A stretch of DNA of 64,000 bases, taken from assembly GCA_902631395.1 (NCBI GenBank), contig CACOYM010000002.1, forward strand, positions 141,131 to 205,130, given 5' to 3'. Of this stretch, positions 1-64,000 are shown one piece after another. Position 1 is the first letter of the stretch, and each line of letters opens with the position of its first letter. The notes under the pieces are model-generated. The model was not told where the DNA came from. It ran no database searches and saw only the letters and a program-made list of their open reading frames with translations. Source of the stretch: Halieaceae bacterium. GTDB taxonomy: Bacteria; Pseudomonadota; Gammaproteobacteria; Pseudomonadales; Halieaceae. Position numbers and translations under genes: made by a program.

Positions 1-435
1 CTTACGGCCCACGCAAAGGAAAATCCAGACCCTGGCCATCTGACCGCTTTGGTGCGACCCAAGCTAGGACGTCTGATCTGTCAGCCCTTGGTTGACGACA
101 CAGGGACGCTGACGGTGGTGACCTTGGCACCGGACCTCGAAAAACTCCTTGAGAGCAGCCGGGCAGGCGCTGAAACTGAGCACATCACACTTGATCCGAC
201 ATTGGCTAACTCAATGATCGAGAGCCTTCGGAGTGAAGCAGAGAAAATACAAGAGAATGGCGTTGCAGCCACTTTGGTAGTGTCGCCCACTCTCCGGAGT
301 TGGATGGCACGCTTTGTCAAAGTCCGAGTACCTGATCTGACAGTGCTGTCCTATACAGAGATCCCGGACGATCAGCGCATCCAAGTTCAATCCAGCATCG
401 GTGGCGAGGCAGCCATAGAGAGCGATACGGAGTAA
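1..435 (+). CDS. flhA: Flagellar export apparatus protein FlhA, C-terminal fragment (5' end outside window)
   Basis: Open frame from window start; TLTVVTLAPDLEKLL...AATLVVSPTLRSWMARFVKVRVPDLTVLSYTEIPDDQRIQV is typical of the FlhA C-terminus; followed by flhF/flhG/fliA. Confidence 0.93.
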   Translation, partial: LTAHAKENPDPGHLTALVRPKLGRLICQPLVDDTGTLTVVTLAPDLEKLLESSRAGAETEHITLDPTLANSMIESLRSEAEKIQENGVAATLVVSPTLRSWMARFVKVRVPDLTVLSYTEIPDDQRIQVQSSIGGEAAIESDTE

Positions 436-441
436 TACAGT

Positions 442-1209
442 ATGAGACTTGTCGTAGAGGAAGCTCAGGATCACAGCGCCTGCATGGAAAAGCTAAGAAG
501 CTTGTATGGGGCGGACTGTGTTGTTGTGCATAGCTTTCGGATAGACGATCGATACCGGGTGGTGATTGCATTGGAGACAGATATTCGAACGCCCGCCAGT
601 TGTCAGGGGAGCGCTGTAAAAAATGTTGTGTCTCACCCCTATATTCGCTGGGATACGCTAATCGATGGTGCGGAGTCGGTAAATACACCGTTGCCAACTA
701 GTGTTGTCTCAGCAGCACATATGGAGACTAAGGCGTTGCAGCACGGCCCAAATGAGATCAGTTCCAGGCTGATCGAACTCGCGGCCAGGATCAAGGCGCT
801 TGACGCGTTGGAACCACTGTCGGCTCTCGAGCCGGAGTCGCAAGACTTCAGACAGGCAGTGTTCTCGGAAGTCCTCGCCGAGGCCACAGCTGCCAGCGAC
901 AAACCGCATAATATCCAGCAACACGGCACCGACCAGGTAGCGCCCTCAATCCCAGAAATTTTTTCGACACTAACAGATGCGCCGGCTGCCAAATTTCCCG
1001 CACCGGTCGATGCGCTCCTCAAGACACGTGAATCCCTCATCGCCGACACTTTGAACACCAGCACCCCTCTCGAGGAGACTCCCATTCCCAGAGTCTGCAC
1101 GTCTGACAGCGCGGAAAACTTCGCCAATCTGCTCTTAAGTTGTGTTGCCGATTCCCAGAAAAGCTTGCCCCTTTATGAGCAGACTCGGCTTAGAATGGTA
1201 GCTAGCTAA
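442..1209 (+). CDS. FlhF-like protein with the N-terminal domain only; no SRP-type GTPase (NG) domain
   Basis: N-terminus MRLVVEEAQDHSACMEKLRSLYGADCVVVHSFRIDDRYRVVIAL resembles the FlhF N-domain and the gene sits between flhA and flhG; no P-loop or NG motifs in 255 aa. Confidence 0.6.
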   Translation: MRLVVEEAQDHSACMEKLRSLYGADCVVVHSFRIDDRYRVVIALETDIRTPASCQGSAVKNVVSHPYIRWDTLIDGAESVNTPLPTSVVSAAHMETKALQHGPNEISSRLIELAARIKALDALEPLSALEPESQDFRQAVFSEVLAEATAASDKPHNIQQHGTDQVAPSIPEIFSTLTDAPAAKFPAPVDALLKTRESLIADTLNTSTPLEETPIPRVCTSDSAENFANLLLSCVADSQKSLPLYEQTRLRMVAS

Positions 1210-1268
1210 GACATCTTACTGGCTGGCCGCAACATTTAGCGGCACTCACTGAGACATGAGGCATCACT

Positions 1269-2060
1269 ATGCGTGTAATTGGTGTGACAAGCGGAAAGGG
1301 TGGCGTCGGTAAAACCACAGTTTCGGTTAATCTTGCTGTTGAGCTTGCCAAGCGAGGCAAAAAAGTCGTTTTACTTGATGGTGACCTAGGGTTAAGTAAT
1401 GCCCAGATACTGCTCAACGCCCGAGTCGAATACAGCTATGGGCATGTGCTCTCTGGGCAAAAGACCCTTGAAGAGATCATGGTGCAGTCAGAGCACGGCG
1501 TCACGTTGGTTCCGGGTTCAAGCGGCTCTTCTGCTCTGGCACGCCTCACGCGCCTACAGTTATTAGGTCTCATACACACACTCTCGACGCTAGATGACTG
1601 TGACTATCTGGTTGTTGATACGGCGGCAGGCATTAGCGATAACGTGACGGTGCTATTCGGTGCCTGCGATATTAAATTGCTACTGATTCAAAATGAGCCG
1701 TCCTCGATTGCTGATGCGTACGCCACAGTTAAGGTCTTGCAGCAGGAATTCAATCTCTCCGACATCATGCTAACGCCGGTTCAAGTAACAAATGAGCGCG
1801 AATCGGAAAATATTCACAAACGTATCAACAAAGTTACCGCGCAATTCCTGGGGATCTCCCTTGGATACTCGACCGGAATCCGAAAAGACCCGGTCGTGCT
1901 CAACTCTGCTAGGCTAGGACAACCAGCGATTCTTCACGCCCCAGAGAGCGATATCGCAAAAGACATTCGACGTCTCGTCGACGTCATCACCGAATCGACG
2001 GGCGAGCCCACCACCGCCAGCGATATCAAAATATCGGTGGGCGCTGGCGCAAAGAACTGA
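1269..2060 (+). CDS. flhG: FlhG/FleN-type MinD-like ATPase
   Basis: Deviant Walker [44 protein letters not shown]; located between the flhF-like gene and fliA. Confidence 0.92.
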
Positions 2061-2063
2061 TCT

Positions 2064-2783
2064 ATGTCCAAAGGCTACCAAGCATATGCTGACGCACTGA
2101 CGAACTCTGAGCCCAGTGCTGAGAATTCTGCGGTGCTGCAGCATATCGGCCTCGTACATAAAACAGCTCTTCATATCAAGGCCCGACTGCCAGACTACGT
2201 TGAACTCGAAGAGTTGGTGCAAATCGGGATGGTCGGGTTGCTCGAGGCTGCAAAGTCCTACGATTCAACACAAGGTGCCGACCTGGGCACATTCGCCAGC
2301 AAGCGCATACGAGGCGCTATTTTGGATGAGGTGCGCAAGAGATCTCCCCTGTCGAGGACCGACAGTTCGCACATCAAGGCAGAAGAGCAGGTGGTGGAGC
2401 AATTTCTTGCAAAACATGGCAGACCACCGACGGCGAGCGAGATAGCACAAGAACTCGGCACGCCACTTGATGAGTACCAAAAGCAACGAGGCAGATCGCA
2501 GAAATTTCGCACGACGTCTCTGGAAGATCTGGAGGAAAGTGGTCAAATCCCCGTCTCCGAGAGCGATGGTCCTGAGGACGAATTAGACGCTATCGAAGCC
2601 AGCGAGTGGCTTGCTGCGGAAATCGCAGAATTACCTGAGCGTGAACAAATCGTGATTTCTTTATACTATAACGATGAAATGAATTTGAAAGAGATAGGAG
2701 CGATCATTGGCGTCAGCGAATCCCGAGTCAGCCAAATTCTCACCAAAGTGGTGGGGAAACTTCGCGACCGGGTCGCGTTTTAA
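2064..2783 (+). CDS. fliA: RNA polymerase sigma-28 factor FliA
   Basis: LVHKTALHIKARLPDYVELEELVQIGMVGLLEAAKSYD...GTFASKRIRGAILDEVRKRSPLSR; C-terminal region 4 LKEIGAIIGVSESRVSQI. Confidence 0.96.
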   Translation: MSKGYQAYADALTNSEPSAENSAVLQHIGLVHKTALHIKARLPDYVELEELVQIGMVGLLEAAKSYDSTQGADLGTFASKRIRGAILDEVRKRSPLSRTDSSHIKAEEQVVEQFLAKHGRPPTASEIAQELGTPLDEYQKQRGRSQKFRTTSLEDLEESGQIPVSESDGPEDELDAIEASEWLAAEIAELPEREQIVISLYYNDEMNLKEIGAIIGVSESRVSQILTKVVGKLRDRVAF

Positions 2784-2798
2784 GGCATAGAGCACGGC

Positions 2799-3284
2799 AT
2801 GTTTGGAAAAAAATCAAAACTAGAGCGCGTAAAAGCAGACGCAAAAGCAGACTACTTAAAGTGTAGTGCCTTGGACCCTGAGGATCGCCTTCACAGGGTT
2901 TTCGCAGCGCGAATCGCCCAACGAGCGAGACTGAATCTCGACAAGATTTTTGTGCAGGGCGCCAAAGCAGAAGAAAAACGCCAGCACGAGATGGCAGAGG
3001 CAATTAAAGCCGGTAGTGGCATTCCACCGAGAATCGTGCATGAGGGCTACAACCAGCTACAAGGGATATCAGGGTCCGTTGTGTCCTGGGTCCCGGAGGA
3101 ACTTGCCAACAAGATGTTTAACTTGGGTGCTGACTATCAAATTACTGAAGTCAGTGCCCATGAAGCGTTGCAGCAGGCTGAAAAGGTTGCTGAGACTATT
3201 ATTGAGGACCTGCAAACCACGCAATCTATACAATTACTCGGTTTGTTGCGCGAGGACGATGGAGACGATGAGTCCGAGGATTAG
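2799..3284 (+). CDS. Uncharacterised 161-aa protein downstream of fliA
   Basis: ORF starts 16 nt after the fliA stop on the same strand; acidic tail EDDGDDESED; no recognised family. Confidence 0.75.
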   Translation: MFGKKSKLERVKADAKADYLKCSALDPEDRLHRVFAARIAQRARLNLDKIFVQGAKAEEKRQHEMAEAIKAGSGIPPRIVHEGYNQLQGISGSVVSWVPEELANKMFNLGADYQITEVSAHEALQQAEKVAETIIEDLQTTQSIQLLGLLREDDGDDESED

Positions 3285-3323
3285 GCTCACCGAGATTAGG
3301 TCTGCAGGCCAGAAAATACACCC

Positions 3324-3959
3324 ATGTCACTAGAAAATATTGTCATCGCGGTATCGCTGCTCTTGGGCATTGTGTTACTCATCCTGATCATTTATCTGAT
3401 CAGTAGAGTTAACGACCTTGAGGCAAAGGCTTTTTCCTTTCAAAGCGCTACGTCGTCGGAAAAAAAAACCGAAACAGATTCGCAGAAGGTCTTTGGGGGG
3501 CTAAATGGACGCCAATTATGGGACGAATGGGTGGCGATGGCCAACGGCGGGGAAGATCGATTTGGCATCAGGGGGGACCGGGATCGCTTCCTCGCTCTAC
3601 TTGAGTTACACATTCGCTCACTTATTAAGACCGGCATCGAACACGGCTCCAACGGGATAAACGAGCCACCCTCTAACCCGTTGAAAATCAAAATGCTGCG
3701 CGGTGAGTTCGAAAGCTATCTTCCATCGTCTCAGGCTGGTCGCCTCTACGAAATCGGGTGTGATTTAGGCTTCAGCGACGATCCACAGCAGCAAGCAGCG
3801 CTGGTCGCGGCGCTCACCGAGACCGTTGACGCCATTTCAATGGGTATTGACGCAGGTTCAACTTTCGTTGAAAACGCGATGCGCGACGTCAGCACTGAGC
3901 CTCAAGACCGAGAGCTCGGGCAGGAACTCGTGCCGGCTGACCAATCCAGCGTTGATTGA
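3324..3959 (+). CDS. Uncharacterised membrane-anchored protein in the flagellar locus
   Basis: N-terminal TM segment IVIAVSLLLGIVLLILIIYLI followed by a soluble domain; collinear with fliA. Confidence 0.75.
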   Translation: MSLENIVIAVSLLLGIVLLILIIYLISRVNDLEAKAFSFQSATSSEKKTETDSQKVFGGLNGRQLWDEWVAMANGGEDRFGIRGDRDRFLALLELHIRSLIKTGIEHGSNGINEPPSNPLKIKMLRGEFESYLPSSQAGRLYEIGCDLGFSDDPQQQAALVAALTETVDAISMGIDAGSTFVENAMRDVSTEPQDRELGQELVPADQSSVD

Positions 3960-3960
3960 A

Positions 3961-4779
3961 TTATTGTTGCTGGTCTGGAGCAGGAAACACGACACTTCCC
4001 TCGGGATAAATCTTTTCAGGCACCAAGACATCGTCCTCCGTAGGGCCATTGCTGAGCTGAGCTCGCTCAAGGGCCAATTGCGCAGCAAAGAGCTCTGCCA
4101 GATTTTCGCGCTCAATCTCAATAAGAGTTGAAATCTCCCGCTTGAGGGCTTCAACATCGTTAAGGCCAGACTCTAACTTTGTGACTTTCCGCGACAACTC
4201 GGCGAACTGCTCCGACTGCTTTTGCAACTGCGCGACCATCGCTCTGTTAGACTCGACACCACTCCGGGTAATTTCGCTGGTGTCTGTGACAATGGATTGA
4301 ACACCAGTAATCGACATAGCCATCTGCTCGGCCAGCGTCTTGCCATCCCGCTCTACTTGGCCAATGGCCTCCGCGAGCTGAGCCTGACCTTCATCGAGCA
4401 TGCTCAGCTTTTGATCTAGCACAACCATGCGGTCAAGCGCAGAATTCATGTTCACGACGCGCTTTGTGATCGACAGAGTCGCAGCCTGCAATGCGTCCAC
4501 CTGCCCAGACAACCTGCCGCCCGCTACCATGAGCAGGACTGCACACAAAAAAACTACGACGGCGGCGCCACCGGCCAAACGCTTGGCATAGAATTCCATC
4601 TTGCGATTGGCCTGGCTTGCCGAGTCCAATGCCCGGTCAAGTCGGCTATGAGTATCAGCGTTCAACTGCGCGACGGCGTCAACAGCAGGACTTGACGGCA
4701 CTGAGCCACCATTATTGGTGCTCTTTTGGGCCGGCAAAGCCAAGTCGCCCTCTAAGCCTGGATTTTCGTCATCAACCAT
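3961..4779 (-). CDS. Uncharacterised membrane-anchored coiled-coil protein
   Basis: Single TM (AAVVVFLCAVLLMVAGGRLSG) followed by a long heptad-like region; downstream of flhB in the same direction. Confidence 0.75.
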   Translation of the reverse strand: MVDDENPGLEGDLALPAQKSTNNGGSVPSSPAVDAVAQLNADTHSRLDRALDSASQANRKMEFYAKRLAGGAAVVVFLCAVLLMVAGGRLSGQVDALQAATLSITKRVVNMNSALDRMVVLDQKLSMLDEGQAQLAEAIGQVERDGKTLAEQMAMSITGVQSIVTDTSEITRSGVESNRAMVAQLQKQSEQFAELSRKVTKLESGLNDVEALKREISTLIEIERENLAELFAAQLALERAQLSNGPTEDDVLVPEKIYPEGSVVFPAPDQQQ

Positions 4780-4828
4780 ATGAAATCTCTCCCTATGGAG
4801 GGAAATATCGGCCTATTCACTTTTTTGT

Positions 4829-5806
4829 TTAGTGCGGGAGACGCTGAAACAGCGGCTCAAGGCTGTCCATAATCTCTTCTATCCAAGGCTTTACCAGCGA
4901 CTGTGTTAGTTCCCAAACCGGTGGGTGCAGGGCACCCGCAACCGCCAAAATCACTGCACTGGCAGACAAAATAATGATGCCCACCGCAATCAGAGACCCA
5001 ATTCTTGGGAGCAGGGCTCTCCAATTAATCCATCGCGATGGCGCTTTTTGGTCAGTCGCCTCAGCAAAAGCCCCACCTAATTGTTCAGCGGCCTGACCAC
5101 CCGCATAGTCAGTGTGTGGAGAGATAGACTTAGATTCATCGTAATCAGAAACACTTTGTTTAAGCGCGTCGCTAACGTCCAGGCCCAGTATCTCCATGGC
5201 AAGTCCGTACCAGGGCGACTGCTGAAGAGACGGTAGCAAATCGGCCAGCGCTCCTCTCTGATGACACTCTGAAAAGTACCGCTTTATGGCAGGATGATCC
5301 ATCTCAGTGAGGCGTATCAGATTATTACGCGACTTAAGCGAGAGTTGCTGTAAGGCTGCCGCATCGTGATTGCTCTCCGTTGAAAATGCTAGCATCCCTA
5401 CATTGGCACCCGGGAACGTGTTGACCAAAGACTCGCACGCCAACCACTCCTTGCCAGCGTTAGGACCAAAATCGGGCATCACAATGATATGGCGCTCTTG
5501 AGCCTGCTGGTTGCGTGCTTCTTCAATTGAGAGATCAGCCAATACAGTGTTGAATAGCTCGACGATGTCATCCACTTTTGGAGACATCATGCGATGCAAA
5601 TGAAGCCCAGGCTGCAGCTTTAGTTGTTGGTATAAAGCGAGAAAACAGGCATCAACATGGAACTCTTCCTCACCCACTATGAACACATTCGACATGCCCT
5701 CCAGCAATGCTTCGCGCGCTGCCTCAAGAATTCTCTCATCGTCTGGGTGAGGGAGTGACCGGAGCAGCACGTCATCTGTGAGTTCAATTTTCATCGGCCG
5801 ATACAC
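4829..5806 (-). CDS. Degenerate AAA/ExeA-like protein with a C-terminal transmembrane segment
   Basis: EGMSNVFIVGEEEFHVDACFLALYQQL has the layout of a Walker A strand-helix but lacks GK[ST]; RHIIVMPDFG resembles a Walker B strand; TM near C-terminus (IGSLIAVGIIILSASAVILAVAG). Confidence 0.55.
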   Translation of the reverse strand: MYRPMKIELTDDVLLRSLPHPDDERILEAAREALLEGMSNVFIVGEEEFHVDACFLALYQQLKLQPGLHLHRMMSPKVDDIVELFNTVLADLSIEEARNQQAQERHIIVMPDFGPNAGKEWLACESLVNTFPGANVGMLAFSTESNHDAAALQQLSLKSRNNLIRLTEMDHPAIKRYFSECHQRGALADLLPSLQQSPWYGLAMEILGLDVSDALKQSVSDYDESKSISPHTDYAGGQAAEQLGGAFAEATDQKAPSRWINWRALLPRIGSLIAVGIIILSASAVILAVAGALHPPVWELTQSLVKPWIEEIMDSLEPLFQRLPH

Positions 5807-5830
5807 CGTCGCTGCAAGGCCATATCATTC

Positions 5831-6991
5831 TCAATCATAGACATCTGACTGTCGACCTTCTGAATCGAAAACCATTTCGTCAGGCACACGCGGCACGGGC
5901 TTAGCGTGAGAAACGCTAGATTGGTTGATGCTGTTGATATTGAAGATATAAGCGATTACTTGGGCAACTGCCTCAAAGAGAGGCTCAGGAATAAATCCCT
6001 CGAGTTCAGTAGTGAAAAATAGGGCTCTCGCAAGCACCGGTGATTGGAAAAGCGGAACACCCTCTTGGCCGGCTCGCTCTCGAATTCTCTCGGCGATCAC
6101 ATCAGTGCCTTTTGCCACCACTTTAGGTGGATCCTCGGAAGAGGGGTCATAAGACAACGCGACGGCAAAGTGCTCCGGGTTAGTAATAACAACGTCGGCC
6201 TCCGATATTGCCTCCAACATTCGTGCCGCCGAGACCTCACGCTGCTTCTGCCGGATACGTTGTTTAACCTCAGGTGAACCCTCAGTGTCTTTGCGCTCAT
6301 CCTTAACCTCTTTCAGCGTCATCTTCATTTTTTGATTGTGCTGATAAACCTGATAAGGAGCGTCAATCAAGGCAATGATGATCAGAGTACTAGACGCGAC
6401 CAAGAACGCCGTGGTCAGGATAGAGGCAGAGGCTGTGAGACCCGGCTCAAGGGCCATAAGCGATATTTCAGCAAATTCGGTAATTGACGCGTTAATCAGA
6501 AAGTAGGTTACGCCACCAACCAAGAAAAACTTCGCGATAGATTTGGCGAGGTTAACTAGAGCCTGAAGGCCAAACATGCGCTTGAACCCCGAAAGAGGAT
6601 TAAATTTTGATGCTTTGGGTTGCAAAGACTTCCAGCTGAAGTTGTACCCACCTATCAGTCCGGAACACGCCAGAACCACAACTCCGGTCAGAATCAGGAT
6701 AGGCAGAATACTAAACAATGCCTCTGTCATGGCGTCACCCAACCTGCCTGCTGCGACCCGTGGCTCCAGTACAGCCAAAGAATCAAAGACCAACCCCTGA
6801 GCGAATATGTTGGCTACGTTGCCGAGCAAAGAGCTACCAAATAAATAAAGGTAAACAGCCACGCTGATTACGGAGGCGGCGATGGTGATTTCTGTGGAGC
6901 GTGCAATCTGGCCCTCTTCTCGGGCTTTACTAAGCCTTCTCGCAGTAGGCTCCTCTGTTTTTTCCTGGCCTTCGTCCTGTTGATCCGCCAT
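5831..6991 (-). CDS. flhB: Flagellar export apparatus protein FlhB
   Basis: GQEKTEEPTARRLSKAREEGQIARS; autocleavage motif NPEHFAVAL (NPxH); start set at MADQQDEG. Confidence 0.97.
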   Translation of the reverse strand: MADQQDEGQEKTEEPTARRLSKAREEGQIARSTEITIAASVISVAVYLYLFGSSLLGNVANIFAQGLVFDSLAVLEPRVAAGRLGDAMTEALFSILPILILTGVVVLACSGLIGGYNFSWKSLQPKASKFNPLSGFKRMFGLQALVNLAKSIAKFFLVGGVTYFLINASITEFAEISLMALEPGLTASASILTTAFLVASSTLIIIALIDAPYQVYQHNQKMKMTLKEVKDERKDTEGSPEVKQRIRQKQREVSAARMLEAISEADVVITNPEHFAVALSYDPSSEDPPKVVAKGTDVIAERIRERAGQEGVPLFQSPVLARALFFTTELEGFIPEPLFEAVAQVIAYIFNINSINQSSVSHAKPVPRVPDEMVFDSEGRQSDVYD

Positions 6992-7761
6992 CAGGTCATA
7001 ACCCAAATGTTTTGGGCTCGAGAAAAGGCTTCAAGCCATAGCCATTCTATTCTATAGCCAATGTTCACTAGGTACACGACGAACAATACGAGACCAGCCA
7101 ACAACATTGCCGGGAAACCAACAGCAAAAATATTCAGCGCCGGCGCGGCGCGGGTCACGATCCCGATGCAGACATTAACGAGCATCATCGTGAGCATAAT
7201 CGGCAGCGCAATCAGCACAGCGCCGAGAAATACCATTGCAGTCCACTTAGTGAAATTAGCGACTGTCTCAATGAAGTTGATATTGCTTCCAATAGGCATG
7301 AACTCAAAGCTCATCAGGACTAACTCAATCAGGATCAGGTGACCACCAATAGACAGAAAAATCAGTGTAGACATGACGACAAGAAAAGAAGCCAGCACCG
7401 GCACCCGACCAATATTGGGGTCCACTGTCTGTGCCATACCTAACCCCATGCTCATTGACAGTGTCTGGCCCGCAACCACTAAGGCAGCATTTACCACCTG
7501 AAGCACGACCGCGAAGAGCAATCCGATAAGCAGCTCTCGGGTAATCAGCATGAGCCCCGGGGCACTGACCGGATCGATAGCGGGCAAATCGAGCGTGGGG
7601 TAGATAAAAACCGTGAGCACCAACGCTACAACAACGCGGATGCGAACGGACACCACTCTTAAAGAAACCAGCGGCGCAGCTAATAGCAGTGCTGAAATGC
7701 GAAGAAACGGAATTAATCCAGTCGCGAGAATTTGGACGACATCATCAAGAATCAGATTCAT
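6991..7761 (-). CDS. fliR: Flagellar export apparatus protein FliR
   Basis: Multi-TM FliR-like protein (PFLRISALLLAAPLVSLRVVSVRIRVVVALVLTVFIYP); position in fliPQR-flhB order. Confidence 0.95.
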   Translation of the reverse strand: MNLILDDVVQILATGLIPFLRISALLLAAPLVSLRVVSVRIRVVVALVLTVFIYPTLDLPAIDPVSAPGLMLITRELLIGLLFAVVLQVVNAALVVAGQTLSMSMGLGMAQTVDPNIGRVPVLASFLVVMSTLIFLSIGGHLILIELVLMSFEFMPIGSNINFIETVANFTKWTAMVFLGAVLIALPIMLTMMLVNVCIGIVTRAAPALNIFAVGFPAMLLAGLVLFVVYLVNIGYRIEWLWLEAFSRAQNIWVMT

Positions 7762-8030
7762 CGGCTGAATATTTGAGGAATCATGTCGAATATGGTGATG
7801 AACATCTCGGAAAGAATCATCAGTTGCCAGTCTCCGAATATGAGCAGTGCCGCCACGAGTGCAGCAAGCTTAGGTATGAAGCTCAGCGTCATTTCCTGAA
7901 TCGAAGTTGCAGCCTGAAATACGCCGATTATAAGACCCACCGAGAGCGCGATTATTAGCACGGGACCCGCGACATAAATCACAGTCCATATCGCTTCTCT
8001 GCCAATTCCTATGACTTCAGTCGTTTCCAT
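7758..8030 (-). CDS. fliQ: Flagellar export apparatus protein FliQ
   Basis: GREAIWTVIYVAGPVLIIALSVGLIIGVFQAATSIQEMTLSFIPKLAAL; start set at METTEVIGIG. Confidence 0.96.
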   Translation of the reverse strand: METTEVIGIGREAIWTVIYVAGPVLIIALSVGLIIGVFQAATSIQEMTLSFIPKLAALVAALLIFGDWQLMILSEMFITIFDMIPQIFSR

Positions 8031-8041
8031 ATCGTCAGCCT

Positions 8042-8776
8042 CTATACATAGCTGCCCGTCAGCGACGTCATGAGGAGCATCCAACCATCTACCATGACAA
8101 ACAGAAGCAGTTTGAAAGGCAACGAGATAATCATTGGTGAGAGCATCATCATGCCCATCGACATCAGTACGCTGGCAACCACCATGTCTATGATGATGAA
8201 CGGTATGTACAGCATAAAGCCTATAGTGAATGCACTCTTAAGTTCCGATGTAATAAAAGCGGGCACCAGCACAGTCAAAGGCGTTTCCATTGGCTGATTG
8301 ATATCAGGGTTATCTGAGATGCTGACGAAGGTCCGCAAGTCCTTTTCACGCGTTTGCCGCAACATGAAATCCTTGATGGGAATCTGTGCAGCTTCAATGG
8401 CGGTCTCCAACTCCATTTCATCATTGCTATACGGCGCAATCGCGTCGTCATAGACCTGCGTAAAAACTGGCGCCATAATAAATATCGTAAGAAATAGCGC
8501 GATACCCAGAAGAATCTGGTTTGGCGGCGTTTGAGCAGTCCCCAGTGCTTGTCTCAGAAGAGACAGCACAATGATGATGCGGGTAAAGCTGGTCATCATG
8601 AGGAGAATCGACGGCAACAATGTCAATACCGTCATCAAGCCAAGTAGCTGTAAAGTTACCGAATACTCGGTTTCGCCAGCCTGACCCTGCACCGCACTTA
8701 AAATCGGAATCGCAGCTTGTGCTGCGGCGTCATTCGCCACAAAGCCCATCAATACCAATGAGAGATATCTGGACAT
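8042..8776 (-). CDS. fliP: Flagellar export apparatus protein FliP
   Basis: LLPSILLMMTSFTRIIIVLSLLRQALGTAQTPPNQILLGIALFLT; start set at MSRYLSLVLMG. Confidence 0.97.
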   Translation of the reverse strand: MSRYLSLVLMGFVANDAAAQAAIPILSAVQGQAGETEYSVTLQLLGLMTVLTLLPSILLMMTSFTRIIIVLSLLRQALGTAQTPPNQILLGIALFLTIFIMAPVFTQVYDDAIAPYSNDEMELETAIEAAQIPIKDFMLRQTREKDLRTFVSISDNPDINQPMETPLTVLVPAFITSELKSAFTIGFMLYIPFIIIDMVVASVLMSMGMMMLSPMIISLPFKLLLFVMVDGWMLLMTSLTGSYV

Positions 8777-8839
8777 TAGCCCCCCACAGCGCGGGCAGGT
8801 GTCTGTGTCCGCCCCCACGGCGGGACCAGTCAGCTTGAC

Positions 8840-9145
8840 CTACCCGGCACCACTATCAGCCGATTGCTGCGCAGGACTCACCGATGCCCCGGCTTCATCA
8901 ACTGACCATTTAGCGATAGTGTTGATATTAGCTGGTGTTGCGCCAATTAAGAACCGCTCATTATCGACCTCCACCAAAACCAACTCAGCAGAACGATTAA
9001 GGCGAATCCGACCAGTTATACGAATGGGAAGCCAGATATGGCTGGAGCCTCTCAAGCGGCGCAAAGCCCAGAAACATAGCACCATAGTGCTAGCGACCAC
9101 AAAAAGCGCAGTCACCCAACGGACCCAGCTCAGCTCTTCGGCCAT
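8840..9145 (-). CDS. fliO: Flagellar protein FliO
   Basis: Short protein with one N-terminal TM between fliP and fliN; start set at MAEELSWVRW, which removes the overlap with fliN. Confidence 0.8.
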   Translation of the reverse strand: MAEELSWVRWVTALFVVASTMVLCFWALRRLRGSSHIWLPIRITGRIRLNRSAELVLVEVDNERFLIGATPANINTIAKWSVDEAGASVSPAQQSADSGAG

Positions 9146-9161
9146 AGATGCGTTTCGAGAC

Positions 9162-9497
9162 TTAGAGCTTTTCGACTCTGTCTTCTGAGGGCAGGATGCG
9201 AGTGAGTCTGACGCCATACCGATCATTGACCAGCACAACCTCACCCTGGGCTACAACAGTGTTATTGACCAAAAGGTCAAGCGGTTCTCCCGCATTGCGC
9301 TCAAGTTCGATAACACTGCCTTGCTTAAGGCGGAGCAGATCCCTAATTTTTAGTCGGGTTCTGCCTACCTCGACGGATAATGTGACAGGAACACTTTGAA
9401 GTACGTCAGCACTGACCATAGCGTCGAAGCCCTGGCCTTCTGCAGCATCTTCGGTGAGTTGGTCTAACGACACATCCGCTGTTTCTTCATCACTCAT
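9162..9497 (-). CDS. fliN: Flagellar motor switch protein FliN
   Basis: PVTLSVEVGRTRLKIRDLLRLKQGSVIELERNAGEPLDLLVNNTVVAQGEVVLVNDRYGVRLTRIL. Confidence 0.97.
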   Translation of the reverse strand: MSDEETADVSLDQLTEDAAEGQGFDAMVSADVLQSVPVTLSVEVGRTRLKIRDLLRLKQGSVIELERNAGEPLDLLVNNTVVAQGEVVLVNDRYGVRLTRILPSEDRVEKL

Positions 9498-9531
9498 GAG
9501 TAGCTCCTAACACTTTGCTAGCGAGTCAGTG

Positions 9532-10536
9532 TTAACTCTCTGCTAGCTCCACCGCCTGCATCAGCCTTGCAGCAGTGTATCCATTTGCGGTGCCAACTTC
9601 CGCATCGAACAACGGGATGTCGTCCACCAGCACCCGGGCATAATCATATTTCTTCAAATCCAGCACATCACCGACCTGAAGCTTTTTGAAATCTCCAAGT
9701 GTTAGCTCAATCTCGCCCAACGTGACACTATGCTCCAACTCTGCGTCGGACGCGGCGCTGGCCAACTCCCTAGCCCACACATCGTGATCGACAGAGGGAT
9801 CTTCTGAGTCCTGAACTCTACCTCTCAACACATCTCTTATCGGCTTTAATGTTGCAAAAGGGTACACAACATCGATCGCACCGCGCTCTTTGCCTAATAA
9901 TTCCACCTCGAGGTGACAAACAATCACCAAATCATTCTCGTCCACAATCTGGACAAATGCCGGATTAATCTCAGAGCCAATGTGCTCGCAATTGATCTCC
10001 ATAATGGGAGACCAAGCCTCCTGAATCGAAGCAAAAATCACTTCCAACATTATATTAATAATGCGCGTCTCTGTTGGCGTAAACATTCTCCCTGGCGGGA
10101 GACCGTCAATGCCTCGACCAAAGCCACCAAAAAAATTATCGAGCGACGCAAAGACAACGTTCGGATCAATCACAACCATCGAAGTCCCGCGAAGACCTGA
10201 CAGGCGCACGGTGTTCACTGATAGAGGTGCCTGCAAATCCCTCAGGTACTCGGAAAACGGCAACGTTTTTACTCGGTCTGCGGTTATCCGGGGGCTGGTT
10301 CGGAGCACCTCCAGCAAACCCAGTCTCAAATGCCTCGTAAAGCGCTCAGTAATCATATCCACCGCGGCCAAGTTGATACCAATGGTGGTGTCTTCTGTGA
10401 CAAGATTGTGAGGACGAACGGACGCGCTCGATACGTGCTCAGGGTCTATCAGAGAGGCTGAGTCCTCATCAAAACCCTCGTCGGAGGCCAATGCATTGAG
10501 TTCCTCTTCGGAAAGTCTGCTGCTGTCTTCAGCCAT
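9532..10536 (-). CDS. fliM: Flagellar motor switch protein FliM
   Basis: LSEEELNAL N-terminal motif; FFGGFGR motif; C-terminal SpoA-like domain. Confidence 0.96.
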   Translation of the reverse strand: MAEDSSRLSEEELNALASDEGFDEDSASLIDPEHVSSASVRPHNLVTEDTTIGINLAAVDMITERFTRHLRLGLLEVLRTSPRITADRVKTLPFSEYLRDLQAPLSVNTVRLSGLRGTSMVVIDPNVVFASLDNFFGGFGRGIDGLPPGRMFTPTETRIINIMLEVIFASIQEAWSPIMEINCEHIGSEINPAFVQIVDENDLVIVCHLEVELLGKERGAIDVVYPFATLKPIRDVLRGRVQDSEDPSVDHDVWARELASAASDAELEHSVTLGEIELTLGDFKKLQVGDVLDLKKYDYARVLVDDIPLFDAEVGTANGYTAARLMQAVELAES

Positions 10537-10562
10537 AACGTTCTCTCAACCTAGTATCTGGC

Positions 10563-11150
10563 TCACTGAACCACAAATTCAGTAAACATGACCTCTTCTA
10601 CGCCGCCAAAGTCCTCGTACTTTTCAAGCACGGAGTTCACAGCAAGCTTCAATTGCTCGGCAAGATCGGTGCGGAAATTAGGCTCCGAAAGCCGCGAATC
10701 GTCAATCTTGCGCATCACATCTAGCATCTCAGAGCGGATTGCAAACTCATGTTTTTCCATGTTTGCCACAACACGGTCGTCATAGTGCGTCATGATGGCC
10801 ACTTTAATCTGCATAACCTTTCTGGAATTCACGATGTTCGCCACTAGCGGGCGCTCAATTTCCATATAAGTGTTTTCAAAGCGCGTCAGCTCTGGTGAGT
10901 CAAGGGTCTCCTTGTCTGGACCCTTGGCCAGGTCCTCAGCACGCTGACGTGCCTCGTCTGCATCCATCTCCAGTTGCTGAACCGTAGCTTCAATTCGTTC
11001 CGCAGAGTCCGGATCGAAAAATCCGACGAAATACATTGTCGCCAAAATGGTAATAGCAAGCGTGACGACCAAGCCAACCCCGATCAGGATGTACGTCATA
11101 ACCGGGTTTTTTTTTGCACCTTCGCCTGCTTCGATTTCTTCGTCAGCCAT
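10563..11150 (-). CDS. fliL: Flagellar basal body-associated protein FliL
   Basis: N-terminal TM (YILIGVGLVVTLAITILATMYFVGFF); C-terminal VEEVMFTEFVVQ; upstream of fliM. Confidence 0.92.
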   Translation of the reverse strand: MADEEIEAGEGAKKNPVMTYILIGVGLVVTLAITILATMYFVGFFDPDSAERIEATVQQLEMDADEARQRAEDLAKGPDKETLDSPELTRFENTYMEIERPLVANIVNSRKVMQIKVAIMTHYDDRVVANMEKHEFAIRSEMLDVMRKIDDSRLSEPNFRTDLAEQLKLAVNSVLEKYEDFGGVEEVMFTEFVVQ

Positions 11151-11185
11151 GATGATTATCCATCCTTATACGGGGCACGAACGCA

Positions 11186-13270
11186 TTATGCCCAAAAATC
11201 AACTGAATCCAGATCCAGTCCGAGTTCGAGATCTTCTGATACCAGATCGTCCGACATTTCAGCTAGCCTAGTTTCTTCTTGGCCCTGATCAGCGGATTGC
11301 TCATCGCTCGCCCGTCGGCCTTGAGCATTCCCCTGCTGGGATTCTGACCCAACCTGCAATTGCGCCAGATTGATGCCGCTTTGTTGAAGTGCATCGCGAA
11401 GTCGAGGCAGGGAGTCACCCAACAAGTCCCGAGTTACCGCATTGCTTGCGTTGATTTGCGCATCTAGCCGGCCATCTCTCATCTCCATTACCACGTCAAT
11501 CGCACCCAGCTCACGAGGGTTTACATTGAATGTCAGTCGATAATGGCCCGCCGCAATGTTAGCAGCAAGCCGCTGACCTAGAGCTTCAGATAGATGCCGG
11601 GATGCCAAGTCCCTTGCGGCTAAGCTTTGATTCAGCGTGAACTGATTGAGCCGCCCGGCATCATTAATTAAAGCGCGGTCGGCACTAGCCAGACTCTGTC
11701 TCAAAGAAAGCTCGCTAGGTCCAGCAGGTCTTGCTGCCGCGGCGTCGACCACGTCCCCCTGAGTCATGCCAGCAAAGGGGGTTTGTTGTTCGCGAGCAGC
11801 AACTAAAGGCTTTTCACCGGATGAGGCCAATCTGGCTAGCTCAAAACTGCGTGCCGATATCAACTCGCGCAAAGCAGCAACAGAATCGACTTTGCCAGCC
11901 TTTAATCCATCAGTGTTCAGATTACTAATGGCTTTGGTCATGTCATCAACCCCATCAGAACGCAGACCCACCCCGCGAAGCGCGAATCGGTCGAGCGTTG
12001 CAGCGGGTTGAGTCAGAACCAATGCTTCAGTCGCGGGGCGACTTGCGGGCGCGATGACTTGAGCCAAGGCGTTTGCCAAGCTTTGCTGGGTGGCACGCCC
12101 GGAATCTACTTCGGAGTCCACGACCGTCAGGGTAATCGGTTGTGGTCGAGACAAGACGGTATCGCGGACTGCTCTCAGTTGTGTTTCTGAAACGCCCTCT
12201 AAACCGACCGATGCTATACTTGACACCTGACCAGTTAACGATGAACTCGCCGCAGTTGCCTCACCCAGTGCGGGCAAAGCCTGTGTCATTTGCGGCGCAA
12301 TATTTGCGCCCAATTGGTCCGCCTGGCGCCCAGAGACAGCACCCGTCGCAATCCACTCGGCCGGAGATGCTTTTAAATCAGCTGTGGTGAATGACGATGC
12401 AGACAGCACTTCTAAAGTAATGGTCCGCACTATCTTTTGGGCCAAGGCATCAATCGATACATCAGCGCGCTTTGATTCACCGCTTTGACTATCGAGCCAG
12501 AGCGCTATCGAGGGCTTAACAACATCGACGATTGATTCACTTAACTGGCTCACTGACGCGCTGGACCTATCAACTTGCCTGGAGCTCGCAACAAGCCAGT
12601 CCTGAAGCACTGGCTCAATATCATCCGCTAATTGTTCAACCAGATTGGTTGGAGAGGCTTCAACAGGTTTAGAAAAGATTTCAAATTCCGGAATAATTAA
12701 TTTATTTAGGGCATTGCCCTCCACATGCGCTAACTTCTCATCATGCTGTAAACTTTCATCTGTAACCAAGCCATTACCTTGTTTTTGCTGGGTATCGATC
12801 CATTGTGCGATCGCTCCCGCAATAGCTTCCGCTAGTTCATTGCCTTCAAACTGAAGTAGTGCCGATTCGCCCCCTGCACTCGCAAAGAGCTGCGCAAGCG
12901 CGTCCTCCGATAGAATAGTCTCCTCAGCAAGCTTCATCACGGCGATCCGCTCGACTGGGGCACCCACCACATGAAGGTCAAATTCAGGCAGAACCGTTGT
13001 AGCAATGGGTTCGGTACTAGCTTTGCGGTGGGCGGTAGCCGCTGCTTCGGAGGCGCCTGCCGGTGCTGGAAGTACGGCTTGCTCTGACTCCGATGCCGCC
13101 GGCAACCCATTGCCGCCTTTTTGGATTGTCTGCGCCTGTACAGACGCCGCTAGAGTGCGCTTAAAGGCCATTCCAGCTTCGCTGTCAGAGGCAGAGGGAG
13201 CACCATAAGCCTCTGTTTTTCCACTGCTTCCTAGTAGCTTAGCTATGTCTGATCCGATCTGGGAGTCCAC
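11186..13270 (-). CDS. fliK: Flagellar hook-length control protein FliK
   Basis: 694 aa low-complexity protein ending in a Flg_hook-like domain (LTFNVNPRELGAIDVVMEMRDGRLDAQINASNAVTRDLLGDSLPRLRDALQQSGINLAQLQV). Confidence 0.9.
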   Translation of the reverse strand: MDSQIGSDIAKLLGSSGKTEAYGAPSASDSEAGMAFKRTLAASVQAQTIQKGGNGLPAASESEQAVLPAPAGASEAAATAHRKASTEPIATTVLPEFDLHVVGAPVERIAVMKLAEETILSEDALAQLFASAGGESALLQFEGNELAEAIAGAIAQWIDTQQKQGNGLVTDESLQHDEKLAHVEGNALNKLIIPEFEIFSKPVEASPTNLVEQLADDIEPVLQDWLVASSRQVDRSSASVSQLSESIVDVVKPSIALWLDSQSGESKRADVSIDALAQKIVRTITLEVLSASSFTTADLKASPAEWIATGAVSGRQADQLGANIAPQMTQALPALGEATAASSSLTGQVSSIASVGLEGVSETQLRAVRDTVLSRPQPITLTVVDSEVDSGRATQQSLANALAQVIAPASRPATEALVLTQPAATLDRFALRGVGLRSDGVDDMTKAISNLNTDGLKAGKVDSVAALRELISARSFELARLASSGEKPLVAAREQQTPFAGMTQGDVVDAAAARPAGPSELSLRQSLASADRALINDAGRLNQFTLNQSLAARDLASRHLSEALGQRLAANIAAGHYRLTFNVNPRELGAIDVVMEMRDGRLDAQINASNAVTRDLLGDSLPRLRDALQQSGINLAQLQVGSESQQGNAQGRRASDEQSADQGQEETRLAEMSDDLVSEDLELGLDLDSVDFWA

Positions 13271-13306
13271 AGTTCAATCACTTGTCAGGTTGTTCACTGA
13301 TGGTAA

Positions 13307-13753
13307 TTAATGCAAGTCTCGTGCCAATTCTGATCTGGCATAGCTTTGAACTGCCCATTCGTCGATAGCGTCAACCTCAAGGCGCTCTCTTTGGGCTCGA
13401 CGGGTATCCAATACCTGTTGCTGTAAATGCTCATATTTTTGCAGCAGCTGCCCTGTTCGCCGGTTTTGCTGCTGAGCACGGCTCAATAATTCTCGAATTT
13501 CGATTAGTTGCCCTTCACAGTTATTGCGCAGAGCATCCAAATCAGACAAGAAAGACTTCATAACGCGCCAGTCATCGACCTCTCGCAAGGTGTTAGCGTG
13601 AAGCTGCTTTCGGAAATACTGCTGCCGCTCGGCAACTTTGTTCCGGTTAGCTTCAGTCTCCTTAAGATGCTGCCGTAACTCGGCAAGTCTGCCAAGCTCT
13701 TGCTGGTTGCGCCGATGGTACTTCAAAACCAATGGATCCCATTTAGTGGCCAT
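13307..13753 (-). CDS. fliJ: Flagellar protein FliJ
   Basis: Coiled-coil protein directly downstream of fliI; start set at MATKWDPLVLKYH, giving an 11-nt overlap with fliI. Confidence 0.82.
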   Translation of the reverse strand: MATKWDPLVLKYHRRNQQELGRLAELRQHLKETEANRNKVAERQQYFRKQLHANTLREVDDWRVMKSFLSDLDALRNNCEGQLIEIRELLSRAQQQNRRTGQLLQKYEHLQQQVLDTRRAQRERLEVDAIDEWAVQSYARSELARDLH

Positions 13754-15098
13754 GTTGGCCTCGGGCGACGATTTGCGCCATCGCTGCTGCCGCCTGCTCA
13801 ATCGTACAGGCTTCGGCGGCGCCTTGACGGAGAAACTCCAGCATCATTGGCCTGATAGCAATAGCCCTATCCAGTTCTGGGTCAGTGCCCTGCTCATAGG
13901 CCCCCACCATGATGAGATCCCGGTTTGATTCATAAAGTGACCACAAACGCCGGAAGTCTGTGGCCATTTTGACCTCGTGGGCACTTAACACCTTTGACGC
14001 CAATCTCGAGATCGATCCGCGCAGGTTAATGGCCGGATAGACACCTGTATCCGCGAGCTCCCGTGACAACATAATTTGCCCATCAAGAGAGGCACGAGCC
14101 ACTTCGACGATAGGATCCATGCCCTCTTCATGTTCAGAAAGTACGGTATACACACTGGTAATCGTACCCTGATCGTCACCGGGCCCACCTCTTTCAATCA
14201 GCTTTGGTAAATCACTAAAGACAGAAGGCGGATAGCCCTTGTTAGTAGGCGGCTCACCAGTGGCAAGACCTATTTCACGCTGAGCGTGCGCAATACGCGT
14301 CAGACTGTCACAGAGCAGCAGTACATCTTTGCCTAGATCGCGGAAATACTCTGCGACTAGATGCGCTACCTCGGCGGCTTGCCGCCGCATGACCGATGCG
14401 CAGTCAGAGGTCGCCAAAATGACTACCGCCTTGCTTCGACCCTCTGGGCCAAGACTTTCTGCCAAAAACTCTCCCGCCTCACGACCTCGCTCACCGATCA
14501 TCGCAAGGACAACCACATCGGCAACGGTATGGCGGGTCATCATGCCTAATAGTGTGCTTTTGCCGACACCCGATCCCGCAATCAAGCCGACACGCTGCCC
14601 CTTGGCTAGGGTGAGAACCCCGTTAATCGCCCTCACACCCACGTCCAATGGCGTCGACACAGGCTGGCGGTTCAGAGCCGGGATACTGCGCCCAAAGAAG
14701 TTAGCAACAAACCGAGGATGTGTCAGCGGTTTTCCATCAAGCGGATTACCCAATGGGTCGATGACGCGTCCGAGGAGGTGGGGACCAACCGGCAGACCAA
14801 GTCGGCGATTCACGAGGCGTATACGACTCTCCCGCGATACCCCGACCGTGTCTGAGAACGGGATGAGCTTTAGGGTCTGATCAGAGAAGGCCACGACCTC
14901 AGCCGGCACATTAGGCCCATCCGGATCATCCGTTTCAATCTCACACATGGCACCCAACGGCGCCTGCAGCCCATCGCATTCCACAACGTGCCCTGCAACA
15001 TGACGAATCTTGGCCCACAACCACGCACCAGGTGCTGACATCTGTGGCCAATTTCTGTCAGGTTTTGGCAGCTGTTCGGCTGCTGAGATCGGATTCAT
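13743..15098 (-). CDS. fliI: Flagellum-specific ATP synthase FliI
   Basis: Walker A GLIAGSGVGKSTLLGMM; Walker B VLLLCDSLTRIAHAQREI; ATPVYPAINLRGSISRL-type tail (GVYPAINLRGSISRL). Confidence 0.97.
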   Translation of the reverse strand: MNPISAAEQLPKPDRNWPQMSAPGAWLWAKIRHVAGHVVECDGLQAPLGAMCEIETDDPDGPNVPAEVVAFSDQTLKLIPFSDTVGVSRESRIRLVNRRLGLPVGPHLLGRVIDPLGNPLDGKPLTHPRFVANFFGRSIPALNRQPVSTPLDVGVRAINGVLTLAKGQRVGLIAGSGVGKSTLLGMMTRHTVADVVVLAMIGERGREAGEFLAESLGPEGRSKAVVILATSDCASVMRRQAAEVAHLVAEYFRDLGKDVLLLCDSLTRIAHAQREIGLATGEPPTNKGYPPSVFSDLPKLIERGGPGDDQGTITSVYTVLSEHEEGMDPIVEVARASLDGQIMLSRELADTGVYPAINLRGSISRLASKVLSAHEVKMATDFRRLWSLYESNRDLIMVGAYEQGTDPELDRAIAIRPMMLEFLRQGAAEACTIEQAAAAMAQIVARGQHGH

Positions 15099-15877
15099 GA
15101 CTCTGATAATTGGTCCGGAAATTGCGCAACAAGCTGTTCTCTTAACTGTGCGAATTCGCGTTCCAACAAGCGATCTATGGCTACCTGTTCGTATTGAATG
15201 GTGATGTCTCCGTCAGATAAATCGGGACTGATCACCATCGAAACTGGCTGATCCGCCAACAATGCCTCAAGCTCATCGAGAGACGCCAACTCTGCCATGG
15301 CTGGCGATACCCTAATCTCCACAGGTACATCTTCCGGAAGCTCCACCTCACGAAGCGCCTTGTTGATATATTGACGAAAAACATTCTCATTGAGCCGCAG
15401 CGACTGAAGGCAAACAGTTTTCGCAATATCCAGAGACAGGTCAGTGACAACTGGCCAAACGCGAGGCAAGGCCGCCATTTCGCTCCGGATAGACTCAAGA
15501 AATTTCTCGGCCAAAGCCTCCCGCTGCTGACTATCGAGGTTCGATTGGCGGATGCCTTCAGCAACCCCCTCTTGGTATCTTGAATCCAAAAGCTGATCAA
15601 CATCGATGACCTCTTCAACTTCGGCGTCATCCTCACGCGCCTCTGCCTCAAGCTCAATCTCCCTATTCGCAGACTCCTCAGCTTCTGTGAGAACTTCTTC
15701 TGGGTCAGGGTTGCTATGAGCCGCCTGCCAATGCATCTCCTCAAAGCCCCCGGAGCGCTTTACATACTCACCGCCAACCGAGGCTTCGCTAAAAGCTTTC
15801 GCACGACGATCAGCAGCCAGGAGTTCATTTAACTCCCACACCACCGTTTTATCGGCCTCAGACAAAATCATCTCCAC
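15095..15877 (-). CDS. fliH: Flagellar assembly protein FliH
   Basis: Acidic N-terminal half and FliH-like C-terminus; between fliG and fliI. Confidence 0.88.
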   Translation of the reverse strand: MEMILSEADKTVVWELNELLAADRRAKAFSEASVGGEYVKRSGGFEEMHWQAAHSNPDPEEVLTEAEESANREIELEAEAREDDAEVEEVIDVDQLLDSRYQEGVAEGIRQSNLDSQQREALAEKFLESIRSEMAALPRVWPVVTDLSLDIAKTVCLQSLRLNENVFRQYINKALREVELPEDVPVEIRVSPAMAELASLDELEALLADQPVSMVISPDLSDGDITIQYEQVAIDRLLEREFAQLREQLVAQFPDQLSES

Positions 15878-16928
15878 GGCCGGCTAGCACCAGTTCACCT
15901 GCATCAGACAGTTTTCGTGCAATACGCATGATGTTCTTCTGAGCATCCTCGACGTCCGATATGCGCATCGGACCCTTCGACTCCATATCATCGATGAACA
16001 TCGCTTTTGCACGCTGCGACATGTTGTCAAAGAACTTGTCACGCGTTTCCTCACTGGCTCCCTTCAGAGCCACCATCAGCAGATCCGATTCGATATTTCT
16101 CATCATCACCTGAATTGCACGGTTATCAACCATGGAGAGGTTCTCAAAGGTAAACATGTTGTCTTGTATCTGGAGCGTCAGGTCCTCGTCCAGTGAAGTG
16201 AGTGACTGCATTACGGAAGTTTCGAGATCAACCTTCACAAAGTTCATAATCTTTGCTGCAGTTTTCACGCCACCAAAACTCGATGATTGGGCTGAAGAGT
16301 TACTTGAAAATTGCTCCGACATAATTCGCTCAAGCTCTTCCATCGCCGATGGCTGGACCGTTTCAAGCTTTGCAACCCGCTGCATTACTTCGGCGCGATT
16401 ATCAGGAGGCAAAAAGCTCAGCACATCTGCAGCCACATCATACTCAAGGACCGAAAGGATGATCGCAATCACCTGAGGGTGCTCATTGATAATCATGTCC
16501 GAGATTGCGCGTGCATCCATCCAGCGAAGAATCTCTAGGCCCTTGGTGGACCCACCTGGAAGTATGCGGCTGAGTACCGTACTGGCCTTATCGTCACCGA
16601 GAGCTCGCTTCAACACAGATTCAACGTAATCGGTAGTGCCCAGACCAAGATTGGTTTGCTGCTTGATCGTCCCCACAAAGTCGTCTAATACAGCGCTCAC
16701 GGTTTCCTGAGACAAATCCACCACACCCACCATGGCTGACCCCAGCGCCTGCACCTCACGGGGGTTCATATACCGGATAATATCCGAGGCCTGCGTCTCA
16801 CCCATAAGAAGCATGATGACCGCGGCGCGCTCGGTGGTCGTCATCGTCTCCAGCTCTTCACGCACGAAGTCAGGAAGATCTTGATCGCCGTCACTCGAAG
16901 TTATATTTTTTGCTGCCTCCGCCATCAC
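15858..16928 (-). CDS. fliG: Flagellar motor switch protein FliG
   Basis: TTERAAVIMLLMGETQASDIIRYMNPREVQALGSAM; IINEHPQVIAIILS; MFTFENLSMVDNRAIQVMMRNI. Confidence 0.97.
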   Translation of the reverse strand: MMAEAAKNITSSDGDQDLPDFVREELETMTTTERAAVIMLLMGETQASDIIRYMNPREVQALGSAMVGVVDLSQETVSAVLDDFVGTIKQQTNLGLGTTDYVESVLKRALGDDKASTVLSRILPGGSTKGLEILRWMDARAISDMIINEHPQVIAIILSVLEYDVAADVLSFLPPDNRAEVMQRVAKLETVQPSAMEELERIMSEQFSSNSSAQSSSFGGVKTAAKIMNFVKVDLETSVMQSLTSLDEDLTLQIQDNMFTFENLSMVDNRAIQVMMRNIESDLLMVALKGASEETRDKFFDNMSQRAKAMFIDDMESKGPMRISDVEDAQKNIMRIARKLSDAGELVLAGRGDDFV

Positions 16929-16937
16929 TCATCTCCC

Positions 16938-18866
16938 TCAAACGGGTTTGATCATTTTTTTCAATACGTTGGCGACACGGCCCGCATCCTCGGCCACCAG
17001 CAACCTGACAACCGCAACCTTGTCATCGTAACTATTGGCGGTATCAAGCATATCTGCCGAGATCGCTGATTTCTTGGGTTTAAGCTTGGCCTTGATCTCA
17101 TCAAGTGACTCGCCCTCTTCCAGCGCTTTCCTATCGGCAAGACTCAACTCACCGTCAATAAGTTGCCCGTCCAGAAGTGCTTCATTCTCCTCAATCTTCG
17201 GCATATATACCCTGAGTACGGGTGCGATGACCAATAGGAAAAATGCGATCAAGCCGATGGAGGTCATACCGTGACGCCCCCACTCAATGATGGCAGGGTC
17301 CTTGTGCCATGGTAGCTGGTAATCCTGAGGAGCGTCAGTGAAAAACGGCGCTGAAGTCATCGTCAAGGTATCGCCCCGAGCAGCGTCGTAGGGCAGGGCT
17401 GTAATCACTAGTGAACGAAAGCGCTCTATTTCCTCAGCCATGAACCGCTGCAAATCAGCACTAGGAATCGGTGCCATTGACGCCGCCGAACCAGCGATAG
17501 CGCCATCGTTACCTTCGGCTGCACCCTCCTCAAGCAGATCAGGCGTAACAGTGGACTGCTCATCGAGAGACGCGTAATACCTCCGCTTGGCTAAATCACG
17601 GAGCGCCTCATCATTGATAATGACTCCCGCTGTCATCGACGTGACACGGCCCGCCTGCTCTTTTACGAACAGGATCTCTTTATCTAACTCGTAGTTGCGT
17701 GTGGTCTGCTCGCGCTCGGTGGTCGCCGTCTCTGTATTGACGGGGTTTTCTGCGACCTCACCCTCAGGCACTACCTCGGGCTGATCCGGCGGAATATTGG
17801 TCGTCCCCCCCGGGATACCTGAAGCCGCAATACCAGTTTGCGTATCCGAGGTGATTACCTCCGAGCGGATCTCCGGGCCGCCACCCTCGACATCAAGGTA
17901 CTGCTCTCGAGTGGTCTCGCGCTGCGTGAAGTCCATCTCCAAGTTCACGACCGTTCGCACATTACCGCCACCCAGAGCGGGAATCAGTAACTCGCGGATG
18001 CGCTCGGCCAACTCGGCCTCACGCTCAGCTTCGAAGCGCGCATTATTGAGTGCGGGTGTACCATCCTTATCGGCATTGCTGCCTGTCAGTAAGTTCCCGT
18101 AATGATCCACCACGGTGACATCCTGAGTAGCGAGATAAGGCACGCTGGCGCTGACGAGGTGAACAATAGAGAGAACTTGGGCAGGATCTACCACGCGCCC
18201 ACGATAGGGCTTAACGATAACCGATGCTTTTGCAGGCTGCCGATCCCGGACAAACACGCTCTGCTTGGGTGCAGCCAGGTGGACTCTTGCTGTCTCGATA
18301 GTACTGATCTCAGCAATGGTTCTAGCCAGTTCGACTTCAATGGCGTTGTTATACTTGACCTGCTCCATAAACTGACTGGTAGTCATGGAGCTACCCTCGG
18401 CGAGAGAGCCCATACCTCCTTCAGCAGCGGCGCGGGGTATTCCTTGTGAGGCCAAAAAGATCCTAGCAGCCTGAAAATCGTTTTCTGGAACCTCGAGCCG
18501 GCCTGTTGATTTATTGATTCGAACGTCGTAATTGGCTGACTTCAGCGCCTCAAAGGCCAGCTGCACATCCGCAGACTCCATGCCGTCAGACACGCTTCTG
18601 TAAGGCGTCGAAGTCATAATTGACCAGAAAATAAGCACTACTAAAAGTGACAGCAGGCCGATAATGGCGGGCATAGCGCGCTTTACCGCGGGCTGCGCCA
18701 TGACATCTCTAACGGCAGGCATTGCCGAAGCCTGGTCGTTCGAACCGGCATTGGCCTGCTCAGCAGGCAATGCGGCCTTGCCCGTCTCAACTGGCGTATT
18801 ATTGCCTGAGCTGACTTCGGTGGCCGAACCCTCTATCACTGCACGATCTTCGAGTGCTGCTTCCAT
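16938..18866 (-). CDS. fliF: Flagellar MS-ring protein FliF
   Basis: VKYNNAIEVELARTIAEISTIETARVHLAAPKQSVFVRDRQPAKASVIVKPYRGR; two TM segments. Confidence 0.97.
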   Translation of the reverse strand: MEAALEDRAVIEGSATEVSSGNNTPVETGKAALPAEQANAGSNDQASAMPAVRDVMAQPAVKRAMPAIIGLLSLLVVLIFWSIMTSTPYRSVSDGMESADVQLAFEALKSANYDVRINKSTGRLEVPENDFQAARIFLASQGIPRAAAEGGMGSLAEGSSMTTSQFMEQVKYNNAIEVELARTIAEISTIETARVHLAAPKQSVFVRDRQPAKASVIVKPYRGRVVDPAQVLSIVHLVSASVPYLATQDVTVVDHYGNLLTGSNADKDGTPALNNARFEAEREAELAERIRELLIPALGGGNVRTVVNLEMDFTQRETTREQYLDVEGGGPEIRSEVITSDTQTGIAASGIPGGTTNIPPDQPEVVPEGEVAENPVNTETATTEREQTTRNYELDKEILFVKEQAGRVTSMTAGVIINDEALRDLAKRRYYASLDEQSTVTPDLLEEGAAEGNDGAIAGSAASMAPIPSADLQRFMAEEIERFRSLVITALPYDAARGDTLTMTSAPFFTDAPQDYQLPWHKDPAIIEWGRHGMTSIGLIAFFLLVIAPVLRVYMPKIEENEALLDGQLIDGELSLADRKALEEGESLDEIKAKLKPKKSAISADMLDTANSYDDKVAVVRLLVAEDAGRVANVLKKMIKPV

Positions 18867-18896
18867 ATTCGATTACCCCTCACCGCTGCCTATGAG

Positions 18897-19226
18897 TTAA
18901 ACAGGCATACTCATAACGTCTTGATACGCTTTCAACACCTTGTTGCGGACCTGCAACGTTGCCTCAAAAGCGACGGACGCTCGTTGTGAATCAATCAACA
19001 CATCGGTAACACTGACGTCTCCCGATGCTTCGAAATTGGTCTTAGTCTCGGCAGATTGCATTTGAGTCGCATTCACCGAGCGAATCGCCGCCAACAAATC
19101 TGAGGCAAACCGCGATTGCTGTTGTTCATTACTAATCCCCAGTGAAACATCAGCGGCACGACTATTTGCGAGCTCTGCCTGTCTAATGACGTTCATCACA
19201 CCTTGCATATTGGTCTTATCAATCAT
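18897..19226 (-). CDS. fliE: Flagellar hook-basal body protein FliE
   Basis: Small protein; VTDVLIDSQRASVAFEATLQVRNKVLKAYQDVMSMPV is the FliE C-terminus. Confidence 0.95.
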   Translation of the reverse strand: MIDKTNMQGVMNVIRQAELANSRAADVSLGISNEQQQSRFASDLLAAIRSVNATQMQSAETKTNFEASGDVSVTDVLIDSQRASVAFEATLQVRNKVLKAYQDVMSMPV

Positions 19227-20686
19227 GGTGCACCTATCGATTGCATGCCGTCGGGCTCAGCCGTTTTAAGCTTCTGTAACTTGTGCCTTAGCGTCCTGGG
19301 GCTAATCCCCAGCCGCTCTGCCGCTTCTTTCTTCGAGTCCGTCTCCTGAAGCGCCGCTTGTATCAACTGCCACTCGGCTTGCTCTTTAGCGGAGACAAGG
19401 TCCTGATCAGATTGGATTACGGTATGCTGAATGTCGGGGATATCCTTTTCTGGGCTAAGAACTGCTGGCGATTGAGGGGGCAGAGAGGATGGAGAAAACT
19501 CCAGCGCATCAAAATAAATATGGTCCGCTTGAATAACATTGTGAACAGCCAAGACTTTCGCACGGCAAATGACGTTGTCCAACTCCCTCACATTGCCTGG
19601 CCAAGGATGCGCAAGCAGTTGTTCGATGGCTGGTTCTTCAATTTGCATACTGATACCGGCAATTTGCTCAGATGCGGCAAATGTAATCGCCAGCTGTCGA
19701 ATGTCCTCGGGTCTCTCGCACAGCGGCGGAATGGCAATATGAAAGGCGTTCAAGCGATAAAGAAGATCTTCTCTAAATTCACCCCGCTTGACTAAATTCA
19801 CAAGATCGCGGTTCGTCGCTGCAACCAAGCGCACATCGAAATCTATTTCGCGAGTACTGCCGATCCTCGCAGCTTTCCGCTCCTGAATAACACGCAATAA
19901 CTTGGGTTGGATGTGCAGCGGCAGTTCACCAACCTCATCCAGAAAAAGCGTGCCTTGATGTGCCTCTTCGAAGATTCCAGGTTGATCTTTTACGGCACCG
20001 GTGAACGAACCCTTAATGTGGCCGAATAAGATGCTCTCGACTAAGTGTTCTGGCATTGCTGAGCAGTTAAGCGCAATAAACGGGCCAGCTGCTCTGGACG
20101 ATGCGTTATGTAAGATTTGGGCTACCACCTCCTTACCAACACCCGAGGGTCCCGAGAGCAACGCTGTCACATCAACTTGAGCGACACGCTGCACGAGGGC
20201 GAGCATCGCTTTGCTGACTGGGTCACCGAAGACCACCTGTTTTCGCTGACCGCGAGAAGGGATAGAAGGTCTCGGGCGAGACGCGGACTGCTCAGTAGAT
20301 TGCGATATCAGTTGATGCAGTGTGCTAACCATCAAAGTAATCAGGTCTTCCCAATCCGATTGCTCAGTGTAGGTCTCGAAGACGGCTAAGCCGTGAGCGC
20401 CCACAAAGTGAGCCAGTTTCAAATCACCTTCTGGAATTAACACGCCCGTAGTTTCTCGCGCTTGTTGCAGTACCTGCGTAAGGTAAGTGTCTTCCGACTC
20501 CCACGCCGGACCAACAGCAATGCAAGACGTTGCACCTGACGCGGCACGCTCAGCAAAGGTGTCGTTGGCTTGAGTAATAGAAACGAGGTATTCCACAGCG
20601 TCAGCTCTCAGGCGTTCCTCGGGGAAGCCGGTCCCTCGCACTGCCAAAACGTTGAGGCGCTGATCTGTCGAAATGTTTGCGGTCAC
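19223..20686 (-). CDS. FleR/FlrC-like sigma54-dependent activator with a degenerate receiver-like N-domain
   Basis: Walker A GPSGVGKE, variant loop GSFTGA, AAA+ core, C-terminal Fis-type HTH (KKEAAERLGISPRTLRHKL); directly upstream of fliE. GTG start at 20686 chosen because a sigma54 promoter lies just upstream. Confidence 0.88.
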   Translation of the reverse strand: MTANISTDQRLNVLAVRGTGFPEERLRADAVEYLVSITQANDTFAERAASGATSCIAVGPAWESEDTYLTQVLQQARETTGVLIPEGDLKLAHFVGAHGLAVFETYTEQSDWEDLITLMVSTLHQLISQSTEQSASRPRPSIPSRGQRKQVVFGDPVSKAMLALVQRVAQVDVTALLSGPSGVGKEVVAQILHNASSRAAGPFIALNCSAMPEHLVESILFGHIKGSFTGAVKDQPGIFEEAHQGTLFLDEVGELPLHIQPKLLRVIQERKAARIGSTREIDFDVRLVAATNRDLVNLVKRGEFREDLLYRLNAFHIAIPPLCERPEDIRQLAITFAASEQIAGISMQIEEPAIEQLLAHPWPGNVRELDNVICRAKVLAVHNVIQADHIYFDALEFSPSSLPPQSPAVLSPEKDIPDIQHTVIQSDQDLVSAKEQAEWQLIQAALQETDSKKEAAERLGISPRTLRHKLQKLKTAEPDGMQSIGAP

Positions 20687-20718
20687 TGCTTTGCATCCCC
20701 ATTGCATGCACTTGTAGC

Positions 20719-20734
20719 AGCAAGGGAAAGGCCA
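20719..20734 (-). promoter_or_regulatory. Sigma54 (-24/-12) promoter upstream of the fleR-like gene
   Basis: Minus strand TGGCCTTTCCCTTGCT: GG and GC dinucleotides separated by 10 nt as in TGGCAC-N5-TTGCW; predicted start near 20708, about 22 nt before the GTG at 20686. Confidence 0.7.
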
Positions 20735-20796
20735 TCATAAGAAAAATCAATATAAACAGTAAGTTAAAATTTTTTTGGCCTACATAAGTCTGTGTA

Positions 20797-20814
20797 TTTG
20801 ACACATTTGTCAAA
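20797..20814. promoter_or_regulatory. Perfect inverted repeat TTTGACA-CATT-TGTCAAA, candidate upstream activator site
   Basis: 7+4+7 palindrome centred roughly 97 nt upstream of the predicted sigma54 start site; a further TTTTTGACA half-site follows. Confidence 0.55.
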
Positions 20815-20831
20815 TTTTTGACAGCCTTACG

Positions 20832-21932
20832 TCAGCTTTTAGCGATATTCAGCCTGCCCATCTTTTCAATCAAGGTCGTGCGCTTGACGCCCAATAACCG
20901 CGCAGCCTCGGAAATATTGCTATTCGCGTCAGCCAGCGCTTTTTCGATAAGCTGTTTTTCAAAATCCGTCACGCGATCCTTTAAAGACCCCTCAGTGAGC
21001 TGATCGGACGCGGGCGATTCGGCCGCTGTAATCCCCAGCACACGCGCCAGACCATCTTCATCCCCATCATCGCTCATATCAGCTAGCAGCACCGCGTGCA
21101 CATTGGACTCATTCGAAACCTGGACCTCACTGGCGCCATGCGGGTCAGCGCCCATGAGTTTCACCATTTGTGGCGGAAGAAAGTCAGAGGGTAACGTGTA
21201 GAGGTTGACCGTCTCACCCGGATAAAGAGCCGACAAACGGCGACAAAAATTTTCCAGCTCTCTGACATTGCCGGGCCAATGGTATGCCTGTAACAAACTG
21301 ACTGACCGCGCACTGAGCTTGATCGCCTCACCCTGAAAGGCGTAGACCACTCTGAAGTGGTCGAACAACTCAACAATTTCCTCGGGGCGCTCTCTAAGCG
21401 GCGCTACTGTAATAGGTATCACATTCAGACGGAAAAAAAGATCTTCCCGAAACTGTCCAGTTTCAATCAAGGATTCCAGCGATTTATGTGTGGCAGAAAT
21501 GATCCTCACATCAACGGCCACCTCCTTGCCCGAGCCAACCGGTGTCACCACTCCTTCTTGCACCACTCGTAACAGCTTCACCTGCAAATCTGCAGGCATA
21601 TCGCCAATCTCATCAAGCAACAGCGAACCGCCATCCGCTAACCGCATCCTGCCTTGGTAACTACTGACGGCACCTGAAAAAGCGCCTTTCTCGTGGCCAA
21701 ACAACTCGCTCTCCAGAAGCTCGTTTGGGATTGCACTGCAGTTCACTGCAATAAAGTCACCGGAAGAGTCACGGCCCGAGAGACGATGAATCTCTCGCGC
21801 AACCAGCTCTTTTCCCACTCCAGTCGCGCCACGCACTAATACCGGTGCATCGGTAACGGCCACTCGCTCGAGGTGCTCGAGTAATTCACGCGTAACAGCG
21901 CTGCTACCGATCAAACTGCGATGCATTGGCAT
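20832..21932 (-). CDS. FleQ/FlrA-like sigma54-dependent flagellar master regulator lacking the N-terminal FleQ domain
   Basis: MHRSLIGSSAVTRELLEHLERVAVTDAPVLVRGATGVGKELVAREIH aligns by eye with the start of the FleQ AAA+ region; GAFSGA loop; Fis-type HTH NISEAARLLGVKRTTLIEKM. Confidence 0.85.
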   Translation of the reverse strand: MPMHRSLIGSSAVTRELLEHLERVAVTDAPVLVRGATGVGKELVAREIHRLSGRDSSGDFIAVNCSAIPNELLESELFGHEKGAFSGAVSSYQGRMRLADGGSLLLDEIGDMPADLQVKLLRVVQEGVVTPVGSGKEVAVDVRIISATHKSLESLIETGQFREDLFFRLNVIPITVAPLRERPEEIVELFDHFRVVYAFQGEAIKLSARSVSLLQAYHWPGNVRELENFCRRLSALYPGETVNLYTLPSDFLPPQMVKLMGADPHGASEVQVSNESNVHAVLLADMSDDGDEDGLARVLGITAAESPASDQLTEGSLKDRVTDFEKQLIEKALADANSNISEAARLLGVKRTTLIEKMGRLNIAKS

Positions 21933-21950
21933 GGGGAGATTTGGAAGGCT

Positions 21951-22289
21951 TTATTCACACGCATTGACAGCAGTATTGGCTGAGGCGGGCTTGTCATCGG
22001 GGGAATTAGTTTGAGTTGAAATTTGAGTCACATTGGCGCCAACGATAATGTTGGAGCTCGCGAGTGGACTGTTCCCTCGAAGCGAATGGCTGCTCCCAGC
22101 ATAAAGGACGACCACGTTCGCTGGGATCTCCCCAATCTCTCCGCCCGATTGAGTGCGACTAGCGACGCCCTCTTGCTCCATTTTTTTGCACACACTTTTG
22201 TAGGAGGCACCAGCGATCGTCTCTGAAAAAGCGCCGTGAGGGAACACCGCCAGTAAGATCGCCATTGAAGCTGTAAAATTCAGTTGCAT
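21951..22289 (-). CDS. Small secreted/periplasmic protein, unknown function
   Basis: Signal-peptide-like N-terminus MQLNFTASMAILLAVFPHGAFS; two cysteines in the mature part; ends 18 nt before the fleQ-like gene on the same strand. Confidence 0.55.
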   Translation of the reverse strand: MQLNFTASMAILLAVFPHGAFSETIAGASYKSVCKKMEQEGVASRTQSGGEIGEIPANVVVLYAGSSHSLRGNSPLASSNIIVGANVTQISTQTNSPDDKPASANTAVNACE

Positions 22290-22490
22290 GCAGGTTTAAT
22301 CTCCACGATGGTCTCGTATGGCAAACACCAGTGCGATCATCAACGGCTTATTGGCCGCTTTTCCTACGATTTCTGGACTAGCAGGTCGCTTTTTGCACTT
22401 ACGTTAAGCGGACCTTGCTGGCAACATACTCTAAGCAAAAAAAAGCGGCAACCGCGCTCAAAAACCGCCATAAGCGAAAAGGACTGAGAT

Positions 22491-23411
22491 TTGACTACCC
22501 GGCGTTACATCGGCTCCTTGTTTGAAAGATCTTCACAACACAAAAAGGCAGCCCGAAGAGTCAATACCTTCTTGTTTCTTCTGATCTCGCTCAACCTCGT
22601 CGCGATTACATTGGAATCCGTGGCTTCTATCAGAGCCTCCTGGGCTTTCGAGCTGCAGGTATTTGAATTCATTTCGGTGGTTTTTTTCTCGATTGAGTAT
22701 GTACTCCGGATCTGGACAGCGCCCGACAACGAGGACCTAAAGGGCCAGTCGCCGCTGAAAAAACGTCTCAGCTACATCTTCAGCTTCACCGGGCTAATCG
22801 ATCTAATCGCCATTTTGCCTACACTATTACAATTCATTTGGGTCGGCGCAGACCTGCGACTCCTTCGTGTGATGCGCTTAGCACGGCTATTGAAGCTCAG
22901 CCACTACACCACGGCGCTCGAAGATCTGGTTTCTGCTATCTACTCAGAGCGGCAAGCGTTTGGGGCAGCGCTATATCTGATGGTTGTCGCTCTGTTCCTT
23001 TCCAGCTCGCTGATATATGTGGCTGAGCACGACGCTCAGCCCAGTGCCTTTCCGTCAATCCCCGAGACCATGTGGTGGTCTATCGTCACTCTAACCACGG
23101 TGGGATACGGTGATGTGTCTCCCATAACCGCCGGAGGGAAGCTGATAGGGGCGTTCACCGCCATCATGGGCGTCTGTACCGTGGCGCTCCTGACCGGCAT
23201 TGTAGGCGCAGGCTTCTCTAAGCAGATGTCAAAGCAATACGCGGAATTTGAGCACAAACTTCGGGAAGCACTGGAAGATGGCATCATCTCGAACGAGGAG
23301 GCGGCAGAAATAGAAGAGCTGCGAGAACGGATGGGGTTGTCAAAAACCCAGGCTGAGGAGCTTGCCCACCACCTGATAGAAACAAAAAAAGCCAACAATG
23401 AGGATAGCTGA
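22491..23411 (+). CDS. Voltage-gated (Kv-type) potassium channel
   Basis: S4-like LRLLRVMRLARLLKL; selectivity filter TLTTVGYGDVSP; six TM-like segments; TTG start in the ORF track. Confidence 0.93.
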   Translation: MTTRRYIGSLFERSSQHKKAARRVNTFLFLLISLNLVAITLESVASIRASWAFELQVFEFISVVFFSIEYVLRIWTAPDNEDLKGQSPLKKRLSYIFSFTGLIDLIAILPTLLQFIWVGADLRLLRVMRLARLLKLSHYTTALEDLVSAIYSERQAFGAALYLMVVALFLSSSLIYVAEHDAQPSAFPSIPETMWWSIVTLTTVGYGDVSPITAGGKLIGAFTAIMGVCTVALLTGIVGAGFSKQMSKQYAEFEHKLREALEDGIISNEEAAEIEELRERMGLSKTQAEELAHHLIETKKANNEDS

Positions 23412-23450
23412 CGTCAACCAGCTAACTCGAGAATGCAGTCGATAAATAGA

Positions 23451-23759
23451 CTACCCGTGATCTCTAAAGCGGAACATGACCGGCATTAGCTGATAATCCG
23501 GCTCATCTTCAAGGTACTTCTGTTCCATTTCTGTCCATCGTGTGGTGCCAATTCGCCACCTTAAATGGTCATCGAAGCCTGCCTCGGATTGCCAATAGGA
23601 CATAGCAACGACGGTGTCCTCCTCCAAATCCTCTGCGACATAAATCCAGTCGCAGGCGGGAGCGGCCATGGTTGCCTGTGCAACAACGGAGAAATCCGCG
23701 AGAAATGACGCTTTTTGCGTCTCTCGGACCCGATAAGTTGTTTTTACGATCAAAGCCAT
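23451..23759 (-). CDS. Small protein, possibly ABM/dimeric alpha-beta barrel-like
   Basis: 102 aa; AMSYWQSEAGFDDHLRW resembles ABM-type proteins. Confidence 0.55.
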   Translation of the reverse strand: MALIVKTTYRVRETQKASFLADFSVVAQATMAAPACDWIYVAEDLEEDTVVAMSYWQSEAGFDDHLRWRIGTTRWTEMEQKYLEDEPDYQLMPVMFRFRDHG

Positions 23760-23937
23760 TGGTCACATATCCCGCTCAAACTATTGCAAAAGTGTAGCCG
23801 TGGTTTCCCCGTGTCTCAAGCATAGGCTAAATCTTAGTTGAGTTCTGCAGCGGAATCTGACGGGCCTTATAGTGCGCTCTTGCTGTAAAAAACGAGCGGA
23901 TGCGCATCATCGACGCACAACGCTTAAAGCGAGACCG

Positions 23938-24348
23938 TCATGGCGCAGACGCTTGACTCTGGATCATCTTTAACATACTCATCATGCGCTCGTGGACTTT
24001 ATTAACAGCTCTGAGCGGACGCACCATAACCTTGAATTCAACGATGAGATTATTTTTGACCTGAATCAGGTCGATTCCGTTGACGTGAACGCCGTCAATT
24101 TTGCACTCGAACTCCAGCACAACGTTATCTTTATCGCGCACTTCTCGGACATAATGGAAGTCAGAGTCGAAAACCTGACCTGCAGCTTTCAAATACAGAA
24201 AGGTGATATCACGGCCCTTCTGCGGTGTATGGACAACTGGTGACCAGAATACGCAGTCGAGGTGAAGCAGGTCATAAAGCCCATCGGTGGTGCCCCGGGC
24301 CATCATATCTTGCCAGCGATCAATTGCATGCAGCATTTCAGTGGTCAT
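23938..24348 (-). CDS. SnoaL/NTF2-like domain protein
   Basis: RWQDMMARGTTDGLYDLLHLDCVFWSPVVHTPQKGRDITFLYLKAA pattern of NTF2-like proteins. Confidence 0.7.
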   Translation of the reverse strand: MTTEMLHAIDRWQDMMARGTTDGLYDLLHLDCVFWSPVVHTPQKGRDITFLYLKAAGQVFDSDFHYVREVRDKDNVVLEFECKIDGVHVNGIDLIQVKNNLIVEFKVMVRPLRAVNKVHERMMSMLKMIQSQASAP

Positions 24349-24737
24349 TAGTGTCTTCCATGGGGCGTCTCAAGCTGTTTGTCGTCCGGTGACTTTCGCG
24401 GATCAGTATACTGCTCTGTGTGAAGATCTCGCTGGGCAGCTAGCCGCACTTCGTAGGCTTCTTGGCCACGCAGCCGGTTCGCTTTGCTCACCTGCATATG
24501 ATATTTCCTTCGCTTGTGCGCAGCGATCAGTCGCTGGAACCACTCGCTGTCCTGCTCTCCCGAAAGCCAGGCTTCAACCTGTGCAATGTCGATACCCAGG
24601 CGATAGGCGATACGCGACGGACGAATTCTGTAGACATGGAACTCTGCCACAAGATCAATTTGCTGCTCTGTCGTGAGCGAACACTCGCAGGCATAGCCTA
24701 TCGGCGGGTTGGGGCTTCTATTGTTAGCAACTTCCAT
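24348..24737 (-). CDS. Uncharacterised protein, possible HTH
   Basis: Start set at MEVANNRS; RPSRIAYRLGIDIAQVEAWL resembles an HTH. Confidence 0.5.
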   Translation of the reverse strand: MEVANNRSPNPPIGYACECSLTTEQQIDLVAEFHVYRIRPSRIAYRLGIDIAQVEAWLSGEQDSEWFQRLIAAHKRRKYHMQVSKANRLRGQEAYEVRLAAQRDLHTEQYTDPRKSPDDKQLETPHGRH

Positions 24738-24897
24738 CGTTTCTTCCGGTGGCCAGTTGGGCGGCCTTTGCACACACTCATTCACTGCACTATCGGTATT
24801 GTGACATAGCGCTTGCCACCATGATCCTGAGATACTTTGGATATCTGTCGATAGGATCTTTAAAAGCACTTTGCCTTGAACGAAATAGCTTTTTGCA

Positions 24898-26400
24898 ATG
24901 GGCCCCTATGTTAGCAAAGGAAGACTCACTCCCGTGACCCAACAACGGCCTCATTACGCTCACTCTATTCGCAGAACCAAAATCGTCGCGACGATTGGTC
25001 CTGCCAGTCAGAGTCAGGACATGATCGGGCACCTGCTGAGGGCGGGCGTGGATGTGTTCAGGCTGAATTTCAGCCATGGCGCGCAAGCCAATCACGCACA
25101 GGTGGCTTACCATATTCGGCGCCAGGCAGGACACCATGGGCGCTACGTTGGCATTCTGGTTGACCTGCAAGGCCCCAAGATTCGTATCGGTGGCTTCTCT
25201 GAAGACGCTGTGGTGCTGCAAGCCGGTGATCCTTTCCAGCTCAGCCTTAGCATTGCGCCCGATGCCGGTGATCAACGCGGAGTGTCGGTTGAGTACGAGG
25301 CGCTCCCCGCCAGCGTTGCGCAAGACGATGTGTTGCTCCTCGATGACGGGAAATTGCGACTACGCGTCGATGATATCAATGAAACAGAGATTGACTGCAC
25401 CGTCATCGTCGGGGGCAAGCTCAGTTCTCGCAAAGGCGTGAACAAGCTCGGTGGTGGTCTCGCTGCACCCGCACTCACCGAGAAAGATCTCGATGATATT
25501 AGGTCGATGCCCAGCATTCAGCCCGACTTTGTGGCGGTATCCTTTGTGTCTAGCGCGGACGACATTACCTACGCGCGACAGCTTTTAGCTGACCAGGGGT
25601 TACACCCCGCTATTATCGCAAAAATCGAACGCGCAGAAGTGGTAGCCGATACTGAACTGTTAAACAGCATCATCGATGCCAGTAATGGCGTGATGGTGGC
25701 TCGTGGTGATCTCGGTGTTGAGGTGGGCGATGCGCAGCTGATCGGTATTCAGAAGAATCTGATCTCAAATACCCGTAAGCGCGATCGTATGGTGATCACC
25801 GCCACGCAGATGATGGAATCAATGATCAACAACTCCATGCCGACGCGCGCAGAGGTTTTCGATGTTGCGAACGCTGTACTGGACGGCACGGATGCGGTCA
25901 TGCTGTCGGCAGAAACTGCGGTCGGAGAATTTCCGGTAGAGGTGGTGACGGCAATGGCGGATGCCGCACTGGGAGCTGAGCAGCACCCTGTGGCCCGAAC
26001 GTCGAAGTATCGACTCGATCGCGAATTTTCGTCAGCACAAGAAACCATAGCACTATCAGCGATGTATGGCGCGAATCACTTCCCGAACATCCGCGGCATC
26101 GCCTGCTTAACAGAACGCGGCACCACACCCACCATGATGTCTCGCTTGAGCTCGGGACTGCCAATTTTTGCATTGAGCCGCCGAGCTGACACGCTGCAAC
26201 GGCTCGCTCTGTGCCGGGGTGTTATCCCCCTGTTCTTTGACTTCGCAGCCTTTGCCTCAGAAGATCTTGAGGCCCGAACGCTGGAATTCCTCATTGATGG
26301 CGGCTTCCTATCTCGGGGTGATTATCTGTTGCTGACCATGGGTAGCGCTCAAGGACAAACAGGTAAGACGGATATGCTTAAGATCCTGCCTGTGGACTGA
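24898..26400 (+). CDS. pyk: Pyruvate kinase
   Basis: RRTKIVATIGPAS; GVDVFRLNFSHG; GVMVARGDLGVEV; MVITATQMMESMI. True start may be the GTG near 24934. Confidence 0.97.
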   Translation: MGPYVSKGRLTPVTQQRPHYAHSIRRTKIVATIGPASQSQDMIGHLLRAGVDVFRLNFSHGAQANHAQVAYHIRRQAGHHGRYVGILVDLQGPKIRIGGFSEDAVVLQAGDPFQLSLSIAPDAGDQRGVSVEYEALPASVAQDDVLLLDDGKLRLRVDDINETEIDCTVIVGGKLSSRKGVNKLGGGLAAPALTEKDLDDIRSMPSIQPDFVAVSFVSSADDITYARQLLADQGLHPAIIAKIERAEVVADTELLNSIIDASNGVMVARGDLGVEVGDAQLIGIQKNLISNTRKRDRMVITATQMMESMINNSMPTRAEVFDVANAVLDGTDAVMLSAETAVGEFPVEVVTAMADAALGAEQHPVARTSKYRLDREFSSAQETIALSAMYGANHFPNIRGIACLTERGTTPTMMSRLSSGLPIFALSRRADTLQRLALCRGVIPLFFDFAAFASEDLEARTLEFLIDGGFLSRGDYLLLTMGSAQGQTGKTDMLKILPVD

Positions 26401-26599
26401 CAATCGAGTCTATTTATTGGCTAGCAGACGACACAAAAAATTCATCAGCACAACGTCTCTAGAGTGCTACACTTGCGTAGCCGGGTTTACCGGCACGCTT
26501 TTGAAGAGCCACTGTAGTCTAAAGTCTGCGGTCTTGTTCCCATTAAGCGCAGCTGCCCGATAGGGCATAAAAATTTTGTAAATACAGGTAGTAAAAAAC

Positions 26600-26806
26600 A
26601 TGTCAACAGTAACGGGCACCGTGAAGTGGTTTAATGAAACCAAAGGGTACGGCTTTATCGCGCAAGAAGATGGGCCGGACGTCTTTGTCCACTTCAGCGC
26701 AATTCAAGGTGATGGCTTCAAAACCTTGACCGACGGCCAAAAGGTCGAATTTACGGTCACGGACGGCCAAAAAGGTCCTCAGGCCGAAAACGTCGTCCCT
26801 CAGTAA
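26600..26806 (+). CDS. Cold-shock domain protein (CspA family)
   Basis: [38 protein letters not shown]. Confidence 0.97.
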
Positions 26807-27163
26807 GCTTTTCCTGCCGGGGTCCAAGCGGACCCTGGACTCAACCTGCTTACTCCTCGATACTCTGGCATCTGCCAGGAGGCGGATGTTTGCGCGTATC
26901 TCTCTAATATCGCGCCAAGCGTGAGGTAATCACCACCTAGTCTGCGTGACCTTCACTCACAGAGATGCCCGCCAGTTGACAGAACTCATATTGAAACCTT
27001 AGGCGGCTAACCCTTAACGGCATCTCGCGCGCCCAAGCTATTTAAGATATAGGTATCAGTCAGCGGTCACTATTGCGCCGTGACAGAGATGTCCCTCACG
27101 TGGTATTGGATCCGTCTAAAAGCAGGCGCTGCGATAAGTGTCTCGAAAAAAGGGACAACAAAC

Positions 27164-27183
27164 AGGGCCATCACACTGGCCCT
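27164..27183 (-). terminator. Candidate terminator hairpin downstream of the TPR gene
   Basis: AGGGCCA-TCACAC-TGGCCCT stem; on the minus strand followed by a T-rich stretch (gtttgttgt). Plus-strand use also possible. Confidence 0.45.
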
Positions 27184-27205
27184 TTCAAAAAAACTCGCCT
27201 AACCG

Positions 27206-28564
27206 CTAAAACAAATCCTTCTCCAGCTCCCGCTGACGCTCTTCTTCGCTCGTGACGTAAGCGATCCACTGTTTTGCGTATTTTGCGGAGCGCTTATCCT
27301 TACCTGCATCGCGGAAGGCTTTGCGTGCCCTGTTATATTCACCGAGGTTAAAATACGCCATTCCCAGCACGAGCCGAGCCTGATCAGGCCGCTTGACGCC
27401 ACCCTTTTTCAATCCCTTACTTACCGAGTCGGCGGCTTTGGTGAATTGGTCGCCATCTAGATAGACATTTCCCAACCGGACGTACAACTCACCCTCGTCT
27501 GACTTGGCAGCTGCCTTCTCCATCATCGGAATCGATTTTTGGACCTCTCGCGCCTGAGCCCAGGCACTACCGCCCAATTCGTAGTTCTTGGACTTACCCT
27601 CTATTAGCTCGTCTTCAAAGCCCTTTTCAATAACAGATCCTGCGTAGTAAGGCACTTCTGCATTGAGATACAGGTAAGCCATCGAGACCAACTCGCTGGA
27701 GCGATCAAGGAAGCCCTGCTCATAGGCTGCTTCCATCAACGCCAACTGCTTTTCCTCTTCCTTTTTTTCACCGTAAAGATGAGAAGCCTGCACCCAGTAT
27801 TGCTTCTTCGGGTAGTAAATAATGAGTGTGTTCAAGACGTCGAGTGCGGAGTCAAGGTCCTCTTTATCAAAGTAAAGGAAGCGTGCCAGATTGTACCATT
27901 GCTCCTTGGGGAGCTTACCCTCGCCTTCATACATAGAGATCGCGGTCTCGACGTTATCCAGTGCGAGGTCGTAACGCTTAACCTGATAGTACCCCTGCGC
28001 CAACAAAACGTAAGCGCCAGCATTGGGCTTTTCATTCAAGTCAAACCAGATAAGCATGGCGTCAATGCCCTGCTGCCACTGCTCCTGAACGAAGTGGAGC
28101 TGCGCAATCGTGAAGCGAGTGTTGATTTCCATCGCCAGCGGAATGTCAGGCTGAGAGATCACCTGCTGGTAATAACGGAGAGATTGCGGGTAATCATCTG
28201 TCGCATACGCAAGAAAAGCGAACAGGTTATAAACATTGGCCAGCTCGTAACTGTTCAGTGCGCGCTTACCATCCTCAGCAATCATGTCATCGAGAATGAC
28301 GGCAGCGCCAGCATAGTCTTTCGCCTCGGCAAGTGTTTGTGCCTCCGCAAGCCGCTCATACACCTTATTGCGCAACGCAGGTGTTCGACGTGTCTCACGC
28401 TTGTCTTTCTTGGGCTTGTCATCCTGCGCTACTGCGCCAAAGACCAACTCGCCGGGAATAATGGGATCAAGCGCGACGAAGCCACAAAGCAGTAGGACAG
28501 AGACTGCTGACGTGCGACATATTTGACCCCAGAGGCTGATCATCCTAGTCACTGCCGGTCGCAT
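27206..28564 (-). CDS. TPR-repeat protein associated with the TonB system
   Basis: Repeated TPR-like helices (QLHFVQEQWQQGIDAMLIWFDLNEKPNAGAYVLLAQGYYQVKRYDLAL); start set at MRPAVTRMISLWG, just after the tonB stop. Confidence 0.85.
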   Translation of the reverse strand: MRPAVTRMISLWGQICRTSAVSVLLLCGFVALDPIIPGELVFGAVAQDDKPKKDKRETRRTPALRNKVYERLAEAQTLAEAKDYAGAAVILDDMIAEDGKRALNSYELANVYNLFAFLAYATDDYPQSLRYYQQVISQPDIPLAMEINTRFTIAQLHFVQEQWQQGIDAMLIWFDLNEKPNAGAYVLLAQGYYQVKRYDLALDNVETAISMYEGEGKLPKEQWYNLARFLYFDKEDLDSALDVLNTLIIYYPKKQYWVQASHLYGEKKEEEKQLALMEAAYEQGFLDRSSELVSMAYLYLNAEVPYYAGSVIEKGFEDELIEGKSKNYELGGSAWAQAREVQKSIPMMEKAAAKSDEGELYVRLGNVYLDGDQFTKAADSVSKGLKKGGVKRPDQARLVLGMAYFNLGEYNRARKAFRDAGKDKRSAKYAKQWIAYVTSEEERQRELEKDLF

Positions 28565-28565
28565 C

Positions 28566-29168
28566 TCAGTTCTCCAGTTCATAAGTAAACTTATTCTGAA
28601 CGCCCGCAACCTCGATAGGCTCACCATCAACAACCCGCGGCTTGTACTTGAACTTCTCGGATGCCTTCAGCGAGGCGCGCTCAAAAATACCTTTTGGCTG
28701 ACAATCTACGGCGAAAGGATCACGAATAGACCCGGTCTTGGTCACTGTGTACTCAACAATGCAGTACCCGGAAATCCCGCGGGTCTGTGCGCGACGCGGA
28801 TAAATCGGGGCAACCTTCACAATAGGCAGATACTCACCATCGCCGGAAGACATGCCGGTAGCGTTGAGGTTTAAATTAATACCGGTCGTCGGTGCAGTAT
28901 TCGCGACATTCATGTCGAGCTGGGTGTCAAACTGAATAGGCTCCAACTCGGGTGGTGGCTCTTCAGGATCCTCTGGCTTTTCCGGCTTGACTTCATTCAA
29001 GTTGGTTTCGATGGTCTTGTCAGGCACCACAATGTCAGCAATTTTTCGCGCCTTGACGTCTTCTTGCTCGAAGTCCCGGCTGATCAGGCTATACATAACG
29101 AAAAACAATGCGATTGCGACGGGCACCGCAAGGACGGCACTGATAGCAACTCGAGCCGAACTACCCAT
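28566..29168 (-). CDS. tonB: TonB energy transducer
   Basis: N-terminal TM, Pro/Glu-rich spacer KPEKPEDPEEPPPELEPIQ, C-terminal YPRRAQTRGISGYCIVEYTVTKTGSI. Confidence 0.92.
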   Translation of the reverse strand: MGSSARVAISAVLAVPVAIALFFVMYSLISRDFEQEDVKARKIADIVVPDKTIETNLNEVKPEKPEDPEEPPPELEPIQFDTQLDMNVANTAPTTGINLNLNATGMSSGDGEYLPIVKVAPIYPRRAQTRGISGYCIVEYTVTKTGSIRDPFAVDCQPKGIFERASLKASEKFKYKPRVVDGEPIEVAGVQNKFTYELEN

Positions 29169-29173
29169 AACCT

Positions 29174-29590
29174 CTAAGCCTCTTCATCCGTGGATATGCA
29201 AGGTGGCGACGTCAAAATCGGTCGCACGACATCAATCAAATCCTCGACGACATAAGCCGGCGTCTCGCGATCCACCTGCACCACGATGTTCGCCTGTGGC
29301 GCTTCTTTCTTAGCCGCCTCAGCAGTGCGCAATGCACGGTCCAGGGGCAGCTTATTCTTGTTATAAAAAATATCGCCGTTTGCATCGACCGCGAAAATAA
29401 TAGTGCCGCGCTCACAAGCTTCTTGGGTCTTGGCCTGGGGCTTCAGAAGCTCCACGCCAGGCTCCTTTACAAAAGAAGAGGTAACAATGAAGAAGATCAA
29501 CATGATGAAGACAACGTCGAGCATTGGCGTCAAATCGATCTGACTTCCTTCCTCTGCTGTGGCTGATCTGGCCTGATCGCGCATACTCAT
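29174..29590 (-). CDS. ExbD/TolR biopolymer transport protein
   Basis: QIDLTPMLDVVFIMLIFFIVTSSFVKEPGVELLKP; start set at MSMRDQ. Confidence 0.94.
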   Translation of the reverse strand: MSMRDQARSATAEEGSQIDLTPMLDVVFIMLIFFIVTSSFVKEPGVELLKPQAKTQEACERGTIIFAVDANGDIFYNKNKLPLDRALRTAEAAKKEAPQANIVVQVDRETPAYVVEDLIDVVRPILTSPPCISTDEEA

Positions 29591-29601
29591 ATCTCTACCT
29601 C

Positions 29602-30006
29602 TTACCGGTCCGAGGCCCAATTCACAGCGGCCACACCTGATTCGCGCGCAGCGTCAGCAACATCGACCACGATGCCGGCTTCGGCACCCTTCTCAACCTT
29701 TATAGTGACAGGGGCCTCCGGATCCTCAGCCAACAACCGCTGAATATTGGCACGTACCGCCCGAATATCGACACGACGGTTTTCCATCCAAATTTGATTG
29801 TCAGATGCAACCTCAACCAGAATGCTGGTGGCATCTTCAGGATCATCGGGCTGATTATCGTCCGGGCGATTTACCTCGACACCCGCTTCTTTAATAAACG
29901 ACGCCACAACGATAAAAAAGATCAGCATAATGAACACGACGTCCAGCATTGGGGTCAGGTCAATTTCTGCGCCGTCTTGGCCCTGTTGTTTTGCTATTTT
30001 TCGCAT
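29602..30006 (-). CDS. ExbD/TolR biopolymer transport protein (second copy)
   Basis: EIDLTPMLDVVFIMLIFFIVVASFIKEAGVEVNRP. Confidence 0.94.
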   Translation of the reverse strand: MRKIAKQQGQDGAEIDLTPMLDVVFIMLIFFIVVASFIKEAGVEVNRPDDNQPDDPEDATSILVEVASDNQIWMENRRVDIRAVRANIQRLLAEDPEAPVTIKVEKGAEAGIVVDVADAARESGVAAVNWASDR

Positions 30007-30030
30007 GGCGTCCTCAACCCACAGGCAGGA

Positions 30031-30546
30031 TCAATAATCCGAGTTCAACTGATCTGCAAGGAGCTGCTGCTCCCGGTTGGTAATTCTCTGCAGGTACGTA
30101 TTGGCAAACAGTCCAGAAAGCGCCGCCACCATGCCCGCCATTGTAGGGATGGTAGAGCGCTCGACGCCGCCCGCCATCGACTTTGCGTCGCCGCCGCCCG
30201 TTACCGCCATGACGTTAAATACCTCGATCATGCCAGTCACAGTGCCAAGCAATCCGAGCAGCGGACATAGCGCTACACAGGTCGCGATGACATTCATGTT
30301 GTCGTTGATAAGCTCGCGGCTTTCGGAAAGAAGCCGCTCACGGATCTTTTTGGCATTCCAAGACTTACGCTCGCTACGTCCTGCCCAGGAGCTCACGACT
30401 GCGGCACGATCTGCTTTCCATGCCGATCTGAAATACCACACCCGCTCAAAAATTAACGTCCACATAAAGAACACGAGTGCGGCAATCAACCACAGTACGT
30501 TCCCACCCTTTTCCATAAAGGCGAGAATGACCTCGAAAATACCCAT
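30031..30546 (-). CDS. exbB: ExbB/TolQ/MotA-family proton channel
   Basis: CPLLGLLGTVTGMIEVFNVMAVTGGGDAKSMAGGVERSTIPTMAGMVAAL. Confidence 0.94.
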   Translation of the reverse strand: MGIFEVILAFMEKGGNVLWLIAALVFFMWTLIFERVWYFRSAWKADRAAVVSSWAGRSERKSWNAKKIRERLLSESRELINDNMNVIATCVALCPLLGLLGTVTGMIEVFNVMAVTGGGDAKSMAGGVERSTIPTMAGMVAALSGLFANTYLQRITNREQQLLADQLNSDY

Positions 30547-30568
30547 CGACGGCTAGCCTCCCGGGCAA

Positions 30569-31990
30569 TTAGTTGTGGGCGCGCTCAGAGTGCTCCGCCA
30601 CGATACCCGTCGCTTGCTCGTTCAACACATGAATGATGCGCTGCGAGCGTCCGTTCACAACGGTGTGGAGCAGCACAGTCGGAATCGCTACCAAAAGACC
30701 CAGTACCGTGGTAACCAGTGCCGAAGAAATACCGCCCGCCATCGCCTTGGGATCACCCGCGCCGAAAATCGTGATCGCCTGGAAAGTGATGATCATACCC
30801 GTCACCGTTCCCAGCAGACCCATCAGCGGCGCCACCGCTGCGATAATTTTCAGCAACGTCAGTCCCTGTTCCAACTTCGGCGTTTCACTCAGAACGGCCT
30901 CAGCCATTTTAAGCTCCAACGTTTCCGTATCTATGTTTGGATTGCCTTCGTGCACCATCAACACTCGGCCCAATGGGTTGTCGTCACGGGCAGAACCAGA
31001 CTTAAGTTGAGACGAAACCTTGCCACCAACTGCAGTTAGAACGATTAACCGGTATATTGCTAGCAAGAAAGCGAACGCACCAACCGCTGTGATGGCATAG
31101 CCAACATAACCGCCCTGATGCCAGCGCTCAGAGATCGTCGGGCTGTCAATAATCGCCGCAAGAAACGAGCCGCCAGTGGGCCCAGTAGGGTCAATGCCGA
31201 ACTGGGTCAGACCTGCCTGAGAGCTGGCCAGCGTTTGAGCTTGTGAGTTAAAGCCGCCACCAGGCTGACGCGGAAGCTCGGCAAGCTTATCGACGTTGAA
31301 CGACAAATAATTACCGTCAGTATCCACAATATTAAAAGCCCCGACCCGCACAACATCACGCTGGCTCAGTTCACCCGAGGGCGTGGCAACCTGAGCAGTG
31401 AATCGGCTGATTTCGCCTTGCTCTCGGATTTCTCGCAACAACTCAAACCAAACACGTTCAATTTCTGCGATGCTGGGCAGCTGGTCAGATCCAGACATCT
31501 TCGCGATCAGACCCTTAAGAAAGGTTTCACGACCGGGGTACTCGGAGCTGACAAGAGATACCTCTACGTTTGACGCTAAATCACCTGAAGCAGCTGTCAA
31601 GTGACCAAAGAGCTCTGACAACGTACCAAGGCGCTCACGAAGCTGTTCTTGCTTCGCAGCAATCAATAACTCGTTATTCTCAAACTGCTTTTCGAGGCGC
31701 GCGGAGCGGCGCTCCTCACGAGTGCGTTCATCTTCAGCACGCTTGAGGGCGGCTGCTTGATTCGCCTTGTCATTGGCAAAGCGATTCTCTCGCGCCCTGT
31801 TCTCAGCAGACGCGCGGGCTTGACCCTGCTTCACCAGCTCCAAGAGCTGATCAAGATTTTCCGCGGCAATCTCTTGAGGAGTCGGGGGCGGGGGCACCTC
31901 CAACTCAACTTCATCTTGAGCGAGCGTCAGCGGCGCAACCAGCAAACTCGCAAGTGCAAAGGCGGATAGTTTCAGCAATCGACAACGCAT
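30569..31990 (-). CDS. TtpC-type long ExbB-family protein
   Basis: Signal peptide, N-terminal coiled coil, C-terminal ExbB domain APLMGLLGTVTGMIITFQAITIFGAGDPKAMAGGISSALVTTVLGLLVAIP. Confidence 0.9.
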   Translation of the reverse strand: MRCRLLKLSAFALASLLVAPLTLAQDEVELEVPPPPTPQEIAAENLDQLLELVKQGQARASAENRARENRFANDKANQAAALKRAEDERTREERRSARLEKQFENNELLIAAKQEQLRERLGTLSELFGHLTAASGDLASNVEVSLVSSEYPGRETFLKGLIAKMSGSDQLPSIAEIERVWFELLREIREQGEISRFTAQVATPSGELSQRDVVRVGAFNIVDTDGNYLSFNVDKLAELPRQPGGGFNSQAQTLASSQAGLTQFGIDPTGPTGGSFLAAIIDSPTISERWHQGGYVGYAITAVGAFAFLLAIYRLIVLTAVGGKVSSQLKSGSARDDNPLGRVLMVHEGNPNIDTETLELKMAEAVLSETPKLEQGLTLLKIIAAVAPLMGLLGTVTGMIITFQAITIFGAGDPKAMAGGISSALVTTVLGLLVAIPTVLLHTVVNGRSQRIIHVLNEQATGIVAEHSERAHN

Positions 31991-31991
31991 T

Positions 31992-32762
31992 TCAGTTCGC
32001 CTCCGGCGCGGATACAGGCATATTCAACAGCTCAATAGTCGCTTGCTTCTTAGCAATTCGTACTCCTTTACGAACTGCAGCAGCGTAGTCGCCGGCGGAT
32101 AGCTCTTCCCAGCTCTGACTATCTTTGTTCCAAGCGCCGGTCTCTGCGCCATCTGTGCTCTGATAAACCAGCGCAACGCGGCCAATCCGCAATATATCAA
32201 CTTCGCGCTCGGCACCCGCCAACTCGATAGTGTCAGTGTAGGCTTCGATTCCGCGGCCATATTGAAGTTCAATTGAGTAGAGCTCAAGTACTTGGCGGAA
32301 GGCTTCCGCTGAAGTCACGTCGGAACGATCCATATTAGCGCGGACCGCTTCTATGTTACCGAGCCGGGTATCCAGATCGAACGGCATATCGAGATTGATG
32401 AACTGCTCGATGCCGTCGAGCATGCGAGTAACCAACGGCGGGATCTGACGCTGGATAATGGCGGCTTCCGCAATGGAGCGATCGATGTCGCGGATGCGTC
32501 GTTCTTGATTTGCGATTTGGCGCTCTAAACGAGCATTGTAGACCTTCAAGCCATCGACCTGCTTCATCACTGTCTTGTAGTCAGACAGAAGGCTGGCAGT
32601 CTCGTCGGCAAGCCGATCGATCTTGGCTTGTGAGACCTTAGCTGCCTCAGTGCGTTGCTTGCCTACCTCAACGATTGGATCGATGGACTGGGCGCCCGTG
32701 ATGGACGCACTACCGCCGATGCAAATCGCCACCAGCAGAGTTCTAAGTCTAGTCGTGGTCAT
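31992..32762 (-). CDS. DUF3450-like periplasmic coiled-coil protein
   Basis: Signal peptide then YKTVMKQVDGLKVYNARLERQIANQERRIRDIDRSI; upstream of the ttpC-like gene; start set at MTTTRLRTLL. Confidence 0.82.
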   Translation of the reverse strand: MTTTRLRTLLVAICIGGSASITGAQSIDPIVEVGKQRTEAAKVSQAKIDRLADETASLLSDYKTVMKQVDGLKVYNARLERQIANQERRIRDIDRSIAEAAIIQRQIPPLVTRMLDGIEQFINLDMPFDLDTRLGNIEAVRANMDRSDVTSAEAFRQVLELYSIELQYGRGIEAYTDTIELAGAEREVDILRIGRVALVYQSTDGAETGAWNKDSQSWEELSAGDYAAAVRKGVRIAKKQATIELLNMPVSAPEAN

Positions 32763-32948
32763 GGGATCGATACTTCCTCTCAAAAGCGAATCAGGATAAG
32801 GGTGTCGGTCAAACCTGACCCCTTCCTATATCTCGGGCCAGCACGGCTATTATGCGGTTATTGAGCCGCCGTCTGACATCAGGGTCCCGGAATTTAACGT
32901 GTACGTAACAGCAACGCAAATGGTTTCAATGTCCTTGGGCCCCTGCAA

Positions 32949-33488
32949 TCACTCATTTTTAGGCGGCTCCAACTCTACTATTGTAAAAGCATGGCTATTG
33001 CGCTCATCGGCGTCGTAGTAGGCAATGACGCGCTCTTGCCATCCCGCCATTGAAGTAAGGTCAAGCGTCACATCTCCCTGCACACTGCCTTGCACTCGGG
33101 TCAACAATATCTTGTCAGCGCGAGGCAGTGCTAGCTTATAGATTTCGGCGCCACCCACCACCATTGCAGCGTCCGCACCATCAATTAATGCCTGCTCAAA
33201 AGCTCGCTCTAAAGCCTCGTCCAGCGTGTGGCAAACCAAGACCCCATCGTACTCCCACCCAGCGTCTCGAGTAATCACAATGTTGCACCGCCCGGGCAAT
33301 GGAAAGCCCACGCTTTCAAATGTCTTGCGGCCCATAATGATAGGGCGGCCCATCGTTGTGCGCTTGAAGTGCTGCAGATCATCCGGCAGTTCCCACGGCA
33401 GGGCATTACCACGGCCGATAACCCCATTCTCTGCAGCAGCCAACACCAACACGACCGGCAACTCGTTTTGGAATCTGTTTTTAGTCAT
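32949..33488 (-). CDS. folA: Dihydrofolate reductase
   Basis: [48 protein letters not shown]. Confidence 0.97.
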
Positions 33489-34318
33489 ATTGCGACCGGA
33501 GCAGAAATGCTGGGAGCAGGGTCGTAACCGTTGAGTTGAAAGTCTTCAAAACGGTACTCATAAATGGAATTGGGCTTTCTCAGTATCTCTAGTGTTGGCA
33601 GGGGCATTGGAGAGCGCTCGAGTTGTGTGCTGACCTGCTCACTGTGATTGCGGTAAAGGTGCGCGTCTCCCAACGTGATAACCACCTCGGCGGGGACCAG
33701 TGCGGCCTGTTGCGCGAGCATATGAACCAGCAGCGACACTGAGGCAATGTTGAAGGGGAGACCCAGGAACACGTCACTGGACCGGATATATAGCTGCGCC
33801 GACAGCGCACCTTCGCCAACATAAAACTGGTAAAGCAGATGGCAGGGCGGTAGCGCCATGCGGCCAGCACGCACGTTGTCTTGAGGGCTGACGGTCTCGT
33901 CAGGCAGGTACTCCACGTTCCAGGCGTGAAAAAGTATGCGCCGGCTCTCGGGGCAGTTTTTCAGACAATCTACGACGTAGTCGATCTGATTAATGCTGCC
34001 GCCGTCCCGTGTGGGCCACGCGTGCCACTGCGCACCGTAGAGCGGGCCCAAATCACCGTCCTCGGTCGCCCACTCATCCCAGATGCTGACGCCATTTTCC
34101 CGCAACCACTTGGTGTTGGTATCGCCACTCAAAAACCAAATCAGTTCATTGACGACACTTTTAAAATGAATGCGCTTGGTCGTGAGAATAGGAAATCCCT
34201 GCCGCAAATTAAACCTAAGCTGTCGACCGAACACCGATCGGGTGCCAGTACCCGTCCGGTCACTGCGATCAATGCCGGCTTCACGAATATCGGTCAGTAG
34301 CTCTAGATACGACTGCAT
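33485..34318 (-). CDS. thyA: Thymidylate synthase
   Basis: [62 protein letters not shown]. Confidence 0.98.
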
Positions 34319-34325
34319 GTCATCC

Positions 34326-35114
34326 TCATCGCTTAGCGGGCCGGTAGGCCACGTAAAGTAACGCTAGTCCTGCCACCAACATAGGCATGCACAATAGTTG
34401 CCCGCGCGTGATCCAACCCAAGGCGTCAAAACCTATGTGAGCATCCGGCTCGCGGAAAAGCTCCGCCGCTGAACGCAATATTCCGTAGCCGAGCAGAAAC
34501 AACCCTGAAACCGCCCAGGTCGGCCTAGGTTCGCGACTGAACCAAAGAAGCACCACAAACAACAAACACCCCTCGAGCGCAAACTGGTAAAGTTGCGAGG
34601 GGTGCCGGGCCAGCCCAAGTGAGTCGCCAGGAAACACCATCGCCCAGGGCACATTTGCCGCACGGCCCCAAAGTTCCTGTCCAATGAAATTACCCAACCT
34701 ACCAAATGCCAAACCCAAAGGTGTCAAGGGGGCAACGAAATCCATCAGCCGACCCCAATGGATATTTCGCTGCCAAGCGAACACTGCCATCGCCATCAGC
34801 ACGCCCAGAAGTCCACCGTGGAATGCCATACCGCCTTCCCAGACGCGGAATAGCCAGAGTGGATCTAAGATCAACCGCTCAAAACCATAGAAGAAAGCGT
34901 AGCCAAGTCGCCCACCCAGCACGATACCTATAGCGGCATAGAAAATGAGGTCGTCAACCTGATCTCTATGTATTGGTGTAGAAGGCTGTGCTGCGCGGTG
35001 GCGCGCCAACCACCAGGCGTAGGTCAGGCCAGCAATATAGGTTAGCCCATACCAATGGATCTTGATGGGCCCAAAGGCGAGCGCGACAGGATTAATGTCA
35101 GGATAAGGAATCAT
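34326..35114 (-). CDS. lgt: Prolipoprotein diacylglyceryl transferase
   Basis: [50 protein letters not shown]. Confidence 0.97.
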
Positions 35115-37391
35115 TCAAGCAGTCGCCGCGCGCCGCAGGAAACGATCGAGCCCGCGCTCCGCTAGGGCCAGATCGAGCGCCGCCACCACTTCAGGTGCCG
35201 ATCTCATCGGGCGCAATTTTGAAACCAACACAGATAACTCGCTGCGCGTAAAAGCACTGAGGACGCGTTTGATCACTGACAGACTCCCTGCATTCATGGA
35301 GAGTTGGTCGAAACCCATGGCAACCAGTAGAGGAGCCGCACGGGGGTCGCCAGCCAACTCACCGCAAATGCTAACTGACTTGGCGCTTTGATGCGCTGCT
35401 TCAATGATATGTTCCAGCGCCGCTAAAACAGCAGGGTGAAACGCCTGATACAGCCCCGCAACGCGCGCATTACCGCGATCCACAGCCAACAGGTATTGCG
35501 TGAGGTCATTCGAGCCCACCGACAAAAAGTCGGCTTCCTCGGCTAAAGGCCTTGCGAGATATACGGCTGCCGGAACCTCGATCATGACGCCAAGCGGTGG
35601 TAATGGCGCCGAACATCCTTCGCTAAGCACTTCCCGATGACACCTCAGTATCAAATCACGCGCGACGCGTAATTCGTCGATAGCGGTCACCATCGGCAAC
35701 AATATTCTTAGATTAGTCAAACCCTCATTCGCTCTGAGCATTGCCCGAACCTGAGTCAGAAAAATCTCTGGGTGATCCAGCGTGACACGGATACCCCGCC
35801 ATCCCAGGAAAGGGTTGGACTCTTCAATCGGAAAATAAGGAAGTGCCTTATCGCCGCCAATGTCCAGCGTTCTCATCGTCACGGGAGCAGGATGGAAAGC
35901 CTCCAGCTGCTCTCGGTAGAGCTGCCGCTGCTCCTCTTCACTAGGAAACCGATCCCGCAACAAAAAACTGACCTCAGTGCGATAGAGGCCGACGCCCTCG
36001 GCACCAAATTCGCGCGCTCGCTGCACATCAGCCGCGACACCCGTGTTAACCCAAAGCGGTATCAAGGCGCCATCCGCGGTCAAGGCGGATCTTTCTGCCA
36101 GTGGCGCCAACTCCTCAAAAAGCGCCTCGTCTTCTGCTAACAACCCCTCAAAGCGAGCCAGCAGATCGGCGTGGGGATTAACATAGATGCGTCCGTTGTA
36201 ACCATCTACAACGAGTCGCTGATCAGGCAGCCGTTTCAGGGGCAAATCCTCAACACCGACCACCGCCGGGATACCCATGGCGCGGGCCAGAATGACCGTG
36301 TGGCTGTTGGCACTGCCGCGCATGGACACAATGCCAACGAGCTTGTCGCGGGGAATCTCTCCCAACGTCGAAGCCGTCAGCTCCTCGGCAACCAACACCG
36401 TGGCGTCGGGGTAATCGACTTGTTGGCGATTGGCGTCCTGCAAATAACCCAGCACACGTGTGCCAAGATCTCGCACATCCACCGCTCGCTCCCGTAAATA
36501 AGAATGCTCCATACGCTCAAAATGTCTGATGTGGCGGAGCATAACCTGGCTTAGCGCGCCCTGTGCCCACTCACCTGCTTTGATCAACGCGGCGACCTCA
36601 CCACCGAGCGTGGAGTCATCAAGAATATTCAGATAAACGCCAAACAGCGCCCGATCTTCAGGGCCCAGCTCATCCTCCAGATTTTCGGCCACCTGTTGAA
36701 TGTCTGTTCGAACACTGGCGAGAGCCTCGCGAAAAGCTTTTAGTTCGACACGCCGATCTGCGGCCTGTCGCGAGGGCACCGTTTGTAAGTCAGCGTGAGG
36801 AGACACCCATGCAGCAGTTCCAATTCCAATGCCCGAGCACGCGGCGATCCCAGATAATCGCGCCGCACTCTCTGTGTCGTGCTTCGAGAAAGGACTTTGA
36901 CTGATCGCACCCGCGAGTTCTGCATGGGCGATCAGACCGGCCAATTGTGCAGAAACAGTTATTAAAAACGCTTCCTCATCCTCCGAGAATCGGCGATGGT
37001 CCTCTTGCTGCACAACTACTACGCCCAGCAAATCTCGCTGATGCACAATTGGCGCTCCAAGAAAAGCGTTGAAGGGTTCCTCACCGAGGCCCTCGACCCA
37101 CTGGAATTGAGGATGGGCACTCGCATCATCGAGATTAAGCGGCTCTTCCCGCGTCGCGACCCAACCCACCAGACCCTCGTCAAACGACAGTCCGAACTGG
37201 CCGACTTTGTCTTTGTTCAAGCCCTCGGTCGCCCGAAAAATCAATTTCTCGGAGGGCTTGTCATGAAGATAGATGGTGCACACATCGGTTTGCATCGCGG
37301 CTCGGACCTGCGCCACGATCAATAACAGCGCATCCTCCAAAGAATCGGCTGCGTTTACGTCCTGGATTAAACGCCGAAGCACCTCAAGCAT
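35115..37391 (-). CDS. ptsP: Nitrogen-PTS phosphoenolpyruvate phosphotransferase (GAF-EI, PtsP)
   Basis: N-terminal GAF domain; GSANSHTVILARAMGIPAVVG; GVGLYRTEVSFLLRDRFPSEEEQ; C-terminal SICGELAGDP. Confidence 0.95.
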   Translation of the reverse strand: MLEVLRRLIQDVNAADSLEDALLLIVAQVRAAMQTDVCTIYLHDKPSEKLIFRATEGLNKDKVGQFGLSFDEGLVGWVATREEPLNLDDASAHPQFQWVEGLGEEPFNAFLGAPIVHQRDLLGVVVVQQEDHRRFSEDEEAFLITVSAQLAGLIAHAELAGAISQSPFSKHDTESAARLSGIAACSGIGIGTAAWVSPHADLQTVPSRQAADRRVELKAFREALASVRTDIQQVAENLEDELGPEDRALFGVYLNILDDSTLGGEVAALIKAGEWAQGALSQVMLRHIRHFERMEHSYLRERAVDVRDLGTRVLGYLQDANRQQVDYPDATVLVAEELTASTLGEIPRDKLVGIVSMRGSANSHTVILARAMGIPAVVGVEDLPLKRLPDQRLVVDGYNGRIYVNPHADLLARFEGLLAEDEALFEELAPLAERSALTADGALIPLWVNTGVAADVQRAREFGAEGVGLYRTEVSFLLRDRFPSEEEQRQLYREQLEAFHPAPVTMRTLDIGGDKALPYFPIEESNPFLGWRGIRVTLDHPEIFLTQVRAMLRANEGLTNLRILLPMVTAIDELRVARDLILRCHREVLSEGCSAPLPPLGVMIEVPAAVYLARPLAEEADFLSVGSNDLTQYLLAVDRGNARVAGLYQAFHPAVLAALEHIIEAAHQSAKSVSICGELAGDPRAAPLLVAMGFDQLSMNAGSLSVIKRVLSAFTRSELSVLVSKLRPMRSAPEVVAALDLALAERGLDRFLRRAATA

Positions 37392-37948
37392 TACCGGCTT
37401 CTCCTGCGTCGGCCACGCTTCCGTGGTTTAGGCGCCAGCAAGCCGATCAATTGTGTTAGCGCTTGCCGGTAGACTGCCTGCTTGAAGTCGACTATAGCGT
37501 GAACCGGATACCAGTAGCTCACCCAACGCCAATGATCAAACTCGGGATCATCATGCGCATCCAGTCTGATGTCACTCTCGGCGCCGGTGAGTCGCAACAG
37601 AAACCAAATCTGCTTCTGGCCAACACAGACCGGATTTTCTGACTGCCGAATGAACCGTTTTGGCAGGCGGTAATGCAACCAGCTTTGGGTTCGGCCCAGT
37701 ATCTGCACTGACTCGGGAAGGAGCCCAACTTCCTCCTCAAGCTCGCGATACATCGCTTGTTCGGGAGTCTCGTCGAGGTGCATGCCGCCCTGGGGGAACT
37801 GCCATGAGTCCCGACCGTTTAATCGTCTACCCCAGAGCACCTGATCTGCGCCATTGCAAATCACAATGCCCACGTTGGGCCTGAAACCATCCTGGTCGAT
37901 CACGCGTTCGTTGTATTGTGATGGCTCCAAGTTGGGTACCCGGGTCAC
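37391..37948 (-). CDS. rppH: RNA pyrophosphohydrolase, Nudix family
   Basis: [56 protein letters not shown] (Nudix box); next to ptsP. Confidence 0.96.
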
Positions 37949-38080
37949 GATAAAAAGAAAGGCTCCGCATTGTCGCGCAGACCCACTCTCCGTATTCTTC
38001 CATACATCCCTCGTCTACGGCACTCTTGATCTGAAACGGCGAGGCAATTCTTAGTAACGCACTTGTAACGAGTCGACAGA

Positions 38081-38743
38081 ATGGCGCTGGCAATCTTTGA
38101 TCTCGACAACACTTTACTGGCAGGCGACTCTGATCACCGCTGGGGCGAGTTTCTGCGTGAGAGAGGACTAGTAAATACAGAAAACTTCCAAGAAAAAAAT
38201 GACCAGTTCTACGCCGATTACCAAGCGGGCTGTCTGGACATGCGCGCATATCTTGATTTTGTCCTGGCACCGCTGGAGGGCAAAACGCGGACCAACGTGC
38301 GAACGCTTCAGCGCCAGTTCGTTTCAGACTGTATCGAGCCTATGCTGCTCAACAAAGCCTTCGATCTGCTGAACGAGCACCGAGTGGCAGGCGATATCCT
38401 ACTGATGATGACGGCGACGCACGCCGTGGTAGCGGAACCGGTGGCCGCGCGGCTTGGCTTTCAGTATTGGCTCGGGAGTGGCGTGGAGTTATGCGGGGAT
38501 TGCTATACCGGTAATGCTGAGGGCGTGCCCTGTTTCCAGGAGGGCAAGCTGCTCCATCTAGAACAGTGGCGATCACAGCACCCGGGAGCCGCGCCGCCGG
38601 AGCAGACCTGGTTTTATTCAGACTCGCACAATGATTTACCGTTACTGTCGAACGTGGGGCATCCCGTCGCAGTGGATCCGGACCCGACGTTGCGTACGCA
38701 CGCCGAGAAAGCAGGCTGGCCTATCATGTCCCTGCGCGACTGA
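38081..38743 (+). CDS. HAD-IB family hydrolase (SerB-like phosphatase)
   Basis: LAIFDLDNTLLAGDSDHRWGEFL; WFYSDSHNDLPLLSNVGHPVAVDPDPTLR. Confidence 0.93.
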   Translation: MALAIFDLDNTLLAGDSDHRWGEFLRERGLVNTENFQEKNDQFYADYQAGCLDMRAYLDFVLAPLEGKTRTNVRTLQRQFVSDCIEPMLLNKAFDLLNEHRVAGDILLMMTATHAVVAEPVAARLGFQYWLGSGVELCGDCYTGNAEGVPCFQEGKLLHLEQWRSQHPGAAPPEQTWFYSDSHNDLPLLSNVGHPVAVDPDPTLRTHAEKAGWPIMSLRD

Positions 38744-38774
38744 AACCCCTGCGTACCGCTGGTCAGCAAGGCGC

Positions 38775-40016
38775 CTAACTGAGCGCCTGCTCCATAAACC
38801 AACGCTTCATCCACGACTGTTGATCGACTACGTTGAACCCAACGTTGCGCGCCAGCACGGCGAGAGGATTCTGGCTACCAAAGCAGCGCTTGAACGCTTC
38901 CATGGCGGCCATCATCGCTAAATTTTCGGCTTTGCGCTGACGCTGGTAGCGCTTCAAAAGGACCGGGTCCGAAACTAAGAGGCCGTGCGCCTTACCAGAC
39001 GCCAGCTCACTGGCCAGCACGCGAACATCTGAAAGACCCAAATTTATGCCCTGTCCGGCAAGCGGGTGAATACTGTGAGCAGCATCTGCAACGAGTACCA
39101 GCCCTTGATCGATGTAGTCCACGGCATGTACCTGTTGCAGAGGGAAGCTCGCGCGTGGCCCTATCCCGGCTACAACGGGGGCGTCCTGGCCCAGTGCGCG
39201 ATTCAAGGCATGAAGAAACGCGTGGTCAGGAAGGGCGGCAATGTGGTCATGCTCAGCTTCATCCAATGACCAGACAATGGCCACTTTTTCCGGGTCTGCC
39301 AAAGGCAGTAGCGCGAGCGGTCCCGAATCCAAAAACACTTGCCAGCAGGTATTCAGATGTCCCGATTGCAGGGCGACTGTGCCCACAATGGCATTCTGGT
39401 GATAGCTCCACTGCCGTGTCGGCATAGCTATCAACTCTCTCACGCGGGACCGAGCGCCATCCGCACCTACTGTTAGCGGCGCGCAATACCGCTGCCCAGA
39501 ACTGCACTCTATTTTCCAGCCAGCATTGGTGTGGATCATCGATTCCAGCCCCTGCCCCCACATCACCTCAACGCCAGAGCAATGATCTACACAATCAAGC
39601 AGCGCCTGAAGAGTCAGACGGTTCTCTACGATGTGTCCAAGAAAGGGCGCCTGTATCTCTTCGGCATCGAAACCAATAGATCCCGTTCCCTGCGCATCCC
39701 ATACCTGCATGCGATGATAACGGCCAGTCCGATTAGCTGGAATGTTCTGCCACGCGCCTAGCTTTGTGAGAAAGCTTATAGATGCTGGCGTCAGCGCACT
39801 CACCCTGAGATCCCAATCAGCCATATTTCTGGCCTCGGAGGGGCGCTCTGGGCGGGGGGCACCGTCAATGACCACAATCTTGAAACCCTCGCGCCCTAAT
39901 GCTGTGGCGAGCGATAGTCCAGCCACGCCGGCGCCCACAATCAGCACATCAAGGTTTGACTGCACCTCAGAAGCCGAAATCACGACGACCCGTCCCAATG
40001 CCCGCGACTTTGGCAC
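38775..40016 (-). CDS. UbiH/UbiF/UbiI-family FAD-dependent monooxygenase
   Basis: DVLIVGAGVAGLSLATALGREGFKIVVIDG; LVADAAHSIHPLAGQGINLGLSDV; true start possibly a GTG further in. Confidence 0.9.
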   Translation of the reverse strand: MPKSRALGRVVVISASEVQSNLDVLIVGAGVAGLSLATALGREGFKIVVIDGAPRPERPSEARNMADWDLRVSALTPASISFLTKLGAWQNIPANRTGRYHRMQVWDAQGTGSIGFDAEEIQAPFLGHIVENRLTLQALLDCVDHCSGVEVMWGQGLESMIHTNAGWKIECSSGQRYCAPLTVGADGARSRVRELIAMPTRQWSYHQNAIVGTVALQSGHLNTCWQVFLDSGPLALLPLADPEKVAIVWSLDEAEHDHIAALPDHAFLHALNRALGQDAPVVAGIGPRASFPLQQVHAVDYIDQGLVLVADAAHSIHPLAGQGINLGLSDVRVLASELASGKAHGLLVSDPVLLKRYQRQRKAENLAMMAAMEAFKRCFGSQNPLAVLARNVGFNVVDQQSWMKRWFMEQALS

Positions 40017-41172
40017 GCGCAGCTGGGATCAGATCTAACATGGCTAGCGAGAGATTCCGAGGCGCATCAATTAAAGGCCCACGTGGGTCGAATAGTGTCG
40101 ACAGCAAGTCCGTGCTGGCGGTAACGAAGCGTTGCTCGGTTGTTGCCTCTGCCAGGTATGGCCGCAAACTACTCAAATGGCCTATGGCTTGTTCTCGGGC
40201 CTGCGCAGCCGATACAGTCCTTGCGAGAACGTCAGCTTCTCGCACCGACAGATTCAAACCTTGACCTGCAACCGGATGCAGAGTGTGCGCTGCATTGCCC
40301 ACTAAAAGGTAACTTGCACGGAACTGCTCCGTCGCCACCAGCCTGACCAGCGGCCACTGACTCCGCTTTCCAACGTTCGTAGCTGGTCCCAACCGCCACC
40401 CGAAGGCGGCCTGGAACGCATCTGTAAAATCAGCGTCATCTAAGTCAGCCAACCTAAATGTCTCGCTATCGGATACGGACCATACAACGTTGTAACGCCG
40501 CTCCGAGCGAGCCGAGGAAGGCAGGGGCAAAACAGCGAGTGGACCCCCCGCGGTGAATCGCTCGAAGGCGCGCCCTAGCTGCCGCCCTGGGAACGTCACA
40601 TTGAACGCAAAAGCCTGGTTTTTTGTCGCACGTTTATCAACGGTGATGCCGAGATCATCAAACCAAGCTGACGCCACACCCGCTGCGAGCAACACGAGGT
40701 CAGCGGACAGCAATTCACCCTCCTCGGTTTCCACAGCCGGCAGTTCGTGGTCACGACGTAGGCGCGCACATCGCAGCGGCGCTCTTACGCCCACGCCCAA
40801 TTGCTGGGCACGCGATAATAGAACTCGCCCCAGCTCATGATTTTCCACCACGTAACCAAGCGCCTCGACGTTCAGATCCGAAGCGGACATCAGGGTGCTG
40901 CCAAAATGTCCGCGGTGCGAGACATGAATATCGTGAATCGGCGCTAAGTGGGTTTGCAATAACGACCAAACACCCCAGTGTTCTAGGCGATCAACAGAGT
41001 GTAAATTCAACGCGGACGCGCGCGTATCAAGCGGGTTTGGCGTGCCCAAGCGTAACGCGTGCGCCTCAATCACAGTGACATCAAGGTCCGGCGCTTCTGT
41101 CTTCAGCGCAATAGCGAAGGATAGACCCGCCAGACCCCCGCCCAGTATTAGCACGCGCGTGGAGTCAGTCAT
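39967..41172 (-). CDS. ubiH: UbiH-family FAD-dependent monooxygenase
   Basis: RVLILGGGLAGLSFAIAL; LVGNAAHTLHPVAGQGLNLSVREADVLAR; directly downstream of pepP. Confidence 0.88.
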   Translation of the reverse strand: MTDSTRVLILGGGLAGLSFAIALKTEAPDLDVTVIEAHALRLGTPNPLDTRASALNLHSVDRLEHWGVWSLLQTHLAPIHDIHVSHRGHFGSTLMSASDLNVEALGYVVENHELGRVLLSRAQQLGVGVRAPLRCARLRRDHELPAVETEEGELLSADLVLLAAGVASAWFDDLGITVDKRATKNQAFAFNVTFPGRQLGRAFERFTAGGPLAVLPLPSSARSERRYNVVWSVSDSETFRLADLDDADFTDAFQAAFGWRLGPATNVGKRSQWPLVRLVATEQFRASYLLVGNAAHTLHPVAGQGLNLSVREADVLARTVSAAQAREQAIGHLSSLRPYLAEATTEQRFVTASTDLLSTLFDPRGPLIDAPRNLSLAMLDLIPAARAKVAGIGTGRRDFGF

Positions 41173-42488
41173 GAAGCTCGCTGCATGAGCGCCTCAATCT
41201 CTTCAGCACGCTTAGGCACATCCTCAGTGAGCACATCACAGCCCTTTTCAGTGACCACAACATCGTCCTCGATGCGGACACCGATACCGCGCCAACGCTT
41301 GGGCACTTTGGTGTTGCCTGCGGCGACATAAATGCCGGGTTCGATGGTCAGCACCATTCCAGGCTCCAATTGACGCCAGCGGCCATCGACCCGATACTCA
41401 CCTACATCATGTACATCAAGGCCAAGCCAGTGGCCGGCACGGTGCATATAAAAATCTCTGTAGGCCTCGGCTTTGATCAGGTCGCGCTCTGCACCCTTGA
41501 GCAATCCTAATTTGATTAGGCCGCGCGTGATCACCCTAACGGTCACATCGTGGGGCTGATTCCAGGTGTTACCTGGACGCACTTTGGAGATAGCGGCGCG
41601 CTGCGCCTCCAATACTAGATCGTAGATCGAGCGTTGTTCGGGGGAGAACTCGCCACTTACCGGGAACGTTCGCGTAATGTCGGCCGCGTAACCCTGATAC
41701 TCGCAGCCGGCATCAATCAACACGAGGTCGCCTGCGCGCATTTTGGAGGCATTCTCGGTGTAATGCAGCACACAGGCGTTGGCGCCCGAGCCCACAATCG
41801 AACTGTAGGCCGGGAAGCGCGCGCCGTGTTCAGCAAACGTATGCTGTATAGATGCCTCCAGTTGGTACTCGTAACGGCCAGGCTGACATTCCTGCATGGC
41901 GCGAACGTGCGCTGCTGCACTGATTTCTCCCGCTTTGCGCATTACACGCACTTCGGCAGCAGACTTGATCAGACGCTGTTCGTGTAGCAAAAACGCAAGG
42001 TCAGTGAAGTCTGTGGGGGGCGCCGCACCGGTGCGCACTAGCCGCCGGATCTGATTTACCCAACCCATGACGCGCTGATCAAAGACATCATCATGGCCCA
42101 TGGAATAATAGATCCGGTGTGTTCCCTCAATCAGGCCGGGCAGGATTTCGTCCAGATCGTCAACCGGAAAGGCGTCGTCCACTCCGAGGCACGCCACCGC
42201 TCCTTCAGGCCCAAGCCGGTATCCATTCCAGAGCTCCATCTCCGGGTTCCGCTCCCGGCAAAACAGCATAATTTGGCCCTGCCGCCGACCGGGCACCAAC
42301 ACTAATAGCGCATCAGGCTCCTCAAAGCCCGTCAGATAAAAAAGATCGCTGTTCTGCCGGAAGGGGTACTCCGTATCGCGACTGCGAGTGACTTCACGCG
42401 CGCCCGGAATGATGGCGATGCTTTGCTTGTCCATCATAGACATCAGATTTTTTCGCCGACGGGCGAATTCAGCTTTCGAGATCTTCAC
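41169..42488 (-). CDS. pepP: Xaa-Pro aminopeptidase
   Basis: LIDAGCEYQGYAADITRTFPVSGEFSPEQRSIYDLV; HRAGHWLGLDVHDVG; GTG start at 42488 preferred over 42554. Confidence 0.95.
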   Translation of the reverse strand: MKISKAEFARRRKNLMSMMDKQSIAIIPGAREVTRSRDTEYPFRQNSDLFYLTGFEEPDALLVLVPGRRQGQIMLFCRERNPEMELWNGYRLGPEGAVACLGVDDAFPVDDLDEILPGLIEGTHRIYYSMGHDDVFDQRVMGWVNQIRRLVRTGAAPPTDFTDLAFLLHEQRLIKSAAEVRVMRKAGEISAAAHVRAMQECQPGRYEYQLEASIQHTFAEHGARFPAYSSIVGSGANACVLHYTENASKMRAGDLVLIDAGCEYQGYAADITRTFPVSGEFSPEQRSIYDLVLEAQRAAISKVRPGNTWNQPHDVTVRVITRGLIKLGLLKGAERDLIKAEAYRDFYMHRAGHWLGLDVHDVGEYRVDGRWRQLEPGMVLTIEPGIYVAAGNTKVPKRWRGIGVRIEDDVVVTEKGCDVLTEDVPKRAEEIEALMQRAS

Positions 42489-43071
42489 TGGCAGTTTCCC
42501 GTAATGATTGCGCTTCGTTAACGATATTGATGGCGGCAAAGCGGATGTACTCAATCACGTCATCCAGCTGACGCTCGGCTTCCTCTGAGTCGGTCTCCTC
42601 GCAGTCGACCTGCACAATCGCAGCCATATCTTTCAGCGCCTCTGCGGTCATACATGGAATCGGCTCACCGGCGGCCTCACGCTGGGTAATGCCCTGAGTA
42701 AATCCTGATAAAAAGCCTCGGCTCCACTCGGAGACCGATATGAGACGCTCTTCCAATGAGCTGTCGTCTGAGGGGAGCAGCGGCTGGAACGTATAGTCGG
42801 CGTCCTGTATCGCTGACAACGTCGCCAGACTCATCCGAGAGACAAAATCGAACATGTCACCGGTCAGATCAATCGCCAGGGCCTTCTCAAGCGCTGCGAC
42901 CGTCGCCGCGAAATGCCGCTCGGTGTGAGGACTGAAACCGGCTCCTAACAAACCGGCCATAGCCCCATGGAGCGCGGACGGGTTCAACGTCTGACCAGCG
43001 TTGAACAGACTGTTGGCTGCATCGTCCCAAGATGGCATATCCTCAAATGCACCTAATGCATCAAGTAACAC
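42469..43071 (-). CDS. UPF0149/YgfB family protein
   Basis: SEWSRGFLSGFTQGI and IEYIRFAAINI are UPF0149-like; between zapA region and pepP. Confidence 0.87.
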   Translation of the reverse strand: MLLDALGAFEDMPSWDDAANSLFNAGQTLNPSALHGAMAGLLGAGFSPHTERHFAATVAALEKALAIDLTGDMFDFVSRMSLATLSAIQDADYTFQPLLPSDDSSLEERLISVSEWSRGFLSGFTQGITQREAAGEPIPCMTAEALKDMAAIVQVDCEETDSEEAERQLDDVIEYIRFAAINIVNEAQSLRETASEDLES

Positions 43072-43253
43072 TGCTCGGATCCTCTATCGACATACGTTGA
43101 CCACGCTGGTGCCGCACGCTGCGATCTCATCGCTGTTGCTCTGGCGAGCCCTTTACACCGGTGTCTTATTACTTCGCTCAGCCAGTCACACATTGACCCG
43201 CCAAAAGCTCGGGCATTATAGTGCTGGCTCTCAAGTAACACAGTGTAACCCTC

Positions 43254-43463
43254 GTGGCTGACAACCTCATCCAGGCACTCGAAAAAAAAGTGACCGATCT
43301 GATCACTCTCAGTCGAGAGCTCAATCGCGAGAATCGCGCGCTTAAACTGCGTGCAGCCGAGTTGCAACGAGAACGGCGGGAGTTGCTGGAAAGGCAGCGT
43401 CAGGCCAGCCAGCATGTAGAAAACTCTATTGCGCGCCTCCGCTCATTGGACGGCAGCGCATGA
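43254..43463 (+). CDS. Small coiled-coil protein (TIGR02449/ZapB-like)
   Basis: ALEKKVTDLITLSRELNRENRALKLRAAELQRERRELLERQ; upstream of and overlapping zapA. Confidence 0.82.
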   Translation: MADNLIQALEKKVTDLITLSRELNRENRALKLRAAELQRERRELLERQRQASQHVENSIARLRSLDGSA

Positions 43464-43777
43464 GCCGCCCCAATACCGTCAGCGTCGACATTCTAGACAA
43501 GGAATATCAGGTCGCCTGCCCTGCAGATGAAGAACTCGCCCTGACGCAGGCGGCACGCTATCTGGACCAGCATATGCGGGACATCCGCGCGACGGGGAAA
43601 GTGATTGGGCTTGAGCGCGTCGCCATTATGGCGGCACTCAACATCAGCCATGAATTGCTGGCCCTGAAAAGCGGCGAAAGTCCCATCGATACGAATGAAG
43701 AGCAAGAGCGACTATCGGCACTTAACAGCCAGCTTGACGAGGTGCTCTACCAACTGCGGCAACTCGAAATCAACTGA
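43460..43777 (+). CDS. zapA: Cell division protein ZapA
   Basis: SVDILDKEYQVACPADEELALTQAARYLDQHMRDIRATGKVIGLERVAIMAALNISHELL. Confidence 0.95.
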   Translation: MSRPNTVSVDILDKEYQVACPADEELALTQAARYLDQHMRDIRATGKVIGLERVAIMAALNISHELLALKSGESPIDTNEEQERLSALNSQLDEVLYQLRQLEIN

Positions 43778-43790
43778 TCCTAATTTCGGC

Positions 43791-43796
43791 TATAAT
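43791..43796 (+). promoter_or_regulatory. -10 element (TATAAT) of the 6S RNA gene
   Basis: Exact TATAAT about 7 nt before the start of the 6S-like sequence. Confidence 0.65.
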
Positions 43797-43802
43797 GCAG
43801 TT

Positions 43803-43988
43803 GGCCTGAAGTATTCGCCAGACGATTTGTCCTCGAGCCGATAATGCAGTACCCGGAGTCCACTTCCGTGAGTGTTGTGCAAGCCTGGCCAGAACCGGGA
43901 AGCCTTAAGCCATGCAGTGGACACCACCTTGAGCCGCTGGGTTCAAGGGCTTATTCGTCAGCGGTACTGCGGGTCATTTTCTCAAGCA
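43803..43988 (+). ncRNA. ssrS: 6S RNA (SsrS); ends approximate
   Basis: Between zapA and fau as in other Gammaproteobacteria; blocks matching E. coli 6S: GAGCCGATA, GAAGCCTTAA, CACCTTGA...GGGTTCAAGGGCTT. Confidence 0.9.
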
Positions 43989-44085
43989 GTCACATCTTAT
44001 CGAGTGCTCATCTCAACTGTCGGCGCCTTGCTATTAACCCCCTTACTTGTGTGTACAGTACAGCATTGACACCGAGATATAACCG

Positions 44086-44658
44086 ATGACGGGCGGCGTA
44101 TCCGACATAAAGCACGTATTGCGACGCCAGTTGCGCTTTGAACGTGATGCCTTAGAAAACGAACATCGCGTGGCCTGCGCAGAGCGCGCCAGCCGGTTCA
44201 TAATCGACCATACCCTATGGGAGTCCGCTCACGTCGTGGCAAGCTACTTACCACACGAATCAGAATTTGACCCAACCGTTATAGCGCGCTCTGCCATCGC
44301 CAAAAGCAAAAAACTGGTGTTCCCTAGGGTCGTTGGCAAGCACCTAGAATTCCACAGTTGGCGTGAAGGGGACGCGGTGGAAGCCACTGTGGGTGGGGTT
44401 TTGCAACCGCTGGCATCAGCAGCACCCTTTGCAACAGATGAAATCGAACTTTTTCTCACCCCCCTACTGGGTTGCGGCATCAGCGGGATTCGGCTGGGCT
44501 ATGGTGGAGGGTTTTACGACCGGGTGTTCGCCAACGCTCCCGGGTTTCGCCTAGGCCTTGGTTTCGATATGCAGCGCGTGAAGGATTGGCCGGTCGAAGC
44601 ACACGACCAGCGCCTCAACGGCTACCTCAGTGAATCAGGCTTGGTGCTCTTTGATTAG
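44086..44658 (+). CDS. fau: 5-formyltetrahydrofolate cyclo-ligase
   Basis: FLTPLLGCGISGIRLGYGGGFYDRVFA; downstream of 6S RNA. Confidence 0.94.
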   Translation: MTGGVSDIKHVLRRQLRFERDALENEHRVACAERASRFIIDHTLWESAHVVASYLPHESEFDPTVIARSAIAKSKKLVFPRVVGKHLEFHSWREGDAVEATVGGVLQPLASAAPFATDEIELFLTPLLGCGISGIRLGYGGGFYDRVFANAPGFRLGLGFDMQRVKDWPVEAHDQRLNGYLSESGLVLFD

Positions 44659-44679
44659 GCACTAACCGCGCCAGATTGT

Positions 44680-46203
44680 CTAAGCTCGACCAAGATACTC
44701 AAGGTAAGCCGGGTTAGTCGTTTCTTCCCAAAACCGATATCCAAGACTGACCAGCCTTTTTTTCAGATCTGCGCGCTTGCCCGCAGGGACTTCCATTCCC
44801 ACCAGAATGCGACCATAGGCTGCGCCGTGATTACGATAGTGGAACAGAGAAATACTGTATTCATTACCCAGCTCGCTCAGAAATTGAAGCAAGCTCCCGG
44901 GACGCTCGGGAAACTCCACCCGGAACACCATTTCATCAGTAATATTGCTAGACAAACGGCCGCCTATCATGTGTCGCAGATGGAGCTTGGCGGTCTCGTT
45001 GTCGGTCAGATCGAGCACGTGATAACCCTGCGTTGACAGAGTAGCCTGCAGGTCAGCAACGCTCTCATCTCCGGGAGCGATGGTCAGTCCTACAAAGACG
45101 CGTGCCGCTGCGTCGCTTTCATACCGATAGTTGAATTCAGTGACGTTACGCTTGCCGATCGCGTTGCAAAACGCCTTAAAAGCACCGGGTCGTTCCGGGA
45201 TGGTGACACTGAGCACCGCTTCACGCCGCTCACCAATTTCTGTTCGCTCCGAGATGTAGCGCAAGCGATCAAAATTGATATTGGCACCGCTGACCGTCGC
45301 TGCCATGGTTTGGCCGGACAGGTTGTGCGCCGCCGCATATTTCTTCATGCCCGCCACCGCTAGCGCGCCAGCAGGTTCGGCAATCGCGCGAGTATCTTCG
45401 AAAATATCTTTTACCGCGGCACAAATCTCATCGGTGGTAACGGTGATAACCTCATCAACATACCTGCAAATTATCCGGAACGTCTCTTTGCCGGCCTGCG
45501 CAACGGCGCAACCGTCGGCGAACAACCCAACTTCGCGCAGCGTCACCCGACGGCCTTTTAGCAACGCCGCTTGCACGCACGCCGCGTCCTCGGGCTCCAC
45601 TCCAATAATGCGAGTCTCTGGCCAGACATGACGAAGATAAACTGCCATACCCGCCAGCAAGCCACCACCACCACAGCAAATGAAAACCGCATCGAGAGGC
45701 TTGGACGCCTGTCTGACCAACTCAACCGCGACGGTGCCTTGACCGGCAATCACATCAGGATCGTCGAACGGGTGAATGAAAGTACGGCCTTCTTTTTTAA
45801 CCAGAGCTTGCGCGTGAACCGCCGCCTCATCAAATGAGTCCCCGCTCAAAACCACCTCGACACCCAATGCTCGCACTGCATCGACCTTGATAGCAGGGGT
45901 TGTGACCGGCATTACGATCTTGGCCTGTGTGCCCAACTTGGCGGCAGCCAAGGCGACGCCCTGCGCATGGTTCCCGGCGGATGCCGCGACAACGCCCGCA
46001 TCTCTTGCCTCTCTACTCAAGCGCACCATCTTGTTGTACGCACCCCGGCACTTAAAAGAGAAAATGGGTTGAAGATCCTCACGCTTGAAAAACGCCCGAT
46101 TACCTATTCGGTTCGACAGGAGCGGCGCGGCATGCAAAGGCGTCTCCCGCGCTACATCATAGACCTGCGCGTTGAGTATTCGCTTGATGTAGGACTGCTC
46201 CAT
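44680..46203 (-). CDS. ilvA: Threonine ammonia-lyase, biosynthetic
   Basis: FFKREDLQPIFSFKCRGAYNKM; ASAGNHAQGVA; CGGGGLLAG; two C-terminal ACT-like domains; start set at MEQSYIKRIL. Confidence 0.97.
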   Translation of the reverse strand: MEQSYIKRILNAQVYDVARETPLHAAPLLSNRIGNRAFFKREDLQPIFSFKCRGAYNKMVRLSREARDAGVVAASAGNHAQGVALAAAKLGTQAKIVMPVTTPAIKVDAVRALGVEVVLSGDSFDEAAVHAQALVKKEGRTFIHPFDDPDVIAGQGTVAVELVRQASKPLDAVFICCGGGGLLAGMAVYLRHVWPETRIIGVEPEDAACVQAALLKGRRVTLREVGLFADGCAVAQAGKETFRIICRYVDEVITVTTDEICAAVKDIFEDTRAIAEPAGALAVAGMKKYAAAHNLSGQTMAATVSGANINFDRLRYISERTEIGERREAVLSVTIPERPGAFKAFCNAIGKRNVTEFNYRYESDAAARVFVGLTIAPGDESVADLQATLSTQGYHVLDLTDNETAKLHLRHMIGGRLSSNITDEMVFRVEFPERPGSLLQFLSELGNEYSISLFHYRNHGAAYGRILVGMEVPAGKRADLKKRLVSLGYRFWEETTNPAYLEYLGRA

Positions 46204-46307
46204 GAAGAGTGAATGCCGTCGCAAAGCGCATAGCATACGGACTACAGAGGGCCAAGACACGGGCCTTGCTTGGCAAAATGTCCGCTCTGATTGAGCGAAG
46301 TGTGTCG

Positions 46308-47348
46308 CTAGGCGGCGTAACGTATTTGCATGTCAGCCAACGACAGCGGCGTAATTTTCGACGCATTGCCGGCCGTTCCGAAAGCTTCATAGCGATCGAT
46401 ACAAATTTCTTTCATCGCCTCTAAACTAACCGCGAAGTATTTTCGCGGATCAAATTCAGCGGGATGCTTAGCAAGAAAGCGGCGAATCGAGCCGGTAGAG
46501 GCTAATCGCAGGTCAGTATCAATGTTGACCTTGCGAACGCCGTGCTTGATACCTTCCACGACCTGGTCCACTGGCACGCCATAGGTCTCGGGAATGTCGC
46601 CACCAAATTCGTTGATCACCGCCAACCAGTCTTGCGGCACCGCGGAGGAGCCATGCATTACCAAATGCGTGTCAGGGATCCGGCTATGGATAGCTTTAAT
46701 GCGATCCATAGCCAAAATATCGCCAGTCGGTGGCCGGGTAAATTTATAGGCACCGTGGCTGGTACCGCAGGCAATTGCTAGTGCATCCACGCCCGTATCG
46801 GCAACGAATTGAGCAGCCTCTTCCGGATCAGTAAGCAGTTGGTCATGGCTCAATTTGCCTGCGGCGCCAATACCATCCTCTTCACCCGCCTCGCCAGTTT
46901 CTAACGATCCGAGGCATCCTATTTCGCCCTCGACAGAGACGCCACAAGCGTGGGCCAGATTCACCACCTGTCTTGTCACCCCTGCGTTGTAGTCGTAATC
47001 CATCGGAGTTTTGCCATCCTCGCCGAGCGAGCCGTCCATCATTACGGAACTGAACCCAAGCTGAATAGAGCGCTGGCACACCGCCGGCGAAGTGCCGTGG
47101 TCCTGATGAACCACAACCGGCACATGGGGAAACTCGGTCATAGCTGCCTCCATCAATGCTCGCAAAAAGGGCGCACCAGCGTACTTCCGCGCACCGGCGC
47201 TGGCTTGCATGATGACCGGCGAATCCGTTTGATCCGCTGCTTCCATAATAGCTCGGGTCTGCTCAAGATTGTTCACGTTAAACGCGGGCACGCCATATTC
47301 ATGCTCCGCCGCGTGGTCCAATAGCTGGCGCAGGCTGATCAGTGCCAT
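46308..47348 (-). CDS. fba: Class II fructose-bisphosphate aldolase
   Basis: [55 protein letters not shown]. Confidence 0.97.
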
Positions 47349-47392
47349 CAGCGGTCTCCTTGTCTAATGTTTACTATGGTGTCGTAACCAAT

Positions 47393-48547
47393 CTAGTCGT
47401 CAGCGCGGGCATTAAGCGCCGCAACGGCAGGTAATAGTTTTCCCTCCACGTACTCCAGAAAAGCGCCGCCTCCTGTCGAGATATAGGATATACCCTCAGA
47501 AACCCCAAATTGATCAATGGCAGCCAGCGTGTCACCACCGCCTGCCAGCGAAAATCCGGGGCTCTTAGCAATCGCCTCTGCCAACACCCTTGTGCCACCA
47601 GCAAATGTCTCCTCTTCAAACACACCCAGCGGACCGTTCCACAAAATCGTCGCAGCCTTACCGATACGCTCTGCAATACTGGCCGCCGTCTCTGGACCAA
47701 CATCGAGGATCATATCGTCGCCCCTCACCTCTGCGGCGAACTTAGTCTTTGCCTGATCCCCGGCGTCGATCCCGGGAGCAACCACCACATCGATCGGCAA
47801 GGGGATATCAACCTTGTCCATTAACTCGCGCGCCTTATCGATCAGATCCCGTTCACGAAGCGATCGACCCACTGGATAACCCGCGGCGGCAAGGAAAGTG
47901 TTGGCGATGCCACCACCCACCACGAGGCTGTCACAACAATCGGCTAACGCATCCAATACCTCTAGTTTCGTAGAGACTTTTGATCCACCGACCACTGCCA
48001 ACATCGGTTGCTCCGCCTCATTCAATGCACGCTCTAGGGCAGTGAGCTCCGCGAACAACAACGGGCCCGCACACGCCATAGGCGCAACGTGCGCCACCCC
48101 ATGCGTAGAAGCATGCGCGCGATGCGCAGTACCGAAGGCGTCCATCACAAATACATCGCAGAGCGCCGCGTAATCGGCAGCCAAATCCGCAGCATCCTCG
48201 GCCTCACCACGATTGAAGCGCACATTTTCAAGCAGCACCAGGTCCCCGGGTAAAGGCGCAGCCTTACGCCACTCCTTAGCCAGCAGCACCTCGCGATCGA
48301 GCAGTTCAGATAACCGTCTCGCGATCGGTGTCAGCGAAGCGCGTTCGCACCACGCTCCCTCGACCGGACGACCGAGGTGCGACATCACCATCACTGCAGC
48401 CCCATGGTCCAATGCAGTTCTTAAAGTTGGCGCGGCCGCACGTATGCGCGCATCGTTAGTAATCGCACCGCCCCTGATCGGCACGTTGAGATCCTCGCGA
48501 ATCAAGACGCGCTTCCCGGATAGGTCTAAATCACTCATCAACTTCAT
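47393..48547 (-). CDS. pgk: Phosphoglycerate kinase
   Basis: [52 protein letters not shown]. Confidence 0.98.
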
Positions 48548-49596
48548 TATGTCTGCTCTCTAGCGGGCGCTATCGACTGACTTATCTGCTGCCCCCACGC
48601 GAGGGCAACATCGATCATGCGGCTGGCATAAGCCCACTCGTTATCAAACCAAATCAGTATTTTGATCAGTTTGCCTGCGGCCACCTGTGTCTGCTTGACG
48701 TCAACGATGGCAGAGGCGGACTCGCCTACGAAGTCGCAAGAGGCCAGTGGCTCCAGTGAGTAGTCCAACACGCCAGCCAGCTTGCCCTCTGCTGCCTCTT
48801 TGAGTGCTGCATTGATCTGTTCGCTGTTACAGGTTTTCTCGGTGGCGACTGTCAGTTCAATAGCCGACACTTTCGTGGTGGGCACACGCAGGGCATGCGC
48901 TGACAACTTGCCTGCAAGAGTCGGCAAAATGCGCTCAATGCCCACTGCCAAAGCGGTGTCGACCGGTATGATCGACTGTGAAGATGCGCGGGTTTTGCGT
49001 AAATCCGTATGGTGGTAAGCATCAAGTACCGGCTGATCATTCATCAGAGAGTGAATGGTGGTGATAGTTGCCGCCTCGATGCCGAATGCTCGAGACAAGG
49101 TGTCCAGCACCGGCACGACGGCATTGGTGGTACACGACGCCGCGGACACAACATGCATGTCGCCGCATAACGCGTCATCATTAATGCCAAAAATAATCGT
49201 GGCGTCGACATCTGACTCGGCGGGATGAGAGAACAGTACCCGGCTTGCGCCTGCGTGGAGATGTTGCTCAGCGGTGGCACGGTCCGTGAAGGCGCCGGTA
49301 CACTCGAAAACAAAATCAATACCGAGCGATTCCCACGACAACGCCGCCACATCTGCCTCGTGACTGAGACTCACTGATAGCTGATCAATGGCTAGCAAAT
49401 CACCGGAGCGCGAAATACGTCCTGGATAACGCCCATAATTGGAGTCATAGCGCGCCAAATGAACCACCGTGTCGGCGTCGGCGATTTCATTAATGGCGGC
49501 AAGCTCCATTTTTGCCCGTGCGTCTGGCCTGCTGTGGTAGACCCTCAACAATGTGCGGCCAACCCTCCCGAATCCATTTATTGCAAAGCGCATCAT
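48547..49596 (-). CDS. Glyceraldehyde-3-phosphate or erythrose-4-phosphate dehydrogenase (GapA/Epd type)
   Basis: [45 protein letters not shown]; Epd is likely from position between tkt and pgk. Confidence 0.95.
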
Positions 49597-49599
49597 GGG

Positions 49600-51600
49600 T
49601 CAGTCTAAAATGACATCTTCAATAGCAGCCGCCACGTTGTCAGTGGTCAAGCCAAAGTGCTGGAAGAGGGCAGCGGCGGGCGCAGACTCACCGAAGCTAG
49701 TCATGCCAACCACGCGGCCATCAAGGCCGACGTACTTAAACCAGAAGTCTACGTGACCAGCTTCGACCGCCACGCGCGCCAGCACGTCGCTAGGCAACAC
49801 CGTCTCTTTGTAACCGGCTTCCTGAGAATCAAACAGCTCAGCGCAGGGCATCGAGACGACACGAACGCCGCGGCCAGCCGCGCTGAGCCGCTCTGCTGCC
49901 TCTACCGCAAGCGCCACCTCAGAACCCGTCGCAATTACAATCGCGTCTAGATCGCCTTGCTCTTTGACGAGCACGTAGCCGCCCTTGTGCGCCCTTTCGA
50001 CCTGGTCCGCATCGCTGACTTGAGCAGGAAGTGTTTGGCGAGAGAAAATCATCGCCGTTGGACCGTTTTCACGCTTGATGGCGTGCTTCCATGCGATAGC
50101 TGATTCGACGCCATCACACGGTCGCCAGGTATAAAGGTTAGGCGTGGCGCGCAAAGCTGTTAACTGCTCAACAGGCTGATGGGTCGGGCCATCCTCCCCC
50201 AGACCGATCGAATCATGCGTGAAGACGTACAGCACACGCTGCCCCATTAGCGCTGACATGCGGACTGCATTGCGTGCATACTCCATAAAAATCAGAAAGG
50301 TGGCACCGTACGGTATAAACCCACCGTGAAGCGCCATGCCATTCATGATCGCCGCCATAGCGAATTCCCGAACGCCGTAATACACATAGTTCCCCGAGGC
50401 ATCCTCCTTGGAAACGCCGCGGGCGCCGTTCCACAGGGTAAGATTGGAGCCAGCCAGATCCGCGGAACCCCCCATCAGTTCGGGTAAAATCGGGCCCAAT
50501 GCATTCAGTGCCTGTTGCGACGCTTTACGCGACGCGATATCGGCACTGGCTGACACGCACCCGGCAATATACGCGTCGATCTGCTCATCAAATTGAGCCG
50601 GGAGTTCGCCCCTGAGGCGCCTCAGGAATTCATCGGCTAGATCGGGGAAGGCCTCCCGGTAGGCATCAAAACCCGCTTGCCATTTGACCTCATGCTGGGC
50701 GCCCGTGCCGCGCTGATCCCAACTGGCGCGGATATCTTCAGGAATGTCGAACGGTGCATGAGACCAACCGAGCGCCTCGCGGGTCAAGGCAATTTCGTCT
50801 TCACCCAGAGCCGCGCCATGACAACTCTCAGTGCCCTGTTTATTCGGGCTGCCCTTGCCAATCACGGTTTTGCAGCACACCAGCGTGGGTTTGCTGGTCT
50901 CCGCTTTCGCAGCCAGCAGTGCCGCTTCAACGGCGGCGGGATCATGGCCGTCCACGCCAGGAATGACATGCCAACCGTAGGATTCAAAACGCTTTGGCGT
51001 GTCGTCGGTGAACCATCCCTCCACCCCGCCGTCGATGGAAATACCGTTGTCATCGTAGACGGCAATCAGTTTGCCTAGTCCAAGCGTGCCCGCCAGTGAG
51101 CACGCCTCGTGGGAGATGCCCTCCATCAAGCAGCCATCGCCTAGAAACACCCAAGTGTGGTGGTCCACAATAGTGTGTCCGTCACGATTAAATTGTGCGG
51201 CCAGCGCCTTCTCTGAGAGCGCCATGCCGACGGCGTTAGCAACCCCCTGCCCCAAAGGGCCAGTAGTCGTCTCGACCCCGGGGGCATATCCGTACTCCGG
51301 GTGTCCCGGTGTTTTGCTATGAAGTTGCCGGAATTGCTTGAGGTCGTCGAGCGATAAGTCGTAACCCGTCAGAAACAACAGTGCATAAATCAGCATCGAC
51401 CCATGGCCATTTGAAAGCACAAATCGATCACGGTTCGGCCAGTCGGGGTTGGCAGGGTTATGGCGCATTAGGCCATTCCAGAGCACTTCAGCAATATCGG
51501 CCAATCCCATAGGAGCTCCCGGGTGGCCGCTGCTAGCGGCTTGGACAGCGTCCATAGCAAGGGCACGAATGGCATTGGCCAGTTCAGTCTGAGAGGGCAT
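49600..51600 (-). CDS. tkt: Transketolase
   Basis: [62 protein letters not shown]. Confidence 0.98.
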
Positions 51601-52068
51601 AAAAGCTCCGGAAGAGTATTGGCAATTGGGCGTCCGCTATTGTCCGCCAAGCAGGGCTGATCAGCAAATTTTGAACGTTTATCAGCGAATCATTTGTATG
51701 AATCTCAGTTGTTCCACTGCTTCGTGGGTCTCTGAGAGGCAGACGCAGGATATACAAGGCTTGAGCACTCGGTTTGCTAGTTACGTATCGAGGGCAAAAC
51801 CAAAGCAATGGTCTGTTGGTAGGCGCCTCAAATCGCGCACAAACACTAAAACGGCAACCTAAAAAATTAACAGATTTCACAACTGCGAAGGTTTTATGAC
51901 GGATATTCTTGGGTTATGCTCTCCGACGTCGTGGCGCCTAATTTCCCGTTTTCTCGGAAGCGTTACGGTCTATACGTATAGAAACGAAGCAGTAACAGAC
52001 GCGGAGTGAGCGCGGGGTTGGTTTGGCCCCCCGTTTTATTGTGTCTGACACACTTGAGGAGAAACTCA

Positions 52069-54708
52069 ATGACTAAGAAAAACGTCATGCACAATGCGGT
52101 TCGTTACGCGCTCTTTGCGTCGACCGGTGCACTGGCCCTCAACATGGGGGTTGTTTCAGCGCAGGAGGACAATGCGGAAGCCGACGTAGAAGAAATTCTG
52201 GTTACCGGCTCGCGCATTTCACGTAATACGCTTAACACGATTTCGCAGGAGACAATTGTTATCTCTGCGGAAGACATGAAAATTCAAGGTGATATTTCAG
52301 TTGCGGATGCTCTGCGAACCTCGAATCTGAACTCGCTAGGCTCGTTCCGTGAGTCATCTGGAAACAGCGCGCAGTCCAACGCAACGATTGACTTGCGTGG
52401 CGTCGGCGCTGGCCGTACGCTGGTCATGATCAACGGCCGCCGTGTTGCGGGCTCGCCTTCATTGGGTGGTGGTGGCACCGTCAACCTGAACATGATTCCT
52501 TTCTCTGCGGTAGACCGTATCGAGATCGTTGCTGACGGTGCTTCAGCGATCTACGGTTCTGACGCGGTTGCGGGCGTTGTGAACATCATCCTGAAGCGCA
52601 ACTACGATGGCTTTAAGGTTTCTGGCCGCTTCGGCGATCGCGATCGTGATGACGGTGAAGAACAGTCCCTATCAATGCTGTTCGGTGCTACGTCTGACAA
52701 GGGTAGCGTCACATTCGGTATCGAATACGACATGCGTGATCCGATTTTCGATGCGGACCGCGAATTCACCAAGGCAAAGTACTCAGACCTTGACGGCGAT
52801 GGTGACATCCTCGGTTACGGGGAAACAGTGGGCGTCTCTTTCTATGGATACACGGTTATCAACCCGCAGTATAATGGGCAACCCTTTAACCGGGATGACC
52901 CTAACACATGGCTGGTCTACCCCGGTGCCAACTGCCAAGACGACCCACAAGGCACTGGCTTCGTAGGTAAGATGCGCTCTGACTTAGTCTTTGGCCCTGA
53001 CACCGGCTACTACTGTGGATACGCGTATGCGCTGGTATCAGCAAACCGAGCGAGCCTCGAGCGCCTGAACACTTGGGTCTCTGCTGAATACGAAATCAAC
53101 GACAGCCTTGAAGTCTATATGGACGCAATCATTTCAGATAATGAGTCTTTCGGTCGTTACGCGCCTCCCGCGGCGCCTGGCCCAACCATCCCAGGCGACC
53201 CCCGAAACGATGTTGGCGCGACTAGCGGTTGGTTCCGATGGGTTGACATCGGTACGCGTGACAACTTCGTCAACGATACCATGGTCGACATCAACACTGG
53301 GCTGAAGTGGGAAGTGACCGACAACATCAAAGTCGACATGAACTACTCGCACTCGGAGTACCGTTCATCATCGGTAGGTATGTACTACTTAAGCTACGGC
53401 GGCCTTGAGTACAACATCGCTTACGGCATTGACGACTTCGACACGTTCGTCTCGAACATTAAGCACACTACGCACAATGACGACCGGCTGACGCTGACGC
53501 GATGGTCCGGTGGTGTGCAGTGGGATATGTTTGACATGGCTGGCGGCACTGCTGCCGTCTATCTGGGCGCTGAGTACTACGAGATCCAGTACTCAGCATT
53601 GGTTGATGCTCAGTCCGAGGCCGGGCTCGTCGGTGGTTCAGCGGGTAACTCAGCTGAAGGCTATCGCGACGTGACAGCTTACATGGCTGAAGCAGTGTTC
53701 CCGGTCTTTGATTGGATGGAAATATCGGCCGCTATTCGCGCGGACGACTATTCGGACTTCGGTAGCGCCAGTTCACCTCGTTTGGGTGTTGCCGTCGCGG
53801 TGCCGGGTTACGAGCAACTTCGCTTCCGTGCTTCTTGGGGCGAAGGCTTCCGCGCCGCGGACCTTTCTGACCTATACGGAGCGACTTCCTTCTCAGCGTC
53901 TGGGGGAACGGATTTCTGGGCCTGTGAGCAAACCGGTCAGGACCCCTGTCCTTCTCGTCAGTTCGATACCTACATCGGATCAAATCCGAACCTCGACGCA
54001 GAAGAGTCTGAGTCGATGTCTTTCGGGGTCGACTGGGACTTCTGGGAGAGTGACATGATGAGCTGGAAAGCCAGCGCAACATGGATTAGCTTGGAGCTCG
54101 ACAACACCATCGACTACGTAAGTGCCCAGGACCTCCTTAACCAAGACTATTCGTCGCGCACCTCCGGTGGACCCGGAAGTCAGTATGTGCAGCGGAGTGC
54201 CACTGGCGCGGTTGTGAGGATCGACGCAGGCTTCGTCAACGGCGCCATCGCGCAGAAGCGTGAAGCGCTCGATCTGGGTCTTGCCGGAACTATCGACACT
54301 GCCTTTGGCGTCTTCAGCCTGCGATACACGGGTACCAAATACCTAAAGTATGAGACTGAAGAGGTTTATGGTAACGGCGTTCTGCTCGACATCGTCGGAA
54401 CTCTTGGTTTCCCTGAGTGGAGATCAAATGTTCAAGCAACCTGGGCTTGGAATAACTTCTTTGCTAATGCGGGTTGGGACTTCATCGGCGAGTCCGAGTC
54501 TCGTGCAGGCGACGAGAAGTACGACTCCTGGGATCAGCTGAACGCTTCCGTCGGCTACAACTTTGGCGAATGGGGCCAGATCACTATCGGTGCCAACAAC
54601 ATCACCGATGAGGACCCGCTGCTCAACGACTTCGGCACGGAAGTTGCGGAGTACCAGTACCCCAAAGTCGGTCGCGTTGTCTACGCGGAGTACACCATCG
54701 AGTTTTGA
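52069..54708 (+). CDS. TonB-dependent outer-membrane receptor
   Basis: Signal peptide; EEILVTGSRIS TonB-box-type N-terminus; plug motif VMINGRRV...VDRIEIVADGASAIYGSDAVAGVVNIILK; C-terminal aromatic strand VVYAEYTIEF; start set at MTKKNVMHNAV after GGAG. Confidence 0.96.
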   Translation: MTKKNVMHNAVRYALFASTGALALNMGVVSAQEDNAEADVEEILVTGSRISRNTLNTISQETIVISAEDMKIQGDISVADALRTSNLNSLGSFRESSGNSAQSNATIDLRGVGAGRTLVMINGRRVAGSPSLGGGGTVNLNMIPFSAVDRIEIVADGASAIYGSDAVAGVVNIILKRNYDGFKVSGRFGDRDRDDGEEQSLSMLFGATSDKGSVTFGIEYDMRDPIFDADREFTKAKYSDLDGDGDILGYGETVGVSFYGYTVINPQYNGQPFNRDDPNTWLVYPGANCQDDPQGTGFVGKMRSDLVFGPDTGYYCGYAYALVSANRASLERLNTWVSAEYEINDSLEVYMDAIISDNESFGRYAPPAAPGPTIPGDPRNDVGATSGWFRWVDIGTRDNFVNDTMVDINTGLKWEVTDNIKVDMNYSHSEYRSSSVGMYYLSYGGLEYNIAYGIDDFDTFVSNIKHTTHNDDRLTLTRWSGGVQWDMFDMAGGTAAVYLGAEYYEIQYSALVDAQSEAGLVGGSAGNSAEGYRDVTAYMAEAVFPVFDWMEISAAIRADDYSDFGSASSPRLGVAVAVPGYEQLRFRASWGEGFRAADLSDLYGATSFSASGGTDFWACEQTGQDPCPSRQFDTYIGSNPNLDAEESESMSFGVDWDFWESDMMSWKASATWISLELDNTIDYVSAQDLLNQDYSSRTSGGPGSQYVQRSATGAVVRIDAGFVNGAIAQKREALDLGLAGTIDTAFGVFSLRYTGTKYLKYETEEVYGNGVLLDIVGTLGFPEWRSNVQATWAWNNFFANAGWDFIGESESRAGDEKYDSWDQLNASVGYNFGEWGQITIGANNITDEDPLLNDFGTEVAEYQYPKVGRVVYAEYTIEF

Positions 54709-54733
54709 TGGTAAATCGGCCAATAGAACGAGA

Positions 54734-54761
54734 AAGGCCCGCTTACGTGGGCCTTTTTTTT
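54734..54761 (+). terminator. Rho-independent terminator of the TonB receptor gene
   Basis: AAGGCCCGC-TTAC-GTGGGCCTT stem followed by a T run. Confidence 0.9.
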
Positions 54762-54829
54762 AGATTACCTGTATCACCAAACAGCGTTATGGCTTAATCG
54801 GCGCGACGTCTGACAAAGCAGAGAACTCA

Positions 54830-55777
54830 ATGGAAGAATGGAGCCGATTTTGGCGCCAAGGACACACCACCACCTTTGGTGATTACTTTAGTAATGGCTA
54901 TGCCGGGCCAGTCAAAGACTGGCTCGATAGCATTTCAGAGCCCATGCTGCACGATCGCGAATCACTGAATGTAGTCGAGCTATGCTGCGGCAATGGTTCG
55001 CTTCTGCCCTTTCTACTGTCACTGGATGTCCCCTTCAAGTACTCGGGCTTTGATGCCGCTGATGTCGAACTGCCCGACATATTGCGGGATCCTGTCAGTC
55101 GCGCGAGAGGCGGTATTGCTCTGGTTGGCAACACTCCCGTAGAAAACCTTCCTGACAACGTCCAAGATATTTCTACGTGCCTCTCCATCTACGGTATGGA
55201 GTACAGCGACTTAAACAGAACCCTCGCGGGCGTGTTACAGCGCATGACCCGAGCAGGTCAGTTATTTGCGTTGCTGCACCATCATGACTCTGTGGTAGCG
55301 CAAATGTCCGCGCGGGCAGTGAGTGAATATGATGAAAAAGATATTGCGGCGATCCGGAATGCACTTACAACCATCAATGACACGTTTTTAAAGCTCAGTG
55401 ATGTTGAAGCACTTAAGTTAGACGCCGATGCTGAGGCGGCGCGCAAGCTGATAAATGGCATGGGTAACAAATATGTCCGAGGCGCAACATTGGAGACCGG
55501 TAACGCTTTCATGGCAGATCACGTTTTGGCCGCTTTGCGATTTTTCAAGTTGCTTGGTCAGACACATGAGATGCGGACGCATTTCATTGCTGAGCTTGAG
55601 AGTGAAGCCAGCGCAGCGAAAATCCGACATCAGCAGATGCTTTCAGTGGCCAGCACGAGCGCCGAGATGGAAGACTTAGTTACCCAAATGCGTAAAATGG
55701 GCTGGCGTGATCTTCAACATACAGAATTGCAGCACAAGGGAGACATTATCGGATGGACACTCACCGCCTCTGCCTAG
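54830..55777 (+). CDS. Class I SAM-dependent methyltransferase-like protein
   Basis: LNVVELCCGNGSLLPFLLSLDVPFKYSGFDAADVEL resembles motif I/II of class I methyltransferases. Confidence 0.75.
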   Translation: MEEWSRFWRQGHTTTFGDYFSNGYAGPVKDWLDSISEPMLHDRESLNVVELCCGNGSLLPFLLSLDVPFKYSGFDAADVELPDILRDPVSRARGGIALVGNTPVENLPDNVQDISTCLSIYGMEYSDLNRTLAGVLQRMTRAGQLFALLHHHDSVVAQMSARAVSEYDEKDIAAIRNALTTINDTFLKLSDVEALKLDADAEAARKLINGMGNKYVRGATLETGNAFMADHVLAALRFFKLLGQTHEMRTHFIAELESEASAAKIRHQQMLSVASTSAEMEDLVTQMRKMGWRDLQHTELQHKGDIIGWTLTASA

Positions 55778-56229
55778 CACTGCTAACTTTTGCTCTGTTG
55801 ACACAAACCGCTCGCGCGCAGTCGTTTATGGAATGCGCCGTTATTGAAGCCGATTCAGATCGGCTCGATTGCTACGACGCAGCGGCGGTAGCTATGCGTA
55901 AGTCTCTGGAAAAACCGCAGATTGGCTCCAGCGAGCAGCGTCAGGAGCAGCGCAATGCGGAGGTGGCCGCAATCGTTTTCGGTGAAGAGGCTGCACCAGA
56001 AATAGTCGAAGAAGTGCCCGAGCAGATCACGTTTGTGATAAGGGATGTGCTGTACACCCAGCGTCGTGAAACCATCTATGTCGCCGAGGATGGACGCTTA
56101 TTTAAAAAGACCTCTGACACTCAGATCAAGATTAGACCGGGCGAACGGGTTGCCATTGAGGATGGATTTTTCGGCTCGATTTTTCTCGTTACCGAGAAAG
56201 GGGTTAGAATCAAGGTAAAGGAGCGATAG
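55753..56229 (+). CDS. Secreted/periplasmic protein of unknown function
   Basis: Signal peptide LALLTFALLTQTARAQS; SFMECAVIEADSDRLDCYDAA; overlaps the methyltransferase 3' end by 25 nt. Confidence 0.7.
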   Translation: MDTHRLCLALLTFALLTQTARAQSFMECAVIEADSDRLDCYDAAAVAMRKSLEKPQIGSSEQRQEQRNAEVAAIVFGEEAAPEIVEEVPEQITFVIRDVLYTQRRETIYVAEDGRLFKKTSDTQIKIRPGERVAIEDGFFGSIFLVTEKGVRIKVKER

Positions 56230-57495
56230 TCATCCTTTACCAAAGAGGCTTACGCTAGCCTCCTTTAGCTTACCTATTTCTCTCAACCAGTCTTTTAAGC
56301 CGCCACCATAAACCAGACCACTACCAATCCCAGAAGCGTTGATGGGTTGCCGCACTTGTGCAGCACTCGGGGTCAACACCGGCCGCTCGTTTTCGTGGGG
56401 GGAAAAACACCTAGAGGAAGGTGCCAGTCCACAAAATTTAAGCAATGACGTGATTTCGCGCTCTGCATTGCCCACCAATGACGCGTAATGCAAATGGTAG
56501 ATTTGGTTTGGGAAGAGCCTTGACCAGTGTCGCATCAACATGAGGTACCCCTGCCAATAGAATACAAGCCCCCCGATTCTGTTGCTGTATTCCCGGGAGT
56601 CAGGGAAAAAGTGCCGGTACTGTGAAACGATATTATCGAGAGGATCGCGAATGACATGCACAAATCGTGCATTCGGCAGCACTTTAAGAATCAGCGCGAT
56701 ATGCAGGAAGTTCTCGGGGGTTTTGTCAAGAAAACAGGCGCCACCTTTATTTCGATAAGGCGCCACAATATCCAAATATTGCTGCTGATAGGTCGCCCAG
56801 CGATCTTCACCCGAGGATTTGAGAGTTGCCGCATAGCCACCCTCACGTTGCAGATCGGCGCCGCGGTGCCCCATAAAGGACAGCTCATCCGTCGCATCGA
56901 CTTCGGGATGGGACGCCAGAATCTGCTCTACCAAAGTCGTGCCTGATCTAGGCTGCCCTATGATGAAAATTGGCTGCAGTGTCTGATCACCCTGCACATC
57001 AGGGGTAAAGAGCTCAATGGTCAGCAACTCGTCGACTAAGGCGCGGAAGGCCTCTCCGTTAAAAGGCTTTGCTTCAGCGATCAGATCATTACCGGCCTTC
57101 AGGTGGTCAAAAGCCATATCGGGTACACCCGCCTGATGCCAGAGTTCGGCGCGCGCCATGTGGAGCAAGCCAAGATACCCGTCCTGCTCGTCACCATTTA
57201 TTAAGCTGTCCAAACGCGCAGCATCCGCCGCGGAAAATTGCGCTGTTTTGAGACCAGCCAGACTCCACCAACCTGTTGCACTGTGACGTCTGTCAGGATT
57301 CTCAGCCAGCGCTCTGTATGCAGCCTCAGCTAATGCATGCTGGCCTAGCGCTTTATATGCGTGGCCTGCCAGCAGACTCGCACGCGGGTTAACATTCAAG
57401 TCGACACTATCCAAGGCCTCAAGCGCAGCTTTAGGCTGGCCAGCTGACAAGGCCCTGAAGCCGTCAGCAACAGCTTGCTCAGCGTCGATCTGCAT
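56230..57495 (-). CDS. TPR-containing sulfotransferase family protein
   Basis: 5'-PSB-type loop IFIIGQPRSGTTLVEQILASHPEV; 3'-PB-like VHVIRDPLDNIVSQYRHFF; TPR-like N-terminus. Confidence 0.92.
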   Translation of the reverse strand: MQIDAEQAVADGFRALSAGQPKAALEALDSVDLNVNPRASLLAGHAYKALGQHALAEAAYRALAENPDRRHSATGWWSLAGLKTAQFSAADAARLDSLINGDEQDGYLGLLHMARAELWHQAGVPDMAFDHLKAGNDLIAEAKPFNGEAFRALVDELLTIELFTPDVQGDQTLQPIFIIGQPRSGTTLVEQILASHPEVDATDELSFMGHRGADLQREGGYAATLKSSGEDRWATYQQQYLDIVAPYRNKGGACFLDKTPENFLHIALILKVLPNARFVHVIRDPLDNIVSQYRHFFPDSREYSNRIGGLVFYWQGYLMLMRHWSRLFPNQIYHLHYASLVGNAEREITSLLKFCGLAPSSRCFSPHENERPVLTPSAAQVRQPINASGIGSGLVYGGGLKDWLREIGKLKEASVSLFGKG

Positions 57496-59537
57496 TATTC
57501 GAGGGGCCAGTCCTCAGCCACGGTCGCACCCAAGTGCTGGGCAAAAAACTGCTCGACGCGCTCGAAAAGCTCAACGGTATTCTCGGGCGTATAGAAACCG
57601 TGCTCCTCACCATCTTTGACCAGCCATTCGTAGGATTTACCGGCCTCATCTAGCGCGTCGCGCATGACCTCGGCGTGCTCGAAAGCGGCCCGAAAATCAT
57701 CTTTTCCGTGCACGATAAATAGCGGCAGGTTCAACTCATCAGCTCTCCTTGCAGGGCTCTGCGCCTCACGCTCCTTGGGGTCGCTGGGCAATGTTGTGTC
57801 CAGATAGGCGTCACCCCAGCGCGTCCTAGTGATGTCACCAGAGTTGTAAAGTAGATCGAGGTCATAGACGCCCACGTAGCCAATGGCCGCGCGGAATAAG
57901 CCGGGCGCCACTAGCGGCGCCTGAAAAGCCGAATAACCACCGAAGCTAGCACCATAGATGCCGATCCTCGCTGGATCCGCAACACCGTCAGCAATCGCCC
58001 AACGCGTGCCATCGACAATATCCTGCTGCGTAACGCGGCCCCATTCCCCATAACCCGCCTCCATGAAGGCATCACCGAAGCCAGTCGAACCGCGAAAGTT
58101 CACCTGCAGCACCGCATAACCGCGGGTAGCAAGGGATTGCACGTAGTAATCATAACCCCAACCATCACGCGCGTGTGGGCCTCCATGGGGCATCACTATT
58201 AATGGAAAAGGTGCCTCACCTAAGGGCGGTGTAGTGATATAGCCATGAATAATTTGTCCGTCACGGGCTGGGAAGCTGATGCCATCGGTTTGGGCGAGCA
58301 GCGTGCCCTCTACCTCGGGATACACATGCATCAGGAAGCGCAACGATCCGGTGCCAACATTAAACAGGTAAAAACTTGGTGGGTCATCAGGAGCCGACAA
58401 GGAAATAACAAACTGTTGGTTGTCGTCGGTCTTTGAGACCAATGACAAATTGTGGCTCGGGAAGTTACTTTGCAACGCCAACTTAATTTTTGTTAGCGGA
58501 TGATCCCTGTTCAGCGGCACAAACTCGCGGTAATGGCGGTTGATTTGCACACCGTAAACTTCCTCTTCATCGTCGGTGTAGGCCCACTCGACGTCCGTAT
58601 CGGGAGCGGCATAGACCTGCTCTACCTTGCCGGAGTTCGGATCAAAGCGGTAAAGACCTTTGATGCGTTTATCTCCCGTATGCGAGCCGATCACACGGAG
58701 GACATCGCTGTCGGGTTCGAATCCCAAGACCTGTGCTCGATCGCCAAAAGGCATCTGTAAATCTTGCCAGTCCCTTGAACCACGGGGACGGTAAGAGAAC
58801 ACCTGCTGGTTATCGTCATCGACACCCTGCACGAAGCGTGCCGCCATGTTTTCGTCGTGAACGAAGGAGGCCCCCCGCAGGCGGGATCTCGCTTCGCGAC
58901 TGATTCGGCCACTGTAAATGTTGATCTTCAGCGCTTCTGGGATACCGTCTTTCACACCATATGGGTAACTCTGAATCAAAATGTGCCGATCATCAATTTT
59001 GCCTAGCACATCGCCATAGGCGATAGCCGGTTCATCAGCGTTGATACCATACAGATACTTGGGCGCACTTCCGTCGGCATTCACGGCATAGATCTCACCG
59101 AATGAGCCGGGCGCCTCGCGACCATAACGCTTTCGAACAATCGTGAGTACCAGGCGATCGCTGTTTATCCAACCAAAACGGCCCACCTCAGCGTCATAAA
59201 AACCCGAAACTTTGATAACTTCGAGGTTCTCTGTTTTAAGTACTGCCAAGGCGCGTCGCCCCTCGTGGACCACATCAACAGCGAGATACGTGCCGTCTGG
59301 AGAAATCTCAGCTTGACGAAATTCCGCCTGAGCGGCCAGCTGCTCGTAGGACGGTATGGCGGGGTTATCCTCTGCCAAGACGGTCGGCGGCAAAAAGGAT
59401 AAACAGAAAACCGAGAAGCTAGCGGCTTTTGAAACCAATGAACGGGCGTTGAGGAAGTCGAACGGCTTAAACACAGGAGTCTCCTTCAGGGCGTGAGACC
59501 CATACCCACACCCAAATGATTCATCAGAATGAACCAT
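57495..59537 (-). CDS. S9 family prolyl oligopeptidase-type peptidase
   Basis: IGIYGASFGGYSAFQAPL (GxSxGG nucleophile), FIVHGKDDFRAAFEHAE, EEHGFY; propeller-like N-terminal region. Confidence 0.95.
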   Translation of the reverse strand: MVHSDESFGCGYGSHALKETPVFKPFDFLNARSLVSKAASFSVFCLSFLPPTVLAEDNPAIPSYEQLAAQAEFRQAEISPDGTYLAVDVVHEGRRALAVLKTENLEVIKVSGFYDAEVGRFGWINSDRLVLTIVRKRYGREAPGSFGEIYAVNADGSAPKYLYGINADEPAIAYGDVLGKIDDRHILIQSYPYGVKDGIPEALKINIYSGRISREARSRLRGASFVHDENMAARFVQGVDDDNQQVFSYRPRGSRDWQDLQMPFGDRAQVLGFEPDSDVLRVIGSHTGDKRIKGLYRFDPNSGKVEQVYAAPDTDVEWAYTDDEEEVYGVQINRHYREFVPLNRDHPLTKIKLALQSNFPSHNLSLVSKTDDNQQFVISLSAPDDPPSFYLFNVGTGSLRFLMHVYPEVEGTLLAQTDGISFPARDGQIIHGYITTPPLGEAPFPLIVMPHGGPHARDGWGYDYYVQSLATRGYAVLQVNFRGSTGFGDAFMEAGYGEWGRVTQQDIVDGTRWAIADGVADPARIGIYGASFGGYSAFQAPLVAPGLFRAAIGYVGVYDLDLLYNSGDITRTRWGDAYLDTTLPSDPKEREAQSPARRADELNLPLFIVHGKDDFRAAFEHAEVMRDALDEAGKSYEWLVKDGEEHGFYTPENTVELFERVEQFFAQHLGATVAEDWPLE

Positions 59538-59557
59538 GCGGAATCTTGTTCACCTTT

Positions 59558-59758
59558 TCAAGGCGTCACCGGCTCTGCGACGGATCCAGAGCGCGTCCCA
59601 CCATAAACCTGATGCACCTTGAGCCACTCGGCAATTGATCTCGCAATAGCGCTGGCATCTCCGTGCTGACCACCGTAATCTCTGTTCAGCTCAATCTCAA
59701 CTAAAGGCAGGCCCCGTGGACCAAGACCGTCTGAAGCAACAAGTGGCGGAAGCCGCAA
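59558..59758 (-). pseudogene. Possible C-terminal gene fragment truncated at the rpiA 5' end
   Basis: [37 protein letters not shown] reads like a real protein C-terminus, perhaps N-formylglutamate amidohydrolase-like; no plausible full-length frame upstream. Confidence 0.3.
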
Positions 59759-60387
59759 TTGAGCGAGTAGCGAGCTGCCTTGACGAGCAACTCGTGCTAG
59801 GCATCGGAACTGGAAGTACCACGGAGTGGTTCATCAAAGGACTGGAGAGTGTCCGTCACCGGATCGATGTTACGGTGTCCAGCTCGGAGCGCTCCGCAAC
59901 TTTACTGCGTGATATGGGTTTCACAGTCAGCGACCTCAACGCTGTGCCGCGCGTCGACCTATACATCGACGGAGCGGATGAGGCGAATGGGCAATTGCAC
60001 TTAATCAAAGGCGGCGGCGGCGCACTGACCCGCGAAAAAATTATCGCGGCCGTTGCCGAGCAATTTATTTGCATCGCGGACGAAAGCAAAAAGGTTGCGG
60101 TCCTCGGCGCGTTCCCGCTCCCCGTAGAGGTCATTCCCATGGCGCGTAGCCACGTTGCACGAGAACTGGCAAAACTAGGTGGTCAACCTGTCTGGCGCGA
60201 AGACGTCATCACAGACAACGGCAACGTAATCCTTGACGTCCACGGCCTGGAAATTCATAACACCCTCGAAACAGAGCGCCAAATCAACGATATGACTGGC
60301 GTAGTCTGCAACGGCCTTTTTGCAATGCGACCTGCGGACCTACTGCTACTAGGCACGCCAAATGGGGTGCTTGACCTAACCGTCTAA
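59716..60387 (+). CDS. rpiA: Ribose-5-phosphate isomerase A
   Basis: [50 protein letters not shown] start. Confidence 0.97.
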
Positions 60388-60390
60388 TCC

Positions 60391-60406
60391 ATCGAATTAT
60401 TTTGAT
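60391..60406. promoter_or_regulatory. Imperfect palindrome ATCGAATTATTTTGAT, candidate operator
   Basis: ATC(G)AA/TT(T)GAT arms, downstream of a TTGACC -35-like element (60371-60376) in the leader of the ArsR-methyltransferase gene. Confidence 0.4.
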
Positions 60407-60438
60407 ATAAGCCCTGTGCGCTGGTAGGCTTCGCGCCC

Positions 60439-61416
60439 ATGGCTAAAACTGCCCAAATCTTTGACCTTTCTCCACCGGAGACCGGAACGCCGCTGGCAAC
60501 CCTTTTAAAGGCTGCCAGCGACGAACTCCGTCTACATATTTTGCGCGTGATGGCTCAGGACTCGTTCAGTGTCTCGGAGCTCTGCACCATTTTTGATCTC
60601 CGTCAGAGCGCACTAAGTCACCATCTCAAGATACTGATCGATGCCGGGCTGCTGTGCCGTCGAAAAGAAGGCACCGCCATTTTTTATCGCCGTGCGTTGG
60701 CTGAGGGCTCGTTGCATCAGCTGCAGAAGCAGATTCTCCAACACATCGATGAAGCGCCCATCACCAGCAAAGACAGCCTCGGAATTGAGCGGGTGCAACG
60801 GCAACGCGAAAACAACTCGATCGACTTTTTTAAAGGCAATGCGGACCGGCTCAGAGAGCAGCAGGAATTGATTGTCCCATGGGCAGATTACAGTGAGATA
60901 ACGTTGCAGCTCCTCGATCGACTCGAGACTAAAAAATTTGACTTAATCATCGAAGTTGGTGTCGGTGAGGGACGGTTACTGCCCTGTCTTGGAGACCGTG
61001 CGCACAGGGTCACAGCGTTGGATTTATCTAAGGATATGCTGCGCTTGGCACAACAACATGCGCAGCACCTGTCAAATGTATCGTTTGTTCATGGCAGTAC
61101 TGATGCCCTGAAAAAGCACAGCCATGAGGTCGACGTGATCGTCGCAAATATGGTGCTTCACCATACGCCCGAGCCCGAAAAAGTCCTCGCAGAGGCAGCT
61201 AGCCTGCTGATGCCGGGAGGCCACTTGATCGTCAGCGAATTGTGCGCCCACGATCAGGCCTGGGCACGCGAGCACTGCGGTGACGTGTGGCTGGGCTTCA
61301 CACCAGAACAACTCGCAGGCTGGGCAGAGGGTGCAGACCTCAGATTAAGCGCCAGCGTTTTCCTGGCGCAACGCAATGGCTTTCAAATACAAGTGCAACA
61401 CTTTCAGCGCTGCTAA
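60439..61416 (+). CDS. ArsR-family HTH regulator fused to a SAM-dependent methyltransferase domain
   Basis: LRLHILRVMAQDSFSVSELCTIFDLRQSALSHHLKILIDAGLLCRRKEGTAIFY (ArsR HTH) then LIIEVGVGEGRLLPCLGDRAHRVTALDLSKDML (MTase motif I). Confidence 0.93.
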   Translation: MAKTAQIFDLSPPETGTPLATLLKAASDELRLHILRVMAQDSFSVSELCTIFDLRQSALSHHLKILIDAGLLCRRKEGTAIFYRRALAEGSLHQLQKQILQHIDEAPITSKDSLGIERVQRQRENNSIDFFKGNADRLREQQELIVPWADYSEITLQLLDRLETKKFDLIIEVGVGEGRLLPCLGDRAHRVTALDLSKDMLRLAQQHAQHLSNVSFVHGSTDALKKHSHEVDVIVANMVLHHTPEPEKVLAEAASLLMPGGHLIVSELCAHDQAWAREHCGDVWLGFTPEQLAGWAEGADLRLSASVFLAQRNGFQIQVQHFQRC

Positions 61417-61437
61417 TCGGATTCAGGAATCCTTACC

Positions 61438-62610
<1,173 letters not shown>

Positions 62611-62637
62611 CCCATCGACCTCAAGAGAGATGACACT

Positions 62638-64000
62638 ATGAACACTGCCGTTGAGCAAAGCGTTTTCGCCGACTATAAAGTCGCTGATATTCACCTGGCT
62701 GACTGGGGCCGGAAAGAGCTGGAAATCGCCGAGAGCGAGATGCCTGCACTGATTGCGTTGCGCGAGCATTATAGCGACACGCAACCCCTTAAAGGCGCCA
62801 AGATTTTGGGCTGCATCCACATGACGATTCAAACCGGCGTGCTCATCGAGACGCTGGTCGCGCTGGGCGCCGAAGTCAGGTGGTCCTCGTGCAATATCTT
62901 CTCGACACAAGATCATGCCGCTGCCGCTATTGCCGCCGCGGGCATCCCAGTTTTTGCGTGGAAAGGTGAAACCGAAGAAGAATACGAGTGGTGTATCGAG
63001 CAAACTATCTTGGAAAACGGTAAACCTTGGGACGCGAATATGGTGCTCGACGATGGCGGTGATTTGACTGCGATGCTGCATGAAAATTATCCAGAGATGC
63101 TTGAGCGCATCAACGGCATTACGGAAGAGACGACTACAGGCGTGCACAGACTTTACGAGATGCTGGCCAATGGCGAGCTCAAGGTCCCCGCGATCAATGT
63201 CAACGACGCTGTGACAAAATCCAAAAATGACAACAAATATGGTTGCCGCCACAGTCTAAACGACGCGATCAAGCGTGGCCTCGACCACCTGTTAGCCGGC
63301 AAACGCGCACTGGTCATTGGTTATGGCGACGTCGGCAAAGGCTCAGCACAGTCGCTACGCCAAGAGGGCATGATTGTGCGCGTTACCGAGTGTGACCCTA
63401 TTTGCGCCATGCAAGCATGTATGGATGGCTTCGAGGTGGTTTCAACCTTCACAGATGGAATTGACGATGGCTCTGATGGCTGCATCAATACCGACCTGCT
63501 CGGTACCACCGATATTCTGGTGACGGCAACCGGTAACTATAACGTCTGCACCGCTGCCATGCTGCGAGCCCTGAAATCAGGAGCAGTAGTCTGTAATATC
63601 GGCCACTTCGATAACGAAATTGACACCGCCTACATGCGGGACGCGTGGCATTGGGAAGAAATTAAACCCCAGGTTCACAAGATCGTCCGCAACACCGACG
63701 ACAACGACCATCTGCTGCTCCTATCGGAAGGCCGTTTGGTCAATTTAGGCAACGCGACAGGCCACCCTTCACGCATTATGGACGGATCCTTTGCCAATCA
63801 GGTACTCGCACAGATCCATTTGTACGAAAAACAATTCTCAACGCTTTCAGGCGAGGCGCGGCAAGCCGCCATCACCGTAGAAGTACTGCCCAAAAAACTT
63901 GATGAACAGGTGGCAGGCTACATGGTGAAAGGCTTCGGTGGGGTAGTGACCAAGCTGACCACGAAGCAAGCTAATTATATTGGCGTAGGCGTTGAAGGCC
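62638..64000 (+). CDS. ahcY: Adenosylhomocysteinase (3' end outside window)
   Basis: [62 protein letters not shown]; runs off the window end. Confidence 0.97.

Follow-up and report, generated by a model that had tools for sequence, protein, structure and literature searches.

Can a gene that stands in the place of flhF and begins like flhF, with no GTPase domain, still be an FlhF, the protein that normally determines the site of flagellar assembly, and what would such a protein do for the flagellum? The window, a stretch of 64 kb, comes from a draft genome (G000; 2.30 Mb, 60 contigs, 88.8% complete) taken as Luminiphilus, as two of the eight loci retrieved from close relatives are titled Luminiphilus sp. 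It opens with the 3' end of flhA (1..435, plus strand; TIGR01398 model positions 548-677), followed on the same strand by a short flhF (442..1209), flhG (1269..2060; MinD-type NCBIfam matches) and fliA, encoding sigma-28 (2064..2783; NF005413 and TIGR02479 above cut-off). The short flhF starts with ATG, ends with TAA and encodes 255 residues; it lies 6 nt behind the flhA stop at 435 and 59 nt ahead of the flhG start at 1269, in agreement with the initial annotation, which had described an FlhF-type N-terminus on a 255-residue frame about 60 nt from flhG. It is the sole FlhF candidate of the genome.

An FlhF N-terminus without the NG domain

The N-terminus matches the FlhF model TIGR03499 at model positions 1-56 only (E 0.0019), and the whole protein scores 18.3 bits, far below the curated cut-off of 174.15. 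A much stronger match (2.9e-19) to the profile A2 is given by construction, A2 containing the window sequence itself. A profile of the short forms matched no solved structure among the PDB sequences, so that the link to FlhF is drawn independently only from the fold comparison, TIGR03499 and the place of the gene; the link goes beyond coincidence, since the relatives have the same protein in the same slot between flhA and flhG-fliA.

The fold was predicted with AlphaFold2 from eight natural sequences. Mean pLDDT was 54.5, a low value that is expected since the protein is mostly disordered, and residues 1-40 reached about 84-89. The predicted N-terminus (strands 2-8, 26-34 and 37-44, helix 11-21) forms a beta-alpha-beta-beta FliG-interacting domain (FID; about residues 1-46, 442..579, plus strand). 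When residues 1-45 were compared with the PDB by Foldseek, the eight best matches were all chains of 9en1 (best E 4.5e-3, TM by target up to 0.82), the crystallised FID of Shewanella putrefaciens FlhF (PMC11236974). Fold is common to both, and identity over the aligned columns is only about 17-20%. Three further predicted helices (108-123, 134-152 and 222-241) coincide with motifs conserved among the short forms: two in the linker, at residues 106-123 (EISSRLIELAARIKALDA) and 134-152 (DFRQAVFSEVLAEA) (757..897, plus strand), and one at the C-terminus, residues 216-255 (PRVCTSDSAENFANLLLSC...; 1087..1206, plus strand), whose main helix 222-241 is moderately amphipathic (shuffle p 0.016, uncorrected, four helices tested). 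Descent of the linker F..VL motif from long FlhF was considered and found too weak (2 of 46 linkers vs 0.6 expected).

The NG domain, which S. putrefaciens FlhF joins to its FID and by which it binds HubP, is missing as a whole. The Pfam scan of the short FlhF returned no domain, and the protein contains none of the motifs by which the NG domain of FlhF is recognised, i.e. the G1 P-loop, G3 DTAG and G4 TKxD. An NG profile built from the FlhF of P-loop-bearing relatives gave no significant match when run on the entire window in six frames (best E 0.62). With the same profile, G052 FlhF, itself a member of the profile, scores 230 bits, and the P-loop-less G006 FlhF, not a member, scores 184 bits; thus the short frame is not a frameshifted full-length FlhF, and a frameshifted or displaced G domain nearby is ruled out. 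The absence of a P-loop, G4 or other NG motif noted at the outset therefore stands.

It might still be argued that the short form is an artefact, produced by an assembly deletion or a frameshift or by an NG domain encoded elsewhere, the window genome being an incomplete draft in many contigs. That genome contains two SRP54-type GTPases only, of 367 and 463 residues, which by their length are FtsY- and Ffh-sized. The same short form is present in G059, a genome of a sister genus in one contig (98% complete), with exactly two SRP GTPases (382 and 462 residues), and G024 (96% complete) also has two. Other short-FlhF genomes have one or two strong FtsY/Ffh-sized matches plus at most one weak sub-threshold match; the draft G133 (4% contamination) has two FtsY-sized ones (378 and 354 residues). 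Since 14 species-level genomes carry the short form, assembly error and recent deletion are both ruled out, and the artefact reading, already refuted at the clade level, retains a practically negligible probability. The two findings on which the initial annotation had made its reading depend, a separate full-length FlhF or NG domain elsewhere and an assembly or sequencing deletion, were thus both looked for: the former was not found in the window genome or in G059, and the latter is excluded by the 14 genomes. As neither refuting finding was obtained, "GTPase-independent FlhF" is the right reading of the gene; a part in flagellar placement, ordinary or altered, is inferred.

Distribution, selection and repeated loss of the NG domain

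The search for close relatives among named genomes returned eight loci, all from Halieaceae (G003, G024, G028, G034, G118, G120, G122 and G128); two of these genomes, AG-894-J17 and AH-287-B15, bear what we read as single-cell-style names, and the record titles say MAG. Across 141 genomes of the family, FlhF was detected in 64 by a profile of its N-terminus. The comparison of the locus in related genomes, which had been proposed as a check, yielded short forms of 171-290 residues at the same place in 14 species-level Halieaceae genomes of two genera: twelve of Luminiphilus (G000, the eight above, G019, G132 and G133) and two of genus g24 (G059, 256 residues; G063, 171 residues). In wider draws covering the class (370 genomes) and the order (247 genomes), the short-looking proteins outside the family, among the matches listed, were frameshifts with the NG domain in another frame (G366, G465) or frames running into contig ends (G351, G431, G686); rarer cases of short FlhF outside the family may exist. 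G047, from another family of the order, was also rejected as a short form. Its 312-residue FlhF (L102:266-1204), with an almost unrecognisable G domain, is real and differently degenerate, and is a further, separate erosion of FlhF.

The short flhF is under purifying selection. In close pairs whole-gene omega is 0.17-0.36; the FID is held at 0.02-0.23 in the pairs with unsaturated dS, and the last 45 residues (211-255) range from 0.03 (G000-G120) up to 0.57 (G118-G122). The stretches of linker between the conserved motifs are loose, with omega up to 0.93, and flhG and fliA are tighter in the same pairs (0 to 0.11). The fast evolution of long linker stretches and the variation in length are what a decaying remnant would show, i.e. 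a gene left functionless by the loss of the NG domain and drifting since. However, the frame is intact in all 14 genomes of the two genera, and the FID and the motifs are conserved, which makes such decay very improbable. The omega pattern is that of a disordered adaptor selected at a few contact points and not that of a pseudogene.

The short forms share with G052, a genome of a different family with a 432-residue FlhF and an intact P-loop, a type II flagellar cluster in which flhA-flhF-flhG-fliA is followed by two small genes of unknown function. Trees of FlhG plus FliA place the short forms and G052 in one clade (100/100), within which twelve short forms (G059, G019, G132 and nine further Luminiphilus) are monophyletic (100/100). 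The short form of G063 groups instead with the 412-residue form of G061 (100/98), and a tree constrained to unite all short forms is rejected (p-AU 0.008). The NG domain must therefore have been lost independently at least twice, a conclusion qualified by the draft state of the G063 genome (89% complete, 5% contamination).

In the other flagellar type of Luminiphilus, the FlhF of nine genomes (G001, G006, G017, G018, G027, G030, G035, G121 and G124) has an NG-like fold without a P-loop, with e.g. GGSGADRA or GANGTDRA for GxxGxGKT and ETPD for DTAG. Seven others (G007, G016, G031, G033, G123, G126 and G131) keep GKT and have DTPAL or DTQAL at the DTAG position, and only G012, G022 and G032 have complete-looking GTPase motifs. 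Thus, the genus is dismantling the FlhF GTPase along more than one route. The 365-368-residue proteins of G006, G017, G027, G030, G035 and G124 (L070, L074, L079, L081, L086, L162 and others), which have altered G3 and G4 in addition to the missing P-loop, are by their motifs presumably natural pseudo-GTPases that have lost the GTPase function. In this they would resemble the short form of the same genus; they differ from it in retaining the NG fold and in belonging to a different cluster type.

FlhG, FliG and the flagellar gene set

The window FlhG has its Walker ATPase motif intact at the N-terminus, and in its sequence the N-terminal DQAxxLR helix and the C-terminal FF.E motif are absent. 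Loss of DQAxxLR was discarded as a correlate of FlhF shortening because it is not specific, most of the long-FlhF genomes analysed here also being without it. Eleven of 13 genomes with a short FlhF lack the conserved FF.E motif, and 38 of the 40 whose FlhF has a P-loop retain it; it is also missing from the FlhG of G012, G022 and G047 and retained in the short-FlhF genomes G059 and G063. FlhG dimers bind the membrane via a C-terminal targeting sequence (PMC12826062), and from its position FF.E is presumably that sequence. Since G059 and G063 keep the motif, its losses in Luminiphilus are probably one event, so that the joint change of FlhG and FlhF is a hint and not a statistical test.

The flagellar set of the window is otherwise ordinary, with FliE, FliF, FliG, FliI, FliM, FliN, FliP, FliR and FlhB matched and a sigma-54 regulator beside these genes. 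By analogy with Shewanella (PMC11236974) and Pseudomonas (PMC12713375), the product of fliG (15858..16928, minus strand; TIGR00207 above cut-off) is the expected partner of the FID. Four genes of unknown function lie between fliA and flhB (2799-3284 and 3324-3959, plus strand; 3961-4779 and 4829-5806, minus strand); in Pfam three have no convincing match and one has weak coiled-coil matches only. Their position is conserved in the relatives with a short FlhF and, at least in part, in the long-FlhF genome G052, which assigns them to the type II cluster.

MotB-type stator genes are present in the window genome. Outside the window, on contig C2 (90884-92325), two adjacent frames of 430 and 505 residues carry a MotB plug domain; such pairs, also found in G003, G024, G128 and G059, are possibly two stator sets. 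Regarding polar landmarks, FipA (DUF2802, PF10975), which recruits FlhF to the pole, had no match in the window genome, in any Luminiphilus tested or in G052, and is missing in related long-FlhF genomes too. G047, whose FlhG lacks FF.E, does have a DUF2802 (FipA-type) gene, about 8 kb from its flhF. A 188-residue frame upstream of flhA in the window genome (contig C2, 137114-137281, minus strand; locus L186) gives a weak match to the FimV core (LysM), and the short-FlhF genomes searched, like G052, have a LysM frame about as far from flhA. This small FimV-like gene was dropped as a candidate replacement landmark, as it also stands beside flhA in the long-FlhF G052.

Proposed flagellar assembly and possible placement with no GTP cycle

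S. putrefaciens FlhF requires its first 60 residues to bind FliG, and these also suffice for the binding; HubP is bound by the NG domain, and FliG bound to FlhF can meet FliF and not FliM/FliN (PMC11236974). In P. aeruginosa lacking flhF, an FlhF without the G domain restores flagella; the protein is diffuse, about 65% of cells have a mislocalised non-polar flagellum, and swimming is not restored (PMC12713375). Based on these precedents, the reading we consider probable is that the window gene is a true flhF ortholog that lost NG, kept the FID and a mostly disordered linker, and nucleates the basal body with no GTP cycle. Its FID would still capture FliG and help it meet FliF, and thereby still seed the MS/C-ring; the natural short form is expected, on the model of these precedents, to go on initiating basal bodies. 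Without an NG domain it cannot use the tether to HubP or GTP hydrolysis to release FliG. FliG would then have to pass to FliM/FliN passively or with the help of a different partner, FlhG, whose ATPase motif is intact, would have to control flagellar number, and the NG contact with HubP/FimV would be given up. Because P. aeruginosa FlhF without the G domain misplaces flagella, placement in Luminiphilus would be either relaxed or secured by another contact, perhaps through the conserved linker and C-terminal helices. The analogy also has a cost: as the truncated P. aeruginosa protein restores no swimming, it predicts poor motility unless something compensates.

At only about 17-20% identity to 9en1, the FID could have lost FliG binding. 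Its identity to most FIDs from other clades is also low (10-28%), and it has invariant residues of its own (C14, C26 and H30). This divergence would suit a protein repurposed for another flagellar partner, for instance as an expression regulator linked to FlhG or FleQ; since the FID fold and the operon place are retained and fliG is in the same cluster, we regard repurposing as unlikely. A stronger form of the ortholog reading assumes that the linker and C-terminal helices took over from NG the binding of a landmark (FimV or another) and that polarity is kept without GTP. Such a tether would fit the three conserved helical motifs, which lie outside the FID and are under selection (omega 0.03 in one of them), and the FimV core is present in all six short-FlhF genomes searched. 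Against this, the motifs have no known partner, and the C-terminal one is weaker in both G019 and G059, while the 171-residue form of G063 lacks it, so re-tethering is best treated as a tentative option that we would not bet on. An equally tentative proposal is a GTP-free FlhF-FlhG system in which FlhF is a FID-linker adaptor with a non-NG tether fixing position and the FlhG of Luminiphilus lost its presumed membrane anchor; if true, a natural lineage would place its flagella with no need of GTP cycling by FlhF.

Of the systems compared, the engineered FlhF-BN of P. aeruginosa (residues 1-211; PMC12713375) is like the short form in having the B domain without the G domain. FlhF-BN is artificial, retains the N domain and gives non-polar flagella and poor swimming; the short form, in contrast, is natural and conserved and is also without a recognisable N domain. 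TipN/TipF of Caulobacter likewise place a polar flagellum without an FlhF GTPase, TipF reaching FliG directly (PMC11236974), but they have no homology to FlhF, whereas the lineage described here keeps an FlhF-derived FID and FlhG. The FID, the NG domain and engineered truncations are thus known; in the open-access literature searched, we found no description of a naturally occurring FlhF that is without NG, nor of an FlhF termed a pseudo-GTPase. The cultured Luminiphilus syltensis is described as non-motile (PMC3679898) and is therefore no test organism.

The role of the FlhF GTPase is still argued. According to the title of a 2013 study by Schniederberend, as listed in PMC12826062, its activity is reportedly dispensable for flagellar localisation, but not for motility, in P. 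aeruginosa. Truncations, on the other hand, tie the G domain to polarity (PMC12713375). As NG was lost at least twice and near relatives have the fold intact or dead, the role of the GTPase becomes testable by comparison. The lineage sets the capture of FliG by the FID apart from the GTP clock and from tethering to HubP, which suggests that FliG capture is the part of FlhF that selection cannot do without. Luminiphilus and its neighbouring genus, a group of marine bacteria, offer a natural view of what FlhF can do without GTP.
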